This document shows, piece by piece, positions 1-64,000 of a stretch of DNA of 64,000 bases. This DNA comes from Stigmatella ashevillena. GTDB taxonomy: Bacteria; Myxococcota; Myxococcia; Myxococcales; Myxococcaceae. The translations under genes and the position numbers were made by a program. Within the stretch, counting starts at the first letter, position 1. Each line of letters begins with the position of its first letter. The notes under the pieces were generated by a model, which was given only the letters and a program-made list of their open reading frames with translations, searched no databases and was not told the origin of the DNA. The stretch covers positions 6,008,425 to 6,072,424 of the forward strand of contig NZ_JAQNDM010000002.1 in assembly GCF_028368975.1 (NCBI RefSeq), in the 5' to 3' direction.

Positions 1-2763
1 CCGCTCATGGACCCGGGGCTCGACGCCATGCTGTTGGGGGCGCTGGCCTCGCAGCTCCACGAACTGGCGTCGCGCGTGCTCATCCTGGAACTCAACGTGG
101 CCCGGTTGATGGACCGGCTCCAGGGAGCCACGCCTCAGGAGCGCTTCCACCACTTCTCCACGGTCCTGCTCGGAGAGCCGGGCACGCGGGCCGCGCTGCT
201 GGAGGAGTACCCGGTGCTCGCCCGGCTGATGGCCACCCTGTTGGAGCGCTGGTGGGCGGCGGGCCTGGAGTTCCTGGCGCACCTGGCCGAGGACAGGGCG
301 CTGCTGGAGGAGACGTTCCTGGAGGGACGCACGCTGGGCCCCCTGGTGGCGCTCCAGGGCGGCGTCTCGGATCTGCACCGGGGTGGCCGAGGCGTCTTTC
401 TGCTGCGATTCGGTTCGGGGCTGCGGCTGGTCTACAAGCCGAAGTCCCTCGCGGTGGACCATCGGTTCCAGCGGCTCCTGCACGGGCTCAACGGCGCGGG
501 ATTGCGCCACCCCCATCGGGTGCTCACGGTGTTGGACCGGGGCGGGCACGGTTGGGTTGAGTTCGTGGAGGCCGGAGGCTGTGACTCGCGCGAGGCGCTC
601 CAGCGCTTCTATTGGAGACAAGGCAGCTTCCTGGCGGTGCTCCACCTGCTGTCGGCGGTGGACTTCCACCTGGAGAACCTCATCGCGTCCGGAGAGTTCC
701 CGGTCCTGGTGGACCTGGAGGCGCTCTTTCACCACCGCCCGCCCCTCGAACCCCGGGGCAAGGCGCATGGGCGGGCCTGGGCGCTGTTGGATCGCTCCAT
801 CGTCGCCGTGGGCATGCTGCCCCTCTGCCTCTTCGGCCGGCAGGGAAGGGCGGGGCTGGACATGAGTGGCCTGGGCGGAGAGGCCGGACAGCTCACGCCC
901 CAGCGCATCCCCACGTTGGAGGACTCCGGGAGCGACACCATGCGGGTGGTGCGCCGCCAGGGGCTCATGGTGGGCTCCCACAACCGTCCCCTGCTCGGAG
1001 CGGCGCCGGTGGACCCCACGGAGTTCACCGGCGAGCTCATCCAGGGCTTCGAGGAGACCTACGCGCTGCTGATCCGGGAGCGTGAGGCGCTGGTCCCCTC
1101 GCTGCGGGCCTTCGCGGGGGTGGAGGTCCGGTACATCGCCCGTGCCACCCAGCGCTACGCGATGCTGCTTCAGGAGAGCCACCACCCGGACTTCCTCCGA
1201 GACGGGCTCGAGCGGGACAAGGTGTTGGATCACCTGTGGGCGGAGGCCGTGCATGAGCCCTTGCTGCGAAGGCTGCTGCCCTTCGAGCACGCGGATCTGC
1301 GCCTGGGGGACATCCCGTTCTTCACCGCCCGGCCGGGGGAGCGCCACCTGTGGAGCAGCACGGGTGAGTGCATCCCGGACTTCTTCACCCAGGACAGCCT
1401 GGGCGAGGTGCTGCGGCGGCTGGAGCGGCTGGACGCGGAGGACTGCGCCACCCAGGTGTCCTTCATCCGCAAGGCGATGGTCGCGCTCGACAAGGGCCGG
1501 GCCTTCGCCCCAGCCCGAGCCGCTCCCGCGGGGCAGGAACCGTTGCCGGAGGCCTCGCCCGAGGAGTGCCTGGAGGCCGCGGTGGCATTGGGAGAGCGCC
1601 TGGCGGCCAAGGCCATCCGGGGAGACCGGGATGTGAGCTGGATCGGCCTGAACCTGGACGACTTGCAGCACTGGCGTTGGAGCCTCTCGCCGTTGGGCAC
1701 GGAACTCTACGAAGGGCTGGGAGGGCTGGCGCTCTTCTTCGCGCACCTCGCGGCGAGGACGGGGCGCGAGGACTTCGAGGCGCTCGCGCGCGCGGCCCTG
1801 GAGCCGGTGCGGGAGGATTGGCGCACGCCTGGACTGCGGAGTGGCACGGGGGTGGGCGTCTTCGTGGGGCGTGGCGCGGCGGTGTACGTGCTGGGCCACT
1901 TGGCGGCACTCTGGAACGAGCCACTCCTGAGGGACGAACTGCGAGAAGGATTGCCCGCGTTGGAGGCGCTCATCGAGACGGACGCGCGGCTGGATCTGCT
2001 GAGCGGGTCGGCGGGCCTCGCGGTGGCGCTCCTGGGCCTCTATCGGACGACGGGAGAGGCGCGGTGGCTGGAGGCCGCGCGCCAATGTGGAGAGCGGCTC
2101 GTGGCGACGGCGGTGGCCCTGCCGGGAGACATGGCGGGCTGGAAGGGCGAGGTGGGCATGCAGCCGCTGGCGGGCTTCTCCCACGGCGTGGCTGGTATCG
2201 CCTGGGCGTTGCTGGAACTGGCCGAGGCCACGAAGGACCCGCGGTACGCGGACCTCGCGCACCGGGGGTTGGCCTACGAGCGCTCGCTCTTCGTGCCGGA
2301 GCGGGGCCAATGGAAGGATCTGCGGGCCCCGGACACCGAGGGCCACTTCATGGCCATGTGGTGCCATGGGGCGTCGGGCATCGCCCTTGGACGGCTGCTC
2401 ACGCTGCGCCACCTGAAGGGGCCTGAGGTTCGTGAGGAACTCACGAGGGCGCTCGAGACGACGCTGCGAACCGGCTTCGGTGGGAACCACAGCTTGTGCC
2501 ACGGAGACATGGGCAACCTGGAAGTGTTGCACCTGGCAGGCGCGGTGCTGGGAGAGCCTCGCTGGACGCAGGCGGCACTCCAGTGCGCCACTGCGGTCCT
2601 GCGTCAGGGCCGTGAAGGGGACTGGCGCTGTGGGCTGCCCCGGGGCAGCGAGAGCCCGGGTCTGCTGATGGGTTTGTCGGGCATCGGCTACGGCCTGCTG
2701 CGGCTCTCGGCGCCCGGACACGTGCCGAGCATCCTCTCGCTTGCGTCACCCAGCGGAGAATGA
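1..2763 (+). CDS. lanM: Type 2 lanthipeptide synthetase LanM, 5' end cut by window edge
   Basis: A bifunctional enzyme that dehydrates Ser/Thr of a precursor peptide and then closes thioether rings. The frame is open to the left edge; the first ATG is at 7 and gives 918 residues, a little short of the usual ~1000, so the true start is probably outside the window. Numbering from that Met, the DUF4135 dehydratase half shows VDFHLENLIA (D219, H221, N224) followed by VDLEALF (D236, E238), the kinase-like active site of LanM enzymes. The LanC cyclase half (~res 530-900) has GFSHGVAG, MWCHG (C786, H787) and SLCHG (C831, H832), the zinc ligands, so cyclisation looks intact. No precursor peptide is visible downstream; it may lie upstream of the window. 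LanM family assignment is secure, the product is unknown. Confidence 0.93.
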   Translation, partial: PLMDPGLDAMLLGALASQLHELASRVLILELNVARLMDRLQGATPQERFHHFSTVLLGEPGTRAALLEEYPVLARLMATLLERWWAAGLEFLAHLAEDRALLEETFLEGRTLGPLVALQGGVSDLHRGGRGVFLLRFGSGLRLVYKPKSLAVDHRFQRLLHGLNGAGLRHPHRVLTVLDRGGHGWVEFVEAGGCDSREALQRFYWRQGSFLAVLHLLSAVDFHLENLIASGEFPVLVDLEALFHHRPPLEPRGKAHGRAWALLDRSIVAVGMLPLCLFGRQGRAGLDMSGLGGEAGQLTPQRIPTLEDSGSDTMRVVRRQGLMVGSHNRPLLGAAPVDPTEFTGELIQGFEETYALLIREREALVPSLRAFAGVEVRYIARATQRYAMLLQESHHPDFLRDGLERDKVLDHLWAEAVHEPLLRRLLPFEHADLRLGDIPFFTARPGERHLWSSTGECIPDFFTQDSLGEVLRRLERLDAEDCATQVSFIRKAMVALDKGRAFAPARAAPAGQEPLPEASPEECLEAAVALGERLAAKAIRGDRDVSWIGLNLDDLQHWRWSLSPLGTELYEGLGGLALFFAHLAARTGREDFEALARAALEPVREDWRTPGLRSGTGVGVFVGRGAAVYVLGHLAALWNEPLLRDELREGLPALEALIETDARLDLLSGSAGLAVALLGLYRTTGEARWLEAARQCGERLVATAVALPGDMAGWKGEVGMQPLAGFSHGVAGIAWALLELAEATKDPRYADLAHRGLAYERSLFVPERGQWKDLRAPDTEGHFMAMWCHGASGIALGRLLTLRHLKGPEVREELTRALETTLRTGFGGNHSLCHGDMGNLEVLHLAGAVLGEPRWTQAALQCATAVLRQGREGDWRCGLPRGSESPGLLMGLSGIGYGLLRLSAPGHVPSILSLASPSGE

Positions 2764-2893
2764 AGCCGGGGGGGGCACTTGCCTTCCTGTCGGCAAGCCG
2801 CTGAACTCTGGGAGGAGTCGGCGGACCCCAGGGGGGGCCCGGCATCGCCGTCTTCTCGGGGCGAGCGAAGAACCTTCGGGCGGGAGGTGCACC

Positions 2894-3307
2894 GTGGGAC
2901 CAGAGTGGAGCTTTGGACCGCACACGTTGTCGCTTGAAGAGCCGGGCATCGTGCGGCTCGTGCCCCGGGGCCATCTTCAGTTGAAGGAGATCCGGGAGAT
3001 GATCCTCCCGGTGCAGGAGTTCAAGAAGCGCCATGACACGCTCTACCTGCTGGTGGACGCCCAGCAAGGCACTGGCTTCACGGCCGAGGCGCGCCGGGCC
3101 CTCAACGATGACCGGAGCCTGGTTCCCTACGTGGGGGTCGTGTTCTTCGGGGCCAGTTTCGCCATGAGGGCCATCGCCAACATGATGTCGCGGGCCGGCA
3201 CGCTCATGGGCCGTCCGCCCGTCTATCCCACTGTCTTCACCGCGACCGAGGAAGAGGCGCGGGCGTGGATCGCCGCCCAGCGCGCCGCACGCGCCAAGGA
3301 CCGCTAG
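2894..3307 (+). CDS. SpoIIAA/STAS-like small protein
   Basis: A 137-residue soluble protein resembling the SpoIIAA-like (STAS-fold) proteins common in myxobacteria. No catalytic residues are evident; such proteins usually act as small regulators, but its partner is unknown. The GTG at 2894 is chosen because an AGGAGG-like site (GGGAGGTGCACC) sits just upstream. The frame is open further upstream, but that extension is low complexity and lacks a ribosome site. The body alternates strands and helices, from GIVRLVPRG through LYLLVDAQQG to VVFFGASFAMRAIANMM, as expected for the fold. It lies 130 bp after lanM on the same strand and could be cotranscribed, although its function need not relate to lanthipeptide synthesis. 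Confidence 0.72.
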   Translation: MGPEWSFGPHTLSLEEPGIVRLVPRGHLQLKEIREMILPVQEFKKRHDTLYLLVDAQQGTGFTAEARRALNDDRSLVPYVGVVFFGASFAMRAIANMMSRAGTLMGRPPVYPTVFTATEEEARAWIAAQRAARAKDR

Positions 3308-3315
3308 CGGGACAG

Positions 3316-3506
3316 CACGGGAGGTATGGGGGCGCTCGAAAGTCCAGGCTCAGGCGGTCTCGGTTCCTGAGGGAGCCGGTGGATCCTGATGCGTCCTCGT
3401 CTGGTAAGAGCATGCTGAGCAGCGCGTCGTCGGGGCCCAGGGGTCGCCAGCCGGGCGGCGTCGGCGTGGCGAGGAGCGCGGACCCGGCCTGCTTGGCGCG
3501 CCCCTG
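3316..3506 (-). pseudogene. Orphan 3' fragment of the immunity-like gene found at 11658-12241
   Basis: On the minus strand this stretch encodes ARQAG.ALLATP.PPGWRPLGPDDALL.MLLPDEDA. This is nearly the same as the C-terminus of the frameshifted immunity-like gene near 11.7 kb. The DNA match is direct and also covers non-coding sequence beyond that gene's stop; here the stop codon itself is lost (GCATCA instead of GCATAG). No start or upstream body is present, so it is a dead fragment left by duplication or deletion of a toxin-immunity module. Confidence 0.7.
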
Positions 3507-3617
3507 AGGGGAGGGCGGCCTGGGCCGCAGTGCGCCCGATGGGGGGGCTCGGCCCCTCCGCTCCAGCCCTCACCTTCAACCGTCGGCCCCCGCTCCGTCA
3601 TGTCTCGCCGGGGCTGC

Positions 3618-4637
3618 TCACGACCGCTTATCCTTGCCGTCATCTTCCTCGATGAAGGTGATGTGCTTCAGCGGCTTCTTGAAATAGCCCGTTCCCGCCG
3701 AGACGCCGCAGTAGAACTCGTAGGTACCGCCAAACAGGAGCGAGGTGGCGACGCTGGTGAGACGGAACTGCCAGGGACCGGCCTTGACCGCGTAGACGGC
3801 GAACTTCGGAACCGCCCGGGCGACCATGGCGAACACGCCGGCGTACAGGGCCGTGCGCTTCGCGAAGTCGCTGTGCGAGTAGTCCTGGGCGGGATTGAAG
3901 GTCAGCGCCATGTGGCCGGTGAACATGCCGTAACCGGCGTTGGCCGCGCCGTAGAGCGCATTCACGGGAGCGAACCGCGTCGAGGGAAGCAGGGCGCCGC
4001 TCAGGATCTTGGGAATGAGCACGAGCTCCGTCAGCCAAGCCGGGGTGAAGTGCCGGTCGATCTGGATGTCCCGGTAGGCATCGTTATGTGCCGCGGTGTA
4101 CCCAGAGACCGACGCAAAGTGGTGCTGGACACGGTCGAGGACGGAGGCGCTGCTGGGAAGCGCGGAAGGAACTCGAGTCATCGACGCGTTCGACAAGGCC
4201 AGGGAGAAGCTGGGCAGCACGCTCGAAGAGGCCTTCCGGAACGTCTCCATCATCGACATCGAGTGACTGGAGATCGCACGGCCGGTCGAGGAGGTCTGCG
4301 CGATCTGGTTGTAATTCGACTGGATCAACGACAGCACCAGCCCATAGGCATGGCTGGTGCCGACGAGGCCCGCGTACTGGGTGAGATTTTGATAGATCCA
4401 GCCCTGAAGCCGCTCATCCGCCCGACGAGACTCTGAGGCCTTGATCGCTGCCTTCAGCCGGAGGGTTTGCAAAGGGCTCCAGAGCATCAGGTTCTGAAAG
4501 AGCGGGGTCGGAGCGCTGTACAGAAGGACCTCCGGCCGGATCTGCCATGGCTGATTGAACCAGTGGGTGGTGATCGGCCTGATCGACGAAGGTGCGGTAC
4601 GCGTTTCAATCGTCTCGTTGTGCTCGGGCTTGCGCAT
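3618..4637 (-). CDS. Hypothetical protein, 339 aa
   Basis: I do not recognise this family. The start is ATG at 4637 with CCGGAGAGAAG directly before it, a good ribosome site. There is no signal peptide at the N-terminus. The C-terminal third (about res 225-325) is rich in small and hydrophobic residues (NALYGAANAGYGMF, ALYAGVFAMVARAV, VATSLLFGGTYEF) and may contain membrane-embedded or amphipathic helices; the end is acidic then basic (EEDDGKDKRS). Its surroundings are fragments of a toxin-immunity module and of transposases, so it may be part of a mobile or degraded accessory island, but nothing in it points to a specific activity. Confidence 0.6.
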   Translation of the reverse strand: MRKPEHNETIETRTAPSSIRPITTHWFNQPWQIRPEVLLYSAPTPLFQNLMLWSPLQTLRLKAAIKASESRRADERLQGWIYQNLTQYAGLVGTSHAYGLVLSLIQSNYNQIAQTSSTGRAISSHSMSMMETFRKASSSVLPSFSLALSNASMTRVPSALPSSASVLDRVQHHFASVSGYTAAHNDAYRDIQIDRHFTPAWLTELVLIPKILSGALLPSTRFAPVNALYGAANAGYGMFTGHMALTFNPAQDYSHSDFAKRTALYAGVFAMVARAVPKFAVYAVKAGPWQFRLTSVATSLLFGGTYEFYCGVSAGTGYFKKPLKHITFIEEDDGKDKRS

Positions 4638-4833
4638 CTTCTCTCCGGGGAGCCATTCAGGCCGTCCAACATCGCACAGTTCTTCATTCGGGGAAAAGGA
4701 GACAGACCGGGACCGGGATAGGACACAGCTCGGTTTCCAGTCCTAGTAAATTCGAGCGTTTAGCGAGGGGGGCGACAAGGGCCTTCAGATTTGATCAGGT
4801 GGCCACCCTACTTGGCAAGTAACATCCGAGAAC

Positions 4834-5020
4834 CGAGCAAGAAGAGCAGTTCGTGAAGAGGATGGGGAGGAAGGGAGAGCTGTTTGCGTTCCTGCGCCAA
4901 CATCGCCACGAGCTGTTAGATGAAGCCTTCAGGAAGAACTGGAAGGGATGATGGTGGAACTGACAGTGGTCGACCTGCGAGTGCAGAGGGTGCTGGATGT
5001 GGACTGGAACGAGCGTGAGC
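4834..5020 (+). mobile_element. IS1182-family transposase fragment (plus strand)
   Basis: Plus-strand translation in shifting frames gives VKRMGRKGELFAFLRQHRHELLDEAF, then MVELTVVDLRVQRVLD. Both are typical of the N-terminal domain of IS1182-like transposases. The neighbouring minus-strand fragment at 5031-5336 has the equivalent FAFLRRHRHELLDE segment but lacks the VELTVVDLR block. The catalytic DDE part is absent, so this is only a remnant. Confidence 0.6.
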
Positions 5021-5030
5021 AAAACAGCAC

Positions 5031-5336
5031 TTATTCAGCAGCCAGCGCTGGCTTCACCTTGCGCCAGTCAAACGCCCTCTGCTGGGCTGCCACTTTCACC
5101 GTCCGCTCCAACAACCTTTTATCCATCTGCGTGCGGATGAGCCGCTGGCGAAATTCTCTCAGCGTCGCCTGCCCAAACGCAGGCTCCGTTAATTCTTTCT
5201 GAAATCCCTCATCCAACAACTCGTGCCGGTGACGCCTCAGGAAGGCGAACAACTTGCCCGTCTGTCCCATCCGCTCCAAGAAGCGCTCTTCCTGCTCTGA
5301 CACCTGCTGCGGGGGTGTCCACCGCACGATCCCCAT
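5031..5336 (-). pseudogene. IS1182-family transposase N-terminus, internally deleted
   Basis: A 101-residue ORF starting MGIVRWTPPQQVSEQEE and containing LFAFLRRHRHELLDEGFQ, then LREFRQRLIRTQMDKRLLERTVK and FDWRKV. These blocks match the start of IS1182-like transposases. The stretch that should lie between them (with the VELTVVDLR motif) is missing, and nothing remains of the catalytic domain. It faces the plus-strand fragment at 4834-5020, so two remnants lie in inverted orientation. Non-functional. Confidence 0.65.
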
Positions 5337-5453
5337 GGTTTCCTCCCATCCTGACGACCTATCAGGTGGGGGGCCACCAGATCAGAACTGCCCCTCTCTG
5401 TCGATCCTCCTCGTAACTGCCCGAAATCACTCCGTCTTAAACGGATCGGTGCT

Positions 5454-7154
5454 CTAGCGCACGTACATCTGGATGTAATTTTGGGCCTCGGCCGGTGCCC
5501 CGGTATTGAGATCCAGCGCCCAACCGAACCCCACGCCGTCATTCTCTTGAGAGGCGGCGGCAGGGCTGATATCGGGACCGAACGACGCAGCGGATGAATC
5601 ATCGAAGGGACATGTATGGTTGTTGTGCATGCTCCAGCCGGGGCCATAGGTGGCGTCCTGAAGTCGATCGAGGCCCTGGCAGTAATTCACATCACCTGTG
5701 CCATCGAAGTCTCCCAGGTGAAAATAGAGGTCGGTATCGCAGAGCCTGCCGTCTTCCGTGGACAGGGATCCAGCGGTCATCTCGTATCCGTTGCCTGCCA
5801 GCGTGAGATCACAGATGGGGGCACTGAGGGTGGCCATGAAGCTGGCGATGGAGGTGCTTCCATGGCTCACTCCACCGTATGCCGCCCACTTTCCCGAGGG
5901 CGCATGAACGAAGAGCAGATCGGCGAAGGGCACGGAGAACTGGGCGGCTGACTTGAAGTCCTTGTTCCGCGTCAAGACGCTTCCCACAGTGGCTGTGTCC
6001 GTCATCAGGGTCCGTTGGTTCCAAGTCCAGGTGTGCTGGCCGTCATCGCTGGAGACCATGGTCAACGTCCAGCCTCCCCCGTTCGTGGTCATGTCACAGT
6101 AGGCATCAAAGGGAGCACCGGGGCCTGTACCATCCGGATCGATCGCATAAATCCCACTGGGCTGACCCGGCTTGAGTTCAAGCAACGCCCGGCAGTTCGT
6201 GGCCGCGCATCCGCCCTCGGCGCCATCCTCGGCGGCGTAGAAGGGAAAAGTGAGCGTCTCTCGGGAGAGGCGGGGAGCGGCCGTTCGAGAGAAGTACTCC
6301 TCGAAGCGGATGAGGTTGCCTCCATTGGCGGTGTCATGGAGCAGGTCGTACACGGTCACGTTCAGCTCGTAACGGCCCACGGTCTCAGCGATGGCGCGGA
6401 TGCACTGAGTCACCGAGCCATCCGGATTGGCCGTCGTACTGACCACCTGGGGGCCTAAGAACAGCGGAGGCCCTCCCACCGCTGTCCAGACGAACTCGAT
6501 GGGGTCTTCATCTGGATCTTTCACAGTGGCGCAGACGGCTTGTTCTTCGCACTGAAGCAGGAACTTGGACTCCGCGAAGACCAGATTCACGAGTTCGGGC
6601 GGGTGGTTGAGCATCGAGACGGCATCCCCCGCGCCATGGCCTGGGCCATTGCACTGGTTGATGAGCAGGATCTCCGTCGTCTTTCCATCCGCGATGTGTA
6701 CCCTTGAGGTGGATGCGGGAGCGCAATCCACAGACAAGCTCCCATCCTGGGTCAGTGGCTGAGTCGCGATCTGGTAGCACCCCTCGCTCAGATCGATGAA
6801 AAGGTCCGCGAAGCCGTGAGCAGAATTTCCATCGATAGGCGCGTTCTCAAATCCTGGGAGACCGCCGGGCAACCGGATGGCTTCAAGGGGCTTGTCGATG
6901 CTCTGGGAGAAAGGCTCCACGGCCTCTTCTTCCTCGCAGCCCATCCGCTCCACCGTGAACCGTATGGCCCGCACGTCCGTCCGCTCATCGAGCACGGTGG
7001 TCACGGAAAGGCCGGTGCGGCCGAGTTCCCCCGGGACCTCTCTTGATTCGGCCGTGTCGCAGCCCATGAATCCCACCAGGGGTAGCAACAAGGGGGCGAG
7101 ACGGCGAAACAAGGAGGGCAAAGCCAAGGAGGACGTCGATTTGCTCAGGCGCAT
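5454..7154 (-). CDS. Lipoprotein with C-terminal fibrinogen-like YCD..GGGW domain
   Basis: A 566-residue predicted outer-surface lipoprotein. The N-terminus has a long hydrophobic signal ending in LVGFMGC (lipid Cys32). The middle (about res 180-290) resembles Ig/PKD-like beta domains (ICDPDEDP-style acidic turns, VRYELNVTVYD-like strands). From about res 320 it has the fibrinogen-related pattern: CRALLELKPGQPSGIYAIDP, then AYCDMTTNGGGWTL and a Cys-rich tail ending in WALDLNTG and YIQMYVR. In animals such domains bind sugars or proteins; in myxobacteria they occur in many secreted proteins of unknown target. It stands alone on the minus strand, downstream of another lipoprotein gene. Adhesion or recognition at the surface is an inference. 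Confidence 0.85.
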   Translation of the reverse strand: MRLSKSTSSLALPSLFRRLAPLLLPLVGFMGCDTAESREVPGELGRTGLSVTTVLDERTDVRAIRFTVERMGCEEEEAVEPFSQSIDKPLEAIRLPGGLPGFENAPIDGNSAHGFADLFIDLSEGCYQIATQPLTQDGSLSVDCAPASTSRVHIADGKTTEILLINQCNGPGHGAGDAVSMLNHPPELVNLVFAESKFLLQCEEQAVCATVKDPDEDPIEFVWTAVGGPPLFLGPQVVSTTANPDGSVTQCIRAIAETVGRYELNVTVYDLLHDTANGGNLIRFEEYFSRTAAPRLSRETLTFPFYAAEDGAEGGCAATNCRALLELKPGQPSGIYAIDPDGTGPGAPFDAYCDMTTNGGGWTLTMVSSDDGQHTWTWNQRTLMTDTATVGSVLTRNKDFKSAAQFSVPFADLLFVHAPSGKWAAYGGVSHGSTSIASFMATLSAPICDLTLAGNGYEMTAGSLSTEDGRLCDTDLYFHLGDFDGTGDVNYCQGLDRLQDATYGPGWSMHNNHTCPFDDSSAASFGPDISPAAASQENDGVGFGWALDLNTGAPAEAQNYIQMYVR

Positions 7155-7370
7155 GGAAATCTCTCGGTAACGATGAGGTTTCCATGACCTACATGGATTG
7201 GCGGAAACGTCCGATAGTCCGTCCGTCCCGTCCTCTGTCCGCTGGTGTTCAGCAGGCCCAGCCCACCCCGACCGCTCATGGGTCCGGGTCGGGCAGCCCG
7301 CTGGGGGCCAGCTTCAGGGTGGGTGTCGCGAGCGGGAGCCGGTTCTCGCGGCCCGTGCCCTCAAGAGGGT

Positions 7371-7631
7371 ATGGAGCACCGGGGCGGGCGGGACGCGGAG
7401 CTGCATGACCTGAGGCTGACGGAGACCAGCGCGGCGGTGAACTGGCTGCTGCGGCTGGCCGAGCAGGTGAATAACAACTCGCTGCGGGTGGGCGCGCTCA
7501 ACGAGAAGGAGAAGCTCCTCCCCATCGAGTCGGCCCAGGGCAACAGCGTTTACGTGCAGGAGGACGGTTACCGCTTCCAGATTGACATCGAGAAGCCCTC
7601 GGTCACGCCCGAGGTGCCCTGCAACCACTGA
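7371..7631 (+). CDS. Small hypothetical ORF, possibly a gene remnant
   Basis: An 86-residue frame (MEHRGGRDAELHDLRLTE...PEVPCNH) with codon use like neighbouring genes (third positions mostly G or C). The frame stays open upstream to 7245 but that part looks non-coding. Only a poorly spaced AGAGGG precedes the ATG. It may be a small real protein or the 3' end of a longer lost gene; no family is recognised. It converges on the large lipoprotein gene at 7689-10571. Confidence 0.35.
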   Translation: MEHRGGRDAELHDLRLTETSAAVNWLLRLAEQVNNNSLRVGALNEKEKLLPIESAQGNSVYVQEDGYRFQIDIEKPSVTPEVPCNH

Positions 7632-7656
7632 TCGCGCCAAGACTCACCGAAACCCG

Positions 7657-7681
7657 GGGCAGGGGCTCGAAGCCCCTGCCC
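7657..7681. terminator. GC-rich hairpin between convergent genes
   Basis: GGGCAGGGGCT, three bases, then AGCCCCTGCCC: an 11-bp perfect stem with a 3-nt loop. It lies between the stop of the small plus-strand ORF at 7631 and the 3' end of the minus-strand lipoprotein gene at 7689, the expected place for a bidirectional terminator. There is no clear U-tract. Confidence 0.55.
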
Positions 7682-7688
7682 TGGTGCG

Positions 7689-10571
7689 TTACCTACAATT
7701 TGGACCGGTTTCCAACACATACGCCGTGCCTTGTCCGCAGGTGTTCTCTGGATTGGGGCAACTCAGTATGCCCTTCGAGGGATCTCCGCATTTGTCGTTG
7801 TCAGTGTCCGGATACCACATGCGCAAAATGGTTTCGTTCGGCTTCGTATCGTTGCAATCGATCTCATCGGCGGAGAGTTCAGGCGGATTCTGAGGCGGCG
7901 GGCCCGGAGGCGAATGGGGTTTGGGAATGTACTTGCCTCGGACTTCGCCTGGACGGTCCGTCGGGTTGGAGCAGCGCAAGAGCGCGAAAACGTCCCACGG
8001 ATACCCATCGCGGTCACCATCGCCATACCACCAGATGGCGCCCTCCGAGTCGTTGACGTCCCCATCACAGTCATTGTCGATCTGCGGAAAATAGGAGTGG
8101 GGTGGCACACCGGGATCCGGATTGATCTCGCATACCTCGGTATTGCCCGGGAATGCCAGGGGCTGGGCATCATCACAATCCCCAGGAGTCCGCGAACTGC
8201 TGGCGGGCTTTCCACAGAAGCGGCCGAGCACTTCGTGCCCACCATGGCCGTCGCCGTCCGCATCGGTGAACCAGATCGTCGCGGCGGGCGAATCATCCGG
8301 GGTGCCGTTGCAGTTGTTGTCCCTCTGCGGCCCGTCCTCGGACTCACACGTCTCGGTCAGGGTGGGACTGACCGAGGAGTCGTTGTCGTCGCAGTCATCG
8401 TTCCGACGTGAGTACCGTCCTGACGGGGGCGTGCACGACTCCACGAAGTCCGTGGCGTTGCCAACGCCGTCCGCATCCGCGTCCACGTACCAGCGGGTAT
8501 GCCGGTTCAGGGTCGAATCGCGGTCGTTGCAATCATCCTTGTTGTCGACGTAGCCCGGCGGCGCGGTGGCAGAGCAGGCCGCCAGGTGAGGTAGGAACTC
8601 CTCGCTGCCATCGCCGTCGCCATCCACGTCCACGTACCAGACGGCGGCGGGGCCATCATCAACGAGCTCGTTGCAGTCGTTGTCCTTGCCGTCGCATTTT
8701 TCGGGTGCTCCTGCATAGGTGTCGGGATTCGGGTCGTTGTCAGCACCGGGGGTACTGCATTCATGACGAGCCCCCTCTTGATTGGCCCACCCAGGACCTG
8801 GGCTGGTGCAAGAGCGCCGCAGCGGTTCAGCAGGGTCGATATAGGAATCACCATCCGCGTCCCTTCCCCAGTTGATGGCGTCTGATGCGCCATCTTCATC
8901 TTTTGCATCGTTGCAATTGTCGTCAATTCCCGCCGTTGCGCATAGTTCGAGGGCGTCAGGATGGACATCGCTTCTTGTGTCGTCGCAGTCGAGGGGCCTT
9001 CCTTCGTCGCCTAGGACCCATGTGACCCCTGCGGGCGGCTCACAATCCACGACGGGAAGACCCGCGCCAAAACCATCCCCATCGCTGTCGGCAAGCCATG
9101 GGCGAGGCAACTGTCCGCGAATCAGATACGCGATGCCCTGTCCGCCATTTTTGCCCGGCGCTCCAACGAGGATCTCCTCGGTGCCATCTCCGTTGAAGTC
9201 GCCCGCGGACGCTACCGCATGGCCGGCCCGGTCTCCAGTACTCTCTCCCTCAAGCAGGGTCACGGTAGAACCCAGAAGGTCCCCTCCGTTGAACTGGGCG
9301 GGCTCTTCCCCGTGAACGAGGTACACGGCCCCCTTGTCTGCTTGATGGCCCGGCGCTCCAATGAGCAGGTCGAGGCGGCCGTCCGAGTTGAAGTCGCCTG
9401 CTGCCACGGATGAACCCGCCTGATCTCCCGAGGCGCCCGTGAAAGCGGCGATGGAACTCAGTGAGACCGTACCGGAATACGCTCCCCCCCGGATGAGGTA
9501 GGCCTTGCCGGGAGTGGCGCCGGTGCTGGGCGCTCCGATGAGAATCTCCTCATCGCCATCCCAATCCACATCCCCCACGCGCGCTACGGCCGTGCCCGCA
9601 AGGTCCCCGGCGGAGGCTCCGACAAACTTGATGTCGGCGCTGGACAGGGACCGGGCCCCTGTCACGGGGCCATAGAATACAAAGGCCGCACCTGCCTCGA
9701 CTTTGGCGCCATCCCTGTAGCCCGGGATGCCCACGATGAGATCCAGGTTCCCGTCCCCGTTGAGGTCTGCGAGTGCCAGCGAGGTACCGGCCCGAAGCTC
9801 GGACTGCTGGATCTGAGGTGTGGTGTTCTGGATCCGGAAGGGGGTCGCCGACAGGTTGGCGCCATGGGGGGCCGAGACCGTGTTCTTCACGATGTAGATG
9901 ACACCGCTGTTGGCCTGGGCGGCCAGGGATTCATTGAAGGGAGCGCCTACGATGAGGTCGGCTTGACCGTCCCCCGTCAAGTCTCCTACTGCCAGTGCCG
10001 CACCGGCGGCGTCGTTGGCCATTGCACCCAGGTATTTCGCGGCGCTGCTCAGCGGGATGGCCTGCGGGGTCGTGCCCAAGATGGCGCCATCCACCGTGTA
10101 GACACCGCCCTTGTTGGCGTTGGCGCCCGTGGCTCCTGTCAACAGCTCCAGGTGGTCATTGGTTCCAGAGAGATTTCCGAGCGAGACCGAAACGCCAAGC
10201 TTGGCGGAGGGGTCTCCGGAGAGCTTGTGCTTGATGAGAGATAAATCCAGTTTGGTATTACCAAGGACCAAGCAAGCCGAGCCTCGGTTGGCGAAGTCCC
10301 CCGGAGCACCGATGAGCACGTCGCTGAGCCCATCCAGGTCGGCGTCTCCGGAGTGGAAAGACCAACCCGTTTGTGCTCCGCAGTTGAGCTTCTGTGATTG
10401 CCCACCCTTTCCCAGGGAGCGAGAGGGAACTTGGCATTGAATCCGTTGCTCTTGGTTTTTGAGAGGAGCAGCCGTCTCCATGTCTGGAGACGGCTGCTCC
10501 TGACCACATGCCGCCATGGCCGCGCATGTCAAGAGAAAGCTCATGCGAGCATAAGGACTTTTCGAGAGCAC
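7689..10571 (-). CDS. FG-GAP and MopE-type repeat lipoprotein
   Basis: A 960-residue secreted lipoprotein starting at GTG 10571, preceded by GGAGGTTCA. The signal ends in AAMAAC (lipid Cys22). Residues ~65-480 are FG-GAP/integrin-alpha-like repeats with calcium-loop motifs such as DADLDGLSDVLIGAPG, DLNGDGNLDLIVG and DWDGDEEILIGAPS, predicted to fold as a beta-propeller. Residues ~490-960 are Cys/Asp-rich MopE-like repeats (DCDD..., DNDCN, DADGDG), a metal-binding motif typical of myxobacterial and other deltaproteobacterial surface proteins. The protein ends in ETGPNCR after an apparently incomplete last repeat. The function is probably structural or adhesive at the cell surface. A perfect 16-bp inverted repeat lies in codons ~24-36. 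Confidence 0.88.
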   Translation of the reverse strand: MLSKSPYARMSFLLTCAAMAACGQEQPSPDMETAAPLKNQEQRIQCQVPSRSLGKGGQSQKLNCGAQTGWSFHSGDADLDGLSDVLIGAPGDFANRGSACLVLGNTKLDLSLIKHKLSGDPSAKLGVSVSLGNLSGTNDHLELLTGATGANANKGGVYTVDGAILGTTPQAIPLSSAAKYLGAMANDAAGAALAVGDLTGDGQADLIVGAPFNESLAAQANSGVIYIVKNTVSAPHGANLSATPFRIQNTTPQIQQSELRAGTSLALADLNGDGNLDLIVGIPGYRDGAKVEAGAAFVFYGPVTGARSLSSADIKFVGASAGDLAGTAVARVGDVDWDGDEEILIGAPSTGATPGKAYLIRGGAYSGTVSLSSIAAFTGASGDQAGSSVAAGDFNSDGRLDLLIGAPGHQADKGAVYLVHGEEPAQFNGGDLLGSTVTLLEGESTGDRAGHAVASAGDFNGDGTEEILVGAPGKNGGQGIAYLIRGQLPRPWLADSDGDGFGAGLPVVDCEPPAGVTWVLGDEGRPLDCDDTRSDVHPDALELCATAGIDDNCNDAKDEDGASDAINWGRDADGDSYIDPAEPLRRSCTSPGPGWANQEGARHECSTPGADNDPNPDTYAGAPEKCDGKDNDCNELVDDGPAAVWYVDVDGDGDGSEEFLPHLAACSATAPPGYVDNKDDCNDRDSTLNRHTRWYVDADADGVGNATDFVESCTPPSGRYSRRNDDCDDNDSSVSPTLTETCESEDGPQRDNNCNGTPDDSPAATIWFTDADGDGHGGHEVLGRFCGKPASSSRTPGDCDDAQPLAFPGNTEVCEINPDPGVPPHSYFPQIDNDCDGDVNDSEGAIWWYGDGDRDGYPWDVFALLRCSNPTDRPGEVRGKYIPKPHSPPGPPPQNPPELSADEIDCNDTKPNETILRMWYPDTDNDKCGDPSKGILSCPNPENTCGQGTAYVLETGPNCR
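10465..10500. repeat. Perfect 16-bp inverted repeat inside the start of a lipoprotein gene
   Basis: GGAGCAGCCGTCTCCA, loop TGTC, then TGGAGACGGCTGCTCC. This is a 36-nt perfect hairpin inside the coding region just after the lipobox of the FG-GAP/MopE gene. The strand that would be transcribed has no T-run after it, so a simple terminator is unlikely. Confidence 0.8.
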
Positions 10572-10649
10572 TGAACCTCCACCGCGCGCGGGGGGAAGGG
10601 TGGTCTCCGTGAGAAAACTACTTGCTCTCTCCCGCGCAGGGCGGCCCTC

Positions 10650-11059
10650 CTAGCATAAAGCAAAGGCCTTGCGCCGCGCAGGTTTGCGTTTGGGTATCGG
10701 TTGACGCTTCGAGGAGCCGATTGTTCTCTGTGAAAAAAACGAAGAGCAAGATTGTGAAAGCTCAGGTGCCTTGGAGGCCTTGTTGCGTCGGCTCTTCCAG
10801 CGGATAGGAGCCAAATCCTGCTCTGGCGTCAGAGCGGGCAGGGCGAGCCACCCTCCGCGCACGGTCAGCCGGTAGAGCGCGCTCCCGGGAAAGCCGTCTT
10901 CGTCCGCAATGAGGATCGTGTCTCCTCTGAAGTCGGTCTCACCGTGGATGAGGTGGCGGCTCTCCAGGCCGGGGGGGCGCGCAACGCGATACCCTGGGTG
11001 GGATCGTCCACATGGAGATACTCGTAGGTAAAGTGGGCCTGCCCCGATTTAGTGTACAC
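10650..11059 (-). pseudogene. Frameshifted remnant of an unknown gene
   Basis: Two minus-strand frames join into one sensible reading: YEYLHVDDPTQGIALRAPP, then GLESRHLIHGETDFRGD and ILIADEDGFPGSALYRLTV, down to RRNKASKAPE. The change of frame falls at a run of seven C on the coding strand (10971-10977); one extra C would restore the frame. No family is recognised. It sits beside an IS4-like remnant and is likely decayed, although a sequencing error in the homopolymer cannot be excluded. Confidence 0.4.
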
Positions 11060-11206
11060 AGGGCCTAAGAGGCACCTCTTTCAAGGTGATGGAGAAGGCA
11101 GGCAGCAGGAGGGGGGGGAGCGAGAGGGGAGGCGGTGGCTTGAGAGGGCTGCAAGGGTCGGGCGCCGGGAGCATCTTTGGAAGGAGCCCTCGTAGGAGGA
11201 AGGACC

Positions 11207-11580
11207 ATGGCCCTGGATGACGTCTTCGAGCGCTTCGTGCGCAAGAGCCCCTTGTCGGGGCGCGGTTGCTGATGCAGAGAGCCCTGAGTGCCGAGTGGAT
11301 GGAGGGGCTGTTCCAGGAGCACCGCCAGACGCAGTACACGAATGAGTTGCTGTTTTCGGCGGAAGTGGGCCACCTACAGCGGGATGATGATTGCCATTCC
11401 CGAGAAGGCCTGGGGCACCTTCGAGCCTCAGTCCGACGAGGCGTTGAGTCAGACGCTGCGGCAGATGGCCCGACAGGTCAAGCCTGCCAAATTGCGGAAG
11501 TACCCTCGAGGCCCGAAGAAGAAAGGCGACGTGCCCGCCGAACAAGCCCGGAGACACGTCTCGACGGCCCGAGCGCTTCA
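11207..11580 (+). mobile_element. IS4-family transposase remnant with internal deletion
   Basis: The start MALDDVFERFVRKSPLS and the block LSAEWMEGLFQEHRQTQYTNELLF match the N-terminus of IS4-like transposases. The distal GMMIAIPEKAW, LRQMARQVKPAKLRKYPRGPKK and HVSTARAL match their C-terminus. The pieces lie in different frames and almost the whole catalytic core is missing, so the element is dead. It ends right where the duplicated immunity-gene tail (11582-11776) begins. Confidence 0.7.
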
Positions 11581-11657
11581 CAGCACGGGAACGGGCATGG
11601 CCGCGCTCGGAAGTCTAGGCTTAGGAGGCCTCGGCTGCTGCCTGAGCCAGTGCACAC

Positions 11658-12241
11658 CTATGCGTCCTCGTCTGGCAAGAGCATGCGGAGCAGCGCGTCG
11701 TCGGGGCCCAGGGGTCGCCAGCCGGGCGGCGGCGGCGTGGCGAGGAGATCGGCCCCGACCTGTCTGGCGCGCTCCAGATGGGTCTCTGGGGTAAAGCCAG
11801 ACCATAAACCGAGTGCCTTGGCGATCTTGAAACGGTTTGCGTCGTCCAGCACGGCAGGCCAGCCGTTGGGGAGGCTTTCATGAAGTTCGCGCACGAGCTG
11901 TCCACGAACCAAGCGAGTGAGCTGATGGCTTCGTCCGCCTCGGCGACCAATCCGCTGAACAGCTGCGCCGCGTTGACGTCCTCCTCACCCAGCTCCTTGG
12001 CCAGCGCAACCAGCGAAGCGGTCGGGCGCGCCTCGGCAAAGGCTGTGAGCGAAGCATGGCCGCGCTCGCGGATCCTGTCATACAGGTGAGCTTTCCAGTT
12101 GCCTTGCCAGGAACCTCCCTCGCTCATCGCCCTCTCCAGGGAGTGAAGTTCATCGTTCGAATTGGGAGCGATCGTGCTCCACATCGCCTCCTGCGGTGGG
12201 GTGCTCCTGCCCGCCGACGAGACCCGCAGATCGTGCGCCAT
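11658..12241 (-). pseudogene. Immunity-like gene broken by a frameshift
   Basis: The fourth gene of the toxin operon, 21 bp after the Imm11 gene. The first frame runs from 12241 (MAHDLRVSSAG..., with LGEEDVNAAQLFSGLVAEADEAISSLAWFV). The second, shifted near 11900-11915, continues RGQLVRELHESLPNGWPAVLDD to GPDDALLRMLLPDEDA and stops at 11658. The two halves join smoothly, so a single indel broke one protein of about 190 residues. I do not recognise the family. Position in the operon and a second copy of its tail at 3316-3506 suggest an additional immunity or accessory protein of the toxin cassette. It could still be intact if the indel is a sequencing error. Confidence 0.6.
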
Positions 12242-12262
12242 GTTGAGGGCGTTCGCGGTGCT

Positions 12263-12826
12263 CTAGACCTCCTCGAATCGCGTGCCCGTAGCGCCCATGC
12301 GCTCTAAGGCCTCCTTGATCTCCTCGGAGATGATCAGAACGACCTCCCACCCCTCAGGAATGAAGACTTTGGCATTCCCCACCTTCACCTTGTCGATGCG
12401 CAAACGATCCACGCCCATGTATTGCCCGACCTTCTCGGGCACTCCATGCGCTGGCGTCCAGAAACTCACCTCGGACGCCTCTTCGTCAATGCAGCGGATG
12501 AGGCGCGTGACCACGAGGACGAGGTATTGATCCGGTTGGCCCTCGATGTCTGCGGGGATGAGCTGCACGTCGTCGGGAGCCCGCTCCGCCAGCATGGAAG
12601 CCACCTTGACGTGGATGACCGGGATGCCCAATCCCGCTTCGGAGAAGTCCAACGGCTTGCCCGCAATTTTGATGGGGACCTTCAACCGTCCCTCCACATG
12701 CACGGGTGCGCCTCGCGTGAAGTCCCAGTCGTGCACCTTGCGGCTCTGGCTGTCGCTCGGGGTGCCCAGATGCCAGCGGCGGGGCACATAGACATCGTCG
12801 GCGAGCCTGAAGAAGCGCTGGGGCAT
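12263..12826 (-). CDS. Imm11-family immunity protein
   Basis: A 187-residue protein with the hallmarks of the Imm11/DUF1629 family: an N-terminal FFRLADDVYVPRRWHLGTP block, a central strand-rich region (PDQYLVLVVTRLIRCIDEEAS) and the C-terminal FIPEGWEVVLIISEEIKEAL and GTRFEEV signature. Imm11 proteins neutralise HNH/AHH-type nuclease toxins in polymorphic toxin loci. It starts 15 bp after the toxin stop on the same strand, as expected for a toxin-immunity pair. It has no signal peptide, so it acts in the cytoplasm where the nuclease would arrive. Confidence 0.85.
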   Translation of the reverse strand: MPQRFFRLADDVYVPRRWHLGTPSDSQSRKVHDWDFTRGAPVHVEGRLKVPIKIAGKPLDFSEAGLGIPVIHVKVASMLAERAPDDVQLIPADIEGQPDQYLVLVVTRLIRCIDEEASEVSFWTPAHGVPEKVGQYMGVDRLRIDKVKVGNAKVFIPEGWEVVLIISEEIKEALERMGATGTRFEEV

Positions 12827-12841
12827 AGGGAAGTTCTAGCG

Positions 12842-14197
12842 TCATTTCCCCAGGGTGACGAGTCGGTTCAACTCCGTTCCGGGTGTCGCGATCAGTTTTG
12901 CGAGTTCATCCAGCGCGGGAAGTAGCCGCGCCCGGCATTCCGCGAGGGTGCCACAGTCGCCCAGCGCCCGCCGCAAGCGCGTGTAGACAATGTCATGGTA
13001 TCGCTGAGGGTGCGGCCCCTTGTGCCCCTTGATCGGCACGATGTTTTCTCGGTCCTTCAGCCTCATTCCCGCTCTGGCGAAGAGATCCTCGAACCGCTGA
13101 GTCCAGGGGCCACCACGCAAGGTGGATTTCTTGTTCGCGATGGTCCCGATGTGGTGCTTCTCTGTGCGGTCAGCACGCGTGCCGCGCGCCGCCATCGCCA
13201 CCGCGCCCGGTGCCAGAGCCACGCTGAAGCCCTCGGTTGTCATCGTCACCGACTCCGCCGCGCTTATCTCCGACAACAGGATGCCTTCGCGGCTCGCAGC
13301 CATCATCGACACCTGCGCCGAACCGGGCAGCGTCCCCACCTGCTCCGCGAAGCCCTTCGCTGTGTGCGTCAACAGCGCCATCGCCACCATGGCGAACGCT
13401 TGCGCCGCCTCACGCGAGAACAACTTGCCGAACTTCTCACCCGCCTCTTGGATCGCCTCGAAGGTGGTTGCAACCTTCACCTCTTCCATCAACTGGAACC
13501 AACCGGTGATCAGGTTGTAGAGCGTCTTGGCACCCACCCAGAGAATGAGCCCCACGGTCGCCCCCGCGGCGATGAACTTGGTCACTGGCTCGGGCATCGC
13601 GAGCAGCACGAGCAGCGTGACGACAGTCGCCATCGCTGCTTGGAGGACGGCCCGCATACGCACCATCTCGCCCAGCGCCTTCTCAAACTCCTCCAGCACC
13701 GGACTCTTGCTCAACGCCATGGCGAGCATGGAGCGGCCTTGCATGTCCATGTACTTCCCGCGAACGAGTGCACCTCCCAGACAATCGCCCTCGAAACCCT
13801 GAGCGCTTCGACACCAATCCTTGTATCGGCTGACGAGTTTCTGCTCCTCCTTCGTCAACGCCCCTTCCAGGGGCGTGCCCGACTCCAGCGGGACGAGTTT
13901 TCGCTCTCGGAGCAGATAGAGGTAATCGCCGTACAGTGCGTCGAGTTGAAACAGCTTCTCCACCGTCTCACGAGGGGTGCCGCTCAGCTTCACTTCCCGC
14001 GCCAGGCTCCGGATGGCTTGGGTGACTTCTTCTGGCCTCACCTCTACCGGCTCCGCCGTAGCAGTATGGGGGATGTGGATAATGGTTTGTCCCCCCGCTC
14101 CGCTTTCCACTCGGACAACTGGCGAAGCTGTGCTGCACCCGACCAGCACTGCAAGAATCAGCGCTTCGGTCTTCCACAGAGTCTGCCACAGCCTCAT
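12842..14197 (-). CDS. SitA-like lipoprotein toxin with AHH nuclease domain
   Basis: A 451-residue lipoprotein. The ATG at 14197 is chosen for its purine-rich leader (AAAGGGGGATCC) and because the signal then ends in ILAVLVGC after ~20 residues. The middle has Ala-rich hydrophobic segments (LVLLAMPEPVTKFIAAG, VGLILWVGAKTLY). The C-terminus is an AHH-type nuclease of the HNH/EndoVII superfamily: EKHHIGT (about res 347, KHH in place of AHH), then GHKGPHPQRYHDIVYTRL. Myxobacterial SitA toxins are lipoproteins passed between kin by TraA/TraB outer-membrane exchange; the lipobox plus nuclease plus adjacent Imm11 fits that class. The frame extends upstream to 14362 and there encodes a second complete lipobox. 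Confidence 0.83.
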   Translation of the reverse strand: MRLWQTLWKTEALILAVLVGCSTASPVVRVESGAGGQTIIHIPHTATAEPVEVRPEEVTQAIRSLAREVKLSGTPRETVEKLFQLDALYGDYLYLLRERKLVPLESGTPLEGALTKEEQKLVSRYKDWCRSAQGFEGDCLGGALVRGKYMDMQGRSMLAMALSKSPVLEEFEKALGEMVRMRAVLQAAMATVVTLLVLLAMPEPVTKFIAAGATVGLILWVGAKTLYNLITGWFQLMEEVKVATTFEAIQEAGEKFGKLFSREAAQAFAMVAMALLTHTAKGFAEQVGTLPGSAQVSMMAASREGILLSEISAAESVTMTTEGFSVALAPGAVAMAARGTRADRTEKHHIGTIANKKSTLRGGPWTQRFEDLFARAGMRLKDRENIVPIKGHKGPHPQRYHDIVYTRLRRALGDCGTLAECRARLLPALDELAKLIATPGTELNRLVTLGK

Positions 14198-14408
14198 GGA
14201 TCCCCCTTTCCTGTGCGCAGCGGGTTTGGTGAGAGGCCCGCACCTTGGGAGAGGAGGACTCGAGGGGTGGTGTCCGCTGCTCAAACTGACCTGTGCGCCC
14301 CCGCTGGCCGCGCAACCCGTGAGCACGGCTGCCATACACCCCAGCGCGACTGTCAGTCTCATGAGCTCGCCTGTGCCGAAGGAGGTTCCACGGGCTGCAT
14401 CCCCGGAC

Positions 14409-16394
14409 TCAGAGCGACTGAGAGGGCAGATCCTTCGCGGTGAGCTTCAGGGGCTCGGTGGTGGGAACAAAGCCGATGGCCCACTCATAGCTCTGGAGGC
14501 AGAACTCGGCGGTGTACTTCTGACCGGCGCTATCGATGAGACCATCCGCGACCAACAAGACCTCTTTGTCTTTGTGGACCACGATCCCGATATGCCCCGC
14601 GTGGCGATGCCCTCCCCGGACATAGGACCTGCCGGACCGCTGCAGGCTGCGCGAGAGCGCGGGGCCAAAGATCACCACGGCTCCTTCGGGAAGTGCATGA
14701 AGGGCTTTGACACTCGCCTCGGGCGCCGCCTTCTTCCAGCCATTGCCGCGCAAGAGCTCGGTGCAATCGACGAACTTGAGCAGTCTCAGCGTGTGCGCCA
14801 TGAACTTGGCGCACGCTGAGACATCTGCTGTTTTGACTGGCTTGCCCTCCTTGAGTCTCCCCTCCGCATTCAGGTAGTCGTGACGGGAGACCCATACACA
14901 GTCTTCGGTCGAAGAGATCCACTGGTTGGCGCTGTAGTCAAAGGCCTTGTCTATGATCCCCGCAGAGACCGTGGGCCGTGCCCCCGCGTACAGGTAGCCC
15001 ACCTCGCTCAGCATCTCGGAAACGCCGACGGCGCAGTTGCCATCGTTGGTACGATTCAATCGCTTTCGGGCTCGTTCGCCCAGCTTCTTGAGCGTCGCGG
15101 TGTGGGCGCCCTTCATGGATCCAGTGCCTGGGATCGGGTTGGCCACGGGCGGAGGAGACTTGGGCTTTGGCTTGGAGGGCTGCTGGCTGCTCTCGCCCAG
15201 GTAGCTCAGCGCGCGGCCCAGCTCGTTCCCGAACAACCAGGTGTTCGAGAACCGGGCCTTGATGTCCTCCACCACGTCCACGCGGTAGGTGGTTTTGTAG
15301 AGTGTCTTGAAGCGGCCGATGAGCACCGGATCGTGGTTCAGCTTGGCCAACTGGAGGTAGACCGTCTCCTCATCGGTAAAGACGCGATTGAGGGCATCGC
15401 GCACGTGGTGGGCGATCTCCTTGAGGTCGGGCCCCGAGGCGGCGTGACCGGCTCCATGGACAGGCGGCTGGGAGTGGCCGCCCATGGCGCGCAAGGCCGC
15501 CTGAAAATCCTTCACCCGGACGGGCGTTTGTTTGTGCCAGAGGCTGTCCGCCGCTTCGGCAGCAGCCTCTTCCCACTTGTGAGCCACGATGCAGGCCCAC
15601 GTTTTCTTGTGCTCCGTGTACCACGCCGTCCCCAACTGGAAATTGACGCAGGCGAGCGCGTTGACGAGGGTCTGGTTGCCGACCTTGGCCCTCGTGGCCT
15701 GTGCCACGGCTGCGTCGTAGGCCCCCTGGACGTCGGCCCGTGCCCAGTCCTCGAGAACAGACAGGGGCACCCGGTCATTCTCCCGATAGCGACTGCGCTC
15801 GGAGGCGGTCAGCTTGTGTCCCATCCCCGCCGTGGCGTGCTCTTCCGTGTCGATGTAGACCTGTTGATGGTCCTCGATCTTTCCCTCGCGCTTTTCGAGC
15901 AGGCGCAGGACCTCCGGCGGAACGGTCTTGGCCGGGACCCCCGCGCTGTGGTCCACCGTGGGGCGGACCCCTCCTGGGCTGCCGGTGTCCTTGGCCTTCG
16001 TGTGGGCCGCCGCGGTGGCGGGAGAACGTGCCTGCGTGGAAGCGGGCCTTGGGGCGGCCTGACCGGCACCCCCGGTGGAGGGAATCGTCAGCACCCGGCC
16101 AAGCGCGATGTGGTTCGGATCGCTGATGCCGTTGGCTTGGGCCAGGGCCTCCACCGTGACTTGGTAGTGCTGGGCAATGCCGGACAGGGTCTCGCCCGCG
16201 CAGACCTTGTGCACCGGAGCCTGCGCGGCGGGGCGGGGGCGTTCCTTCGGGATGCGCAGCACCTGGCCCGCCCAGATGCGGTTGACATCACTGATGCCGT
16301 TGAGCCGGGAGAGCACGGCCTCCGTCACCTTGTGACGCCGCGCGATCGAGGACAGTGTGTCGCCCGACTGGACCCGGTATTCGATGCTGTCCAC
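14409..16394 (-). CDS. LysM-LysM-GH24 lysozyme protein with NlpC/CHAP-like C-terminus
   Basis: A 661-residue peptidoglycan-degrading protein, first gene of the toxin operon (46 bp before the toxin's longest frame). GTG 16394 follows GGTGGAGGCAGCGTC. Two LysM domains bind peptidoglycan (about res 5-49 and 62-108: YRVQSGDTLSSIARRHKV, HKVCAGETLSGIAQHYQV). After a linker, res ~163-310 are GH24-like: LLEKREG supplies the candidate catalytic Glu and DTEEHATAGMGHKL the Asp/Thr region. The last ~220 residues carry GNCAVGVSEML and GHRHAGHIGIVV, a Cys/His pattern like NlpC/P60 or CHAP amidases. That last assignment is tentative. No signal peptide is seen, so export may use a contractile or lytic route. 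Role could be delivery, prey lysis or an independent toxin. Confidence 0.8.
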   Translation of the reverse strand: MDSIEYRVQSGDTLSSIARRHKVTEAVLSRLNGISDVNRIWAGQVLRIPKERPRPAAQAPVHKVCAGETLSGIAQHYQVTVEALAQANGISDPNHIALGRVLTIPSTGGAGQAAPRPASTQARSPATAAAHTKAKDTGSPGGVRPTVDHSAGVPAKTVPPEVLRLLEKREGKIEDHQQVYIDTEEHATAGMGHKLTASERSRYRENDRVPLSVLEDWARADVQGAYDAAVAQATRAKVGNQTLVNALACVNFQLGTAWYTEHKKTWACIVAHKWEEAAAEAADSLWHKQTPVRVKDFQAALRAMGGHSQPPVHGAGHAASGPDLKEIAHHVRDALNRVFTDEETVYLQLAKLNHDPVLIGRFKTLYKTTYRVDVVEDIKARFSNTWLFGNELGRALSYLGESSQQPSKPKPKSPPPVANPIPGTGSMKGAHTATLKKLGERARKRLNRTNDGNCAVGVSEMLSEVGYLYAGARPTVSAGIIDKAFDYSANQWISSTEDCVWVSRHDYLNAEGRLKEGKPVKTADVSACAKFMAHTLRLLKFVDCTELLRGNGWKKAAPEASVKALHALPEGAVVIFGPALSRSLQRSGRSYVRGGHRHAGHIGIVVHKDKEVLLVADGLIDSAGQKYTAEFCLQSYEWAIGFVPTTEPLKLTAKDLPSQSL

Positions 16395-16484
16395 GACGCT
16401 GCCTCCACCGGCGAAGGGCGCTCCTGCCCACGGGCAGCTTAGAGGATTCGGGCCAGCAGGAAGAGGGTGCCACTCGAAACAGAG

Positions 16485-17777
16485 CTACTCCCGAGGCGGT
16501 GGGGGCTCCGGAGGGGCGGGCGCGGGAGGCGCCGGACGGTGGAGCTTCCAAGTGCCCACATACCGGTCATGGTTTCGCGGGTTCTCGTAGAGGGCCCGTC
16601 CGCTCATCCCCTCCGAGGTGAGCACGGCCTCGTGCTCCACCCGGCCGCGCCCCTGGCTCAGCACGGGGGTGGTGAAGCGCAGCCGGGCGGGCTCCACGGC
16701 GAGCTGCTCGAGGGCGAAAGGCCCCTCGCTCTTTCCATTGGCGAAGACGATCCGCCCGGTGCCCCCGAGGCCCGCGCCCTGGGGTTTGAGCACCAGCTGA
16801 AGGGTGGCGGGCGATTGGCCCGCCTCCTCCGAGTAGAAGCGCAGCTCCCCCCGCCAGGTGCCGAGCAGCGTGGTGGGCTCCAGCGGTTGACCCTCGGGAA
16901 GTGCCGGGAGGGGCTCGGGAGGCAGGGGGTCTCCCGTCACGTAGCCGCCACTCTGACGGAGTGCCTCGAAGGTGCTCCAGGCCACGCGCTGAAGGCGCTC
17001 GGCATCTTCCGGGGGGAGCGAGGCCAGCGTCACCGTCCGCGAGGGATCCAGGACGCCCTCGGGGCTCGGGTGGCCGCTCAAGAGGGAGGCCAGCCCCACG
17101 GGGGAACTCCCAGTCAGGGTCGCGTAGAGGCAGACAGCGGTGAGATAGCTGCCGGCGGGGGAGGGGTGGCTGCCATCCGGGTGGTAGAGGACCAGCTCCG
17201 GGAACTCCTGCCGGACGTGCGACCAGGCCAGCCCGGCGGGGACGATGGGCGCCCCGAGATCCCTGGCCACGGACATGTAGGCTTGGGTCAGCGAGGCCTG
17301 GGATTCGGGGGTGCTCCGCCGGGCCCAGGTGAGCAGGAAGAGGGGGTGCGCGCCCACCTTCCGGGCTTCCTCGGCGAAGCGCCGCGCGTAGGGGTGAAAC
17401 GTGAGCTCGGGGTCATTCACCGCGTGGCGGCCGTCGATGAGCCGCAAGCCCAGCGTGCTCTGCTCCTGGAGCACCACGAAGTCCCAGGGGCCCTGCCGGA
17501 GGGCGGCGAGCGCCTCTCCCCGGTCCCAGTGCTGTTGCAGCCGGACGCCCGCGCGGGTGATGGCCCGCGTCTGGATGCGGAGCGGAGGGGTGGCGGAGCG
17601 GGCCAGCCCCTCCAGCAAGGCGGGCAGGTTGTTGTTGTACGTGTAGCTGTTGCCGATGAAGAGCACGCGGAGGGGCCGCGGGGGAGGCGGCTCTGCCGGT
17701 GCCGGAGGGGCCGCGAAGACGGGCCCGCTCACCGCGAGCAGGAGGAGGGCCAGGAGGGCGGCGGGAGCGGAGCGCAT
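16485..17777 (-). CDS. SGNH/GDSL-family hydrolase, secreted
   Basis: A 430-residue exported hydrolase. ATG 17777 begins a clean signal peptide (MRSAPAALLALLLLAVSGPVFA). Block I is FIGNSYTY, with the nucleophile Ser44, and block V is DGSHPSPAG (D201, H204), giving the Ser-Asp-His set of SGNH esterases. The stretch between carries WDFVVLQEQST, typical of this group. The C-terminal ~120 residues (LLGTWRGELRFYSEE... to RYVGTWKLHRP) form a separate beta-rich domain of unknown role. Substrate is not predictable; ester or acetyl removal from glycans or lipids is likely. It is 90 bp downstream of the toxin operon's first gene but on the same strand before it, probably an independent unit. Confidence 0.85.
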   Translation of the reverse strand: MRSAPAALLALLLLAVSGPVFAAPPAPAEPPPPRPLRVLFIGNSYTYNNNLPALLEGLARSATPPLRIQTRAITRAGVRLQQHWDRGEALAALRQGPWDFVVLQEQSTLGLRLIDGRHAVNDPELTFHPYARRFAEEARKVGAHPLFLLTWARRSTPESQASLTQAYMSVARDLGAPIVPAGLAWSHVRQEFPELVLYHPDGSHPSPAGSYLTAVCLYATLTGSSPVGLASLLSGHPSPEGVLDPSRTVTLASLPPEDAERLQRVAWSTFEALRQSGGYVTGDPLPPEPLPALPEGQPLEPTTLLGTWRGELRFYSEEAGQSPATLQLVLKPQGAGLGGTGRIVFANGKSEGPFALEQLAVEPARLRFTTPVLSQGRGRVEHEAVLTSEGMSGRALYENPRNHDRYVGTWKLHRPAPPAPAPPEPPPPRE

Positions 17778-17888
17778 CGCGGGCAAGAGCCAGGAACGCG
17801 AGGAGTCTGCCGCATTTCTCCCGCTCCGCCCAGCGCGCCTTCCCCCTCCCGGCTCAGAGAAGCGGCGAGGAGGGGGAGCGAAGGGACA

Positions 17889-18887
17889 TCACACCTCGGT
17901 GGGCAGCTTGGTCAGCGTGGCCACGGTCTCGGCGGCGGTGCCCAGGATCTTGGAGGCGCCCCCGCCCGTGGCCTGTCCGGCGAGGCCCGTCACGGCCTCG
18001 GCCACCTGGGACACGGCGGAGACGGCGTTGGCCACCGAGTTCAGCAGCTCACCCAGGCCCGACTTGGGCGCGGCGTTGGCCGAGGGGCCCATGGGTCCAC
18101 CGGCCGGGGCGCCGAAGCCGCCCGCGCCGAACGGGTCCATCATCGGGCCCGCGCTGAGCTCAGGGGGCAGGCCGCCCGCCGCGTACGGGTCCATCATCGG
18201 GGCCCCAGCGAGCTCGGGGGGCAGGCCACCGGCGCCAAACGGGTCCATCATCGGGCCACCGGCGAGCTCGGGGGGCAGGCCACCGGCCGCGTACGGGTCC
18301 ATCATGGCCGGGTCCATCATGGCCGGACCCATCATGGGAGGAGCCATCATGGCTGGATCCATCATGGGAGGAGCCATCATTCCGAGGGCGCCCGGCACCA
18401 TGGAGGCGATGTCGAGTCCCGCCCCGGCAAGTCCGGCCGCACCGCTGGCGATGCCACCGAAGACATCTCCCGCGGCGGACAGGCCGTCGCCCAGCCCGTT
18501 GAGCCCGTTCGGCTTGTTGAACTGGGGTTTGTTGGGCTTCAGGCCGTCGAGGTTGAAGTCCGGCTTGTTCAGCTGGGGCTTGCCGTTGATGTCCGGGCGG
18601 GGGGAGAACTCGGGCTTGGACGGGGTGTTGGGCTTGTTGAGGCCCGGCTTGTTGCCGTTGATGTCCGGGCGGGGGGAGAACTCGGGCTTGGCCGGGGTGT
18701 TGGGCTTGTTGAGGCCCGGCTTGTTGCCATTGATGTCCGGGCGGGGCGTGAACGTCGGCTTCGCGTCGGGCTTGGCCGCCGGAGCGTTGGGCTTGGGCGA
18801 CGGAATGTTGGGCTTCAGATCCGGACCCTTGCCGCCGCCCTTGAATGCACCACCGAGACCCTTGAGACCACCGAGTTTGAAGCCCAT
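17889..18887 (-). CDS. Pro/Asn and Met/Pro tandem-repeat protein
   Basis: A 332-residue low-complexity protein of unknown function. ATG 18887 ([10 protein letters not shown]) is preferred because CAGGGGTACACGTC precedes it; an upstream ATG at 18950 lacks a ribosome site. After a Gly/Lys-rich head there are three 24-residue repeats built on [19 protein letters not shown] hydrophobic glycine-rich segment ([20 protein letters not shown]) follows, then a Met-Pro block ([12 protein letters not shown]), and four 17-residue repeats on [17 protein letters not shown]. The tail is a helical Ala/Val-rich region ending in LTKLPTEV. No signal peptide. The composition suggests an extended scaffold or secreted effector-like protein, but nothing fixes its role. 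Confidence 0.7.
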
Positions 18888-19112
18888 GACGTGTACCCCT
18901 GAAGGAAGGAACTTGTTGGAAGGAAGGAAGCCGAGATGGAAAGGCTTCATTGCAGCGCGCGTGCCAGGTCATGAGGGCTGACAGCGAGCTGTCTTTTCAA
19001 GGGGTTACGCGAAAGGGGGCCACCTCAGGCGGTGCGGGTGGTGACGGGGCTCACCTGGTAGGGGGGAAGAACACAGTCACCAGTGATGAGTGTTGTCACC
19101 ATGGGCTGGGGC

Positions 19113-19826
19113 TCAGTGGGTTTTCAGGTCCGAGGGCTGCCGAGGGGCGACCTCGTAGTTGGTCTCGTACTGCGCGGTCAGGCCCACCACGGTGATGCTC
19201 TGGCCCAGCTGGAGTGCCTGCAGCGTGGCCGCGTCGAACCCCGCGGTCAGGTGGACGTAGATCTGAATCTCGCCCGAGCCATCATTGATGAAGAGCTCGT
19301 AGCCGTTGGGCGAGTCGTCCCGGAAGACCTGGGTCACGTTGCCGGTCACCTGCACGAGCAGCCCCTCGGTGGACTCGTTGACCTCGCCGGTGCGTACGCT
19401 CCGGGGCTCGGTGATCCGCGTGCCGGGGATCTGCTCGACCAGAGAGGGTTGGCTCTTCAGGATGCGCAGCCCGTTCTGCTCATCCACGGTGCCCTGGACA
19501 CGGACCTGGGTTCCCAGGCCGAAGTTGAGCTTCTGCTCGAGCTTCACGTAGATGCCGCTGGTCCTGTCCTGGATGGCGAAGCCATTGTCTCCGATGGCCG
19601 ACTGGAAGGCTCCCGGCTGGACCGTGACGAAGCCCTGCGTGGTCACCGTGCTGCCGATGCTGCGGCCTCGGGCCTCGGCGATGGAGACGGGTTTGGGAAG
19701 TTGTCCGTCTTCGTCGTCCCCACAGCCCGCAAGCCATGCGGCCAGCGTGACGCCAAGCAGCAGGACGGGCAGGCGGGAAGGGGAGGAGAAGCGAGGGGAG
19801 CGGCTGAAGGAAGGGGAGGAGGTCAT
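19113..19826 (-). CDS. OB-fold-like lipoprotein
   Basis: A 237-residue lipoprotein. ATG 19826 gives MTSSPSFSRSPRFSSP then a hydrophobic signal ending in LAAWLAGC. The frame opens earlier with a TTG at 19862, but the ATG has GGAGG close by. The mature part has two similar beta-rich halves: IGSTVTTQGFVTVQPGAF and FAIQDRTSGIYVKLEQK resemble the OB-fold of YdeI/DUF5689-type proteins, and GLLVQVTGNVTQVF with LFINDGSGEIQIYVHL repeats the pattern. Such periplasmic or surface OB-folds often bind ligands or partner proteins. It lies between the repeat protein and an HNH endonuclease gene on the same strand, with no evident link. Confidence 0.72.
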   Translation of the reverse strand: MTSSPSFSRSPRFSSPSRLPVLLLGVTLAAWLAGCGDDEDGQLPKPVSIAEARGRSIGSTVTTQGFVTVQPGAFQSAIGDNGFAIQDRTSGIYVKLEQKLNFGLGTQVRVQGTVDEQNGLRILKSQPSLVEQIPGTRITEPRSVRTGEVNESTEGLLVQVTGNVTQVFRDDSPNGYELFINDGSGEIQIYVHLTAGFDAATLQALQLGQSITVVGLTAQYETNYEVAPRQPSDLKTH

Positions 19827-19872
19827 GCCTCCGGTTATCGGTCGTGGGGACACCGCGGGCAACTCTTCATGC

Positions 19873-20664
19873 TCAGTGCTGGGTGCGGAGGGCCTGCCGG
19901 AGGGTTCCCGTTTGGGGCCATCCTCCGTCCTTTGTGAGGCGGTAATAGGTGACGAAGCGGTTGCCCTCCTTGCGCTTGGTCACCTCATAGTCCCAGCCAA
20001 GGTCTCTCAGCTCGCGGAGCCTTCGGTGCCAGTCTTCTTGGTACTGCTGGGCGGACGCCACCATCTCCAGCAGGTACGACGGAACGTTCTTCCCCAGGCC
20101 AAAGGCTTGGAGCAGTGTGCCGAGCCGTCGATGGACCTCAGGATGGTGGATCGCGGCCTTGATCTTCTTCGCGTGCTTGTTCGCCGAGGAAAAGAATGCC
20201 CGCTTGCCTTCATTGCAGGTCTTGCACAGGGTCCAGAGGTTCTCTTCGCCGTTCGAGCCCCCGAGGTGGAGGGGCAGCTTGTGGTCCACTTCGAGCATCA
20301 CCTCCGGACTGCGTTGAGGGCTGGCTCCACACATCTGACAGCGGCTTCCGTCCCGGAACAGGATGCGCGCTCTCAGGGTCTTGGAGACCCGGCCCGGTTC
20401 GTGCGCCTTCTGGCGCAGGCCACGCAGTTGGTAAAGAAACCGGCCCCTGGAGCGGATCCGTTTCAGGATGAAGACTTTGTCGAGATCCCGGAGCCGCCGA
20501 TCAAAGTGCATCTGCTGGGCATATTCCGGAACTCGTGCCTTGAGCTCGTGGATGTCCAGGCCATCCGGTGCGGCAAACAGTTCTTCATAGATGCGGCGGC
20601 CTGCCTGGTTGGGGATCAGCTTGGCACATGGGGTGCTTCCTGGCTTGGGCAGACCGTTTCGCAT
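19873..20664 (-). CDS. HNH endonuclease, likely the restriction enzyme of a type II system
   Basis: A 263-residue nuclease. The core at res ~105-155 has a zinc knuckle (C109, C112, C147, C150) around the HNH motif EVDHKLPLHLGG (D127, H128), with N142 in the NGEEN stretch and LCKTCNEGK. This is the classical HNH fold that cuts DNA with a metal. The N-terminal ~85 residues look like a winged-helix DNA-binding part (RRIYEELFAAPDGLDIHELKARV). The C-terminus is a further helical and basic region. A C5 cytosine methyltransferase gene lies 450 bp away on the same strand, the expected partner in a restriction-modification system. Recognition site is unknown. Confidence 0.85.
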   Translation of the reverse strand: MRNGLPKPGSTPCAKLIPNQAGRRIYEELFAAPDGLDIHELKARVPEYAQQMHFDRRLRDLDKVFILKRIRSRGRFLYQLRGLRQKAHEPGRVSKTLRARILFRDGSRCQMCGASPQRSPEVMLEVDHKLPLHLGGSNGEENLWTLCKTCNEGKRAFFSSANKHAKKIKAAIHHPEVHRRLGTLLQAFGLGKNVPSYLLEMVASAQQYQEDWHRRLRELRDLGWDYEVTKRKEGNRFVTYYRLTKDGGWPQTGTLRQALRTQH

Positions 20665-20732
20665 GGTGCGGTGCTCTCTATCTCCTGCTCGCAGAAGACC
20701 TCCACAACTGTCGTACTAGTATGGCAAGGCAC

Positions 20733-21089
20733 ATGAGAACCGTTGATGAATGGAAGACGACGCTTCGCGCCGCGCTGAAAGAGGCGCTTCGCACTCGGAG
20801 CGCTCTGGCTTCGGCCGTACTCCGTGAAACGCTCGCGGCCATCGACAACGCGGAGGCTCCCGACGTGAGCGTTGCTCCACCGTCCGTCGGTGGCACATTC
20901 GCTGGAAGCGCCGGTGCGGTGGGGAGTGGTGAAGTGCCCCGCCTGGCCCTGACGCCGGACGCCGTGAATGCCGTCATCGAACGAGAGATTCAAGAACGGC
21001 GGGATGCGGTGGCGCTCTACGTCAAGCTCGGAAGACACGACGAAGCCAACGCAGTGAAGGCGCAACTGGACGTGCTCCTGGCGCTTTGA
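20733..21089 (+). CDS. YqeY/GatB-like small protein
   Basis: A 118-residue helical protein. The C-terminal part LTPDAVNAVIEREIQERRDA followed by LGRHDEANAVKAQLDVLLAL is the recognisable YqeY signature. The N-terminal LRAALKEALRTRSALASAVLRETLAAI matches the first helices. ATG 20733 has AAGG upstream; an in-frame ATG at 20721 is possible. YqeY proteins resemble the tRNA-binding tail of GatB; their job in bacteria is unclear. Oddly, it lies between the endonuclease and methyltransferase genes of a restriction-modification pair, on the opposite strand, diverging from the nuclease and converging on the methyltransferase. Confidence 0.78.
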   Translation: MRTVDEWKTTLRAALKEALRTRSALASAVLRETLAAIDNAEAPDVSVAPPSVGGTFAGSAGAVGSGEVPRLALTPDAVNAVIEREIQERRDAVALYVKLGRHDEANAVKAQLDVLLAL

Positions 21090-21113
21090 GCACGCGCGAC
21101 GCCCAGGTCGAGC

Positions 21114-22115
21114 CTAGGCAAAGCGCAACTGCGCGGGAGCCTCGGCAATGGCCTTCGTCAGCGCTTTGCGGATGGCCAACCCCACCGCCCGCGCCACGGG
21201 AGGCGGAAATGCGTTCCCGACCTGACGGTAAGCGGCGGTCTTCCCTCCGGACAGGGTCCAGTCATCCGGAAACCCTTGCAGCCGCGCGACCATGGGCACT
21301 GTCAGCTTGGGCTTCTTGTCGAGAGGGAACGAGGCATCCGGCGCCGCGTTGGCAATGCCCAACCCATCGACGCCGAGCTTGGACCACTCGAGGCGCGCCC
21401 GGGTCGGTCCCAAATCCGGTCCACCGTGCTTCTTCGAGCCACCGACAATGGTGGGCGCCAAAGCTTGCGCACCGGCGATCCAGGCTTCAGCCCCCGGCCA
21501 ACCCGCTGAGGCCATGAGGTCGCCAATCGTGTTTCCCACGGTGGGGCTCTCGCGCTGGGGCTTGGGCCATACGAAGTGCGCCGCCGCTACCGGCCGGAGC
21601 GCGACGAGAATGAAGCGGGGGCGGAGCTGAGGAACGCCGTAATCAGAGGCATTCAGCACGCGCCACGAGGGCTCATAGCCGAGGCGCTTCAGTCGGCTCA
21701 GGACCGACGCGCGGTACTCCGTGAACCGCTCCGCCGCGAGTCCCCGCACATTCTCCAGCATCACCGCCGCGGGGCGGATTTCCTCCACCAGACGCAGGGC
21801 CTCGGGGAACAGGTCGCGCTCATCGTCGGCCCCGAGCTGCTTGCCGGCAATGGAGAAGGGCGGACAGGGAACGCCGCCCGCGACGAGGTCCACTCCCCGG
21901 AAAGGTGTCCCCGAGAAATTCCGCAGGTCGTCCTCGAACACGCGCCACGAAGGTCTGTTCAGCCGGAGGGTGGCACAGGCGTGCTTGTCGATCTCGACAG
22001 CCGCCACATGCTCGAACCCGGCCAGATCCAGGCCGATGGCCTGCCCCCCTGCGCCTGCACAGATCTCGATCGCTGTCAGCGTGGGTCTGCTGGTGCGAAG
22101 ACGTCTCGGCCTCAC
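21114..22115 (-). CDS. DNA (cytosine-5-)-methyltransferase
   Basis: A 333-residue type II C5 methyltransferase. Motif I is EICAGAGGQAIGL (SAM binding, res ~17-30), motif IV is GGVPCPPFS with the catalytic Cys84, and motif VI is ENVRG (res 121-125). Motif VIII-like RPRF (about res 165) follows, and motif X is YRQVGNAFPPPVA (res ~295-308). The variable target-recognition region lies between. GTG 22115 is preceded by GGAG eight bases upstream. All motifs are intact, so it should be active. Together with the HNH nuclease at 19873-20664 it likely protects the host in a restriction-modification system. The target sequence cannot be read from the protein. Confidence 0.92.
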   Translation of the reverse strand: MRPRRLRTSRPTLTAIEICAGAGGQAIGLDLAGFEHVAAVEIDKHACATLRLNRPSWRVFEDDLRNFSGTPFRGVDLVAGGVPCPPFSIAGKQLGADDERDLFPEALRLVEEIRPAAVMLENVRGLAAERFTEYRASVLSRLKRLGYEPSWRVLNASDYGVPQLRPRFILVALRPVAAAHFVWPKPQRESPTVGNTIGDLMASAGWPGAEAWIAGAQALAPTIVGGSKKHGGPDLGPTRARLEWSKLGVDGLGIANAAPDASFPLDKKPKLTVPMVARLQGFPDDWTLSGGKTAAYRQVGNAFPPPVARAVGLAIRKALTKAIAEAPAQLRFA

Positions 22116-22338
22116 AGAGGGGCTCCTGCCACGAACTCGGGCGGGAGCGCCGCCACTGGACCGTTGAACCTATCGAGGAGGGCTGACATGGGCGCTTGTC
22201 GGCTGGAGGGGCAAGTCCGCGCAGCGGCCCTCTCTCGAAAGGGACGTTGGGCAGTGGGTCCATTCTCGCCGGTAACCCCGCTCCCTCCAGAAAAATGCCT
22301 TGGAGGAGGAAGGGCTCCTCATGAAGGCGAGAGGCCCC

Positions 22339-23991
22339 CTACTCGCCCTGCATCAGCCCTGTAATACGGCCATCGTCGTGGAGGGTGATGCGGCGGGCGG
22401 CGGGCTCGCGGGGCAAGCCCGGCATGGTGAGGATGTCGCCGGTGAGGGCCACCAGGAACCCCGCCCCCGCGGACAGGCGCACCTCGCGCACGGTGAGGGT
22501 GAAGCCTCGGGGCCGTCCCAGCTTCGAGGAATCGTCGGACAGGGACAGGTGCGTCTTGGCCATGCACACCGGCAGCGTCAGGCCGCCCAGATCGCGCAGG
22601 GCCTCCAGATCCTTCCGGGCCCCAGAGGTGAAGGCCACATCGCTGGCGCCGTACACCGTCCGGGCGATCGCCAGCACCTTCTCCTCCGGGGATTGGCTCA
22701 ACTCATAGAGGAAGCGGGGACGCGGGGGCGCGGCGTCCGTCCGGTCGAGCATCTCCAGGACGCGATCCGCCAGCTCCAGCGCGCCCTCTCCGCCGCGCGA
22801 GAAGCCCTCGCACACGGCGGTTTCCACGCCGCGCTGCTGAGTGAAGGCGCGCAGCGTGTCCAACTCTGCCTGGGTGTCCTGTGGGAAGCGGTTGACGCAG
22901 ACGACAGCCGGCAGACCAAAGGCCGTGATGGAATTCAGGTGTTGCTCCAGGTGCTCGAAGCCGCGCTGGAGCGCTTCCGGATCCGGAGACGCGAGCTGTG
23001 AAGCGGGCGCGCCCCCATGGTGCTTCAAGGCCCGCAGCGTGACGACCAGCACCACGCCCCGGGGCCACAGCCCCGAGGAGCGGCACTTGATGTCGAGGAA
23101 CTTCTCGGCCCCCAGGTCGAAGCCGAAGCCGGCCTCGGTGATGACCTCGTCGCCGTAGGCCAGGGCCATGCGGGTGGCCAACACGGAGTTGCAGCCGTGG
23201 GCGATGTTGCCGAAGGGCCCAGCGTGGACGAAGGCGGGGCCTCCCTCGCGCGTCTGCACGAGGTTGGGCATCAGCGCGTCCTTGAGCAGCGCGACGAGGG
23301 CGGGTGCGGCGTGGAGGTCCGCGGCGCGCACGGGGGCGCCATCCGGCGCATGGCCCACGAGGATGCGCCCCAGCCGGGCCTCCAGATCCTGGAGGTTCTC
23401 GGCGAGGGCGAGGATGGCCATCACCTCGCTGGCGGCGGTGATGTCGAAGGACGTCTCGCGAGGCACGCCGTGGGCCTTGCCGCCCAGGCCCACGAGGACA
23501 TGACGGAGGAACCGGTCGTTCATGTCCATGGCGCGGCGCCAACGCACGCGGGTGGAGTCGAGCACGGCGGGGGTGCCGTAATAGACGGCGTTGTCCACCA
23601 GGGCGGCGAGCAGGTTGTGGGCGGAGGTGACGGCGTGGATGTCACCGGTGAAGTGGAGGTTGATGTCCGTGGCGGGCTCGAGGCTGGCCTGACCGCCGCC
23701 CGTGCCACCGCCCTTCACGCCGAAGACGGGGCCGAGCGAAGGCTCCCGCAGGGCGGCCACGGCGCGCCGTCCGCGCTGGCGCAGCCCCATGGCGAGCGCC
23801 ACGGACATGGTGGTCTTCCCCTCGCCGGCGGGGGTGGGGTTGATGGCGGAGACGAGCACGAGGCGCCCCTGGCGTTGGGAGCGGCCGAGCGCATCGAGGG
23901 ACACCTTGGCGCGGTCGCGGCCCCAGGGCAGGACATCCTCGGGGGACAGGCGGATGTCGGCGGCGACATCGGAGAGGGGGCGGAGCGTCAT
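22339..23991 (-). CDS. fhs: Formate--tetrahydrofolate ligase
   Basis: A 550-residue cytosolic enzyme that makes 10-formyl-THF from formate, ATP and THF (EC 6.3.4.3). It has the full expected length. The ATP P-loop is TPAGEGKTT (res ~53-61). Typical family stretches follow: REPSLGPVFGVKGGGTGGG, DINLHFTGDIHAVTSAHNLLAALVDN and PFGNIAHGCNSV, then FGFDLGAEKFLDIKCR. The C-terminus ends close to RRITLHDDGRITGLM. It is a single gene with no partner from the one-carbon pathway in the window; 223 bp without clear signals separate it from the methyltransferase gene. Assignment is firm. Confidence 0.96.
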   Translation of the reverse strand: MTLRPLSDVAADIRLSPEDVLPWGRDRAKVSLDALGRSQRQGRLVLVSAINPTPAGEGKTTMSVALAMGLRQRGRRAVAALREPSLGPVFGVKGGGTGGGQASLEPATDINLHFTGDIHAVTSAHNLLAALVDNAVYYGTPAVLDSTRVRWRRAMDMNDRFLRHVLVGLGGKAHGVPRETSFDITAASEVMAILALAENLQDLEARLGRILVGHAPDGAPVRAADLHAAPALVALLKDALMPNLVQTREGGPAFVHAGPFGNIAHGCNSVLATRMALAYGDEVITEAGFGFDLGAEKFLDIKCRSSGLWPRGVVLVVTLRALKHHGGAPASQLASPDPEALQRGFEHLEQHLNSITAFGLPAVVCVNRFPQDTQAELDTLRAFTQQRGVETAVCEGFSRGGEGALELADRVLEMLDRTDAAPPRPRFLYELSQSPEEKVLAIARTVYGASDVAFTSGARKDLEALRDLGGLTLPVCMAKTHLSLSDDSSKLGRPRGFTLTVREVRLSAGAGFLVALTGDILTMPGLPREPAARRITLHDDGRITGLMQGE

Positions 23992-24055
23992 GGGCGGGAA
24001 TCATGGCGCGGATGCACCTATGCTTCATGGAGAAAACCACCACGGGAAACCCCGC

Positions 24056-25888
24056 ATGCGAATCCATCTGTGGCTGTGGCTCTCGTTGGGGTTGGGATGC
24101 GCCTCGGCGCGGGCCCTGCATCCGGGCCAGGTGCTGGGAGCGGATGGAGCCGCCATTCCAGGGGCGCGCATCACCGTGGTGCCTCGGGCACCGTCCTGGG
24201 ACGTGCGGACGGATGCGCCCGTGGCAATCACCGCGTCGGGACCGGAGGGACGCTTCGAGGTGGCGTCGCTTCCGCCGGGGGAATACGGCCTCTCCGCCGT
24301 CACTCCTGGTGGCGTGCTCATCGTGGGCGAATCGTTGCAGGTAAAAGAGGGCCAGCCCGTAAAGCCCCTCGCGATTCGGGAGGGGCGTGACACCCTCGGC
24401 CTGCTGGAGGGCACCGTGGTGGACGAGGCGGGTGTCCCCGTCCCGGGCGCGAAGCTGCGCATCATCCGCCAGGGAATGCCCTTCGATGACGTCGCCCTGA
24501 TGGAGGCCTCACCGGAAGGCCGCTTCCAGGTGCGCAGCGGGGGAGGCGCCCACAGCGTGGTGGCCTCCGCGCCCGGGTTCTCGCCGGTGATGCAGCGGGT
24601 GGCGAGGACGGGCGAGCCCGTCACGGTGCGGCTGGAGCGGGCCGCGGACGAGACGATGTACCGGGCGGCCGTGACCTGGATGAAAGAGACGGGCGTGCCG
24701 CTGAAGTCGGTGGAGGCGGGCCAGGGGCTGGAGGACCTGGCGCCATTGAAGCAGGTGCTGAAGGACACGCGCGTGGTGGCGCTGGGCGAGGCCACGCATG
24801 GCACACGGGAGTTCTTCCAGCTCAAGCACTGCCTGCTGGAGTTCCTGGTGACGGAGCTGGGCTTCACGGTCTTTGCCCTCGAGGAGAACTTCGCGGAGGG
24901 GCTCTCATTCAATGAGTACCTCCTTGAGGGCCGGGGAGATCCCAAGCAGCTGTTGCGCGGCTCTGCCTGGGACACGGAGGAGCTCCTGTCACTTCTCCAA
25001 TGGATGCGCCGCTACAACGAGGAGCCCGCCCACCCGAAGAAGCTGAAGTTCTACGGCGTGGACATGCAATTCTCCCCCGAGGCCGTGGCGCGCGTGAACG
25101 CCTATCTGGCCAAGGTGGACGCGGCGCATGGGGGCCACGTCCAGGAACTGCTCGCGTGGCTGGCCCTGCCCAAGTCGGGCTTCAGCAGGCTGCCTGTGGA
25201 GCGCCAGAAAGAAGTGGCGGCGCGGCTCGACCTCCTGGCTGAGCGGTTCGAAGCCGAGCGGGCACGGTACGTCCGCCAGTCCAGCGAGGCGGAGTGGGCG
25301 GTGGCGCGGCGGAACGTGCGCGTGCTGCGGCAGTTCGTGGGCAAGGTGCTCCAGGAAGAGGAGGAACTGAGGGACCGGGCCATGGCGGAGAACCTGCTCT
25401 GGATCCTGGAGCACGAGGGGCCGGACACGCGGGCGGTGCTGTGGGCGCACAACGGGCATGTGCAGCGTGGCCCGGGCGAGTGGCGGGACCGCCCGATGGG
25501 GCGGCACCTGGCGGATGCGCTCGGCAAGTCCCTGTATGTGTTTGGGATGGCCTTTCACAAGGGCGAATTCCTGGCGTTCAACATGGACGCGCAGCCCCCT
25601 CCAGGCCGCAAGGGCAGGGTGGCGTTCTCGGTGCCGCCGGAGCCCGAGGACACCCTGGATGCCGCGCTCGCCGCCACGGGCTGGCCCTTGCTGGCGCTGG
25701 ATCTTCGCGCCCTGCCGCGCCGTGGGCCCGCATACGAGTGGTGGCGGCGCTCGCGGCGTGCCCACGACATCGGCTTCATCTATTCGGACGGTGGCTATCC
25801 GTCGCTCGGCCAGATCCACGCGCTGGCGCTCTACGACGGCTTGCTGTTCGTGGAGCGCACCACCGCAGCCCGGCTCAACCCCCGGTAG
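24056..25888 (+). CDS. Erythromycin-esterase-like lipoprotein with carboxypeptidase-regulatory-like N-terminus
   Basis: A 610-residue lipoprotein. ATG 24056 gives a short signal MRIHLWLWLSLGLGC (lipid Cys15); ATG 24020 is an alternative in-frame start. Residues ~20-185 contain two carboxypeptidase-regulatory-like beta domains (QVLGADGAAIPGARITVV, GTVVDEAGVPVPGAKLRI). From ~res 190 it has the erythromycin esterase fold: VVALGEATHGTREFFQLKH, VFALEENFAEGLSFNEYLL, and WAHNGHVQRG, with FYGVDMQFS between. Family members act on macrolide lactones or on unknown esters; the conserved Glu and His residues are present. As a surface-anchored enzyme it more likely acts outside than in drug resistance. Its 3' end overlaps the convergent NmrA-like gene by 14 bp. 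Confidence 0.85.
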   Translation: MRIHLWLWLSLGLGCASARALHPGQVLGADGAAIPGARITVVPRAPSWDVRTDAPVAITASGPEGRFEVASLPPGEYGLSAVTPGGVLIVGESLQVKEGQPVKPLAIREGRDTLGLLEGTVVDEAGVPVPGAKLRIIRQGMPFDDVALMEASPEGRFQVRSGGGAHSVVASAPGFSPVMQRVARTGEPVTVRLERAADETMYRAAVTWMKETGVPLKSVEAGQGLEDLAPLKQVLKDTRVVALGEATHGTREFFQLKHCLLEFLVTELGFTVFALEENFAEGLSFNEYLLEGRGDPKQLLRGSAWDTEELLSLLQWMRRYNEEPAHPKKLKFYGVDMQFSPEAVARVNAYLAKVDAAHGGHVQELLAWLALPKSGFSRLPVERQKEVAARLDLLAERFEAERARYVRQSSEAEWAVARRNVRVLRQFVGKVLQEEEELRDRAMAENLLWILEHEGPDTRAVLWAHNGHVQRGPGEWRDRPMGRHLADALGKSLYVFGMAFHKGEFLAFNMDAQPPPGRKGRVAFSVPPEPEDTLDAALAATGWPLLALDLRALPRRGPAYEWWRRSRRAHDIGFIYSDGGYPSLGQIHALALYDGLLFVERTTAARLNPR

Positions 25889-26789
25889 TCAGCAGGGGCA
25901 GCAGCTTGTTCCGGGCGAACGTCTCGAACGTCGTCGGCGTGAAAGCCTCGGGCGTTCGGGCCGTCGCGTAGATGCCGTTCGGATCGCCGAGCGCCCGGAA
26001 CAGATCCCCCAGTTGCTTTCGCACGGTGGGGTTCACGCCCTGGGCAGTGAGTTGGTGTTGCACGGCCTCGAGAGAGACCTGCACGTACCGGACGGGCCTG
26101 CCGGACACCCGAGAGAGGAGGGCGGCCACCTCCGTCAGGGTCAGGTTCTCGGGGCCGAGCAGGTTGCGGGTCCACTGGCCTGCCCAGCCGCCATCGAGCA
26201 GATACTTCGCGGCCACATCGCCAATGTCATCCGTGCTGATCCACGGCATGTCATGGTCTGCCGCGTAGGGGAAGGAGAGGACGCCCTCCCGGCGAATGGA
26301 CTCCGCCTGTCCCAGACAATTTTCCATGAAGTAACCGGGGCGGAGGATCAGCACGTTGCCTGTGGCGCGCTGGAAGATCTCCTCGACCTCCGCGGCGAAG
26401 GAAATGGTCCCCTGGTCGGGTCCCGAGCCAGCGCCCACACTGGAGATACAGACCACCCGCGGGATGTGATTCTCCCGGAGGGCCTGGGCGGCGGCCGTGG
26501 CCGTCTGGCGATACCAGTCGCGCAAGTCTGTCGCGCCGGGGTTGGGAGGAGCGAGCCAGAACAGGGCATCCGCACCCCGCGAGGCCTTGAGGATCCCCTG
26601 GGCATCGTCGCTGCTGACCGGCTGGACGGATGCGCCCCGGGCGGTCAGGGCCGAGAGCTTCGAGGGCTGGCGGGAGAGGAGCACGGCCTCGGCGCCGGCC
26701 GCGACGACCTGCTCGGCGGCGCGGTGCCCGATGTTGCCGGAGGCGGCGGTGATCACGATCTTCATGTCTGTGGCGTTCGAGAGGCTCAC
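25875..26789 (-). CDS. NmrA-like NAD(P)-binding oxidoreductase
   Basis: A 304-residue Rossmann protein of the NmrA/atypical SDR group. The nucleotide loop is VITAASGNIGHRAAEQV (res ~12-27), a GxxGxxG variant, followed by VLLSRQPSKL for the adenine ribose. The body has ISSVGAGSGP and RPGYFMENCLGQ, common in this group, and no classical Tyr-Lys pair, so it may bind cofactor as a sensor or use a different mechanism. The GTG at 26789 overlaps the upstream gene's stop (GTGA), which favours translational coupling; ATG 26765 is the alternative. It forms an operon with the NTF2-like gene, opposite an HxlR regulator. Confidence 0.83.
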   Translation of the reverse strand: MSLSNATDMKIVITAASGNIGHRAAEQVVAAGAEAVLLSRQPSKLSALTARGASVQPVSSDDAQGILKASRGADALFWLAPPNPGATDLRDWYRQTATAAAQALRENHIPRVVCISSVGAGSGPDQGTISFAAEVEEIFQRATGNVLILRPGYFMENCLGQAESIRREGVLSFPYAADHDMPWISTDDIGDVAAKYLLDGGWAGQWTRNLLGPENLTLTEVAALLSRVSGRPVRYVQVSLEAVQHQLTAQGVNPTVRKQLGDLFRALGDPNGIYATARTPEAFTPTTFETFARNKLLPLLTTGG

Positions 26790-27244
26790 ACCGCGTTGAC
26801 GGGGTGCTGGAGGCTCTGAGCGCCACCGAAGGCCTGGAGGACTGGCACGGGGTTCCAGTATTCGCGGTAGTAGAGGATGCGCTCCCCGTCCGTCTCGAGA
26901 CGCATCACATAGTCCTGTACGTACCGCAGCCCGGTGCTGGCAAGGGTGGCTTCGCCGTGGACCTCGGCGAACAGCACATGAGGCGCCTGGGCTGGGAAGA
27001 CCCGGACGTTCGAGAAGGTGAGCCCCTGCAACTGGGAGAGCACGCCCTTCACATAGGCGGCGATGGCGGTCTTGCCTTCCAGCCGCGCGGGAGTCCCCAC
27101 GGAGGTGGCATAGGGAAACTCGATGACGGCGTTCTCGGCGAAGAGCTCCGCCCAGGCGGAGATGTCTTTGCCAATCAGCTCGAGGTGAGCGGCGAAAAGC
27201 TCAGCGGCCTGTCTGCCGTGCGAGGGACCGTGTGGTGTCTGCAT
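26786..27244 (-). CDS. NTF2-like (SnoaL-type) protein
   Basis: A 152-residue cone-fold protein: AAELFAAHLELIGKDISAWAELFAENAVIEFPY is the first helix-to-strand region, and VLFAEVHGEATLASTG and VMRLETDGERILYYREYWNP form the later strands. These proteins enclose small hydrophobic ligands and often work as isomerases, cyclases or hydratases, or as accessory binding proteins. It is the first gene of a two-gene unit with the NmrA-like gene (overlap of 4 bp) and lies 98 bp from the divergent HxlR-type regulator, which probably controls it. Substrate is unknown. Confidence 0.83.
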   Translation of the reverse strand: MQTPHGPSHGRQAAELFAAHLELIGKDISAWAELFAENAVIEFPYATSVGTPARLEGKTAIAAYVKGVLSQLQGLTFSNVRVFPAQAPHVLFAEVHGEATLASTGLRYVQDYVMRLETDGERILYYREYWNPVPVLQAFGGAQSLQHPVNAV

Positions 27245-27301
27245 GGGGCACTCCCTGTGGGTGTCTGCGGCTCAGAGTAGTAGCCCCACTTTCCAACGGG
27301 A

Positions 27302-27331
27302 AGTAGGCACCTTTGAGTAGAGTAGGTACCT
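27302..27331. promoter_or_regulatory. Direct repeat in the divergent HxlR/NTF2 promoter region
   Basis: AGTAGGCACCT (27302-27312) and AGTAGGTACCT (27321-27331) are repeated 19 bp apart, in the 98-bp gap between the regulator gene and the divergent NTF2-like/NmrA-like operon. Each unit contains an AGGYACCT core that is itself palindromic or nearly so. This is a good candidate operator for the regulator; no footprint exists here. Confidence 0.5.
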
Positions 27332-27342
27332 GGAGGTAAGTG

Positions 27343-27765
27343 ATGGTGGGAAAGAGAGTGGAGGCAGGTGCGCGGCAGCAACTCGTGACCGGGTTGCTAG
27401 AACGCATGCTCGTGAAGGATGTCTTCGACGAGACCTGCATCGTGAACCAGGCGCTCGTCCTGCTGGCGGACAAGTGGGCCCTGCTGGTGCTCATCGTGTT
27501 GATGCAGGGAACGAAGCGCTACAGCGAGCTCCAGCGCCAGATTCGGGGAGTGTCACCGAAGATGCTGACCCAGACGCTCCGCTCGCTCGAACAGAACGAG
27601 CTGGTCACGAGGCAGATCTTCCCCGAGGTGCCGCCGAGGGTGGAGTACACCCTGACGGACTTTGGAAAGAGCCTGAGCCATCCGCTGGCGGCTCTCTGTG
27701 ACTGGGCGTTCGAGCAGGAGCCCCGGCTCCGGACCGTCTACCGCAAGGCCCATCCGGAGCCCTGA
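27343..27765 (+). CDS. HxlR-family transcriptional regulator
   Basis: A 140-residue winged-helix DNA-binding protein. ATG 27343 follows GGAGGTAAGTG closely. Family signature: CIVNQALVLLADKWALLVLIVLM at the start of the DNA-binding domain, then RYSELQRQIRGVSPKMLTQTLRSLEQNELVTR, then PPRVEYTLTDFGKSL. HxlR proteins bind as dimers to paired sites and often answer to aldehydes, quinones or oxidative stress; Cys38 in TCIVNQ is at the position of the conserved sensor Cys in several members. It likely controls the divergent NTF2/NmrA operon through the direct repeat in the gap. It ends 3 bp from the convergent AsmA-like gene. Confidence 0.92.
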   Translation: MVGKRVEAGARQQLVTGLLERMLVKDVFDETCIVNQALVLLADKWALLVLIVLMQGTKRYSELQRQIRGVSPKMLTQTLRSLEQNELVTRQIFPEVPPRVEYTLTDFGKSLSHPLAALCDWAFEQEPRLRTVYRKAHPEP

Positions 27766-27767
27766 GC

Positions 27768-30470
27768 CTACTTCCCGAAGACGCCGCGCAGACGCTTCTT
27801 GGCCTCTTCCTCGGCCTTCTTCTTGGCCTTCTCCTGCTCGGCGCGGGCCGCGGCTTCTAGCTTGGCCTTCTCCTCGGCGGCCTTCTGCTCCAGGGCCTGC
27901 TTCTGGCGCTCCGCCTCATCGCGCGCGGCCTGTCCTCCGCCCTGAAGGAGGTCCTGCACGGGCTTGGCCTTGTCTCCGAGGAGCTGTCCCGCGAGGCCGC
28001 CGGCCACCTGCTTGACGATGGCAGTGACGGCGGGCTTCACGTCCAGGCCCGTCACCTTGGGGCTCCACGCGGGGCCGGTGAGGTTCAGCGTCACGGGGAT
28101 GGCCTCGGTGGGCTTTGCCTTGCCGAGGGTGAGCGTCTGGATGGTCTGCGGCGCGAGGTTCACCGTGCCGCTCAGGTCGAGCTCGCCATCCAGCCGGATG
28201 CCGCCGGTGAAGTTCATCGCGCCCTCGGGGCGTGACCAGGTGATGGGCTTGTCGAGCTGCGCCACGCCGTTCTTGATCTCCACCCCGAACGGGAGGTTCT
28301 CGCCCAGCGACGTCACGTCGCCACTGCGCAGGGCCTTGGCCGCGAAGGGCAGGGCCTTGGCCAGCGGCTCGGTGACCGACGAGACGATGTCCAGGCCGAG
28401 GAGCGAGCCATTGGCCACGTTGCCATGGATGGCCCCCAGGAGGGTTTGCTTGAGCTGCCCCGGGGTGTAGCCCACGCCCTTCACGTCCACGTTCCCGTTG
28501 AACGTGCCCGTCATCACCTTCTTGGGGGTGAAGGCGGTCAGCGCCGAGCCCATCTCCACGTTCTGCACCTTGACCTTGGCCTCGAAGGGCCGCTGCTCGG
28601 GCAAGGGCCCCAGGCGGATCTGAGTGCCATCGGCCACCACGGAGCCACCGTAGAGGCCCGAGGACAGCTGCTCCACCTTGATGAGGTCATCTACCAGGGT
28701 GATGTGGGCCACGACGTTGGACAGGTCCATCTGGCTGTAGCGCACGGCGCCCACCTGGAGCTTGATGTCCCCGCGGAACCCATTGAAGCGCGAGGCGTCG
28801 GCCGAGGGCGGCTCCTCCTTGCCGCCGGTGCGCGCCACCACCTGCTCCTCGGTCATCATCAGCGCGTCCGCGTCGAGCTTGGGGCTCTTCATGTCCACGG
28901 CGAACGTGGTGGTCGCCTTCTTGCCCTGGCCCGCGAGCGCCGCGGTGGCGCTGCCCGTCACCGTATCCTCCAGCACGTTCAGCGTGAGCTGGCGGACGTC
29001 CACCTTCATGCCGTCCTTCGTGGGCTGGTAGGTGCCCGCGACGGCCGCATCGAGCCGCTGGCCGGGGACCTTGTTGAGCAGCAGGCCGGGGCGCATGTCC
29101 ACGCCCGCGAGGTTGGCCTTGGCCTCGAAGCGCAGGGCCCCGCCGCTGGCGGCCGCGCCCGTGACGCGCGCGGTGAGCCGCATGGCGCCGCCCGCCTCCT
29201 TGCTGAGCTGCTCGGGGACGCGCAGCCGCACGGGGGTGAGGTCCACCTCGGCGTCGAGCGCCTGGGCCTCCTGCGTGCCGCTGCCCTTCACGGACAGCCC
29301 CACGGGGCCCGCAATCATCCCGCCCAGCATCTTCTTCAGAGGCGGGTAATAGTCGGAGAGCACCGCCGGGTCGAGGTCGTGGCTCGTCAGCTCGAAGCCC
29401 TCCACAGTGGGCGCATCTCCGAGCATCCCCTTCACGCGGCCCTGGCCCTTGATGCCCGCGGGACCGAAGTCGAGCTGGAAGCGGTCCAGCGCGAGGTCGC
29501 CGGCGACGAGGTCCGCCTTCACGTCGGTGTCGAGCACCACGTCGAGCGCCTTTCCGCCCTCGGAGCCCGCGAACTGGAGGCCGAGAGCGCGGATGGCGCC
29601 TTCGAGCCGGGTGGGGCCCTTGCCGCCGGGGACGGCGCTGCCCAACTCGGCCTTCCAGTCAGCGGTCAGCGTTCCGGCCTGGAAGCCCACGCTGGGAGGG
29701 AGGAAGGGGCCCAGGGGCGCCAGGTTGATGGCCTCGGCCTTGAGGGTGAGGCGCTCCGGGGTGGGGACGAGGGTGGGAGGCAGCGGCGAGGCGGCCAGGG
29801 TGACGAAGAGGTTCTGCTTCTGGGCGAGCACGGCGGCGGCGAGCTTCACCTCCAAGGGCTCGCCCACGCGCAGGTCCTTCACCTCGATGTCCAGGTCCGA
29901 GACGGCGAGCTCCTGGGCCTTGGCGCCCGAGCGGTCCACGAAGCGGATGGTGCCATCGGTGAGGGCGGCCCGGTCCACGCGCACGCCGGAGAGGTCCGTG
30001 GGCGTGGTGTCCTCGGGGGGCGCTTCTTCCTCGGGCTTCTGCTGGCTGGCGAGGCGCTCCTGGAGGCGCTGCACGTTGGTGGTGCCATCCGGCAGGCGGA
30101 TGACGTTGATGGTGAGGCCGGTCACCTCGGCGTTGAGCACCTGGATGTCCTTGCCGCTGGAGCGCAGCAGGGGCATGGCCGCCACGCGCACGTCCAGCGC
30201 CTTCACCTCGGCCAGGGGCAGGTCCTCTCCCTCGGCGGCGCCGACAGAGACGTTCTCCACGTCCACGCCGATGTGGGGGAAGAGCTTGGTGGAGATGTCG
30301 CCAATCTGGATGGGCCGTCCGAGCTGCTGGGAGAAGGTGGCGGCCTGGGCGCGGGCCTGCTGGAGCAGGATCGCATCGAGCCGCCACAGGACGATGGCGA
30401 CCCCGAGCACCAGGACGGCGAAGATGCCTCCGAGCACATAGGGCCAGCGCCGCTTCTTTCGTGCCTCCAT
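27768..30470 (-). CDS. AsmA-family membrane-anchored protein
   Basis: A 900-residue protein. ATG 30470 has AAGGAGGAAGCG upstream. After a basic start (MEARKKRRW) comes one transmembrane helix (YVLGGIFAVLVLGVAIVLW), then a long periplasmic region. The N-terminal AsmA segment has FSQQLGRPIQIGDISTKLFP. Repeated beta-rich units run through the middle. The C-terminal AsmA-like part (res ~650-790) includes PLAKALPFAAKALRSG and FGVEIKNGVAQLDKP. The end is a charged coiled coil (res ~830-893, EQKAAEEKAKLEAAARAEQEK). AsmA and related proteins bridge the envelope and help lipid transport to the outer membrane. It is a single transcription unit divergent from the genes at 30787. Confidence 0.85.
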   Translation of the reverse strand: MEARKKRRWPYVLGGIFAVLVLGVAIVLWRLDAILLQQARAQAATFSQQLGRPIQIGDISTKLFPHIGVDVENVSVGAAEGEDLPLAEVKALDVRVAAMPLLRSSGKDIQVLNAEVTGLTINVIRLPDGTTNVQRLQERLASQQKPEEEAPPEDTTPTDLSGVRVDRAALTDGTIRFVDRSGAKAQELAVSDLDIEVKDLRVGEPLEVKLAAAVLAQKQNLFVTLAASPLPPTLVPTPERLTLKAEAINLAPLGPFLPPSVGFQAGTLTADWKAELGSAVPGGKGPTRLEGAIRALGLQFAGSEGGKALDVVLDTDVKADLVAGDLALDRFQLDFGPAGIKGQGRVKGMLGDAPTVEGFELTSHDLDPAVLSDYYPPLKKMLGGMIAGPVGLSVKGSGTQEAQALDAEVDLTPVRLRVPEQLSKEAGGAMRLTARVTGAAASGGALRFEAKANLAGVDMRPGLLLNKVPGQRLDAAVAGTYQPTKDGMKVDVRQLTLNVLEDTVTGSATAALAGQGKKATTTFAVDMKSPKLDADALMMTEEQVVARTGGKEEPPSADASRFNGFRGDIKLQVGAVRYSQMDLSNVVAHITLVDDLIKVEQLSSGLYGGSVVADGTQIRLGPLPEQRPFEAKVKVQNVEMGSALTAFTPKKVMTGTFNGNVDVKGVGYTPGQLKQTLLGAIHGNVANGSLLGLDIVSSVTEPLAKALPFAAKALRSGDVTSLGENLPFGVEIKNGVAQLDKPITWSRPEGAMNFTGGIRLDGELDLSGTVNLAPQTIQTLTLGKAKPTEAIPVTLNLTGPAWSPKVTGLDVKPAVTAIVKQVAGGLAGQLLGDKAKPVQDLLQGGGQAARDEAERQKQALEQKAAEEKAKLEAAARAEQEKAKKKAEEEAKKRLRGVFGK

Positions 30471-30786
30471 CGCTTGCTTCCTCCTTCATCGGCCCGGCGG
30501 GCGGGAAATCCACGTAAGGGCCGGAACCTAACCACCTTCCGGCGCTCCTTCAGCCCCGACGTGCGACCGAAAGAAGACTTCATAGGGGCGGAAGGCAGGA
30601 GAAGGCGCAGGGCCGCCCAGGAGGCGGCCTGGAATCAAAGGCTTCCGGGGAATCTCCGCAAGGAGGCGCCAGGCCTGTCTGAAGATTCAACGAACGGGGT
30701 TCTCTGCCTGAACGGCGGAGTGCTACGAGCAGGGTTGCCGCACACCCTGACGGGGGGAAGAGGGGGTGCCAAGGAGGCGTTGTCGC
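30471..30786. other. Divergent intergenic region without a recognised element
   Basis: The 316 bases between the AsmA-like gene (minus) and the TPR-like secreted protein (plus). I see only the ribosome sites of the two flanking genes (AAGGAGG on each side) and no gene, repeat or clear promoter box. Confidence 0.5.
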
Positions 30787-31614
30787 GTGAAGACACTTCG
30801 TCCGGCCATTGCTGCTCCGCACCCAGCGTTGATTCTGGTGCTGCTCTGGATCATTCCCTCCACCGTGCGTGCGGAGGGTTCCGCGGAAGTACAGACCCAT
30901 CTCCTCTCGATTCAACGCCTGTTCGATGACCTCGAATACGAGCGCGCGCTCAGTCAGATCCAACGCGCCCGGCAAGTGCCGCATGGGACGGAAGAGGAAG
31001 TCACCCTCACGCTCTACGAGGGGGTCCTCCAGTGTGAGCTGGGCCAGCAGGAGCAGGGCAAGGCGGCCTTCAAGTCAGCGCTCGTGCTGAAGCCGGAGGC
31101 GAAGCTGCCCGTGCAGGTGGCGCCCAAGGTGAAGAGTCTCTTTGAGTCCGTGAGGCAGCAGGTGAAGCAGGAGATGGCGACCCTGCTCGCACAGCGCGAA
31201 GCCGAGCGCCTGAAAGCCGAAGCCGTTCCCCCCAGTGTGCAGCCCTCGGCCCTCCCGGCCGCAGCCGTCTCGGAGCGTGCGTCCTCGAGAGGAGACCTGC
31301 GGAGATACTCCCTGGTCCCGGCAATCGCGGGAGGGGCGCTCGCGGTCGCAGGGGGTGTTGCCTGGGGAATCTCCCGAGGCCAGTTGAATCAACTGCGCAA
31401 CGACGACCCCAAGCTGGCGACGATGGAGGATGTGCAGCAGAGCATCTCGCGGGGGCGCACGTGGCAGACGGTGGGCGTGAGCCTGCTGAGCGTCGGCGCG
31501 GCGGGCTTGGCAGCGGCCGCCGGGATGTACGTGCTGGGGGCGCCCGACAAGCCCGTCGCGCTGAGCGTGGGCACGGATGGGACCTCTGCGCTCATTCAGG
31601 GGAGGTGGCCGTGA
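30787..31614 (+). CDS. Secreted or inner-membrane protein with TPR-like region
   Basis: A 275-residue protein. GTG 30787 lies 9 bases after AAGGAGG; the frame opens 7 codons earlier. An N-terminal hydrophobic signal ([17 protein letters not shown]) is followed by a helical region that looks like one or two TPR units ([54 protein letters not shown]). There is then a charged coiled coil. Near the end there are two membrane segments ([19 protein letters not shown] and [22 protein letters not shown]). The stop overlaps the start of the RCC1 lipoprotein gene (TGATG), so the two are translated together. Such small TPR-TM proteins accompany surface proteins in myxobacteria; the exact role is unknown. 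Confidence 0.75.
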
Positions 31615-34193
31615 TGAAGCCACGGAAGAACGGGAGCCTTCTCGGTGTGCTGGCCACGGTGCTGCTGGTCAGCGTGTGGGGTTGTGCGGACTTCGACCAG
31701 GAAGGTGCGTCCTTCTGCCAGCGCAATCCCAGACGCTGTGGAGAGGACACGACGGCGCCGGTCATCACCCAGAGTTCGCAATCGGCTCCGGGCGTGCAGG
31801 TCCAGGGTACGGTCACCCTGAGCGTGACGGCCCAGGATGAAGAAACACCCCAGTTGACCTTCTCGTGGGAGGCGAACGTCGGAACGGTGGGCGTTCCCAC
31901 CAGCACGAGCACCACCAGCGAGGTGGTCTGGACGTCCCCGTCCTGTGTGCCCGCGGAGACGGTGGCCACCGTCACGGTCACGGTGACCAATAGTGTCAAC
32001 GTTTCCGTTGCCAAGACCTTCACCCTCACCGCCAATGCGTGCCCTACCCCGGCGGTCAGCGCGGCAGGTGTCCATACGTTGTCGCTGCGAGGGGATGGGA
32101 CCGTGTGGGCTTGGGGCTTCAACGGTTCGGGTCAACTGGGCGATGGGACGACCACGGATCGGGCAACACCGGTGCAGGTGGCCGGTTTGACGAGCGTCAT
32201 GGCGCTGGCGGCAAGCGAGGCCCATGCGTTGGTGTTGAGAAGTGATGGGACCGTGTGGGCCTGGGGTGACAATGGCTACGGCCAACTGGGGGATGGGACG
32301 AGGGCTCAGCGGACAGTGCCGGTGCAAGTACCGGGGTTGACGAGCGTCACGGCGCTGGCCGCAGGAGGATCGGGCACGACGGGGGCCATCAGCGCCCACT
32401 CGCTGGCGCTGAGAAGTGATGGGACCGTGTGGGCGTGGGGGGACAACAGTCAGGGCCAGCTGGGGGATGGGACGACCACCGAACGTGTAACGCCCGTACA
32501 GGTGCTTGGATTGACGGGTGTCACTGCCCTGGCGGCGAGTGTTTCCCACTCCTTGGCGCTGAGAGACGATGGGTCTGTGTGGGCTTGGGGCAACAACAAT
32601 TCTGGCCAGCTCGGGGATGGGACGATCACTGCACGGCCAACTCCGGTGCAGGTGCCTGGGTTGACAAGCGTCATCGCACTGGCAGCGGGGGAAGGGATCG
32701 GCGGTCTGGGGCAGAGCGGAGCCCACTCGTTGGCGGTGAAGAGCGATGGGACTGTATGGGCTTGGGGCTACAATCTGTCCAGCCAGCTCGGGGATGGGAT
32801 GCCCGCTACGCGGTCAACGCCGGTGCAAGTGTCTGGGCTGACAGAGGTCATTGCTCTGGCGGCGGGCGATCTCCACGCCTTGGCGCTGAAGAGCGATGGA
32901 ACCGTGTGGGCGTGGGGCAACAACAGCTCTGGCCAACTCGGGGAGGGGGCGACCTTCGGGCGGGCAAAGCCAGTGCAGGTGTCCGGGCTGGCGGCGATCA
33001 CGGCCTTGGCCACAGGCGATGGCCACTCTGTGGCCGTGAGCAGCGATGGGAGGATTTGGGCTTGGGGTGACAACAGCCGCGGTCAGATGGGGATTGGGAC
33101 TACCTCCACCCGGGCTATCCCCGTTCAGGCTACTGGGCTGGCGAGCATCAGTGCCTTGGCGGCAGGCGAGTCGCACTCATTGGCTTTGCGCACCAATGGG
33201 ACCGTGTGGACGTGGGGCTCCAACACTTACGGCCAGTTGGGGGATGGGATGGCCGCCGAGCGGGCGACGGCAGCGCAGGTGCCTGGGCTGACGGGTATCA
33301 CCGCCTTGGCCGCGGGCAATCGTCACTCCTTGGCGCTGCGCGACAATGGCACGGTGTGGGTTTGGGGGAACAACGATTTCGGCCAACTGGGGGATGGGAC
33401 TTACACCGAGCGATCAACGCCAGTGCAGGTGCCCGGGCTCTCGGCCATGGCGGCCTTGGAATCAGGTCTGATCCACTCGCTGGCATTGCACCTCAATGGC
33501 ACGGTGTGGGTTTGGGGGAACAACGATTTCGGTCAGTTGGGAGATGGGACGGTCACCTCGCGGACAACGCCGGTGCAGGTGCCTGGGCTGACGGGCGTCA
33601 CCGCTGTGGCCGCGGGCGCATATCATTCATTGGCGCTGCGCAACGATGGCACCCTCTGGGCGTGGGGCTACAACAATATCGGCCAGCTCGGGAGTGGCGC
33701 TTCGGGTATCCAGTCGACACCCATTCAGGTGCCTGGGTTGACGGGCATCGTTGCTGTGGCCTCGGGCAATGGACACTCCTTGGCGCTGCGCAACGATGGG
33801 ACGGTATGGACCTGGGGGGGCAACAATTTCGGACAACTGGGAGATGGCACCACCACCTCCCGGACAACGCCGACGCAGGTGCCTGGATTGACGAACGTCA
33901 CAGCCTTGAACGCGGGTGCTTTCTTCTCCGTGGCGCTGCGCAGCGACAGAGCCGTCTGGGCGTGGGGGGCCAACAGTGCCGGCCAACTGGGGGACGGGAC
34001 GGACACTCAGAAGACCACACCGGTGCAGGTGTCCGGGCTGACGGACGTCACCGCCTTGGCCGCAGGCACCGCCCATGCATTGGCGCTGCGCATCGATCGC
34101 ACTGTTTGGGCCTGGGGAGGGAATCGATATGGGCAGATTGGAGATGGAACTGCTTCGATCATGCCTGTCCCTGTCAATGTCCTGTTTCCTTGA
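31614..34193 (+). CDS. RCC1-repeat lipoprotein with 14 repeats
   Basis: An 859-residue surface lipoprotein. ATG 31614 overlaps the preceding stop and follows GGGGAGGTGG. Signal with lipobox VSVWGC, then CADFDQE and a Cys-rich short segment. Residues ~45-145 are an Ig-like domain ([14 protein letters not shown] ... [14 protein letters not shown]). Fourteen RCC1-like repeats follow, of ~50 residues each, with the form [17 protein letters not shown], then GQLGDGT, then [16 protein letters not shown], likely making two seven-bladed beta-propellers. Bacterial members such as BLIP-II use such propellers to bind proteins. A shorter paralogue with seven repeats lies directly downstream, so this pair arose by duplication. 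Ligand unknown. Confidence 0.9.
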
Positions 34194-34386
34194 GCCTCCC
34201 GGCAGGTGAACGACGGTTGCTTCCTCCCCCTCCGGCCTGGCGGGGGGCTCTCGGGAGGGCCAGAATTTGGAACTCTGAGGCTGCCTGCTGACCCACCCAA
34301 CAGGACGCTCCATACGATGAAGTGTTTCGAGCAGGCTCCCGCCCCCGGAGACCAGAACCCATGGTGTTTCCGGGAGGTGACGCCGC

Positions 34387-35859
34387 GTGAAGACACTTCA
34401 GGTTCTACTGTCCACGGTGCTGTTGGTCAAACTGGCCGGATGTGCGGACTTCGATCAAGAGGTTGCGGACCGCTGTGAGAGGGATCCCCACAGCTGCGGA
34501 TTGCCCGATCCGACGGCGCCCGTCATCACCCAGAGTTCGCAATCCGCTCAGGAAGTACCAAGCCAGGGCACAGTCACCTTGAGCGTAGAGGCTCAAGATG
34601 ACGAGACGCCTCAGCTTGATTTCTCATGGACGGCGAGCATTGGAACCGTGGAAGTCCATGCCAGTACGGGGAGTACCAGCGAGGTGGTTTGGACCGCTCC
34701 CTTGTGTGTACCGTCGAATATCCCGGCCACGGTCACCGTCAGGGTCGACAATAGGGGGACTTCTGCCTCCAAAACGTTTGATCTTTCCTCAGAGGCGTGC
34801 CGAATCCTCGCCGTGAGCGCGGGCGATAACCACTCGCTGGCACTGCGCAGTGATGGCACCGTCTGGGCGTGGGGGGACAACAGTTCCGGCCAACTGGGAA
34901 ATGGGACGAAAGACCCTCAGCCCGTGGTATTGCCAGTGCAGGTATCTGGGCTGACGGACGTCGTTGCTGTGGCCGCAGGGGCTTCCCACTCGCTGGCGAA
35001 GAGCAGGGATGGCACCGTCTGGGCCTGGGGCGCCAACGATGATGGGCAGCTCGGAGATGGGACATCCCTGGAGCAGATAAGACCGGTGCAGGTGGCCGTG
35101 CTGACGGACGTCACCGCTGTGGTTGCAAGCGCTAACTACTCGCTGGCATTGCGCGGTGATGGCACCGTGTGGGCTTGGGGTGACAACGATTTGGGCCAGA
35201 TCGGAGACGGGACGGACAAAGATCGGGCGGTACCCAAGCGGGTGGAAAAATTGGTGGGTATCTTCATCAGTACCGTGGTTGTCGGCGATGACCACTCGCT
35301 GGCATTGAGCCGTGAGGGCGACGTCTGGGCTTGGGGTTACAACGATTTCGGTGAAATCGGAACGGCAGAGGATGTCCAGGCAATTCCAGAGAGGATGTCT
35401 GGGGTGACGGGCGTTAAAGCTTTGGCTTCGGGCAATGGCCACTCCCTGGCGCTGCGTGAAGATGGAACGGTCTTGGCTTGGGGCGACAACAGTGAGGGCC
35501 AGCTTGGCTATGATCCGGAGGCCACGGTGAACACGCCGGTGAAAGTGCCGGGGCTGGAGGGCATTACTGCCTTGGCGGCAGGTGCTGAGTTCTCGTTGGC
35601 GCTGACAGGTGACGGCACCGTCTGGGCTTGGGGTATCAACACTGTAGGTGAGCTCGGGATTGGGACGGACGCGCCGCGTGGGCTCCCGCGGAAGGTGCCT
35701 GGGTTGGTAGACATCAAAGTTCTGGCCGCAGGCGATGCTCACGCGTTGGTGCTTCAAGGCGATGGCACTGTTTGGGCTTGGGGAGCCAACGACTCTGGCC
35801 AACTGGGGGATGGCGATGCGGTGGATACCCAGGTTCCTGTCAAGACCCTGAGCCCTTGA
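34387..35859 (+). CDS. RCC1-repeat lipoprotein with 7 repeats, paralogue of the preceding gene
   Basis: A 490-residue lipoprotein. GTG 34387 follows GGGAGGTGACGCCGC. The signal ends in LVKLAGC and is followed by CADFDQEVADRCERDPHSCG, colinear with the neighbour's N-terminus. The Ig-like domain is also shared ([21 protein letters not shown]). Seven RCC1-like repeats remain, exactly half the number of the upstream copy, consistent with one seven-bladed propeller. Repeats are less uniform (for example [18 protein letters not shown]). The start context CGCGTGAAGACACTTC is identical to that of the TPR gene at 30787, so the 5' end may have been exchanged or co-duplicated. The gap to the first RCC1 gene is 193 bp. 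Confidence 0.88.
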   Translation: MKTLQVLLSTVLLVKLAGCADFDQEVADRCERDPHSCGLPDPTAPVITQSSQSAQEVPSQGTVTLSVEAQDDETPQLDFSWTASIGTVEVHASTGSTSEVVWTAPLCVPSNIPATVTVRVDNRGTSASKTFDLSSEACRILAVSAGDNHSLALRSDGTVWAWGDNSSGQLGNGTKDPQPVVLPVQVSGLTDVVAVAAGASHSLAKSRDGTVWAWGANDDGQLGDGTSLEQIRPVQVAVLTDVTAVVASANYSLALRGDGTVWAWGDNDLGQIGDGTDKDRAVPKRVEKLVGIFISTVVVGDDHSLALSREGDVWAWGYNDFGEIGTAEDVQAIPERMSGVTGVKALASGNGHSLALREDGTVLAWGDNSEGQLGYDPEATVNTPVKVPGLEGITALAAGAEFSLALTGDGTVWAWGINTVGELGIGTDAPRGLPRKVPGLVDIKVLAAGDAHALVLQGDGTVWAWGANDSGQLGDGDAVDTQVPVKTLSP

Positions 35860-35883
35860 TCCCCCGTTGGGTCGCTGAGGGAT

Positions 35884-36441
35884 TCATGGCGGAAACGCTG
35901 GGAAAGGGTATATCGCTCGATGCTGGATGCGCGGCTGATAGACCGCGAGGTACGGCCTCCCTGCAATGCGGATGAGAGACTGCCTGCCGAGCGTGTCCTG
36001 GCCTTTGAACCACGTCTCCGCCTCTTGGCGAGTCGTGAAGGAGGCCACGGCAGGGGGGAGTCCATCCCGGATCAGCGCACGGAGGAACTCATCAAGCACT
36101 GGATGGGGAGAAATGCGGCGGAGGTTCAATTCGCGAATGAAGGCAAGCTCATGGTACTGGTCTGCAATCAGAATGAGCGCCGAAGAGGGGGGTTCAGGGT
36201 GTTTCTGCAACCAGGTCTCCGCGGCTTGGCGCGTATCAAAAGACGCCACCACGAGCGGAAGGTCGTCGGATGCGAGGTGGCGACGGTAGTCCTCGAAAGC
36301 ATAGATCTGGCCTGTGGAGTCTATGAAAAGGAGGGCATCGAAGACGGCATTCAGAAGTTCTCGTTGTTCCGGATGTGCCGTACTCGATTGGAGTTCCGCG
36401 ATGAGTGCCTTGGCTGCAGAGAGGAGTTTGCGCGTGCTCAC
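35884..36441 (-). CDS. Hypothetical protein, C-terminal half of a protein that is fused at 54747-56213
   Basis: A 185-residue soluble protein starting at GTG 36441, which overlaps the stop of the upstream gene (GTGA). It begins STRKLLSAAKALIAELQ and then has DALLFIDSTGQIYAFEDYRRHL. Two copies follow of a repeated unit of the form ASF.TRQ.AE.W, here VVASFDTRQAAETWLQKHPEPPS and AVASFTTRQEAETWFKGQDT, each followed by a short strand pair (SALILIADQYHELAF, SLIRIAGRPYLAVYQ). The same layout forms the C-terminal half of the larger protein at 54747-56213. The family is not known to me. Translational coupling suggests it works with the preceding product. Confidence 0.65.
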   Translation of the reverse strand: MSTRKLLSAAKALIAELQSSTAHPEQRELLNAVFDALLFIDSTGQIYAFEDYRRHLASDDLPLVVASFDTRQAAETWLQKHPEPPSSALILIADQYHELAFIRELNLRRISPHPVLDEFLRALIRDGLPPAVASFTTRQEAETWFKGQDTLGRQSLIRIAGRPYLAVYQPRIQHRAIYPFPAFPP

Positions 36442-36983
36442 GACAATCCTTCCGTGGCAGGAATCCCGGCTTGAGTGTCCAGTGATGTCATCAAGACCAA
36501 GGGCGCTAAGACGAGGAGTCCTGCCCCGGCGGAGATGACGACGAAGGCAACTCCGGCGATGACGATGACACTTCTCACCAAGACAGCGGATGGGTGGCGT
36601 TTCAACCAGTGGACTGCATCCTCTGCTGCAGTGAACTCTTGTGGATGAAGCCGCTCCATTTCCAGGCAGTCGGTGGAGGCCTGACGGCACTCATCGCGAC
36701 AGAATTCTGATTTTCCATCTCGCTTTCGCGGAGATAGAAGTCCCTCATACCCTTGAGGTAGCGGCCGATTCATGCATCTATTGTAGCAATCCTGATTTTC
36801 TTGATCACAATCCCGCGTCCAGGCAGCTGCACGTAGCGCGGCGCCACTTGGCCAGCCGCTCGTGCCCTTGGGGGAGGCATAAGGAGAGAAATCAAAGCCC
36901 TCGATGGGAGTCCATATGGGCTTTGAGAGTATCAGCTTCCGTCTTTCCGACGAGTGCTTTGCTCGGATGGGCGGTTTGCGCAT
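36438..36983 (-). CDS. Hypothetical Cys-rich membrane protein, N-terminal half counterpart
   Basis: A 181-residue ORF. A Cys-rich segment (DCDQENQDCYNRCMNR, then FCRDECRQASTDCLE) matches the same place in the fused paralogue at 54747-56213. A hydrophobic helix follows (VRSVIVIAGVAFVVISAGAGLLVLAPLVLM). The fused paralogue has a lipoprotein signal; this copy starts MRKPPIRAKHSSER without one, so its 5' end may have been replaced or lost. It overlaps the next gene by 4 bases. Weak start signal; the true start is uncertain. Confidence 0.6.
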   Translation of the reverse strand: MRKPPIRAKHSSERRKLILSKPIWTPIEGFDFSPYASPKGTSGWPSGAALRAAAWTRDCDQENQDCYNRCMNRPLPQGYEGLLSPRKRDGKSEFCRDECRQASTDCLEMERLHPQEFTAAEDAVHWLKRHPSAVLVRSVIVIAGVAFVVISAGAGLLVLAPLVLMTSLDTQAGIPATEGLS

Positions 36984-37480
36984 GGCAGAGGAGAGTCTCT
37001 ATCACAACCCACATCCTGTGGCGTGAGGCCATACCCCAAAAGGGACATGGTGTCTCCAGGAGTACGGAAAGAGAAGGGCGTGCGCAGGTCCGGAAATTTC
37101 CGCCGGGTGTTGGGAGTAGAGCGCAGTCGGTGATTTGCTCTTTCTGGAGGAAGGAACCCTGCGGCTCCGGTGCCCTGTGGAGGCCATTCCCCTGTTCCTG
37201 GGGCTCGTCGGCAGCCGCCTGGACTTGGCGTGAGAGGACTTCCTGAGCCCTTCAGGTAGGAAGGCGGCGTGTCGAGACCATCGCGAGGCGGAAGGTGGTG
37301 GGGTTCGGCCTGGAACTGGCGGAGCTGACGCCCGAGGCGGCCCAGGTGCTCCATGAGCACGGGCTGGGCGGCTGATGGCACATGGGCTGTGGTCTGTTCC
37401 TGCAAGCGGATGTAGCGTGACGCCGCCTCGTCCAGTACCATCGGTGAACGAGCGCCGATCATGCCACACAGGAGTCCTCC
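36984..37480. other. Gene-poor stretch, possibly with remnants
   Basis: About 500 bases between divergent genes. On the plus strand short coding-like pieces occur (RKVVGFGLELAELTPEAAQ ending in HEHGLGG before a stop at 37375, and VEAIPLFLGLVGSRLDLA before a stop at 37232) in different frames. They may be 3' scraps of lost genes. No intact gene or signal is seen. Confidence 0.3.
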
Positions 37481-37969
37481 ATGCGCAGAGAGAGGCTTGC
37501 TCTTTTCTTTGTGGTATGGACTGTTGGATGTGCTCAAGGGCTCAATCCCGTTACCGGGAGGATCACGCCATCACACTTCAGGTTCCAGACGGTGGTTGAG
37601 ATATCCCGGAATTCGCACCAGCCCGATGGTTGGCGCGCAGTCTGTATTCACGCCCGGATCACCGAGGGAAATACAGGGGCAACGGACCTCTGTCGGTTCG
37701 AGGTTGGACTTCCTCTCCGCAATGAAGAACAAGGAACTATTCCGTTGGACTGGGCCCAGCGGACAGCCGCGCGCACTGCCAATCGGGCGGCGCACAGGGT
37801 TCTGGCTGAAGTCCGTCCAGGGGAAATGATCGCGGCGGTATGCTTGCAGTTTAAAGATCTCTATGGGCGCATGCTAAAGAAGGAGATCGACGGCGCCAGG
37901 GTGTCTCAGTGCGATGCCTCGAGCGGAACACCCGTCTACTTCGATATTCCGGGTGAGTTGACGCCATGA
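37481..37969 (+). CDS. Small hypothetical lipoprotein
   Basis: A 162-residue lipoprotein. ATG 37481 follows AGGAGTCCTCC. The signal MRRERLALFFVVWTVGC ends in a lipobox. The mature part is mostly beta-like (FRFQTVVEISRNSHQ, WRAVCIHARITEG, MIAAVCLQFKD) with several Cys and Arg residues, and ends PVYFDIPGELTP. No family is recognised. Its stop overlaps the start of the next gene by 4 bases (ATGA), so the two form a translationally coupled pair. By position next to the split Cys-rich pair it may belong to the same surface-protein set, which is speculative. Confidence 0.68.
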   Translation: MRRERLALFFVVWTVGCAQGLNPVTGRITPSHFRFQTVVEISRNSHQPDGWRAVCIHARITEGNTGATDLCRFEVGLPLRNEEQGTIPLDWAQRTAARTANRAAHRVLAEVRPGEMIAAVCLQFKDLYGRMLKKEIDGARVSQCDASSGTPVYFDIPGELTP

Positions 37970-38574
37970 GTGGATTCACACGGGAGTCCCTCATTGACAT
38001 TGCTCGGCACTATTATCCAGCGGGCTTTCCCATCGAGGAAGATGATTACCGGCAGCCGCTTCTCGCGCACCAGCGGACACCTGAGCATGAGCGGTGGCGA
38101 AGTTCCTGGAGAAAAGCCTTGGAGTGGGAGAGCTGGGACAACCTGCTCGCCGCGGGACAATCCGTCTTTTCTTGGGGAGACATCCGGGATGCCACCCAAG
38201 CATGGCATTCGGCATGCCGTCGCTGTTGCGCCTGCGTCAAAGAGCTGCTTCCAGAGGGTGTTGAAGTCATCACCCGGGTCTCTGCTGCGGTCAGCGTCTT
38301 GGCTCCGCTCTACGTGACCTACACAACCACACGGACGCGCAAGCTGGGTGCTCGGGCTGGCTCTCCCTTGTTGACCTTCGTCCCTTCCGGAAAAGAGCTA
38401 TCACACGTTCGAGAGCTATCGAGCCTCATCGAGCGCGAGCTGGGATACCGCCCCTTTCCACTGGAGTTCGCGGAAGTTGTTATTCCTGGGCTCCGCGTGG
38501 GTTACCTCAATCGAATGGAGCCGCCTACGCTCTTAGAAGCTCTTTTCTCGGATGATTTGGCGAACCTGCCGTAG
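37966..38574 (+). CDS. Hypothetical protein coupled to the preceding lipoprotein
   Basis: A 202-residue protein without signal peptide. It begins MSGFTRESLIDIARHYYPAGFP, has a Cys motif CRRCCAC near res 83-88, and a central hydrophobic stretch (VITRVSAAVSVLAPLYVTYTTT). The C-terminal region includes HVRELSSLIERELGYRPFP and GLRVGYLNRMEPPTLLEALF. It overlaps the lipoprotein gene (ATGA) and is probably its functional partner. The family is not recognised; an immunity-like or chaperone role for the lipoprotein would be a guess. Confidence 0.65.
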   Translation: MSGFTRESLIDIARHYYPAGFPIEEDDYRQPLLAHQRTPEHERWRSSWRKALEWESWDNLLAAGQSVFSWGDIRDATQAWHSACRRCCACVKELLPEGVEVITRVSAAVSVLAPLYVTYTTTRTRKLGARAGSPLLTFVPSGKELSHVRELSSLIERELGYRPFPLEFAEVVIPGLRVGYLNRMEPPTLLEALFSDDLANLP

Positions 38575-38787
38575 TTCGGAGCGGTTCACGCACGATATCC
38601 TTGGGGCGTTGCCTTCGCTGCTGATGGCCCGGAGCAGCCTGTCGGCGAAGGAGATCTCCGGGGACGACGAGGTTGCTTGGCTGCCGGGCTCCCAGGCATG
38701 GAGCACCCGGGGGCGGAGCGGAGGTGACCTGAAGAGCACCTGCCCCTTACCTTGTGGGAAACCCAAGGACTGGGATGGGAGGCGCCC

Positions 38788-39066
38788 ATGGCGCGCAAGA
38801 GCACCCCCAAGGCGGGGCAGGGCAAGCAAGGCCGGGTGAAGGGGCGGGCGGTGGGCGCTGGACGCCTCGTGGTCCGCCGGGAAACCTCGGCCTACCGGGC
38901 TGTTGAGAGTGAGCAGACTTTACGGGTCCGTGCGGAGATCGACGCGGCCCTGGAGAATGCCCGCCGGACGCGTCAGGAAATCGAGGCGCACATCGAGAGC
39001 GAGTGGCAGCACCGGACTGCTTCTGGGGTCACACAGGCCGTGAATCGGAGCGGTTTCCGGAAGTAG
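38788..39066 (+). CDS. Small basic hypothetical protein
   Basis: A 92-residue cytosolic protein. ATG 38788 follows GGGATGGGAGGCGCCC, a good ribosome site. The N-terminus is very basic and Gly-rich (ARKSTPKAGQGKQGRVKGR), followed by a helical segment with heptad-like pattern (TLRVRAEIDAALENARRTRQEIEAHI) and a short tail with SEWQHR. It may bind nucleic acid through the basic arm, but no family is recognised. It stands alone between two intergenic regions. Confidence 0.6.
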   Translation: MARKSTPKAGQGKQGRVKGRAVGAGRLVVRRETSAYRAVESEQTLRVRAEIDAALENARRTRQEIEAHIESEWQHRTASGVTQAVNRSGFRK

Positions 39067-39243
39067 GTTGTGCGCAATCAAAGAAGGCTCGGATCCGATC
39101 GTGTCTCCGGGCCTTGCTTGAAATGGCCTCGGGCGGAGCGCCTGCCTCCAGGTGATAACCGATAAGACATGCTCTTGAGTGAGAAACAGGGAGAGCGTGA
39201 TTTATCGCCCCTGCTTGCTTGCTCTGGCGCCGTCCCCAGCTTC

Positions 39244-39272
39244 TTGACACATCAAAAGATCAGCAGTGACAT
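39244..39272 (+). promoter_or_regulatory. Candidate sigma-70-type promoter of the large surface-protein gene
   Basis: TTGACA at 39244-39249, then 17 bases and TGACAT as a weak -10. It lies ~135 bp before the GTG start of the large lipoprotein at 39407. The -35 box is perfect but the -10 box matches only partly, so this is a weak call. The rest of the gap 39067-39406 shows nothing else. Confidence 0.3.
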
Positions 39273-39406
39273 GCCGTGAGACGTTGCCAGCCAGGGGCCT
39301 GGCTTCCCTCTCCCTCGGGCAAGGTCGCTCTCAACACATGGTTCAAACCCGTGCGAGCGCACTGCGTTGGATCGCACGGTCTCTTCTTCTTGAAAGCAGG
39401 GTGCAC

Positions 39407-45595
<6,189 letters not shown>

Positions 45596-45599
45596 TCCC

Positions 45600-46748
45600 T
45601 CACGGCGTTCCGGGGGAGGCGCCTGCCCGCGGGAGCCCCCCTCGCTCCACCCATCCTTGGAGCCGCTTGCGGCTCCAGGACCGGAGGGGCATCTCGAAGT
45701 GCCGGTAGGTGAGCCACGAGAGCCCCACCAGCAGCACCAGGTACACGGCGAAGAGGGGCCTCGGGGCGCGGAAGTCCGCCCAAGGGGCTACGGCCTCCGC
45801 CAAGGCCTGGGACGCCTTCCAGACGGGATATTGGAGGATGTAGAGCGCATAGCTGGCCTCTCCCAGCCGGATGCACAGCGGCCGGGACAGCACCCACCCG
45901 AGAGGCCCTCCTCCCCGCGCCAGCCCATACACGAGCGCGCCGAACACGGGGGCCAGCAGCGCGTTGTGCAACAGGACGAAGGGCACGGCCGGGCTGAACG
46001 CGAAGACCCCGAGCATGAGCAGGGCCGCCGCTCCCGCCAGGAATGCCCCCGAGGAGCGAGACGGGGTGGCCTCCCAGAGGAAGAGCCTGCCCAGCACCAC
46101 CCCCATGAGGAACTCGGGCAGGCGCAACAGCGGGTTGAACTTGAGGACATTCAGCCCCCCGTCCACCTGGAGCCCCAGGTAGAGCAGCGACGGCAGCAGG
46201 CCCAGCACCCAGAGGCCTCCCAGGGCGCCCCACAGGTGCCCGCGCCGCAGCCGCCCGATCCACGGCGCGGCGAGCGGGAACACCGCGTAGAAAAAGGCCT
46301 CCACGGAGACCGACCAGCCGGGAGGGTTCCAGTAGAGCGCCAGGGGGGGCAGCCACGCATGGACGAGCAGCAGCGCGCTCAGACCGCCTGCCAGGAGCTT
46401 CGCGGCGGCAATTGCCGGGGCGTTGGCTTCCAGGGAGCCCTGGATGACGGTGGGGGCCAGCAGGAGCAAGGCGAGGGCATAGACGGGGTACACCCGCGCG
46501 AGCCGCGCCGCCCAGAAGCTCCGGGGCTCCGCCTTCAGCCGTCCCTCCGGCTCCAGATAGTTGTAGGCCAGCACGAAGCCGGACAGCACATAGAAGAGCC
46601 CCACCGAGGCGTACCCGCAGCCGGAGAGGGCCTGGAGCCAGCCGGGGAGCTCCTCGAACCAGACGCCTCCGAAGTGGAACACCACCACGTGCAGGGCGGC
46701 CAGGAACCGCAGGCCGGTGAGTGCATCGCGTGAACCGCCCGCGCTCAC
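45600..46748 (-). CDS. Acyltransferase 3 family membrane protein
   Basis: A 382-residue polytopic protein, starting at GTG 46748. The N-terminal signature is DALTGLRFLAALHVVVFHFG, followed by SVGLFYVLSGFVLAYNYL, which carry the Arg and His residues expected in OafA-like O-acyltransferases. About ten transmembrane helices follow, including VFPLAAPWIG, LGVFAFSPAVPFVLL and PLFAVYLVLLVGLSWL. It probably transfers acetyl or other acyl groups to surface sugars or lipids. Its stop is 4 bases from the convergent OmpA-type gene. It stands alone, so the acceptor is unknown. Confidence 0.88.
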   Translation of the reverse strand: MSAGGSRDALTGLRFLAALHVVVFHFGGVWFEELPGWLQALSGCGYASVGLFYVLSGFVLAYNYLEPEGRLKAEPRSFWAARLARVYPVYALALLLLAPTVIQGSLEANAPAIAAAKLLAGGLSALLLVHAWLPPLALYWNPPGWSVSVEAFFYAVFPLAAPWIGRLRRGHLWGALGGLWVLGLLPSLLYLGLQVDGGLNVLKFNPLLRLPEFLMGVVLGRLFLWEATPSRSSGAFLAGAAALLMLGVFAFSPAVPFVLLHNALLAPVFGALVYGLARGGGPLGWVLSRPLCIRLGEASYALYILQYPVWKASQALAEAVAPWADFRAPRPLFAVYLVLLVGLSWLTYRHFEMPLRSWSRKRLQGWVERGGLPRAGASPGTP

Positions 46749-46877
46749 GGGTGTCCGTTGTCAGAGGGAAAGGGGTGCATGTGGGCGAGTCTATGCGCCC
46801 CACCTCCTACGAAGGGGCCCTTTCGGGCTGTCCGAGGGGCTCCTTGCCCGTCTGGAGGGCTCCCCTCCTTATAGGGC

Positions 46878-46902
46878 GCGGAGGAAAGGCCCTTTCCTCC
46901 GC
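46878..46902. promoter_or_regulatory. Perfect palindrome upstream of a lipoprotein gene
   Basis: GCGGAGGAAAGG, one central base, then CCTTTCCTCCGC: a 25-bp perfect inverted repeat ~54 bp before the start of the lipoprotein gene at 46956, in the gap divergent from the acyltransferase gene. It may be an operator or a strong RNA hairpin; there is no T-tract. Confidence 0.5.
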
Positions 46903-46955
46903 ATAGATTGCCCGCCGCCTGCCTCCTTTAGATGGATTTCTATAAAGGAGGGAAT

Positions 46956-47570
46956 ATGCAGAACAAACTGTCTTCTGTGTGGGGAAGGGCCCTGTTGCAG
47001 TCTACCCTTGTGTGGGCAATGGCTTGTGGAGGGCAACCTCCGTTGCCCGAGGAAGAGGGACTCGAAATCACCGCTGCTGTTGAACCCACCCAGGAGAGCT
47101 TTGAATCTGAAGACAGTTTCTCCGAAGACCCGTCTCAACAACTCGCGGATGCGTGTTCCGGCGCAACAGGAACTGGAACCTACAAGGGGTACATGTGTCC
47201 CTCGCATTTGTTCATTACCACGAAGAGCATTTCTTGCGCGGCAGCACGCAGCAATTGCATCCTCAATGCCAACTCGAATCCAGGAACGAGTTTCTTCTGC
47301 ACCTGGAATGATCGTGTCATTTACCGCAAGGATGTGACCGCGGGTGCGTGCAATCCCCTGGTTTGTTCGGCCGTGACGGGTAAGGGGCAGTACAAAGGCT
47401 ACATCTGCCCCTCTCACAATTTCATCACGACCGAGCAGATTTCCTGTCAGGACGCACAATCTAACTGCGCGCTCAACTCCAACGCGAATCCCTCTTCGAG
47501 TTTCTACTGCACGTGGAAAGGGACGGAGATTTATCGCCGCGAGACGGTTGCCGGCATCTGCGGTCCGTGA
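46956..47570 (+). CDS. Lipoprotein with two Cys-rich repeats
   Basis: A 204-residue lipoprotein. ATG 46956 is preceded by AAAGGAGGGAAT; an earlier ATG at 46932 lacks this. The signal ends in VWAMAC (lipid Cys). An acidic linker (ESFESEDSFSEDPS) leads to two ~68-residue repeats, each with six Cys: TYKGYMCPSHLFITTKSISC to CTW...IYR...AGAC, and QYKGYICPSHNFITTEQISC to CTW...IYR...AGIC. The even Cys count suggests three disulfides per repeat outside the inner membrane. I do not recognise this domain. The gene is single, next to a strong palindrome upstream and a hairpin downstream. Confidence 0.72.
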   Translation: MQNKLSSVWGRALLQSTLVWAMACGGQPPLPEEEGLEITAAVEPTQESFESEDSFSEDPSQQLADACSGATGTGTYKGYMCPSHLFITTKSISCAAARSNCILNANSNPGTSFFCTWNDRVIYRKDVTAGACNPLVCSAVTGKGQYKGYICPSHNFITTEQISCQDAQSNCALNSNANPSSSFYCTWKGTEIYRRETVAGICGP

Positions 47571-47690
47571 GATGTCGGCCGCGCCCCTCTTTGCCTGATC
47601 CTGCTGGAAGCTTGACGTTCTGAGCCCATGGAGCGGAATGCCATCCGCAGGCAGCATTGCGCCTGTGTCCAATCGGCTCAGCGCAAGCCC

Positions 47691-47715
47691 AAGTCGGCCC
47701 TCACCAGGCCGACTT
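47691..47715. terminator. Hairpin between convergent genes
   Basis: AAGTCGGCC, seven bases, then GGCCGACTT: a perfect 9-bp stem between the lipoprotein gene (ends 47570) and the minus-strand gene ending at 47741. Position suits a bidirectional terminator; no U-tract follows on either side. Confidence 0.45.
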
Positions 47716-47740
47716 GAAGTCCATTCGAGGATGGCTCCGG

Positions 47741-48019
47741 TCACGTTTTCTTGCCCACCAAGTAGCCCAGGATGGAACCGAGCACCGTCATCAACGCGCC
47801 GAGTGCCCATCGCTGCTGCTCGGCAGTGCCTCGGATTGCGAGGAACAAGGCCATCAGGAACAGGGCCGTGTACGTGATAGAGAGCAACCGAAGGATGGTC
47901 CGCGACTGCCTCCGCCGCTCCTCTCCCTCCCGGCGGTCCTCTTCCAGTCTGTGCTTCAGTTTCAGTTGGCGAGCCGTCTCCTGCAGGTAGATCGTCTGGG
48001 AGTCGATACGCCGGAGCAT
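47741..48019 (-). CDS. Small two-helix membrane protein with coiled coil
   Basis: A 92-residue protein; ATG 48019 follows CGGAGAGCGCTCC. The frame continues upstream to a GTG at 48088. The first part is a charged helix (LQETARQLKLKHRLEEDRREGEERR), then two membrane segments (LLSITYTALFLMALFLAI and WALGALMTVLGSILGYLVG) separated by a short loop, ending in KKT. The shape is like small scaffold or holin-type proteins, but no family is clear. It lies alone between a lipoprotein and a Ser/Thr kinase gene. Confidence 0.58.
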   Translation of the reverse strand: MLRRIDSQTIYLQETARQLKLKHRLEEDRREGEERRRQSRTILRLLSITYTALFLMALFLAIRGTAEQQRWALGALMTVLGSILGYLVGKKT

Positions 48020-48231
48020 GGAGCGCTCTCCGACTGCCAGATCCTGTCGAACTGATGATCCATGTGCCCTCCTCCTGAGTCTGGACACCCTTCATCAGGG
48101 CAGAGTGCGGGACGCTCGAATGTGACAAGGTGTTGTCACGGTGGACACGCTGGATGCGCCCCACCCTCCGAGGCATGGGACCGGAGGGCTCAGGGCCAAG
48201 AATGCAGTGAACCATGGCTTTGGGACGATGA

Positions 48232-49629
48232 ATGCCGCGAGAGGGAGAGCCGAGACTGGGTCAACACCGTCAGGAGCAGTCCTTCCTTTCACCCCAGATG
48301 GAGCTGGGCTCCTGGCGAGTGCTAGAGCTGAAGGGATACGGCGCCTATGGGGTGGTCTACCGTGCCGAGAGGGTGGAGGAGGCGGGTGGTCCTTCCTTTG
48401 CGCTGAAGCTGGCCCGTCATCCCAAGGATCCGCGCTTCGAGCGGGAGGCGGAATTGCTCTCGCGGCTGTCGCATCCGAACGTGCCGGGCTTGAGAGACCG
48501 AGGGGAGTGGGCCCAGCCGGGAGGACCTGTTCCTTTCATCGTCATGGACTGGGTGGAAGGGACACCGCTGTATGCCTGGGGCCTCGGGCGCGTGCTCACC
48601 TCCCGGCAGGTGCTGCGGGTGCTGGCCCAGGCCGCGCGTGCGCTGGCGGCCACCCACGGTGTGGACGGCGTGCACCGGGACGTCAAAGGCGCCAACCTCC
48701 TCGTCCGTACCGAGGACAGCCATGCCGTGCTCATCGACTTCGGAGCGGGCAGCTTTCGCGGCGCGCCGCCCCTCACGGACGAGGTGTTGCCTCCGGGGAC
48801 ATCTCCGTACCGCAGCCCCGAGGCGGTGCAGTTTCGATGGCGCTTCTGGCGTGAGCGCGGCGTCCATTACGCGCCGGGGCCCGCCGATGACGTGTATGCG
48901 CTGGGCGTGACGGCCTACCGGCTCGTGACGGGCGTCTATCCCCCCGCCGAGGTGACACTGGAAGTTGCTCCAGGAGAGGCGCCCGTTCCCATCCCCGTCC
49001 GGGTTCCGCCCGAGCAACGGGTGACGCTCTGTCCGCAACTGGCGAAGCTCATCCGGCAGATGCTCGCGAAGAAGCCCTCGGCCCGAGGCAGCGCGGCGGA
49101 GGTGGCCCGTGCGCTCGAAGAAGCGGCAGAGTTCGCGGGCCCTGAGGCGGATCAGCCCATCACCCGCCGCCCCCTGCCAGCGGTGGGTCCGCCGGCCCGT
49201 CGGCCCAACGCCGCTCAGGGGTCCCACCGCCGGGGAATGTGGCTGGCCGCTGCGGCTGGGCTCTCTGTCTCATTGATCCTTCAAGGGGCATGGTCCCTGT
49301 GGTGGCAGCCGAGGCCCTTTCGTCTGGAAGGCCTGTTCCAGGCGGACGCGGGGACAGTAGGACTCGCGAAGGACGCGTTTCCAGTCAGTGACGCTGTGCA
49401 AGCCCCGGAACTCGGTCCGAAGCGCATCGGTCTCGAAGTACCGAAGAAGCCCCTTCAGGGACAGGCAAGGCCTCCATGCGAGAAGCGCGAAGTCGAACTC
49501 AACGGCGGGTGTTGGGTTCTCCCTCGGGAGGCTACACCTCCCTGTGGGACGCGGAACTACGAGTGGAAGGGGGCTTGCTATTACCCCGTCTTCTCATCGG
49601 CTCGCCCTGGAACTTCCGAGCAGCCCTAG
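48232..49629 (+). CDS. Membrane-anchored Ser/Thr protein kinase
   Basis: A 465-residue Hanks-type kinase. Residues ~30-310 form the kinase domain: GYGAYG nucleotide loop (res 35-40), Lys59 in FALKLA, HRD-type VHRDVKGANLL (Asp150), IDFG (Asp169) and SPEA. All catalytic residues are present, so it should be active. One transmembrane helix follows at ~333-352 (AAAAGLSVSLILQGAW). The C-terminal outer segment has two Cys pairs (CEKREVELNGGCW, CGTRNYEWKGACYY), a tail seen in several myxobacterial kinases and probably a sensor or binding site. ATG 48232 is used; ATG 48298 is an alternative. No neighbouring phosphatase or substrate is obvious. Confidence 0.9.
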   Translation: MPREGEPRLGQHRQEQSFLSPQMELGSWRVLELKGYGAYGVVYRAERVEEAGGPSFALKLARHPKDPRFEREAELLSRLSHPNVPGLRDRGEWAQPGGPVPFIVMDWVEGTPLYAWGLGRVLTSRQVLRVLAQAARALAATHGVDGVHRDVKGANLLVRTEDSHAVLIDFGAGSFRGAPPLTDEVLPPGTSPYRSPEAVQFRWRFWRERGVHYAPGPADDVYALGVTAYRLVTGVYPPAEVTLEVAPGEAPVPIPVRVPPEQRVTLCPQLAKLIRQMLAKKPSARGSAAEVARALEEAAEFAGPEADQPITRRPLPAVGPPARRPNAAQGSHRRGMWLAAAAGLSVSLILQGAWSLWWQPRPFRLEGLFQADAGTVGLAKDAFPVSDAVQAPELGPKRIGLEVPKKPLQGQARPPCEKREVELNGGCWVLPREATPPCGTRNYEWKGACYYPVFSSARPGTSEQP

Positions 49630-49650
49630 ATTCATCGATCCATGCATTTC

Positions 49651-50604
49651 CTAGGAGAAGTCCGTGAGGTCAATCACGGGCCGTCCGCGGACACCGCCCG
49701 CTTCGAGCAGGCGGTGCGCCTCCGCTGCCTGCGAGGCAGGAAAGATCTTGGCGACGCGGAGCGTGAGCACGCCCGCCTCGGCCTGGTTGCGGAGCCGCTC
49801 GAGCCGGGCCGTGTCCTTCAGCGCCGTTCCGACCATGACAGGATGCACGGAGATGCCGCGCTCGAGCGGCTGATTCCACCCGCGCAAGGTCACAAGCCCC
49901 CCGCCGTCTGCAATCGCGGGCACGGTCTTCTCGTGCTGGAGCGCGGCGTCGATGACGCCGTCCACACCTTCGGGAACGATCGCACGGATGTTCTTGCCGA
50001 TCGCATCCCCGCGCTCCACGACCCTGTCCGCGCCCAGCGACTTCACGAGTTCACGGTCCTTGTCCGCCGCGTCGGCGATAACGCGCAGGCCATTCGCTTT
50101 GGCAAGCTCAATGGCAAAGCCACCCACCGCACCTGCCGCGCCCGTGATGGCCACGGTCTGCCCCGGCTTGAGCGCCAGTGCATCCAGCGCGAGCCGGATC
50201 GTGAGCGCATTCATGAGGAGGGTCGAAGCCTCGGCGAAGCTCGCCTTTGAAGGTGCGCGGACGACGGACTCGGCGGGCACGATGATCTGCTCGGCATAGG
50301 CGCCCTTGTGGGGACTCAGGGGCATCACCACCGCGATGACCCTGTCGCCCACCTTCAGGCGCCCATTGTTGCCGGGCCCCACTTCGTCGATGACTCCTGC
50401 GGCGTCCATGCCAGGCACGTACGGTGGCGGCAGATGCTTGAGCCGCTCGGCCTGGGTGCCGTTGCGAATCAAGATGTCGGTCGGGTTCACCGTGGCGGCG
50501 TGAACCCGAATTCGAACCTCGCCGTTTCCAGGGTGGGGCTCGGGCAGTTCCACGATCCGGAGCGCGTCTGGGCCGCCGTACTCCACAACGCCGATCGCCT
50601 TCAT
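49651..50604 (-). CDS. Quinone-oxidoreductase-like medium-chain dehydrogenase
   Basis: A 317-residue MDR-family enzyme. It begins MKAIGVVEYGGPDALRIVELPEP and has the VHAATVNPTDILIRNG segment typical of the NADPH:quinone reductase group, without the zinc Cys and His ligands of alcohol dehydrogenases. The Rossmann loop is VAITGAAGAVGGFAIELA (res ~145-165). The end is AHRLLEAGGVRGRPVIDL. It likely reduces quinones or other enones with NADPH. It lies 100 bp downstream of the last JmjC-like gene on the same strand; a functional link to that cluster is possible but not shown. Confidence 0.85.
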   Translation of the reverse strand: MKAIGVVEYGGPDALRIVELPEPHPGNGEVRIRVHAATVNPTDILIRNGTQAERLKHLPPPYVPGMDAAGVIDEVGPGNNGRLKVGDRVIAVVMPLSPHKGAYAEQIIVPAESVVRAPSKASFAEASTLLMNALTIRLALDALALKPGQTVAITGAAGAVGGFAIELAKANGLRVIADAADKDRELVKSLGADRVVERGDAIGKNIRAIVPEGVDGVIDAALQHEKTVPAIADGGGLVTLRGWNQPLERGISVHPVMVGTALKDTARLERLRNQAEAGVLTLRVAKIFPASQAAEAHRLLEAGGVRGRPVIDLTDFS

Positions 50605-50706
50605 GGGACTTAATCTAATGAGGCGAAGAACTGCTGCAACTGAAACGCCGGGCAGCCGCTGGTCAGCTCATCCCGCGTTCACTTCTGGGACCAAGCACGC
50701 GACCGC

Positions 50707-51618
50707 TCAGCCAACTCGCGAGCTTGGCGGAGGCGTCGGCTCTATCTCCACCGCATCCGGGGTCCAGGGTGTGTTGGGTCGAGGCGCAACGAAGGCCTCG
50801 AACGAGACGGCCACCCCCGGCTCCACCGTGGAGTGCCCATACCACCACCCCACAGGCAGTAGGAGCATGTCCCCCGGTGTCACCTCCACTTCCAGCCGGA
50901 GCACGGCGTCCGCGTCCTCCGTGTCCCGAGTCATGCGGCGAAGCTCGAAGGCGGGAATGAGCTGGAGCCGCCGCCGCCCCTGCACCTGGCACAGCAGCCC
51001 ATTGGCGCGAGCAGGCCGCCGGGGTTGCAGCGCCCCCGCTTCTTCCACCCAGAGCCGGGGCATGGACGCATGGACATCCGCGACGACGTACGCGGCCGGA
51101 GGGCGCAGCGAGGCCGCCAGCGTCCGCAGCGACGCGTGCTCCAGCAGGGGCACGCAGGCGGTCCGAGGCTCCGTCCCCTCCGCGAGCCACAGCCGGTCCT
51201 CGATGAGGCGGGCGGTCAGCGACTCCGGAGCCCAGGAGGTGGCCTCCGCACCGTCCACCACGGCACCGCGCACCACCACGGGCCTGTTGAGGAAGTAGTA
51301 CCGCGAGAAGAAGTCTTCTGCGGGGAGCGCCTCGTGGCGGTCCACCGTCGCATGGCCTTCGCGCTGCCGGTACAGGTCGCCATAGAGGTCGAACAGCCCC
51401 TCCAGTTTGCGCTGGTACGCGAGCGCCTTCGCGGCGCCCAGGAAGGTGGGGTCCGCCGCCTCGGCGCGCACGGCCGCGAGCGCCCGCTCCGAGTCGACGC
51501 CAGAGGCCCTCAACACAGCCAACAGATCCTCCTCCTCCGTGCCGCGCAGCAGGTTCTCCACCAGCCACCGCCGCCACTCCGGCGCGAGCAGTCCCTCCCC
51601 ACCGTCACCCTCCGTCAT
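50707..51618 (-). CDS. JmjC/cupin-like paralogue with lost iron ligands (pseudo-hydroxylase)
   Basis: A 303-residue member of the three-gene JmjC-like cluster. ATG 51618 overlaps the previous stop (TGATG). The N-terminal EWRRWLVENLLRG helix is shared with the other two copies, as are the FFSRYYFLNRPVVVRG and LLCQVQGRRRLQLIPAFE blocks of the cupin core. The HxD motif present in the other copies (LHHD) is here RRPA: position for position His becomes Arg and Asp becomes Ala. The distal His of GWWH is Tyr (GWWYGHS). It should therefore not bind Fe(II) as an oxygenase. A binding, scaffold or partner role for the active copies is a reasonable inference. The Pro-rich tail is EPTPPPSSRVG. Confidence 0.8.
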   Translation of the reverse strand: MTEGDGGEGLLAPEWRRWLVENLLRGTEEEDLLAVLRASGVDSERALAAVRAEAADPTFLGAAKALAYQRKLEGLFDLYGDLYRQREGHATVDRHEALPAEDFFSRYYFLNRPVVVRGAVVDGAEATSWAPESLTARLIEDRLWLAEGTEPRTACVPLLEHASLRTLAASLRPPAAYVVADVHASMPRLWVEEAGALQPRRPARANGLLCQVQGRRRLQLIPAFELRRMTRDTEDADAVLRLEVEVTPGDMLLLPVGWWYGHSTVEPGVAVSFEAFVAPRPNTPWTPDAVEIEPTPPPSSRVG

Positions 51619-52661
51619 CACCTCATCCCTTCCGGCCGGTGGCCGATCCAGTAGTTCCGCCACTGCGTGGTGCGCACGGGCAGATCAAAGCAGACGAACG
51701 TCACCGACAAGCTCACCTCCAGCGCCTGGACGGCGTGCCACCAGCCCACAGGGATGAGGAGCGCGTCGCCGGGCCCCACTTCGCACGAGTGCAGCGCCGC
51801 GCGCTGGAAGTCGGGGAAGCGGCCCAGGTCCGGCGCGAGGATGTCCACCGCGCTGTACAGCCCCCGGTCGTTGTAGAGCCACGGCAGCTCCCATGAGGGA
51901 GCGAGCCAGAACCGCTTGCGTCCGAACACCTGGCAGAAGAGGACGCTGAGGTGGTCATGGTGGAGGTTGGACAGCGTGCCCGCCGGGCCGAACCAGACAT
52001 GCACGCTGTCATCGACGTGGATGTCCGGCTGCACGTAGCCCGCTGGCGCCCGCAGGTCGTCGAGCAGCGGGCGGAAGGCATCACGCTTCAACAGGCTGTT
52101 GCGCGCCACCAGGTAGACGTCGTTCGTGGGGCCCGCCCGCATCTGGGCGACGAACTCGCGCAGCGGCAGGGAGCGCCGCCGGAGTTCGGCGTTGAAGTCC
52201 GGATCCGCATCCGCCTCGCGGCCCGCCATGACCTCCACGGGCTCCCCGCCAAAGTGCTCCGCCAGCCACTCCGGCGACCATTTCGACAGCGCGGGCCAGT
52301 CCGCCAGCAGCCCCTCGACGATGACCGGCTCGTTGCGGAGGTAATACCGCTCGAAGAACGCGTCGGGGGACAGGTTCCGGCATCGCTCCACCGCGAGGCC
52401 CCCGCGCCCCTCCGCCCCCTGGCGGTAGAGGGAGGCGCGGGCTCCCAGCAGCGACTCCCAGTCCCGGCGCGCGTGCGTCTCCGAGCGCACGTGCCGGACC
52501 GCGGGGTGCAGGGCTGCTGCCTCCACCTCCGAGCGAGCCTCGGCCGGTGTCAGTCCCGCCTCGCACAAGGGGGACACGAGGCGTTCCGGCGACACGCCCC
52601 TCGACAGGTTCTCGGCGATCCAGGCTCGCCACTGGGTGCGAGCGCTTGAGTCAGGCGTCAT
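51618..52661 (-). CDS. JmjC/cupin-like Fe(II)/2-oxoglutarate hydroxylase
   Basis: A 347-residue likely oxygenase. ATG 52661 is the first in the conserved part; the frame upstream is only a shadow of the neighbouring gene. The N-terminal helix WRAWIAENLSRGVSPERLV is common to all three copies. The cupin/JmjC core (res ~105-325) has FFERYYLRNEPVIVEG, then LSNLHHDHLS with His234 and Asp236, and IPVGWWHAVQ with His309, the HxD..H iron triad of the FIH-like cupin_8 group. These enzymes hydroxylate Asn, Asp, His or Arg side chains in peptides and proteins. It is coupled to the pseudo-enzyme downstream, and a 48-codon peptide ORF starts 54 bp away on the other strand. Confidence 0.86.
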   Translation of the reverse strand: MTPDSSARTQWRAWIAENLSRGVSPERLVSPLCEAGLTPAEARSEVEAAALHPAVRHVRSETHARRDWESLLGARASLYRQGAEGRGGLAVERCRNLSPDAFFERYYLRNEPVIVEGLLADWPALSKWSPEWLAEHFGGEPVEVMAGREADADPDFNAELRRRSLPLREFVAQMRAGPTNDVYLVARNSLLKRDAFRPLLDDLRAPAGYVQPDIHVDDSVHVWFGPAGTLSNLHHDHLSVLFCQVFGRKRFWLAPSWELPWLYNDRGLYSAVDILAPDLGRFPDFQRAALHSCEVGPGDALLIPVGWWHAVQALEVSLSVTFVCFDLPVRTTQWRNYWIGHRPEGMR

Positions 52662-52715
52662 GATGCGGAGTGCGATATAACCATCGGGCTGTTCCTTCAG
52701 CCTTGCAGAGGAATC

Positions 52716-52862
52716 ATGACGCGTCCTTCTTCGATGCCCAAGATTGTCCCCAACCCCTCGCCCAGCGTCGAGATCGTCCCGAATCCGAACCCGCTGTTCA
52801 GGGCCCAGCCGGAGCGTCGCATCCTGCCCACGCCGCCGCCCTCCACTCCCCCTCTGCGGTAG
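52716..52862 (+). CDS. 48-residue Pro/Asn-rich peptide ORF, candidate substrate of the hydroxylases
   Basis: A short frame with ATG 52716 after GCAGAGGAATC and stop TAG at 52860-52862. The peptide holds two near repeats, KIVPNPSPSV and EIVPNPNPLF, followed by a basic RAQPERR stretch and a Pro-rich end. Third codon positions are mostly G or C (39 of 47 by my count), as in real genes here. It lies in the 220-bp gap between two hydroxylase genes, on the opposite strand, diverging from the second. No family is recognised. Because FIH-like enzymes act on Asn in extended peptides, the tandem VPNP units are plausible targets. The ORF could also be chance; it is too short to be certain. Confidence 0.4.
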   Translation: MTRPSSMPKIVPNPSPSVEIVPNPNPLFRAQPERRILPTPPPSTPPLR

Positions 52863-52881
52863 GAAGGCCCAGGGCGGGGCT

Positions 52882-53889
52882 TCACCGCAGCTCCCACCAG
52901 GCGTTGCCTTCCGGGAGATCAAACTCCTGGAAGGTGACGGAGACGCTGACGTCGAGCGCCTCCACCCAGTGCCACCAGCCCGCCGGAATGAGCAGCAGGT
53001 CCCCCGGGCCCACCACCGTCTCCAACACGTCCGCCTCACGGTACGCGGGGAAGCGCTCCAGGTCGGGGTGCTCGGCGTCCACCTGACTCCACACATCGCG
53101 GTGGCTGTAGACGAAGTGAGTCTCGAAGGAAGGGATGAGCCGGAAGCGCTTGCGGCCATGCACCTGACCGAAGAGGACCGAGCCCAGATCATGGTGCAGC
53201 TCCGTTAAAGTGCCGGCGGGCCCCACCCAGAGCTTCACGGCGCCGGCGCGGTTCGTCTGGCGAAGCAGTCCCTTCGGATAGCGCACGTCCTCGAGGAGGG
53301 TGCGCAGCTCCGAGCGCTCGAGCGCGAAGTTGCGGGCCGTGAGATACAGGTCGTTGGTCGGGCCGCCCTCCACCAGTCGGCGGATGAACTCGCCGAAGCG
53401 CATCACTGTGCGGCACGCATCGGGGGCCAGATCATGGTCGGCGCGAGACTCGCGGCCCGTCATGACCTCCACCTCGACGTCGCCATACCGCTCGGCCAAC
53501 GCGTGCGGCGTCCACCGCGACATCAACGGCCAGTCGTCCATGACGCCTTCGAGGATGACGGGCCGGTGCGCCAGATAGTAGCCGTCCATCACCTCACGCG
53601 CTGACGCGCCCCGGATCCGCTCCAGCCGTTGGTGCGCGCCCGATTGACGGTGGAGTGCCACACGCGTGTCGAGCTGGGCGAGGAGCTCCTTGAGCAGCCC
53701 CGCCCGTGGCCGCCCCAGTGTCACCGCTGGGTGTTGGAGGCAGGTCTCCACCACGGCCCGTGCCTGCTCCGGTGCGAGGCCCGAGTGCGCCAGCGTCTGC
53801 TCCAATCGTTCCGGCGCGACACCGCGCACCAGGTTGTCCGCCAGCCAGGTTCGCCACTCCGTGCTCAAGCTGGGTGCCGCGTCCACCAT
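52882..53889 (-). CDS. JmjC/cupin-like Fe(II)/2-oxoglutarate hydroxylase
   Basis: A 335-residue likely oxygenase, first of the three paralogues. ATG 53889 follows AGGAGAGGACAC. It shares the N-terminal EWRTWLADNLVRGVAPERL helix and an EQARAVVETCLQHPAV segment with the second copy. The core has YYLAHRPVILEGVMDDWP, GTLTELHHDLGS with His232 and Asp234, and IPAGWWHWVE with His307, so the iron triad is intact. The conserved GRKRF..IPSFE strand is typical of cupin_8/JmjC hydroxylases. Sequence between shared blocks differs from the second copy, suggesting different substrates or sites. Its stop lies 20 bp from the end of the convergent peptide ORF. Confidence 0.86.
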   Translation of the reverse strand: MVDAAPSLSTEWRTWLADNLVRGVAPERLEQTLAHSGLAPEQARAVVETCLQHPAVTLGRPRAGLLKELLAQLDTRVALHRQSGAHQRLERIRGASAREVMDGYYLAHRPVILEGVMDDWPLMSRWTPHALAERYGDVEVEVMTGRESRADHDLAPDACRTVMRFGEFIRRLVEGGPTNDLYLTARNFALERSELRTLLEDVRYPKGLLRQTNRAGAVKLWVGPAGTLTELHHDLGSVLFGQVHGRKRFRLIPSFETHFVYSHRDVWSQVDAEHPDLERFPAYREADVLETVVGPGDLLLIPAGWWHWVEALDVSVSVTFQEFDLPEGNAWWELR

Positions 53890-53976
53890 GTGTCCTCTCC
53901 TGCCCGCCTCGGCGGGAAGTGCGAAGTATAGGAGAGGTGGGAGCCCTGCTGGGGATAGAGGCGGAAAAGGGGCGCC

Positions 53977-54441
53977 TCAGAGTCCGAGTTGGCTCAGCCC
54001 TGGGTGCTCCTGGGGCCGAGGTCCCTGAGGCCAATGGAACAGCCGTTCGCCTTCCGTGATTCGAACATCGTTGATGCTCGCCTCGCGTCGGCGCATGAGG
54101 CCGTGTTCGTCGAACTCCCACTGCTCGTTGCCATGTGAGCGCATCCAGTGGTTGCTGTCATCGTGCCACTCGTAGGCGAAGCGCACCGCGATCCGGTTCT
54201 CCGTGAAGGCCCAAAGCTCCTTGATGAGGCGGTAGCCGAGCTCGCGTTGCCACTTTCGAACGAGGAAGGCCTGGATGGCCTCGCGGCCCTGGAAGAACTC
54301 CGCGCGGTTCCTCCAGCGGCTGTCGAGGGTATAGGCCTGCGCGACCCGGGCAGGATCGCGGCTGTTCCACGGGTCTTCCGCGAGGCGTGCCTTGATCGCT
54401 GCGGTCTCGGTGGTGAAGGGGGGCAGGGGAGGGCGGTCCAT
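53977..54441 (-). CDS. DUF1348/SnoaL-like protein
   Basis: A 154-residue NTF2-fold protein of the DUF1348 type. The match is strong: [56 protein letters not shown] and [28 protein letters not shown], then [11 protein letters not shown]. The function of this family is unknown; related proteins bind small organic ligands. It lies 87 bp upstream of the first hydroxylase gene on the same strand, so it may be in the same transcript, but it is widespread and probably independent. Confidence 0.9.
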
Positions 54442-54746
54442 GGGACCGTCAGAATATCGACATGGCTGCTTCGAGCAAGGCGCCTGCCCATGTGCTCACT
54501 GCGCCATCTGGGGCAGACACGAATTCCGTCTCATATCTGGGCCAGTGGTGGGAATGAGCCCCTTGGCTCCCACGCAGTACCCGTACAGCAGCAGCCCTAC
54601 CCTCATCTGGGGATGGTGCGGCGGATAGCCCCTTTCTCAAGGGTATGCAATTCCATCACGACCTAGCCTTCCCATCGAATAGTTCTGACGGTTACCCCAA
54701 CAGACTCCTAGCGTAGGTGAACAGAATCAGGGAGAGTCTCCCTTGC
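54442..54746. other. Intergenic region without a clear gene
   Basis: About 300 bases between the DUF1348 gene (minus) and the Cys-rich lipoprotein (plus). A plus-strand frame ([18 protein letters not shown]...) runs through it, but it has no ribosome site and overlaps the neighbour's start, so I do not call it. No promoter or repeat stands out. Confidence 0.4.
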
Positions 54747-56213
54747 ATGGGAACCGTCTCCATAGCTCAGAGGGGCTTGGCTACGAGCCTCGTCCTTGTG
54801 TTTGTTTCATGTAGCGTGACGCGCCGCTCAGCAGATGGGCCTACGGGTGCTCAAGATCTGGCGAGATACGTTCTCGTTGTCGAAGAGACTCCGGATGGTC
54901 AGGTGATGTATGAATGGAAGCCGATTGAGAATGTCGACCTTAAGAGCTTTCAATACACTCTGCGTTCAATGAAAAAACCCCGAGACATCGTGCGTGTCTC
55001 AACGGGCCGGAGAGCATATTGCGAAGGCAGGCGTGAACAGTGCGAGGACGACTGCTTGGCAAGTAACAGTCCGATTCCTGTTGGGCACCTGCGATATCCC
55101 CCCTACCGCGGGCCGTGGCGTGCGAACAAGGGATGGTGGTGTCAAGAGGCTTGTCTAAAACTCGAGGACATGTGCAACAGGGGATTGGGCGAGTGGGCTG
55201 AAAAGGATGCTGAGGAGTTCGATGCAATTGCTCCTGCGGTCGAATGGATAAAGAACCACCGCGAGGAGATTCTCGTGGGCACCGTCATCGTCATCGCAGG
55301 GGTCGCCTTCGCGGCAGCGGTTGCTGCTTGGGGCTCTTATCCTGGTGCCGGTGGTGCTGCTGGTGGAAGACTCCTCTGGGGTGTCCCCAACGACACGGTT
55401 CGCGAGGCATCTTCCGTGAAGATTTTTGAAACTTTCGCAAACGCAGCGCAATTTTCCCGGTCTCAGCAGCGTTCGGCGATGTCCGCAGGGCATACGGCAG
55501 AGGGCGAACTCTGGCGCTATCTGCGTGAGACAACCGATTTCATCCATCAACTGGGGCAAGCCTACTGCTTTGAGGATTATCTTCAGGAGGTTCCATCGAC
55601 GGCCCCACCCTATGTAAGCGCTGCTCTGGACTCACGTCAGGAAGCAACCTCGCGACGTGCCATGGCGCTCGCGCTCAAGGGACTGGCGGAAACACACGAT
55701 TCGGAACAAGCACGGCATGCACGCGTGCTCGTCAACCTCCTCAACTTCCTCGCGGACACCGGGCAGATCGATGATTTCGAGGACTTCTTTACTCACCGCC
55801 TCGACTATGCGCCGCTTGCCATGGCCTCCTTTGCGACGCGTGATGAGGCGGAAGCTTGGTTGAAGGGGGCGAAGAAACCTCCCAGTCCGGCCTGCATCCT
55901 CATTGGAGATGAGTACTACCTGGCTTGGTACTCCCGCGAGGACGGCTCCCAGGATGTGACGCGTGATTTTACAATAGAGCCTTACATTGAAGAGCTCACG
56001 GCACGGGGGATTCCTCCCGGCTCACCCGCGTTCACGGGCCGAGAAGAAGCCGAGGCGTGGCTGGCGACCCATCCTGCCTCTCCCTTTGTCTTTCTTTCCA
56101 TCGAGGGGGAGTACTACTTCGCGGTACACCACAAGCGGTTGAAGCGGCACACCCTTCACCCGGTAGCGCTCAGCCTGAGAGAATGGGAAGAGGAGAAGCG
56201 GGCCGCTCATTGA
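54747..56213 (+). CDS. Hypothetical Cys-rich lipoprotein, fused form of the pair at 35884-36983
   Basis: A 488-residue lipoprotein. ATG 54747 follows AGGGAGAG; GTG 54717 is a possible earlier start. The signal is TSLVLVFVSC (lipobox). An outer Cys-rich segment (YCEGRREQCEDDCL, WWCQEACLKLEDMC) is followed by one hydrophobic helix (EILVGTVIVIAGVAFAAAVAA). The second half is soluble: LLNFLADTGQIDDFEDFF, then repeats of the form ASFATRDEAEAWLKGAKKPPS with ACILIGDEYYLAWY, and PAFTGREEAEAWLATHPASP with FVFLSIEGEYYFAV. The same two halves are separate coupled genes at 35884-36983. The family is unknown to me; two copies in one window suggest an expanding myxobacterial group. Confidence 0.72.
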   Translation: MGTVSIAQRGLATSLVLVFVSCSVTRRSADGPTGAQDLARYVLVVEETPDGQVMYEWKPIENVDLKSFQYTLRSMKKPRDIVRVSTGRRAYCEGRREQCEDDCLASNSPIPVGHLRYPPYRGPWRANKGWWCQEACLKLEDMCNRGLGEWAEKDAEEFDAIAPAVEWIKNHREEILVGTVIVIAGVAFAAAVAAWGSYPGAGGAAGGRLLWGVPNDTVREASSVKIFETFANAAQFSRSQQRSAMSAGHTAEGELWRYLRETTDFIHQLGQAYCFEDYLQEVPSTAPPYVSAALDSRQEATSRRAMALALKGLAETHDSEQARHARVLVNLLNFLADTGQIDDFEDFFTHRLDYAPLAMASFATRDEAEAWLKGAKKPPSPACILIGDEYYLAWYSREDGSQDVTRDFTIEPYIEELTARGIPPGSPAFTGREEAEAWLATHPASPFVFLSIEGEYYFAVHHKRLKRHTLHPVALSLREWEEEKRAAH

Positions 56214-56305
56214 GCTTGCCCGGGTTCTGTGGACAGGCTGCGCAGCCTCTTACTGGGAGCTGTTAACCAGCCCCCTATTCTCACAGGAGGGTGATCGCCT
56301 CGGGC

Positions 56306-56554
56306 CTACGCGATCCCGTCTCGCTCGTAGGTGATGGAGTTCAGTCCAGCCCCGACAGACTTGATTTTTATCTGACGGTTCACGCCGTCGGGACCGTCCA
56401 TCCGGTAGATGGCGCCCACCACGAGATTCAGTCCCTGGGCCGCGGGATTCCATCCCGCCTGGGCGAATGCTTCGAAGTTCCCCGTGTCTTGAGGATTGTT
56501 GTTCGTCACCGACAACTGCGCGCCTGTTGCGTACGTTTTGAGGATATAGGGCAC
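56306..56554 (-). CDS. Small hypothetical protein, 82 aa
   Basis: An 82-residue, probably soluble, beta-rich protein. GTG 56554 follows AAAGGAGCGGAC, a strong site. It reads PYILKTYATGAQLSVTNNNP, then YRMDGPDGVNRQIKIKS and ITYERDGIA at the end. No family is recognised. A second small gene of similar type lies 215 bp upstream on the same strand, so the two may be expressed together. Confidence 0.6.
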   Translation of the reverse strand: MPYILKTYATGAQLSVTNNNPQDTGNFEAFAQAGWNPAAQGLNLVVGAIYRMDGPDGVNRQIKIKSVGAGLNSITYERDGIA

Positions 56555-56769
56555 TGTCCGCTCCTTTTGGCTCGGGGGAGACCGGGAGGCTCGCTCGACG
56601 GAGGCTTCGAGGAGTGGGTGGAGTTCTGCCTATAGGTAGAACACGTGCTACTGTCGCGATGACTTCCTCCAACTCCACACCCACTTGAGGGTGTAGAGCC
56701 GGGGAGCTGCCCCTGGAAATGGGGCAAGCTCAAAAACGCGGTGGTTTTCGCCCAGAGCGAAGCTCGGGC

Positions 56770-57144
56770 TCAGACATTGTTCATTTGGCTCACATTGATT
56801 GTGGTGCCTCGCGAAACATTGCCGACCTGTTTGTTGCGAAAAACGGTAAAGCCGAACGGGCCATGGAACTGGATAAACAGCTGGCTGGAATTGGCAAACA
56901 GGGCATAGACGTCCCAGAGCGCCGCAACACAGGGCAGGACGAGTCTCTGTCCGGCCGGCACGAAGCCGGACGACGCCGGCCCCAAGAAGCCATTGTTGAC
57001 CAGGACCGATACGGGCGTTCCTGTGTCGTTCACAAGGGTAATGCCTTCCGAGGGCTCGACAACAGCCTGCAACTCTGTCGGCAACGGTGTCTTGACGTCC
57101 TGCTTGGTTGGGTCGAGTTGGATCAATGTCGCTTTGGGGGTCAT
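56770..57144 (-). CDS. Small hypothetical protein, 124 aa
   Basis: A 124-residue, beta-rich protein. ATG 57144 is preceded by CGGAGAAGCACAG. It contains LQAVVEPSEGITLVNDTG, VSVLVNNGFLGPASSG, then LFIQFHGPFGFTVF and ends VGNVSRGTTINVSQMNNV. No signal peptide or membrane segment. The family is not recognised. It is followed at 215 bp by the other small gene at 56306-56554. The promoter region upstream is shared with the sigma-54 activator gene. Confidence 0.62.
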   Translation of the reverse strand: MTPKATLIQLDPTKQDVKTPLPTELQAVVEPSEGITLVNDTGTPVSVLVNNGFLGPASSGFVPAGQRLVLPCVAALWDVYALFANSSQLFIQFHGPFGFTVFRNKQVGNVSRGTTINVSQMNNV

Positions 57145-57333
57145 CTGTGCTTCTCCGTTCGTGGGGCTCGAACTCCTGAGAGAGAGGCAGATTCACCACT
57201 CCGTTCAGAAGTCCTGAAATCCAGGGAGGACACTTCTGTGTGAGAAGGGTCGGCACCCGGGACTGGGCACAGCAACGCACGTGCCACGTGCGCGGTTCTC
57301 GGGGCTCACCTGTGAGTGGCCCCGTACGCACGC

Positions 57334-57369
57334 TTCCACGTGTGGAGAGACTGTTTTCCACGCGTGGAA
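57334..57369. promoter_or_regulatory. Two palindromic sites upstream of the sigma-54 activator gene
   Basis: TTCCACGTGTGGAG (57334-57347) and TTCCACGCGTGGAA (57356-57369) are centred 22 bp apart, about two DNA turns. The second is a perfect palindrome, the first nearly so. They lie 75-110 bp before the activator gene at 57444, in the gap shared with the divergent small-protein genes. A likely binding site for that activator or another dimeric regulator. Confidence 0.6.
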
Positions 57370-57443
57370 GGCGGCTTCGACATCCCGTTTCAAGGCCGTG
57401 AAGTAGAGTAGCCCCCCCGTGAGCTGGCCAGAGCAGGGGTGAC

Positions 57444-59045
57444 ATGCGAGAGCAACCCGTTGAGGACATCTCCACGGCGGATGAGAAGCAGCAGCCTGGG
57501 GGGGAGCAGGGCTCCCAGGCCGTTCCCTCGCTGACGATCGTCTCGCACCCCGTGGCCCGCCGTGTCGGCGAGCAACTGCTGCTCTCCGGGTTGGCCACGG
57601 GCCGCGTCGTGCCGCTCTCCCGCAACGAGCCGGTCTTCATGCGCCCCGGAAATGCCCTGGGGATGCACCTGGCGGACCCCTTCTTGAGCCGCAAACCCCT
57701 GGTGTTCTCCTCGGGGCGCGAAGGGGGCGTCCGGCTGGAGCCATCCGGGGGCGTCCGGGTCTGCGTGGCGGGGCGGGTGCTGGAGGGGCCGTGGGAGTTC
57801 TCTCCGGAAGAGCTCGAAGCGGGGGTGGCGCTGGAGCTGGGCGGCCGGGTGGTGCTGGTGCTTCACCTGGCCGACCCCACGGCGAAGGACCCGGCGGACA
57901 TGCTGGGCATGCTGGGCATCAGCACCGGCCTGCAGCGGGTGCGCAGGCTCATCGAGCAGGTGGCGGATTTGAACGTGCCGGTGCTCGTCCGGGGGGAGAC
58001 GGGTTCGGGCAAGGAGCTGATCGCCCAGGCGCTCCACCGGCGCGGCCCCCGGCGGGACAAGCCCCTGGTCAGCGTGAACCTGGGGGCCATTCCCAAAGAG
58101 CTCGCGGCGGCGGAGCTCTTCGGCGCGCGCAAGGGCTCCTTCACGGGCGCCACGAAAGATCAGGAAGGGCTCTTTCACGCCGCCCACGGGGGAACGCTGT
58201 TTCTGGACGAGGTGGGGGAGGCGTCACCCGAGGTGCAGGTGATGCTGCTGCGCGTGCTGGAGACAGGGGAGATTTACCGGCTGGGCGAGCGCACCCCTGT
58301 CACCGTGGACGTGCGGTTGGTGGCGGCGACGGATGCGCACCTGGAGCAGCAGATTCAGGAGGGACGTTTCAAGGCGCCGCTGCTGCACCGGCTCGCGGGG
58401 TTCTCCATCCGCGTACCTCCCCTTCGGGAGCGGCGGGAGGATGTGGGGCTTTTGTTCCATCACTTCGCGCGAGAGGAGTTGGAGGCGCTGGGGGAGGCCA
58501 AGCGACTGGAGTCCGAGGACTTGCTGGCCGAGCCGTGGCTGCCGACGCCGCTGGCTGCCCAGTTGGTGGCCTATGATTGGCCCGGCAACATCCGGCAGTT
58601 GCGCAACGTGGTGCGGCAGCTCGTCATCGGCAACCGGGGACAGCCGCGGCTTCAGCTCGACGCTCAGCTCAAGCAGGAACTGGCCACCCCGAAGGCCGCC
58701 GCCGTGGGCCGCCCCGCCTCCGAGCCGGTGGCCCGTGGGGGCAGGACGCCTCGCCGCAAACCCGCGGACATTCCAGAGATGGAGCTGCTCGACGTGCTCC
58801 GAGGCTGTGGCTGGGACTTCCAGGCCGCCGCTGACCGGCTGGGCATCCACCGCACCTCGATTTATGACTTGATCGAACGCAGTCCGAGCATCCGCACCGC
58901 GGGAGCGCTGAGCGTGGAGGAGATCACCCGTTGCTTCCAGGAGTGCGGCGGGAAGCTGGACGAGATGGTGCGGCGGCTCGAGGTCTCCAAGAGGGCGCTC
59001 GGGCGTCGGGTCAAGGAACTGGGACTCACGGGTTCGGACGCGTGA
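57444..59045 (+). CDS. Sigma-54-dependent transcriptional activator with FHA-like N-terminus
   Basis: A 533-residue enhancer-binding protein. Residues ~45-145 are FHA-like (VFMRPGNALGMHLADPFLS, VRVCVAGRVLEGPW, RVVLVLHLA), a phosphothreonine-binding fold used with Ser/Thr kinases in myxobacteria. The AAA+ domain has GETGSGKE (Walker A, res 184-191), GSFTGA (res 231-236, the sigma-54 contact loop with Ser for Ala), TLFLDE (Walker B) and YDWPGNIRQLRNVV. The C-terminus has a Fis-type HTH (LDVLRGCGWDFQAAADRLGI) and then a second HTH-like unit (ITRCFQECGGKLDEMVRRLE, VSKRALGRRVKEL). Two palindromes upstream may bind it. The neighbouring lipoprotein gene is in the same orientation and a kinase gene is nearby. 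Confidence 0.9.
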   Translation: MREQPVEDISTADEKQQPGGEQGSQAVPSLTIVSHPVARRVGEQLLLSGLATGRVVPLSRNEPVFMRPGNALGMHLADPFLSRKPLVFSSGREGGVRLEPSGGVRVCVAGRVLEGPWEFSPEELEAGVALELGGRVVLVLHLADPTAKDPADMLGMLGISTGLQRVRRLIEQVADLNVPVLVRGETGSGKELIAQALHRRGPRRDKPLVSVNLGAIPKELAAAELFGARKGSFTGATKDQEGLFHAAHGGTLFLDEVGEASPEVQVMLLRVLETGEIYRLGERTPVTVDVRLVAATDAHLEQQIQEGRFKAPLLHRLAGFSIRVPPLRERREDVGLLFHHFAREELEALGEAKRLESEDLLAEPWLPTPLAAQLVAYDWPGNIRQLRNVVRQLVIGNRGQPRLQLDAQLKQELATPKAAAVGRPASEPVARGGRTPRRKPADIPEMELLDVLRGCGWDFQAAADRLGIHRTSIYDLIERSPSIRTAGALSVEEITRCFQECGGKLDEMVRRLEVSKRALGRRVKELGLTGSDA

Positions 59046-59093
59046 TGGCGCTGGAATGCTTGTTGCTATGGGCTGTCGGTGGAGGGTTTGCAC

Positions 59094-59612
59094 ATGACGC
59101 GAGCACAACCAGCGGTGTTGAAGCGGATGCAGTGGCAGTCTCGCAGCCGGGTTTTGCCGGGGATGCTGCTGTTGGGCATGACGGCCGGGGCGGTGGTGGC
59201 CTGCAAGACTTCAGGCCCTCAGGCAGAGAGGTCGACGGAACAGTTCTTATGCCGTAACCGGAGTCCCCCCAGCCTCACGTCGCCGACCATCGACTTGGAC
59301 TGCACGGGCTTTTTGTCAGGCTCTACTGCGATTTGTGGTGTTCCGGGCCAGCAAGTCACCTTCAAAACCACCTGCAAGCATCCTGTCGTGATTCAGTTCA
59401 CGAAGCCCGATACGTTGTTCGTGGGGGGGCCCAAGACGGTGACCGTGCCCGCGGGGAAAACAGGCACTGCGCAGACACTGCAACAGAAGAGCGGCGAGCA
59501 CTGTATGTATATTGGGCGGTATATTGAGCGGGACTGCATCGATCTGAAGGGCGCTCCATCGACCGGAAGCCTAGATGTGGCGACGAGTGGCGGCGACGAT
59601 GACGAGAAGTAG
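59094..59612 (+). CDS. Hypothetical lipoprotein
   Basis: A 172-residue lipoprotein. ATG 59094 has GGTGGAGGG seven bases before; an earlier GTG at 59079 is less likely. A long basic head (TRAQPAVLKRMQWQSRSRV) precedes the hydrophobic signal ending in AVVAC. The mature part has CRNRSPPS, DLDCTGFLSGSTAICG and FKTTCKHPVVIQF, then a beta-strand region (VTVPAGKTGTAQTL) and an acidic end (DDDEK). Cys residues are likely in disulfides. No family is recognised. It follows the activator gene by 48 bp and may be controlled with it. Confidence 0.7.
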   Translation: MTRAQPAVLKRMQWQSRSRVLPGMLLLGMTAGAVVACKTSGPQAERSTEQFLCRNRSPPSLTSPTIDLDCTGFLSGSTAICGVPGQQVTFKTTCKHPVVIQFTKPDTLFVGGPKTVTVPAGKTGTAQTLQQKSGEHCMYIGRYIERDCIDLKGAPSTGSLDVATSGGDDDEK

Positions 59613-59613
59613 G

Positions 59614-59640
59614 GCCTGGCGCTCGAACTCAAGGCCAGGC
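59614..59640. terminator. Hairpin between convergent genes
   Basis: GCCTGGC, 13 bases, then GCCAGGC: a 7-bp GC-rich stem directly after the lipoprotein stop and 7 bp before the 3' end of the kinase-TPR gene. The place fits a shared terminator, but there is no U-tract and the loop is long. Confidence 0.4.
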
Positions 59641-59646
59641 TGAGTC

Positions 59647-62600
59647 CTACTGTGAGAATCGGATTTTCCACCAGTGGGTGAGGTGGGGGTTGGCCGTGAG
59701 CGCCGCCTGCAGGTTCTTCTGGGAACGGGCGGCGTCTCTCTCCATCAGCAGGTTCGCCTGGAGCAGCAGCGCTTCGGGCCACGCAGGGCGGGCCGAGAGC
59801 AGGCTGTCCGCCAGCGCCAGTCCGCGCTCGAGGGGCGCCGTGGCGTCCTGTCCTGTCTTCTTTCTCCAGCGGGCCCACTCGCCGCACAGGTGGCCCAAAG
59901 CGAGGCTGTCGTCCTGAGGCTGGGGCGCGAGCTGGAAAGCCTTCTCCATGGCGCGTGCCGCCTCCTGGAACGCTGTTTCTGCCTGCCCTGGTCGCTGGCG
60001 GGCCAGCCACCGGGCTCGCACGGCGTGGACCTCGCCCTGGTAGCGCCATGCCTCGGGCTCATCCCGGTTGCGCTGGAACGCCTGGGTGAGCGCCTCTTCC
60101 GCCTCGGTGAGGGCCGCTCGGGGATCCCGCCCCTGCTCCAACTCGAAGAGCGCCCGCGTGTGACGGACCTTGGCCCGGTTGGCCCAGGGGTTCGCCAGGC
60201 CCGGCAGCAGCTCGCTCGCCTGTTGATAGAACGCCTCGGCCGCGCGGGCCTCGGCCGTTGGATCCTCGCCGAGCAGGAGCTGATACGCGGCGCGCGTGGC
60301 GTGGATCTCCCCCACGTTGTTCTGGCCATGGCCATGTTTGGGGGCCACGGTGATGGCCTGCTCATACGCGGCCTGGGCCCGGGCCAACAGCGAGAAGGGA
60401 TCCTCTCCTCGGTCCCATGCCTCCCGCGCTTGCTCTTGGAGGGCGATGCCCAGACCATTGTGGAGCGGGGCGATCCGGGGGTTGATGCCGATGCCCCGCT
60501 GGAAGAGCTCCGCCGCGGTGGCCAGGTCCGGCCGGGGGTCTCTCCCGGTGCGCCGGCGCCGTGAAGCCAGGTCCGTGTGGAGCATGCCTCCCAGGAACCA
60601 GACCACGAAGTTCCCCGGGTTGAGGGTGCGGGACTTCTCGAGGGCGAGCCGGGCCTGTTCCAGATCCGCCTCCGGATCCGGGAAGCGCGGATTCGCGGCC
60701 CGCTTCAGATAGGCCTGGCCGAGGTTGATCCACGCATCGGCCAGACGCTCGTCGAGCTGGATGGCCTGATGGTAGGCCTCGATGGCCTTGGCATAGTGGG
60801 GGAGGGGGTCTGCCCCCGTCTGCGCGTCGGAGTCCGCCCAGGTCCTGAAGATCAGCCCCAGGAGGGCGTGGAACTCGTAATCCCGCTCCTGAGGGGCGAG
60901 GGCCTCCAGGGTCTCGATGGCCTGGCGCAGGGGCTCGTTCGGATCCAACCCGAGGGACTGGCGAGAGCGCGCCTGGCGCCAGAGGCTCTGGCCCAGCTCT
61001 CGCCGGGCCTGGGCATGCTCGGGATGTACCGCGAGGACCTGGCGCACGGTGGTGATGGCCTTCTGGAGTGCCTCTTCCGCGGGGATGCCCTGGGTGAGCT
61101 GGTACTCCGCCAGGCGGTTGTGGAAGCGGGCCTCCCAGAACCGCGCGTCGGACGAGTCGGGGTCCACCCGGAGGGCGCGCGTCACTGCCTCCAGGCCACG
61201 GGTGTAGCAGGGCATGATGTCACCCCGTCCGTAGAGCTCCATCACCATCGCGGTGTACTCGAGCCGCGTCAGGGCCAGGTGGGCTTCGGGGAAGCTCTCC
61301 CCCGTTGCAATGGCTGCGCTCAGCGTTTGGCGGCCCGACTCCAGGTCGGCCAGCGCTCCTTCGCGGTCACCCTGGTTCCCGCGCTTCTGGGCGCGCAGTT
61401 GGAAGATGGAGCCGCGCAGCAAGGGGGCTTCATGAAACCAAGGCAGCTGGCTGCCCATCGAATCCAGGTGGGCGAGGGCGTCGTCCAGCCGGTTCTCGTG
61501 GAAGGCCAGCAGCGCCGCGACATACTCGGTGGACGGCACTTCGGCGCCTTGGCTCTGGCGCAGGTAGGCGAGGGCGGGATCCCGGTACTGGTGCTCCAGG
61601 TCCTGCCTTCGCGCCTGGCGCCGCTCGGCGCTCTGGAGCGCCTCGGCCTCGAGGAGCTGGTCGCGGTACAGGGATCCGAGGATCAGCGCCAGCGCCCAGG
61701 CGACGCGGGGTTCGCGGAAGCCCTGACTCCAGGCCCGCTCGAGGTGCTCACGGGCCTGGAGCTTCTCCCCGAGCGCCAGATAGCCGTGCCCCAGGGCGTA
61801 GTTTCCAGGCCCCGCGGCGAGAGGGCCCGCCTCCCGGCCCTCTTGCTCCAGTTCGGCCATGCGTCTGCGCAGCTCCGCGCGATCCGCGCGGACGTCATGC
61901 AGCCGGGACATGCCGGAGTAACGGGCCAGGGCCTCGATGCGCTCAACCTGCTCGGTGAAGCGGCGGGTGAGGCGCTCGCGCTGCGCGGCCTGGAGGCGCG
62001 TGAAGCCAGCCCAGCCCAGGGCGCCGGCTACCAACAGGAGCGCCACGGTGGCGCCGCCCACGGCGAACCGGTGCTTGCGGGCCTTCTTGCGCAGTCGGTA
62101 GCCCAGGCCGGTGGGGCGTGCGCGCACGGGCTCGCCACTGACGAAGTGGTCCAGATCCTCGGCCAGGGCGCGCGCCGACGCGTAGCGGGCCGAGCGATCC
62201 TTCTCCAGACATTTGAGGACGATGGCCTCCAGGTCTTGAGGAAGGCTCGGGTTGAGCGCGCGCGGAGGGCGTGGCTCCACGGCGGCGATGTTGTGGAGCA
62301 CCTCCAGCCCGTGGGTACCGGGGATGGGGAACTGGCCCGTCAGCAGATGATAGAGGGTGGCGCCCAGGCTGTAGACGTCGGCGCGGCGATCCAGTTGTCC
62401 GACCTCGCCGCGCGCCTGCTCCGGAGACATATAGTGGGGCGTGCCGAGCACCGCGCCCGTGGCGGTGGTGCCCTGGGCCGTCCAGTCATGGGCCAGCCCA
62501 AAGTCCATCACATACGGCTTGAGGCGGCCGTCGGCGGTGCGCTCCACCAGGATGTTGGAGGGTTTGAGGTCTCGATGGATGAGACCGGCACGATGGGCGT

Positions 62601-63216
62601 CGTGGACGCCTTCGGCCACGTCGCGGAGCACCAGCGCCTGCTGCTCCACGGTGAGGGTGCCCGCGAGCTGTCCGAGCGGCACGCCGTCGATGAACTGCAT
62701 GGCGATATAGGAGCGGCCTTGGATTTCCCCCACCTCGTAGACCTGGCAGACGCGCTCGTGTTTGACGCGAGCCTGGGCCTGGGCCTCGGACAGCAGGCGG
62801 CGGACGATCCCGGCATCGTCCCCTTTGACGAACTTGAGAGCGATGTCGCGGCGCAGGCGCGGGTCATAGGCCAGGAAGACCTGGCCCATGCCGCCCTGCC
62901 CCAGGAAGCGCAGGCCCTGGTAGCGCTCCCAGCCAGGGAAGGGGAAGGGCGGGACGGCGGGGCTGTGGCTCTTCGGGGGGGAGGTGGGTTCAAGCGTTGG
63001 GGCTCCCGAGGAGGGTGAGGTCCCGGCCGCAGGGCCTTGCTGCGACGGCCGCAGGGCCGCGAGTGTCTGATCCGAGATCTGGCCTCGCTCATGGAGCAGT
63101 GTCAGAGGGCCTCGGCCCAGGCGGCGCGCCTCCTCGCCCAATGTGGCGGCTTCCTGCCGGGAGACGAGGCCTTCGGCCACCGCGATGCGCAGCTCCTCTT
63201 CGTGAGGGTCATGCAT
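59647..63216 (-). CDS. Large Ser/Thr protein kinase with TPR domain
   Basis: An 1189-residue kinase. ATG 63216 follows ACAGGAGGGGGGAGACAGC; the frame extends 13 codons upstream but overlaps the small Cys-rich gene. A short N-terminal helical domain (LRIAVAEGLVSRQEAATLGEEA) is common in myxobacterial kinases. The kinase domain (~res 75-340) has FLGQGGMGQVFLAYD, IALKFVKGD, LIHRDLKPSNILVE, VMDFGLAHD and SPEQARGE, all intact. One transmembrane helix follows (RFAVGGATVALLLVAGALGWAGF). The remaining ~770 residues are TPR units (for example LVRIDLEQARLALEKS-like and AIEAYHQAIQLDERLADAWINLGQAYL) that should bind partner proteins. It probably acts on the same signalling network as the FHA activator nearby; that is an inference. 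Confidence 0.9.
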   Translation of the reverse strand: MHDPHEEELRIAVAEGLVSRQEAATLGEEARRLGRGPLTLLHERGQISDQTLAALRPSQQGPAAGTSPSSGAPTLEPTSPPKSHSPAVPPFPFPGWERYQGLRFLGQGGMGQVFLAYDPRLRRDIALKFVKGDDAGIVRRLLSEAQAQARVKHERVCQVYEVGEIQGRSYIAMQFIDGVPLGQLAGTLTVEQQALVLRDVAEGVHDAHRAGLIHRDLKPSNILVERTADGRLKPYVMDFGLAHDWTAQGTTATGAVLGTPHYMSPEQARGEVGQLDRRADVYSLGATLYHLLTGQFPIPGTHGLEVLHNIAAVEPRPPRALNPSLPQDLEAIVLKCLEKDRSARYASARALAEDLDHFVSGEPVRARPTGLGYRLRKKARKHRFAVGGATVALLLVAGALGWAGFTRLQAAQRERLTRRFTEQVERIEALARYSGMSRLHDVRADRAELRRRMAELEQEGREAGPLAAGPGNYALGHGYLALGEKLQAREHLERAWSQGFREPRVAWALALILGSLYRDQLLEAEALQSAERRQARRQDLEHQYRDPALAYLRQSQGAEVPSTEYVAALLAFHENRLDDALAHLDSMGSQLPWFHEAPLLRGSIFQLRAQKRGNQGDREGALADLESGRQTLSAAIATGESFPEAHLALTRLEYTAMVMELYGRGDIMPCYTRGLEAVTRALRVDPDSSDARFWEARFHNRLAEYQLTQGIPAEEALQKAITTVRQVLAVHPEHAQARRELGQSLWRQARSRQSLGLDPNEPLRQAIETLEALAPQERDYEFHALLGLIFRTWADSDAQTGADPLPHYAKAIEAYHQAIQLDERLADAWINLGQAYLKRAANPRFPDPEADLEQARLALEKSRTLNPGNFVVWFLGGMLHTDLASRRRRTGRDPRPDLATAAELFQRGIGINPRIAPLHNGLGIALQEQAREAWDRGEDPFSLLARAQAAYEQAITVAPKHGHGQNNVGEIHATRAAYQLLLGEDPTAEARAAEAFYQQASELLPGLANPWANRAKVRHTRALFELEQGRDPRAALTEAEEALTQAFQRNRDEPEAWRYQGEVHAVRARWLARQRPGQAETAFQEAARAMEKAFQLAPQPQDDSLALGHLCGEWARWRKKTGQDATAPLERGLALADSLLSARPAWPEALLLQANLLMERDAARSQKNLQAALTANPHLTHWWKIRFSQ

Positions 63217-63236
63217 GCTGTCTCCCCCCTCCTGTC

Positions 63237-63371
63237 TTATGTACGAATAGTGCAAATGTTGCAGAAAATGAAACAGATGTCACAGATGTCAACGGGCTCC
63301 TTGTCCTTGGCATTTGCCTTCACCAGCGCGTCGATGAGCTGATTGGCCTGCTTCGAGCGGGTCTTCTTCAT
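63237..63371 (-). CDS. 44-residue Cys-rich peptide gene upstream of the kinase
   Basis: A short ORF starting ATG 63371, with TGGAGGTTTCCC as ribosome site, and stopping at TAA 63237, 20 bp before the kinase start. The first 28 residues are charged and helical (MKKTRSKQANQLIDALVKAN). The last part is DICDICFIFCNICTIRT, with four Cys in the pattern CxxCxxxCxxC. The strong ribosome site and the close spacing to the kinase support a real gene. It could be a ribosomally made peptide precursor (leader plus Cys core), a small metal-binding peptide, or a regulator of the kinase. No family is recognised. Confidence 0.55.
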   Translation of the reverse strand: MKKTRSKQANQLIDALVKANAKDKEPVDICDICFIFCNICTIRT

Positions 63372-63546
63372 GGGAAACCTCCACAGGGTAAAAGAGACGG
63401 AAAATCATACGCCGAAGAAGCGCCCATTGTCGGTGGTTTCCACTTCGGAACAGTCACGCGAGAAGGAGCAGGACGGCACGACCCTACGCACGCCGAGAGG
63501 GTATGAGCCTCCGTCCGCCAGTCGCTTGGCGCAAAGGAGGCGTTCC

Positions 63547-64000
63547 ATGGATTGTCACTCGCAGCGAGTTCTGTTGAGGAAGCTGTTTGGCTTTTCCACC
63601 TTGTTCTTGGCAGCCGCGTGCGGGTCCGGGGCAGTGTCCGAGTCACCCGGGCTGCAAGCCCAGAGCGCGGCGCTCGTCGCTGGCGAGCCGCTCGTGAGTG
63701 CGTCGAGCGGCCGTTGCCTCGATGTGGCACAAGAGAGCCGCACGCCCGGCACAGGGTTGCAGATTTACAGCTGCCACGGCCGCATCAACCAGGCCTTCAC
63801 CTTCACCGCCGCGGGCGAGCTGCGCACCTACGACAACACGCTGTGCGTGGACACGGCCTCGGGGCAGACGGCCCAGGGGACGCGCGCCGTCATCGCCACG
63901 TGCACGGGCTTGCCGGCGCAGCAGTGGGTCTTCAACGCGAACGGTGCCGTGGTTCACACGGCGAGCGGCCTGTGCCTGGACGTGGAGGGCGGGAAGACCG
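63547..64000 (+). CDS. Lipoprotein with ricin-B-type lectin repeats, cut by right edge
   Basis: Open to the right edge, 151 residues visible. ATG 63547 follows AAAGGAGGCGTTCC. The signal ends in LFLAAAC (lipobox). From about res 50 the sequence shows beta-trefoil units: GRCLDVAQESRTPGTGLQIYSCHG, then LCVDTASGQTAQGTRAVIATC, then GLPAQQWVFNANGAV (QxW motif) and GLCLDVEGGKT. Such ricin-B domains bind galactose-type sugars and often sit on secreted glycosidases or toxins. A catalytic domain may follow outside the window. It diverges from the kinase/small-peptide operon. Confidence 0.85.
   Translation, partial: MDCHSQRVLLRKLFGFSTLFLAAACGSGAVSESPGLQAQSAALVAGEPLVSASSGRCLDVAQESRTPGTGLQIYSCHGRINQAFTFTAAGELRTYDNTLCVDTASGQTAQGTRAVIATCTGLPAQQWVFNANGAVVHTASGLCLDVEGGKT

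Follow-up and report, generated by a model that had tools for sequence, protein, structure and literature searches.

JMJD5-like oxygenases and antisense proline-rich peptides point to an undescribed enzyme-plus-peptide system in myxobacteria

The closest described relative of the enzymes considered here, by both sequence and fold, is JMJD5 (KDM8). JMJD5 is an arginyl C3-hydroxylase, and it shares with them a JmjC catalytic domain with an HxD...H triad. FIH, JMJD7, TYW5, and JMJD6 are more distant. Known JmjC hydroxylases act mostly on host proteins, and to our knowledge few bacterial JmjC/cupin_8 oxygenases have a known substrate. A second point of comparison is provided by PbsQ, BpmG, and BipG, which are cupin-like/JmjC ornithine hydroxylases of biphenomycin-type RiPP pathways (PMC12257519, PMC12707348). 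JmjC homologues also occur in RiPP-like contexts (PMC12710340).

The locus studied here differs from JMJD5 in an extra all-helical N-terminal domain, in having two predicted active copies and one dead copy, and in a gene-linked peptide. Like the loci of PbsQ, BpmG, and BipG, it combines a hydroxylase gene with a gene for a ribosomal peptide, and like RiPP clusters in general it has a short conserved peptide gene next to a predicted modifying enzyme. The PbsQ, BpmG, and BipG clusters, however, also hold an MNIO, a B12-rSAM enzyme, an arginase, an RRE protein, and a TldD protease, whereas here the oxygenases have no such companions and the peptide is not related to theirs.

The window, a 64,000-nucleotide stretch of Stigmatella ashevillena DNA, contains three cupin_8/JmjC genes lying together, as was originally predicted, all on the minus strand. 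All three match Pfam Cupin_8 above the cutoff. These are g3 (52882–53889, 335 aa, E = 7.4e-44), g2 (51618–52661, 347 aa, E = 1.2e-42), and g1 (50707–51618, 303 aa, E = 1e-11). The start of g1 is most likely the ATG at 51618, which overlaps the g2 stop (ATGA), rather than the GTG at 51663. In the g3/g2 gap lies a gene for a 48-residue Pro-rich peptide, here termed class A (52716–52862, plus strand). The original prediction had placed this ORF correctly in the gap but was silent on its strand, which is opposite to that of all three enzymes. The peptide gene is therefore head-to-head with g2, across a 54-bp spacer (52662–52715), and tail-to-tail with g3. The order g3–peptide (antisense)–g2–g1 is constant among relatives, while the flanking genes, named by ORF start and synteny and in part annotated, vary between genera. 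We propose that g3, g2, the peptide gene, and g1 form one four-gene unit.

We propose that g2 and g3 are JMJD5-type Fe(II)/2-oxoglutarate oxygenases, as predicted from sequence and modeled fold. Their iron triads are exactly those given in the original prediction (H232/D234/H307 for g3, H234/D236/H309 for g2), and both genes keep the HxD...H triad in every locus read. The family assignment had to be revised: the enzymes had been called FIH-like, but JMJD5 is nearer to g3 (phmmer 8e-33; Foldseek TM 0.84, 31% identity) than is FIH (phmmer 7e-18), and g2 likewise matches JMJD5 (phmmer 6.8e-32). The account of the third gene is also corrected, as it is a dead paralogue kept in relatives. In the window g1 has no iron-triad residue; HxD is missing from 19 of 19 g1 orthologues read, and the distal His from 18. 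By these residues, g1 is a conserved, catalytically dead pseudoenzyme. In the structure models, g1 and g3 share the all-helical N-terminal domain, and the g1 tail is disordered and carries EPTPPP. PADLOC has no model for the enzymes.

The peptide ORF encodes MTRPSSMPKIVPNPSPSVEIVPNPNPLFRAQPERRILPTPPPSTPPLR. Its two near repeats are IVPNP units at residues 10–14 (52743–52757) and 20–24 (52773–52787), and its C-terminal motif PTPPPSTPPL (residues 38–47, 52827–52856) forms the best conserved columns of alignment A1. A ribosome-binding site, AGAGGA (52707–52712), sits three bases 5′ of the ATG, and GC3 of the ORF is 0.83, so the 48 codons, near repeats, ribosome site, and GC-rich third positions first noted are all present. 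Many homologues have a purine-rich site of the GGAG/GGGGA type at the same position. The spacer holds GTGCGATATA (52670–52679), which is repeated in Myxococcus homologues when upstream regions are aligned by eye; this spacer is a candidate promoter. The peptide is short and probably unstructured, and neither Pfam nor NCBIfam has a model for the peptides.

A short Pro-rich ORF is not in itself beyond chance, since among the window's 134 ATG ORFs of 40–70 aa, 8 contain 25% Pro or more. Conservation therefore decides, and a homologue is found in every intact g3–g2 gap surveyed. All 41 surveyed Myxococcaceae genomes with the g3–g2 pair (41/41) carry a class A gene at this position and in this orientation, and it has no other convincing location. 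A direct search of 96 genomes with the 48-aa window peptide gave no convincing match, a false negative; the homologues were recovered by reading gaps and by profile search. IVP[N/D]P occurs one to three times per homologue, no homologue is without an IVP[N/D]P or VVPNP unit, and the PTxPPxTPPL end is conserved; class A peptides have no invariant Arg, the residue that JMJD5 hydroxylates. The VPNP duplication originally described is thus present in the window but not universal. In one homologue (L011) the unit is exactly duplicated. The peptide frame is the only frame free of stops in all groups, and dN/dS is 0.40, 0.23, 0.50, 0.30, 0.05, and 0.10 in six of seven groups (0.05–0.5), with 1.07 in the seventh, a group of 3 sequences. 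Together with the 41 genomes, this purifying selection bears out conservation of the ORF as protein in related loci; the first refuting outcome named in the original prediction, a missing or unconserved ORF, was thus looked for and not seen. Judged by its substitutions, the 48-aa ORF is a real gene under protein-level purifying selection. A scan of genome contigs yielded one true relative, in Myxococcus dinghuensis; a 31-residue match in a Dactylosporangium locus was ignored, and we attributed weak profile matches at other places, such as G142 (E = 0.001), to chance similarity of low-complexity sequence. We rejected a role as leader or attenuator of the enzyme genes, since the ORF runs antisense to them.

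In sister clades, JmjC genes that occur singly are accompanied by opposite-strand Pro-rich peptides of their own. Class B (VKNxYV[D/N]C...PLPxPxxPPL) occurs in 46 genomes, including an M. xanthus-like group, and its genes adjoin an ECF sigma/zf-HC2 pair, as does one class A cassette (G006). Class C (MPRINxPLTSA..., with 7–14 PL[KTA]S repeats) lies upstream of 6 of 6 enzymes of its clade. Both show protein-level conservation like that of class A. The three classes are unrelated in sequence, although the class B end resembles the class A C-terminal motif (PPxxPPL type), and enzyme clades match peptide classes. Some JmjC genes outside the three clades (G171, G095:C225, and G049) have no recognizable peptide. 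Literature searches found no paper on a JmjC plus Pro-rich peptide system, and classes B and C are first noticed here.

The strict pairing and the sister partners point to an undescribed enzyme-plus-dedicated-peptide system, and on comparative sequence grounds we regard the class A peptide as a putative dedicated substrate of the adjacent JMJD5-like oxygenases, with a probability of about 0.58. The opposite strand would yield a short, probably unstructured Pro-rich peptide. This would be bound by g2 and/or g3, perhaps via the conserved PTxPPxTPPL end, and a side chain within the IVP[N/D]P unit or units would be hydroxylated, Asn/Asp beta-hydroxylation being a first guess. The pseudoenzyme g1 would aid binding or holding of the peptide. 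As the unit has no exporter or protease accompanying it, the peptide may act inside the cell. The reading as substrate plus enzymes, put forward in the original prediction, is the best one because the ORF is conserved as protein and the pairing recurs at sister enzymes. Its pairing and conservation hold, with two further peptide families added, while we infer the hydroxylation, the target residue, the role of g1, and the action of the product, and a non-substrate partner is less likely. Selection in the peptide frame only, constant gene order, sister-clade peptides, the match of clade and class, and the triads kept in g2 and g3 argue for a substrate, as does the precedent of PbsQ, BpmG, and BipG acting on gene-linked ribosomal peptides. 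The drifting number of units (1–3 IVP[N/D]P; 7–14 PL[KTA]S) suits a multi-site substrate. Against it, the peptide gene is not cotranscribed with the enzyme genes, the three classes share no single candidate residue (classes A and B have N/D, class C an invariant Lys), one class C peptide (G046) has no adjacent JmjC gene, and the JmjC genes named above lack a recognizable peptide.

Strict pairing is equally expected for a regulatory or docking partner, which is the chief alternative. Here the peptide would be an inhibitor, activator, targeting factor, or scaffold, and the oxygenases would act on another cell protein, for example a component of the ribosome, the nucleoid, or RNA polymerase. Conservation in classes A and B is highest at a PPxxPPL-type end that resembles a docking motif, the ECF sigma/zf-HC2 neighbors and a Lys-rich, nucleic-acid-binding-like tail in one variant (G040) fit such a role, and host proteins are the usual targets of known JmjC hydroxylases. 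A regulator, however, needs neither a drifting repeat number nor a complete change of class between sister enzymes, and we consider this alternative unlikely, if the most serious.

A RiPP pathway, in which the peptide would serve as a precursor, undergo hydroxylation and cleavage, and leave the cell as a natural product or signal, differs from the substrate reading in peptide fate and not in enzyme reaction. The small gene adjoining tailoring oxygenases and the JmjC enzymes of the biphenomycin pathway favor it. No protease, exporter, or RRE is conserved with the unit, though, amid its varying flanks; the N-terminal domains of the g1 and g3 models are all-helical rather than beta3-alpha3 and have no Pfam or NCBIfam RRE match. 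Since many classes of RiPP do without an RRE, its absence is not exclusive, and we hold the pathway improbable. Least credible is that conservation acts on the DNA or RNA itself (a divergent promoter, operator repeats, or an antisense RNA), the reading frame being open by accident. The intergenic, opposite-strand position, repeated motif, and adjacent conserved spacer sequence would suit such an element, but substitutions are mainly synonymous in the peptide frame, other frames have stops, IVP[N/D]P has 26 different DNA spellings, and lengths differ by in-frame changes only. Classes B and C behave likewise, the class C Ser codons alternating between TCG and AGC. On this substitution pattern we ruled out a chance ORF or element.

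Preferring the substrate reading, we tentatively suggest a myxobacterial family of stand-alone protein-hydroxylation systems, in which JMJD5-type oxygenases may coevolve with their own opposite-strand Pro-rich peptide substrates (at least three unrelated classes), with expansion in one lineage to a pair of active enzymes plus a pseudo-oxygenase. Comparative genomics assigns to each of about 90 enzyme loci its own candidate peptide and a predicted site, which brings substrate assignment within reach of routine co-expression and mass spectrometry. The class B pair falls in a group where genetics is routine, and the pseudo-oxygenase, retained alongside two active paralogues, offers a clear opportunity to ask what role dead JmjC proteins play. 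If hydroxylation reports oxygen or 2OG, the system would be a bacterial analogue of HIF–FIH signaling.

A search of plasmids outside the myxobacteria returned cupin-like proteins of 25–35% identity. The two neighborhoods inspected (Sinorhizobium and Eleftheria) hold no annotated peptide of the class A–C kind, and a divergent Sinorhizobium protein of 210 aa is not Pro-rich repeat-like. Near the JmjC genes of two genomes from other families (L100 and L107) lies a repetitive candidate ORF of the SPAS type.

The three cupin_8/JmjC genes of the window are paralogues, all on the minus strand: g3 (52882-53889; Pfam Cupin_8, 7.4e-44), g2 (51618-52661; 1.2e-42) and g1 (50707-51618; 1e-11), whose ATG start overlaps the g2 stop. 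A 48-codon ORF, the class A peptide, lies inside the 220-bp gap between g3 and g2 (52716-52862). The original prediction had placed it there correctly but missed that it runs on the plus strand, opposite to the enzymes, head-to-head with g2 (54 bp between) and tail-to-tail with g3 (19 bp between). Its ribosome site and GC-rich third positions were as described (AGAGGA before the ATG; GC3 0.83), and reading the sequences confirms the iron triads claimed for g3 (H232/D234/H307) and g2 (H234/D236/H309). The spacer between g2 and the peptide contains GTGCGATATA (52670-52679). Most Myxococcus homologues, not those of Corallococcus, have a counterpart at the same place (GTGCGATATACC, GTGCGTTATA), possibly a shared promoter or operator.

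A proline-rich short ORF is unremarkable on its own in this genome: in the window, 8 of 134 ORFs of comparable size contain at least 25% proline. A direct search of 96 genomes with the 48-residue peptide found no good relative. g3 homologues are found throughout the family, and in 29 of 30 loci read the gap downstream of g3 contains a same-strand ORF related to the window peptide, the remaining locus being interrupted by a contig end. A profile from the alignment of class A peptides (A1) places the peptide at the g3/g2 gap in 40 of 41 genomes with a g3-g2 pair, including one, G027, that is split by a contig end. In the 41st, G006, the peptide is present with a profile score below threshold (MTQDQKKPPAKNGGTKVVPNPIPNPQPERNEGPTRPTPTPPPKTPPLR). 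The short ORF thus recurs beside the enzymes in all 41. When substitutions were counted in all six frames by sequence group, the annotated frame was the only one stop-free in every group. Its dN/dS is 0.40, 0.23, 0.50, 0.30, 0.05 and 0.10 in six groups; a seventh, of three sequences, gives an uninformative 1.07. The IVP[N/D]P unit, present one to three times per peptide, is written in 26 DNA spellings. Length changes stay in frame; one locus (L011) has a duplicated IVPNP-containing unit, and four Myxococcus sequences (L014, L015, L019, L020) have lost the first unit and kept the second. Best conserved in the alignment is the C-terminal PTxPPxTPPL. That the class A peptide is selected as protein, and that it belongs with the g3/g2/g1 enzymes, is established.

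The enzymes had been called FIH-like. Their catalytic domains are closer to JMJD5 (phmmer 8e-33 for g3, 6.8e-32 for g2) than to FIH (7e-18), and JMJD5 is also nearest by fold (Foldseek TM 0.84, 31% identity). Ahead of the catalytic domain, g1-g3 share an all-helical domain some 85 residues long; it is not a RiPP recognition element (RRE), which is beta3-alpha3 (PMC12710340). From their residues, g3 and g2 look active and g1 dead. The HxD is missing in 19 of 19 g1 orthologues examined and the distal His in 18; g1 is also shortened in its central part. The g1 model keeps a JmjC-type core (pLDDT 77; TM to JMJD5 about 0.62 by target length) and has a disordered, Pro-rich tail. At the g1 position G006 carries an intact gene (LHQD...GWWH), sister to the entire g1 clade; g1 therefore descends from an active enzyme, its site lost and the gene retained. 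The g1 tail of the window, like that of some Myxococcus, contains EPTPPP, resembling the peptide's end, a likeness that may be coincidence in sequence so simple.

Outside the window, 18 regions were read (L065, L068-L077, L080-L086); all have the order g3, antisense peptide, g2, g1, while the genes on both sides vary between genera. A maximum likelihood tree of 61 enzymes resolves g1, g2 and g3 as three well supported clades. The window's g2 and g3 group with Myxococcus sequences (g3 identity 75%), although the unit is absent from four of six congeners (G036-G039), reduced to g2-g1 with a variant peptide in a fifth (G040) and divergent in the sixth (G041), which suggests horizontal spread. The G040 peptide (L089, 5400-5666, minus strand), with IVNPLP and TPSPATPPLE, ends in a Lys/Ala-rich, histone-H1-like tail. 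G053 holds an intact cassette and a broken second copy (L090, 3420-6253, minus strand; g2 fragment 78% and g1 fragment 61% identical).

Pairing of JmjC genes with peptides is general, beyond the g3-g2 unit. Elsewhere in this family, JmjC genes have two more Pro-rich peptide families next to them on the opposite strand, and peptide classes match enzyme clades on the tree. Class B peptides (MTPG...VKNxYV[D/N]C...PLPxPxxPPL) are encoded ahead of a JmjC gene that stands alone. With the class B profile, A2, each of 46 genomes gives one strong match, adjoining the JmjC gene wherever both coordinates are comparable; in one more genome with a class B-type enzyme, G021, the contig stops where the peptide is expected. 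For the M. xanthus-like clade dN/dS is 0.20 and for other Myxococcus 0.68; a two-sequence group gives an uninformative 0.91. In G004 and G006, two additional copies carry a relative not ahead of the enzyme but tail-to-tail at its 3' end. A more distant JmjC gene has class C (MPRINxPLTSA..., 111-191 residues, 7-14 PL[KTA]S units) upstream of it in six of six genomes; the dN/dS of this peptide is 0.26-0.54, and its Ser codons alternate between TCG and AGC. The class C profile picks up two more genomes: G090, where the match is at a contig edge, and G046, the one clear exception to the pairing. In G046 the repeat peptide (L139, 5058-5654, minus strand) adjoins a DEAD-box helicase gene without an adjacent JmjC gene and may be orphan or displaced. 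Class B peptide genes adjoin an ECF sigma factor and then a zf-HC2/TPR protein, probably an anti-sigma (L078, 2434-4397; L079, 2202-4183), with all three genes co-directional in these two loci; the G006 cassette lies beside such a pair too (L067, 6871-8792). In another family (G168, G169; L100, L107), a repetitive SPAS-type frame (MGGTSPxS..VRPTS), upstream of and apparently divergent from the JmjC gene, is a possible fourth class.

Neither the enzyme family nor the principle is new. For these peptides, Pfam and NCBIfam hold no model, and a literature search found no paper describing JmjC-peptide pairing, though reports beyond its reach may exist. We infer that the peptide is a substrate of the adjacent oxygenases, because pairing is strict across different peptide families, because the repeated short units drift in number, and because the cupin/JmjC hydroxylases PbsQ, BpmG and BipG, which act on gene-linked ribosomal peptides, set a precedent (PMC12257519, PMC12707348). 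The unit has no conserved protease, exporter or RRE with it, which makes a secreted RiPP less probable. As a substrate, the peptide might be beta-hydroxylated at Asn/Asp, a guess suited by the N/D alternation at one conserved position in class A (IVPNP/IVPDP) and class B (YVDC/YVNC). N-D exchange, however, takes just one base change and is frequent; class C carries invariant Lys units in place of N/D, and JMJD5 itself hydroxylates Arg. g1 may serve as a binding subunit. The rival reading, that the peptide is a docking or regulatory partner of the oxygenases, draws on the conserved PPxxPPL end, the sigma and zf-HC2 neighbours of class B and the Lys-rich tail of the G040 peptide.

Elsewhere in the window, a 212-residue ORF on the plus strand (46932-47570) starts like a lipoprotein and carries a Cys-containing repeat in two similar copies (SAxTGxGxYKGYxCPSHxFITT).
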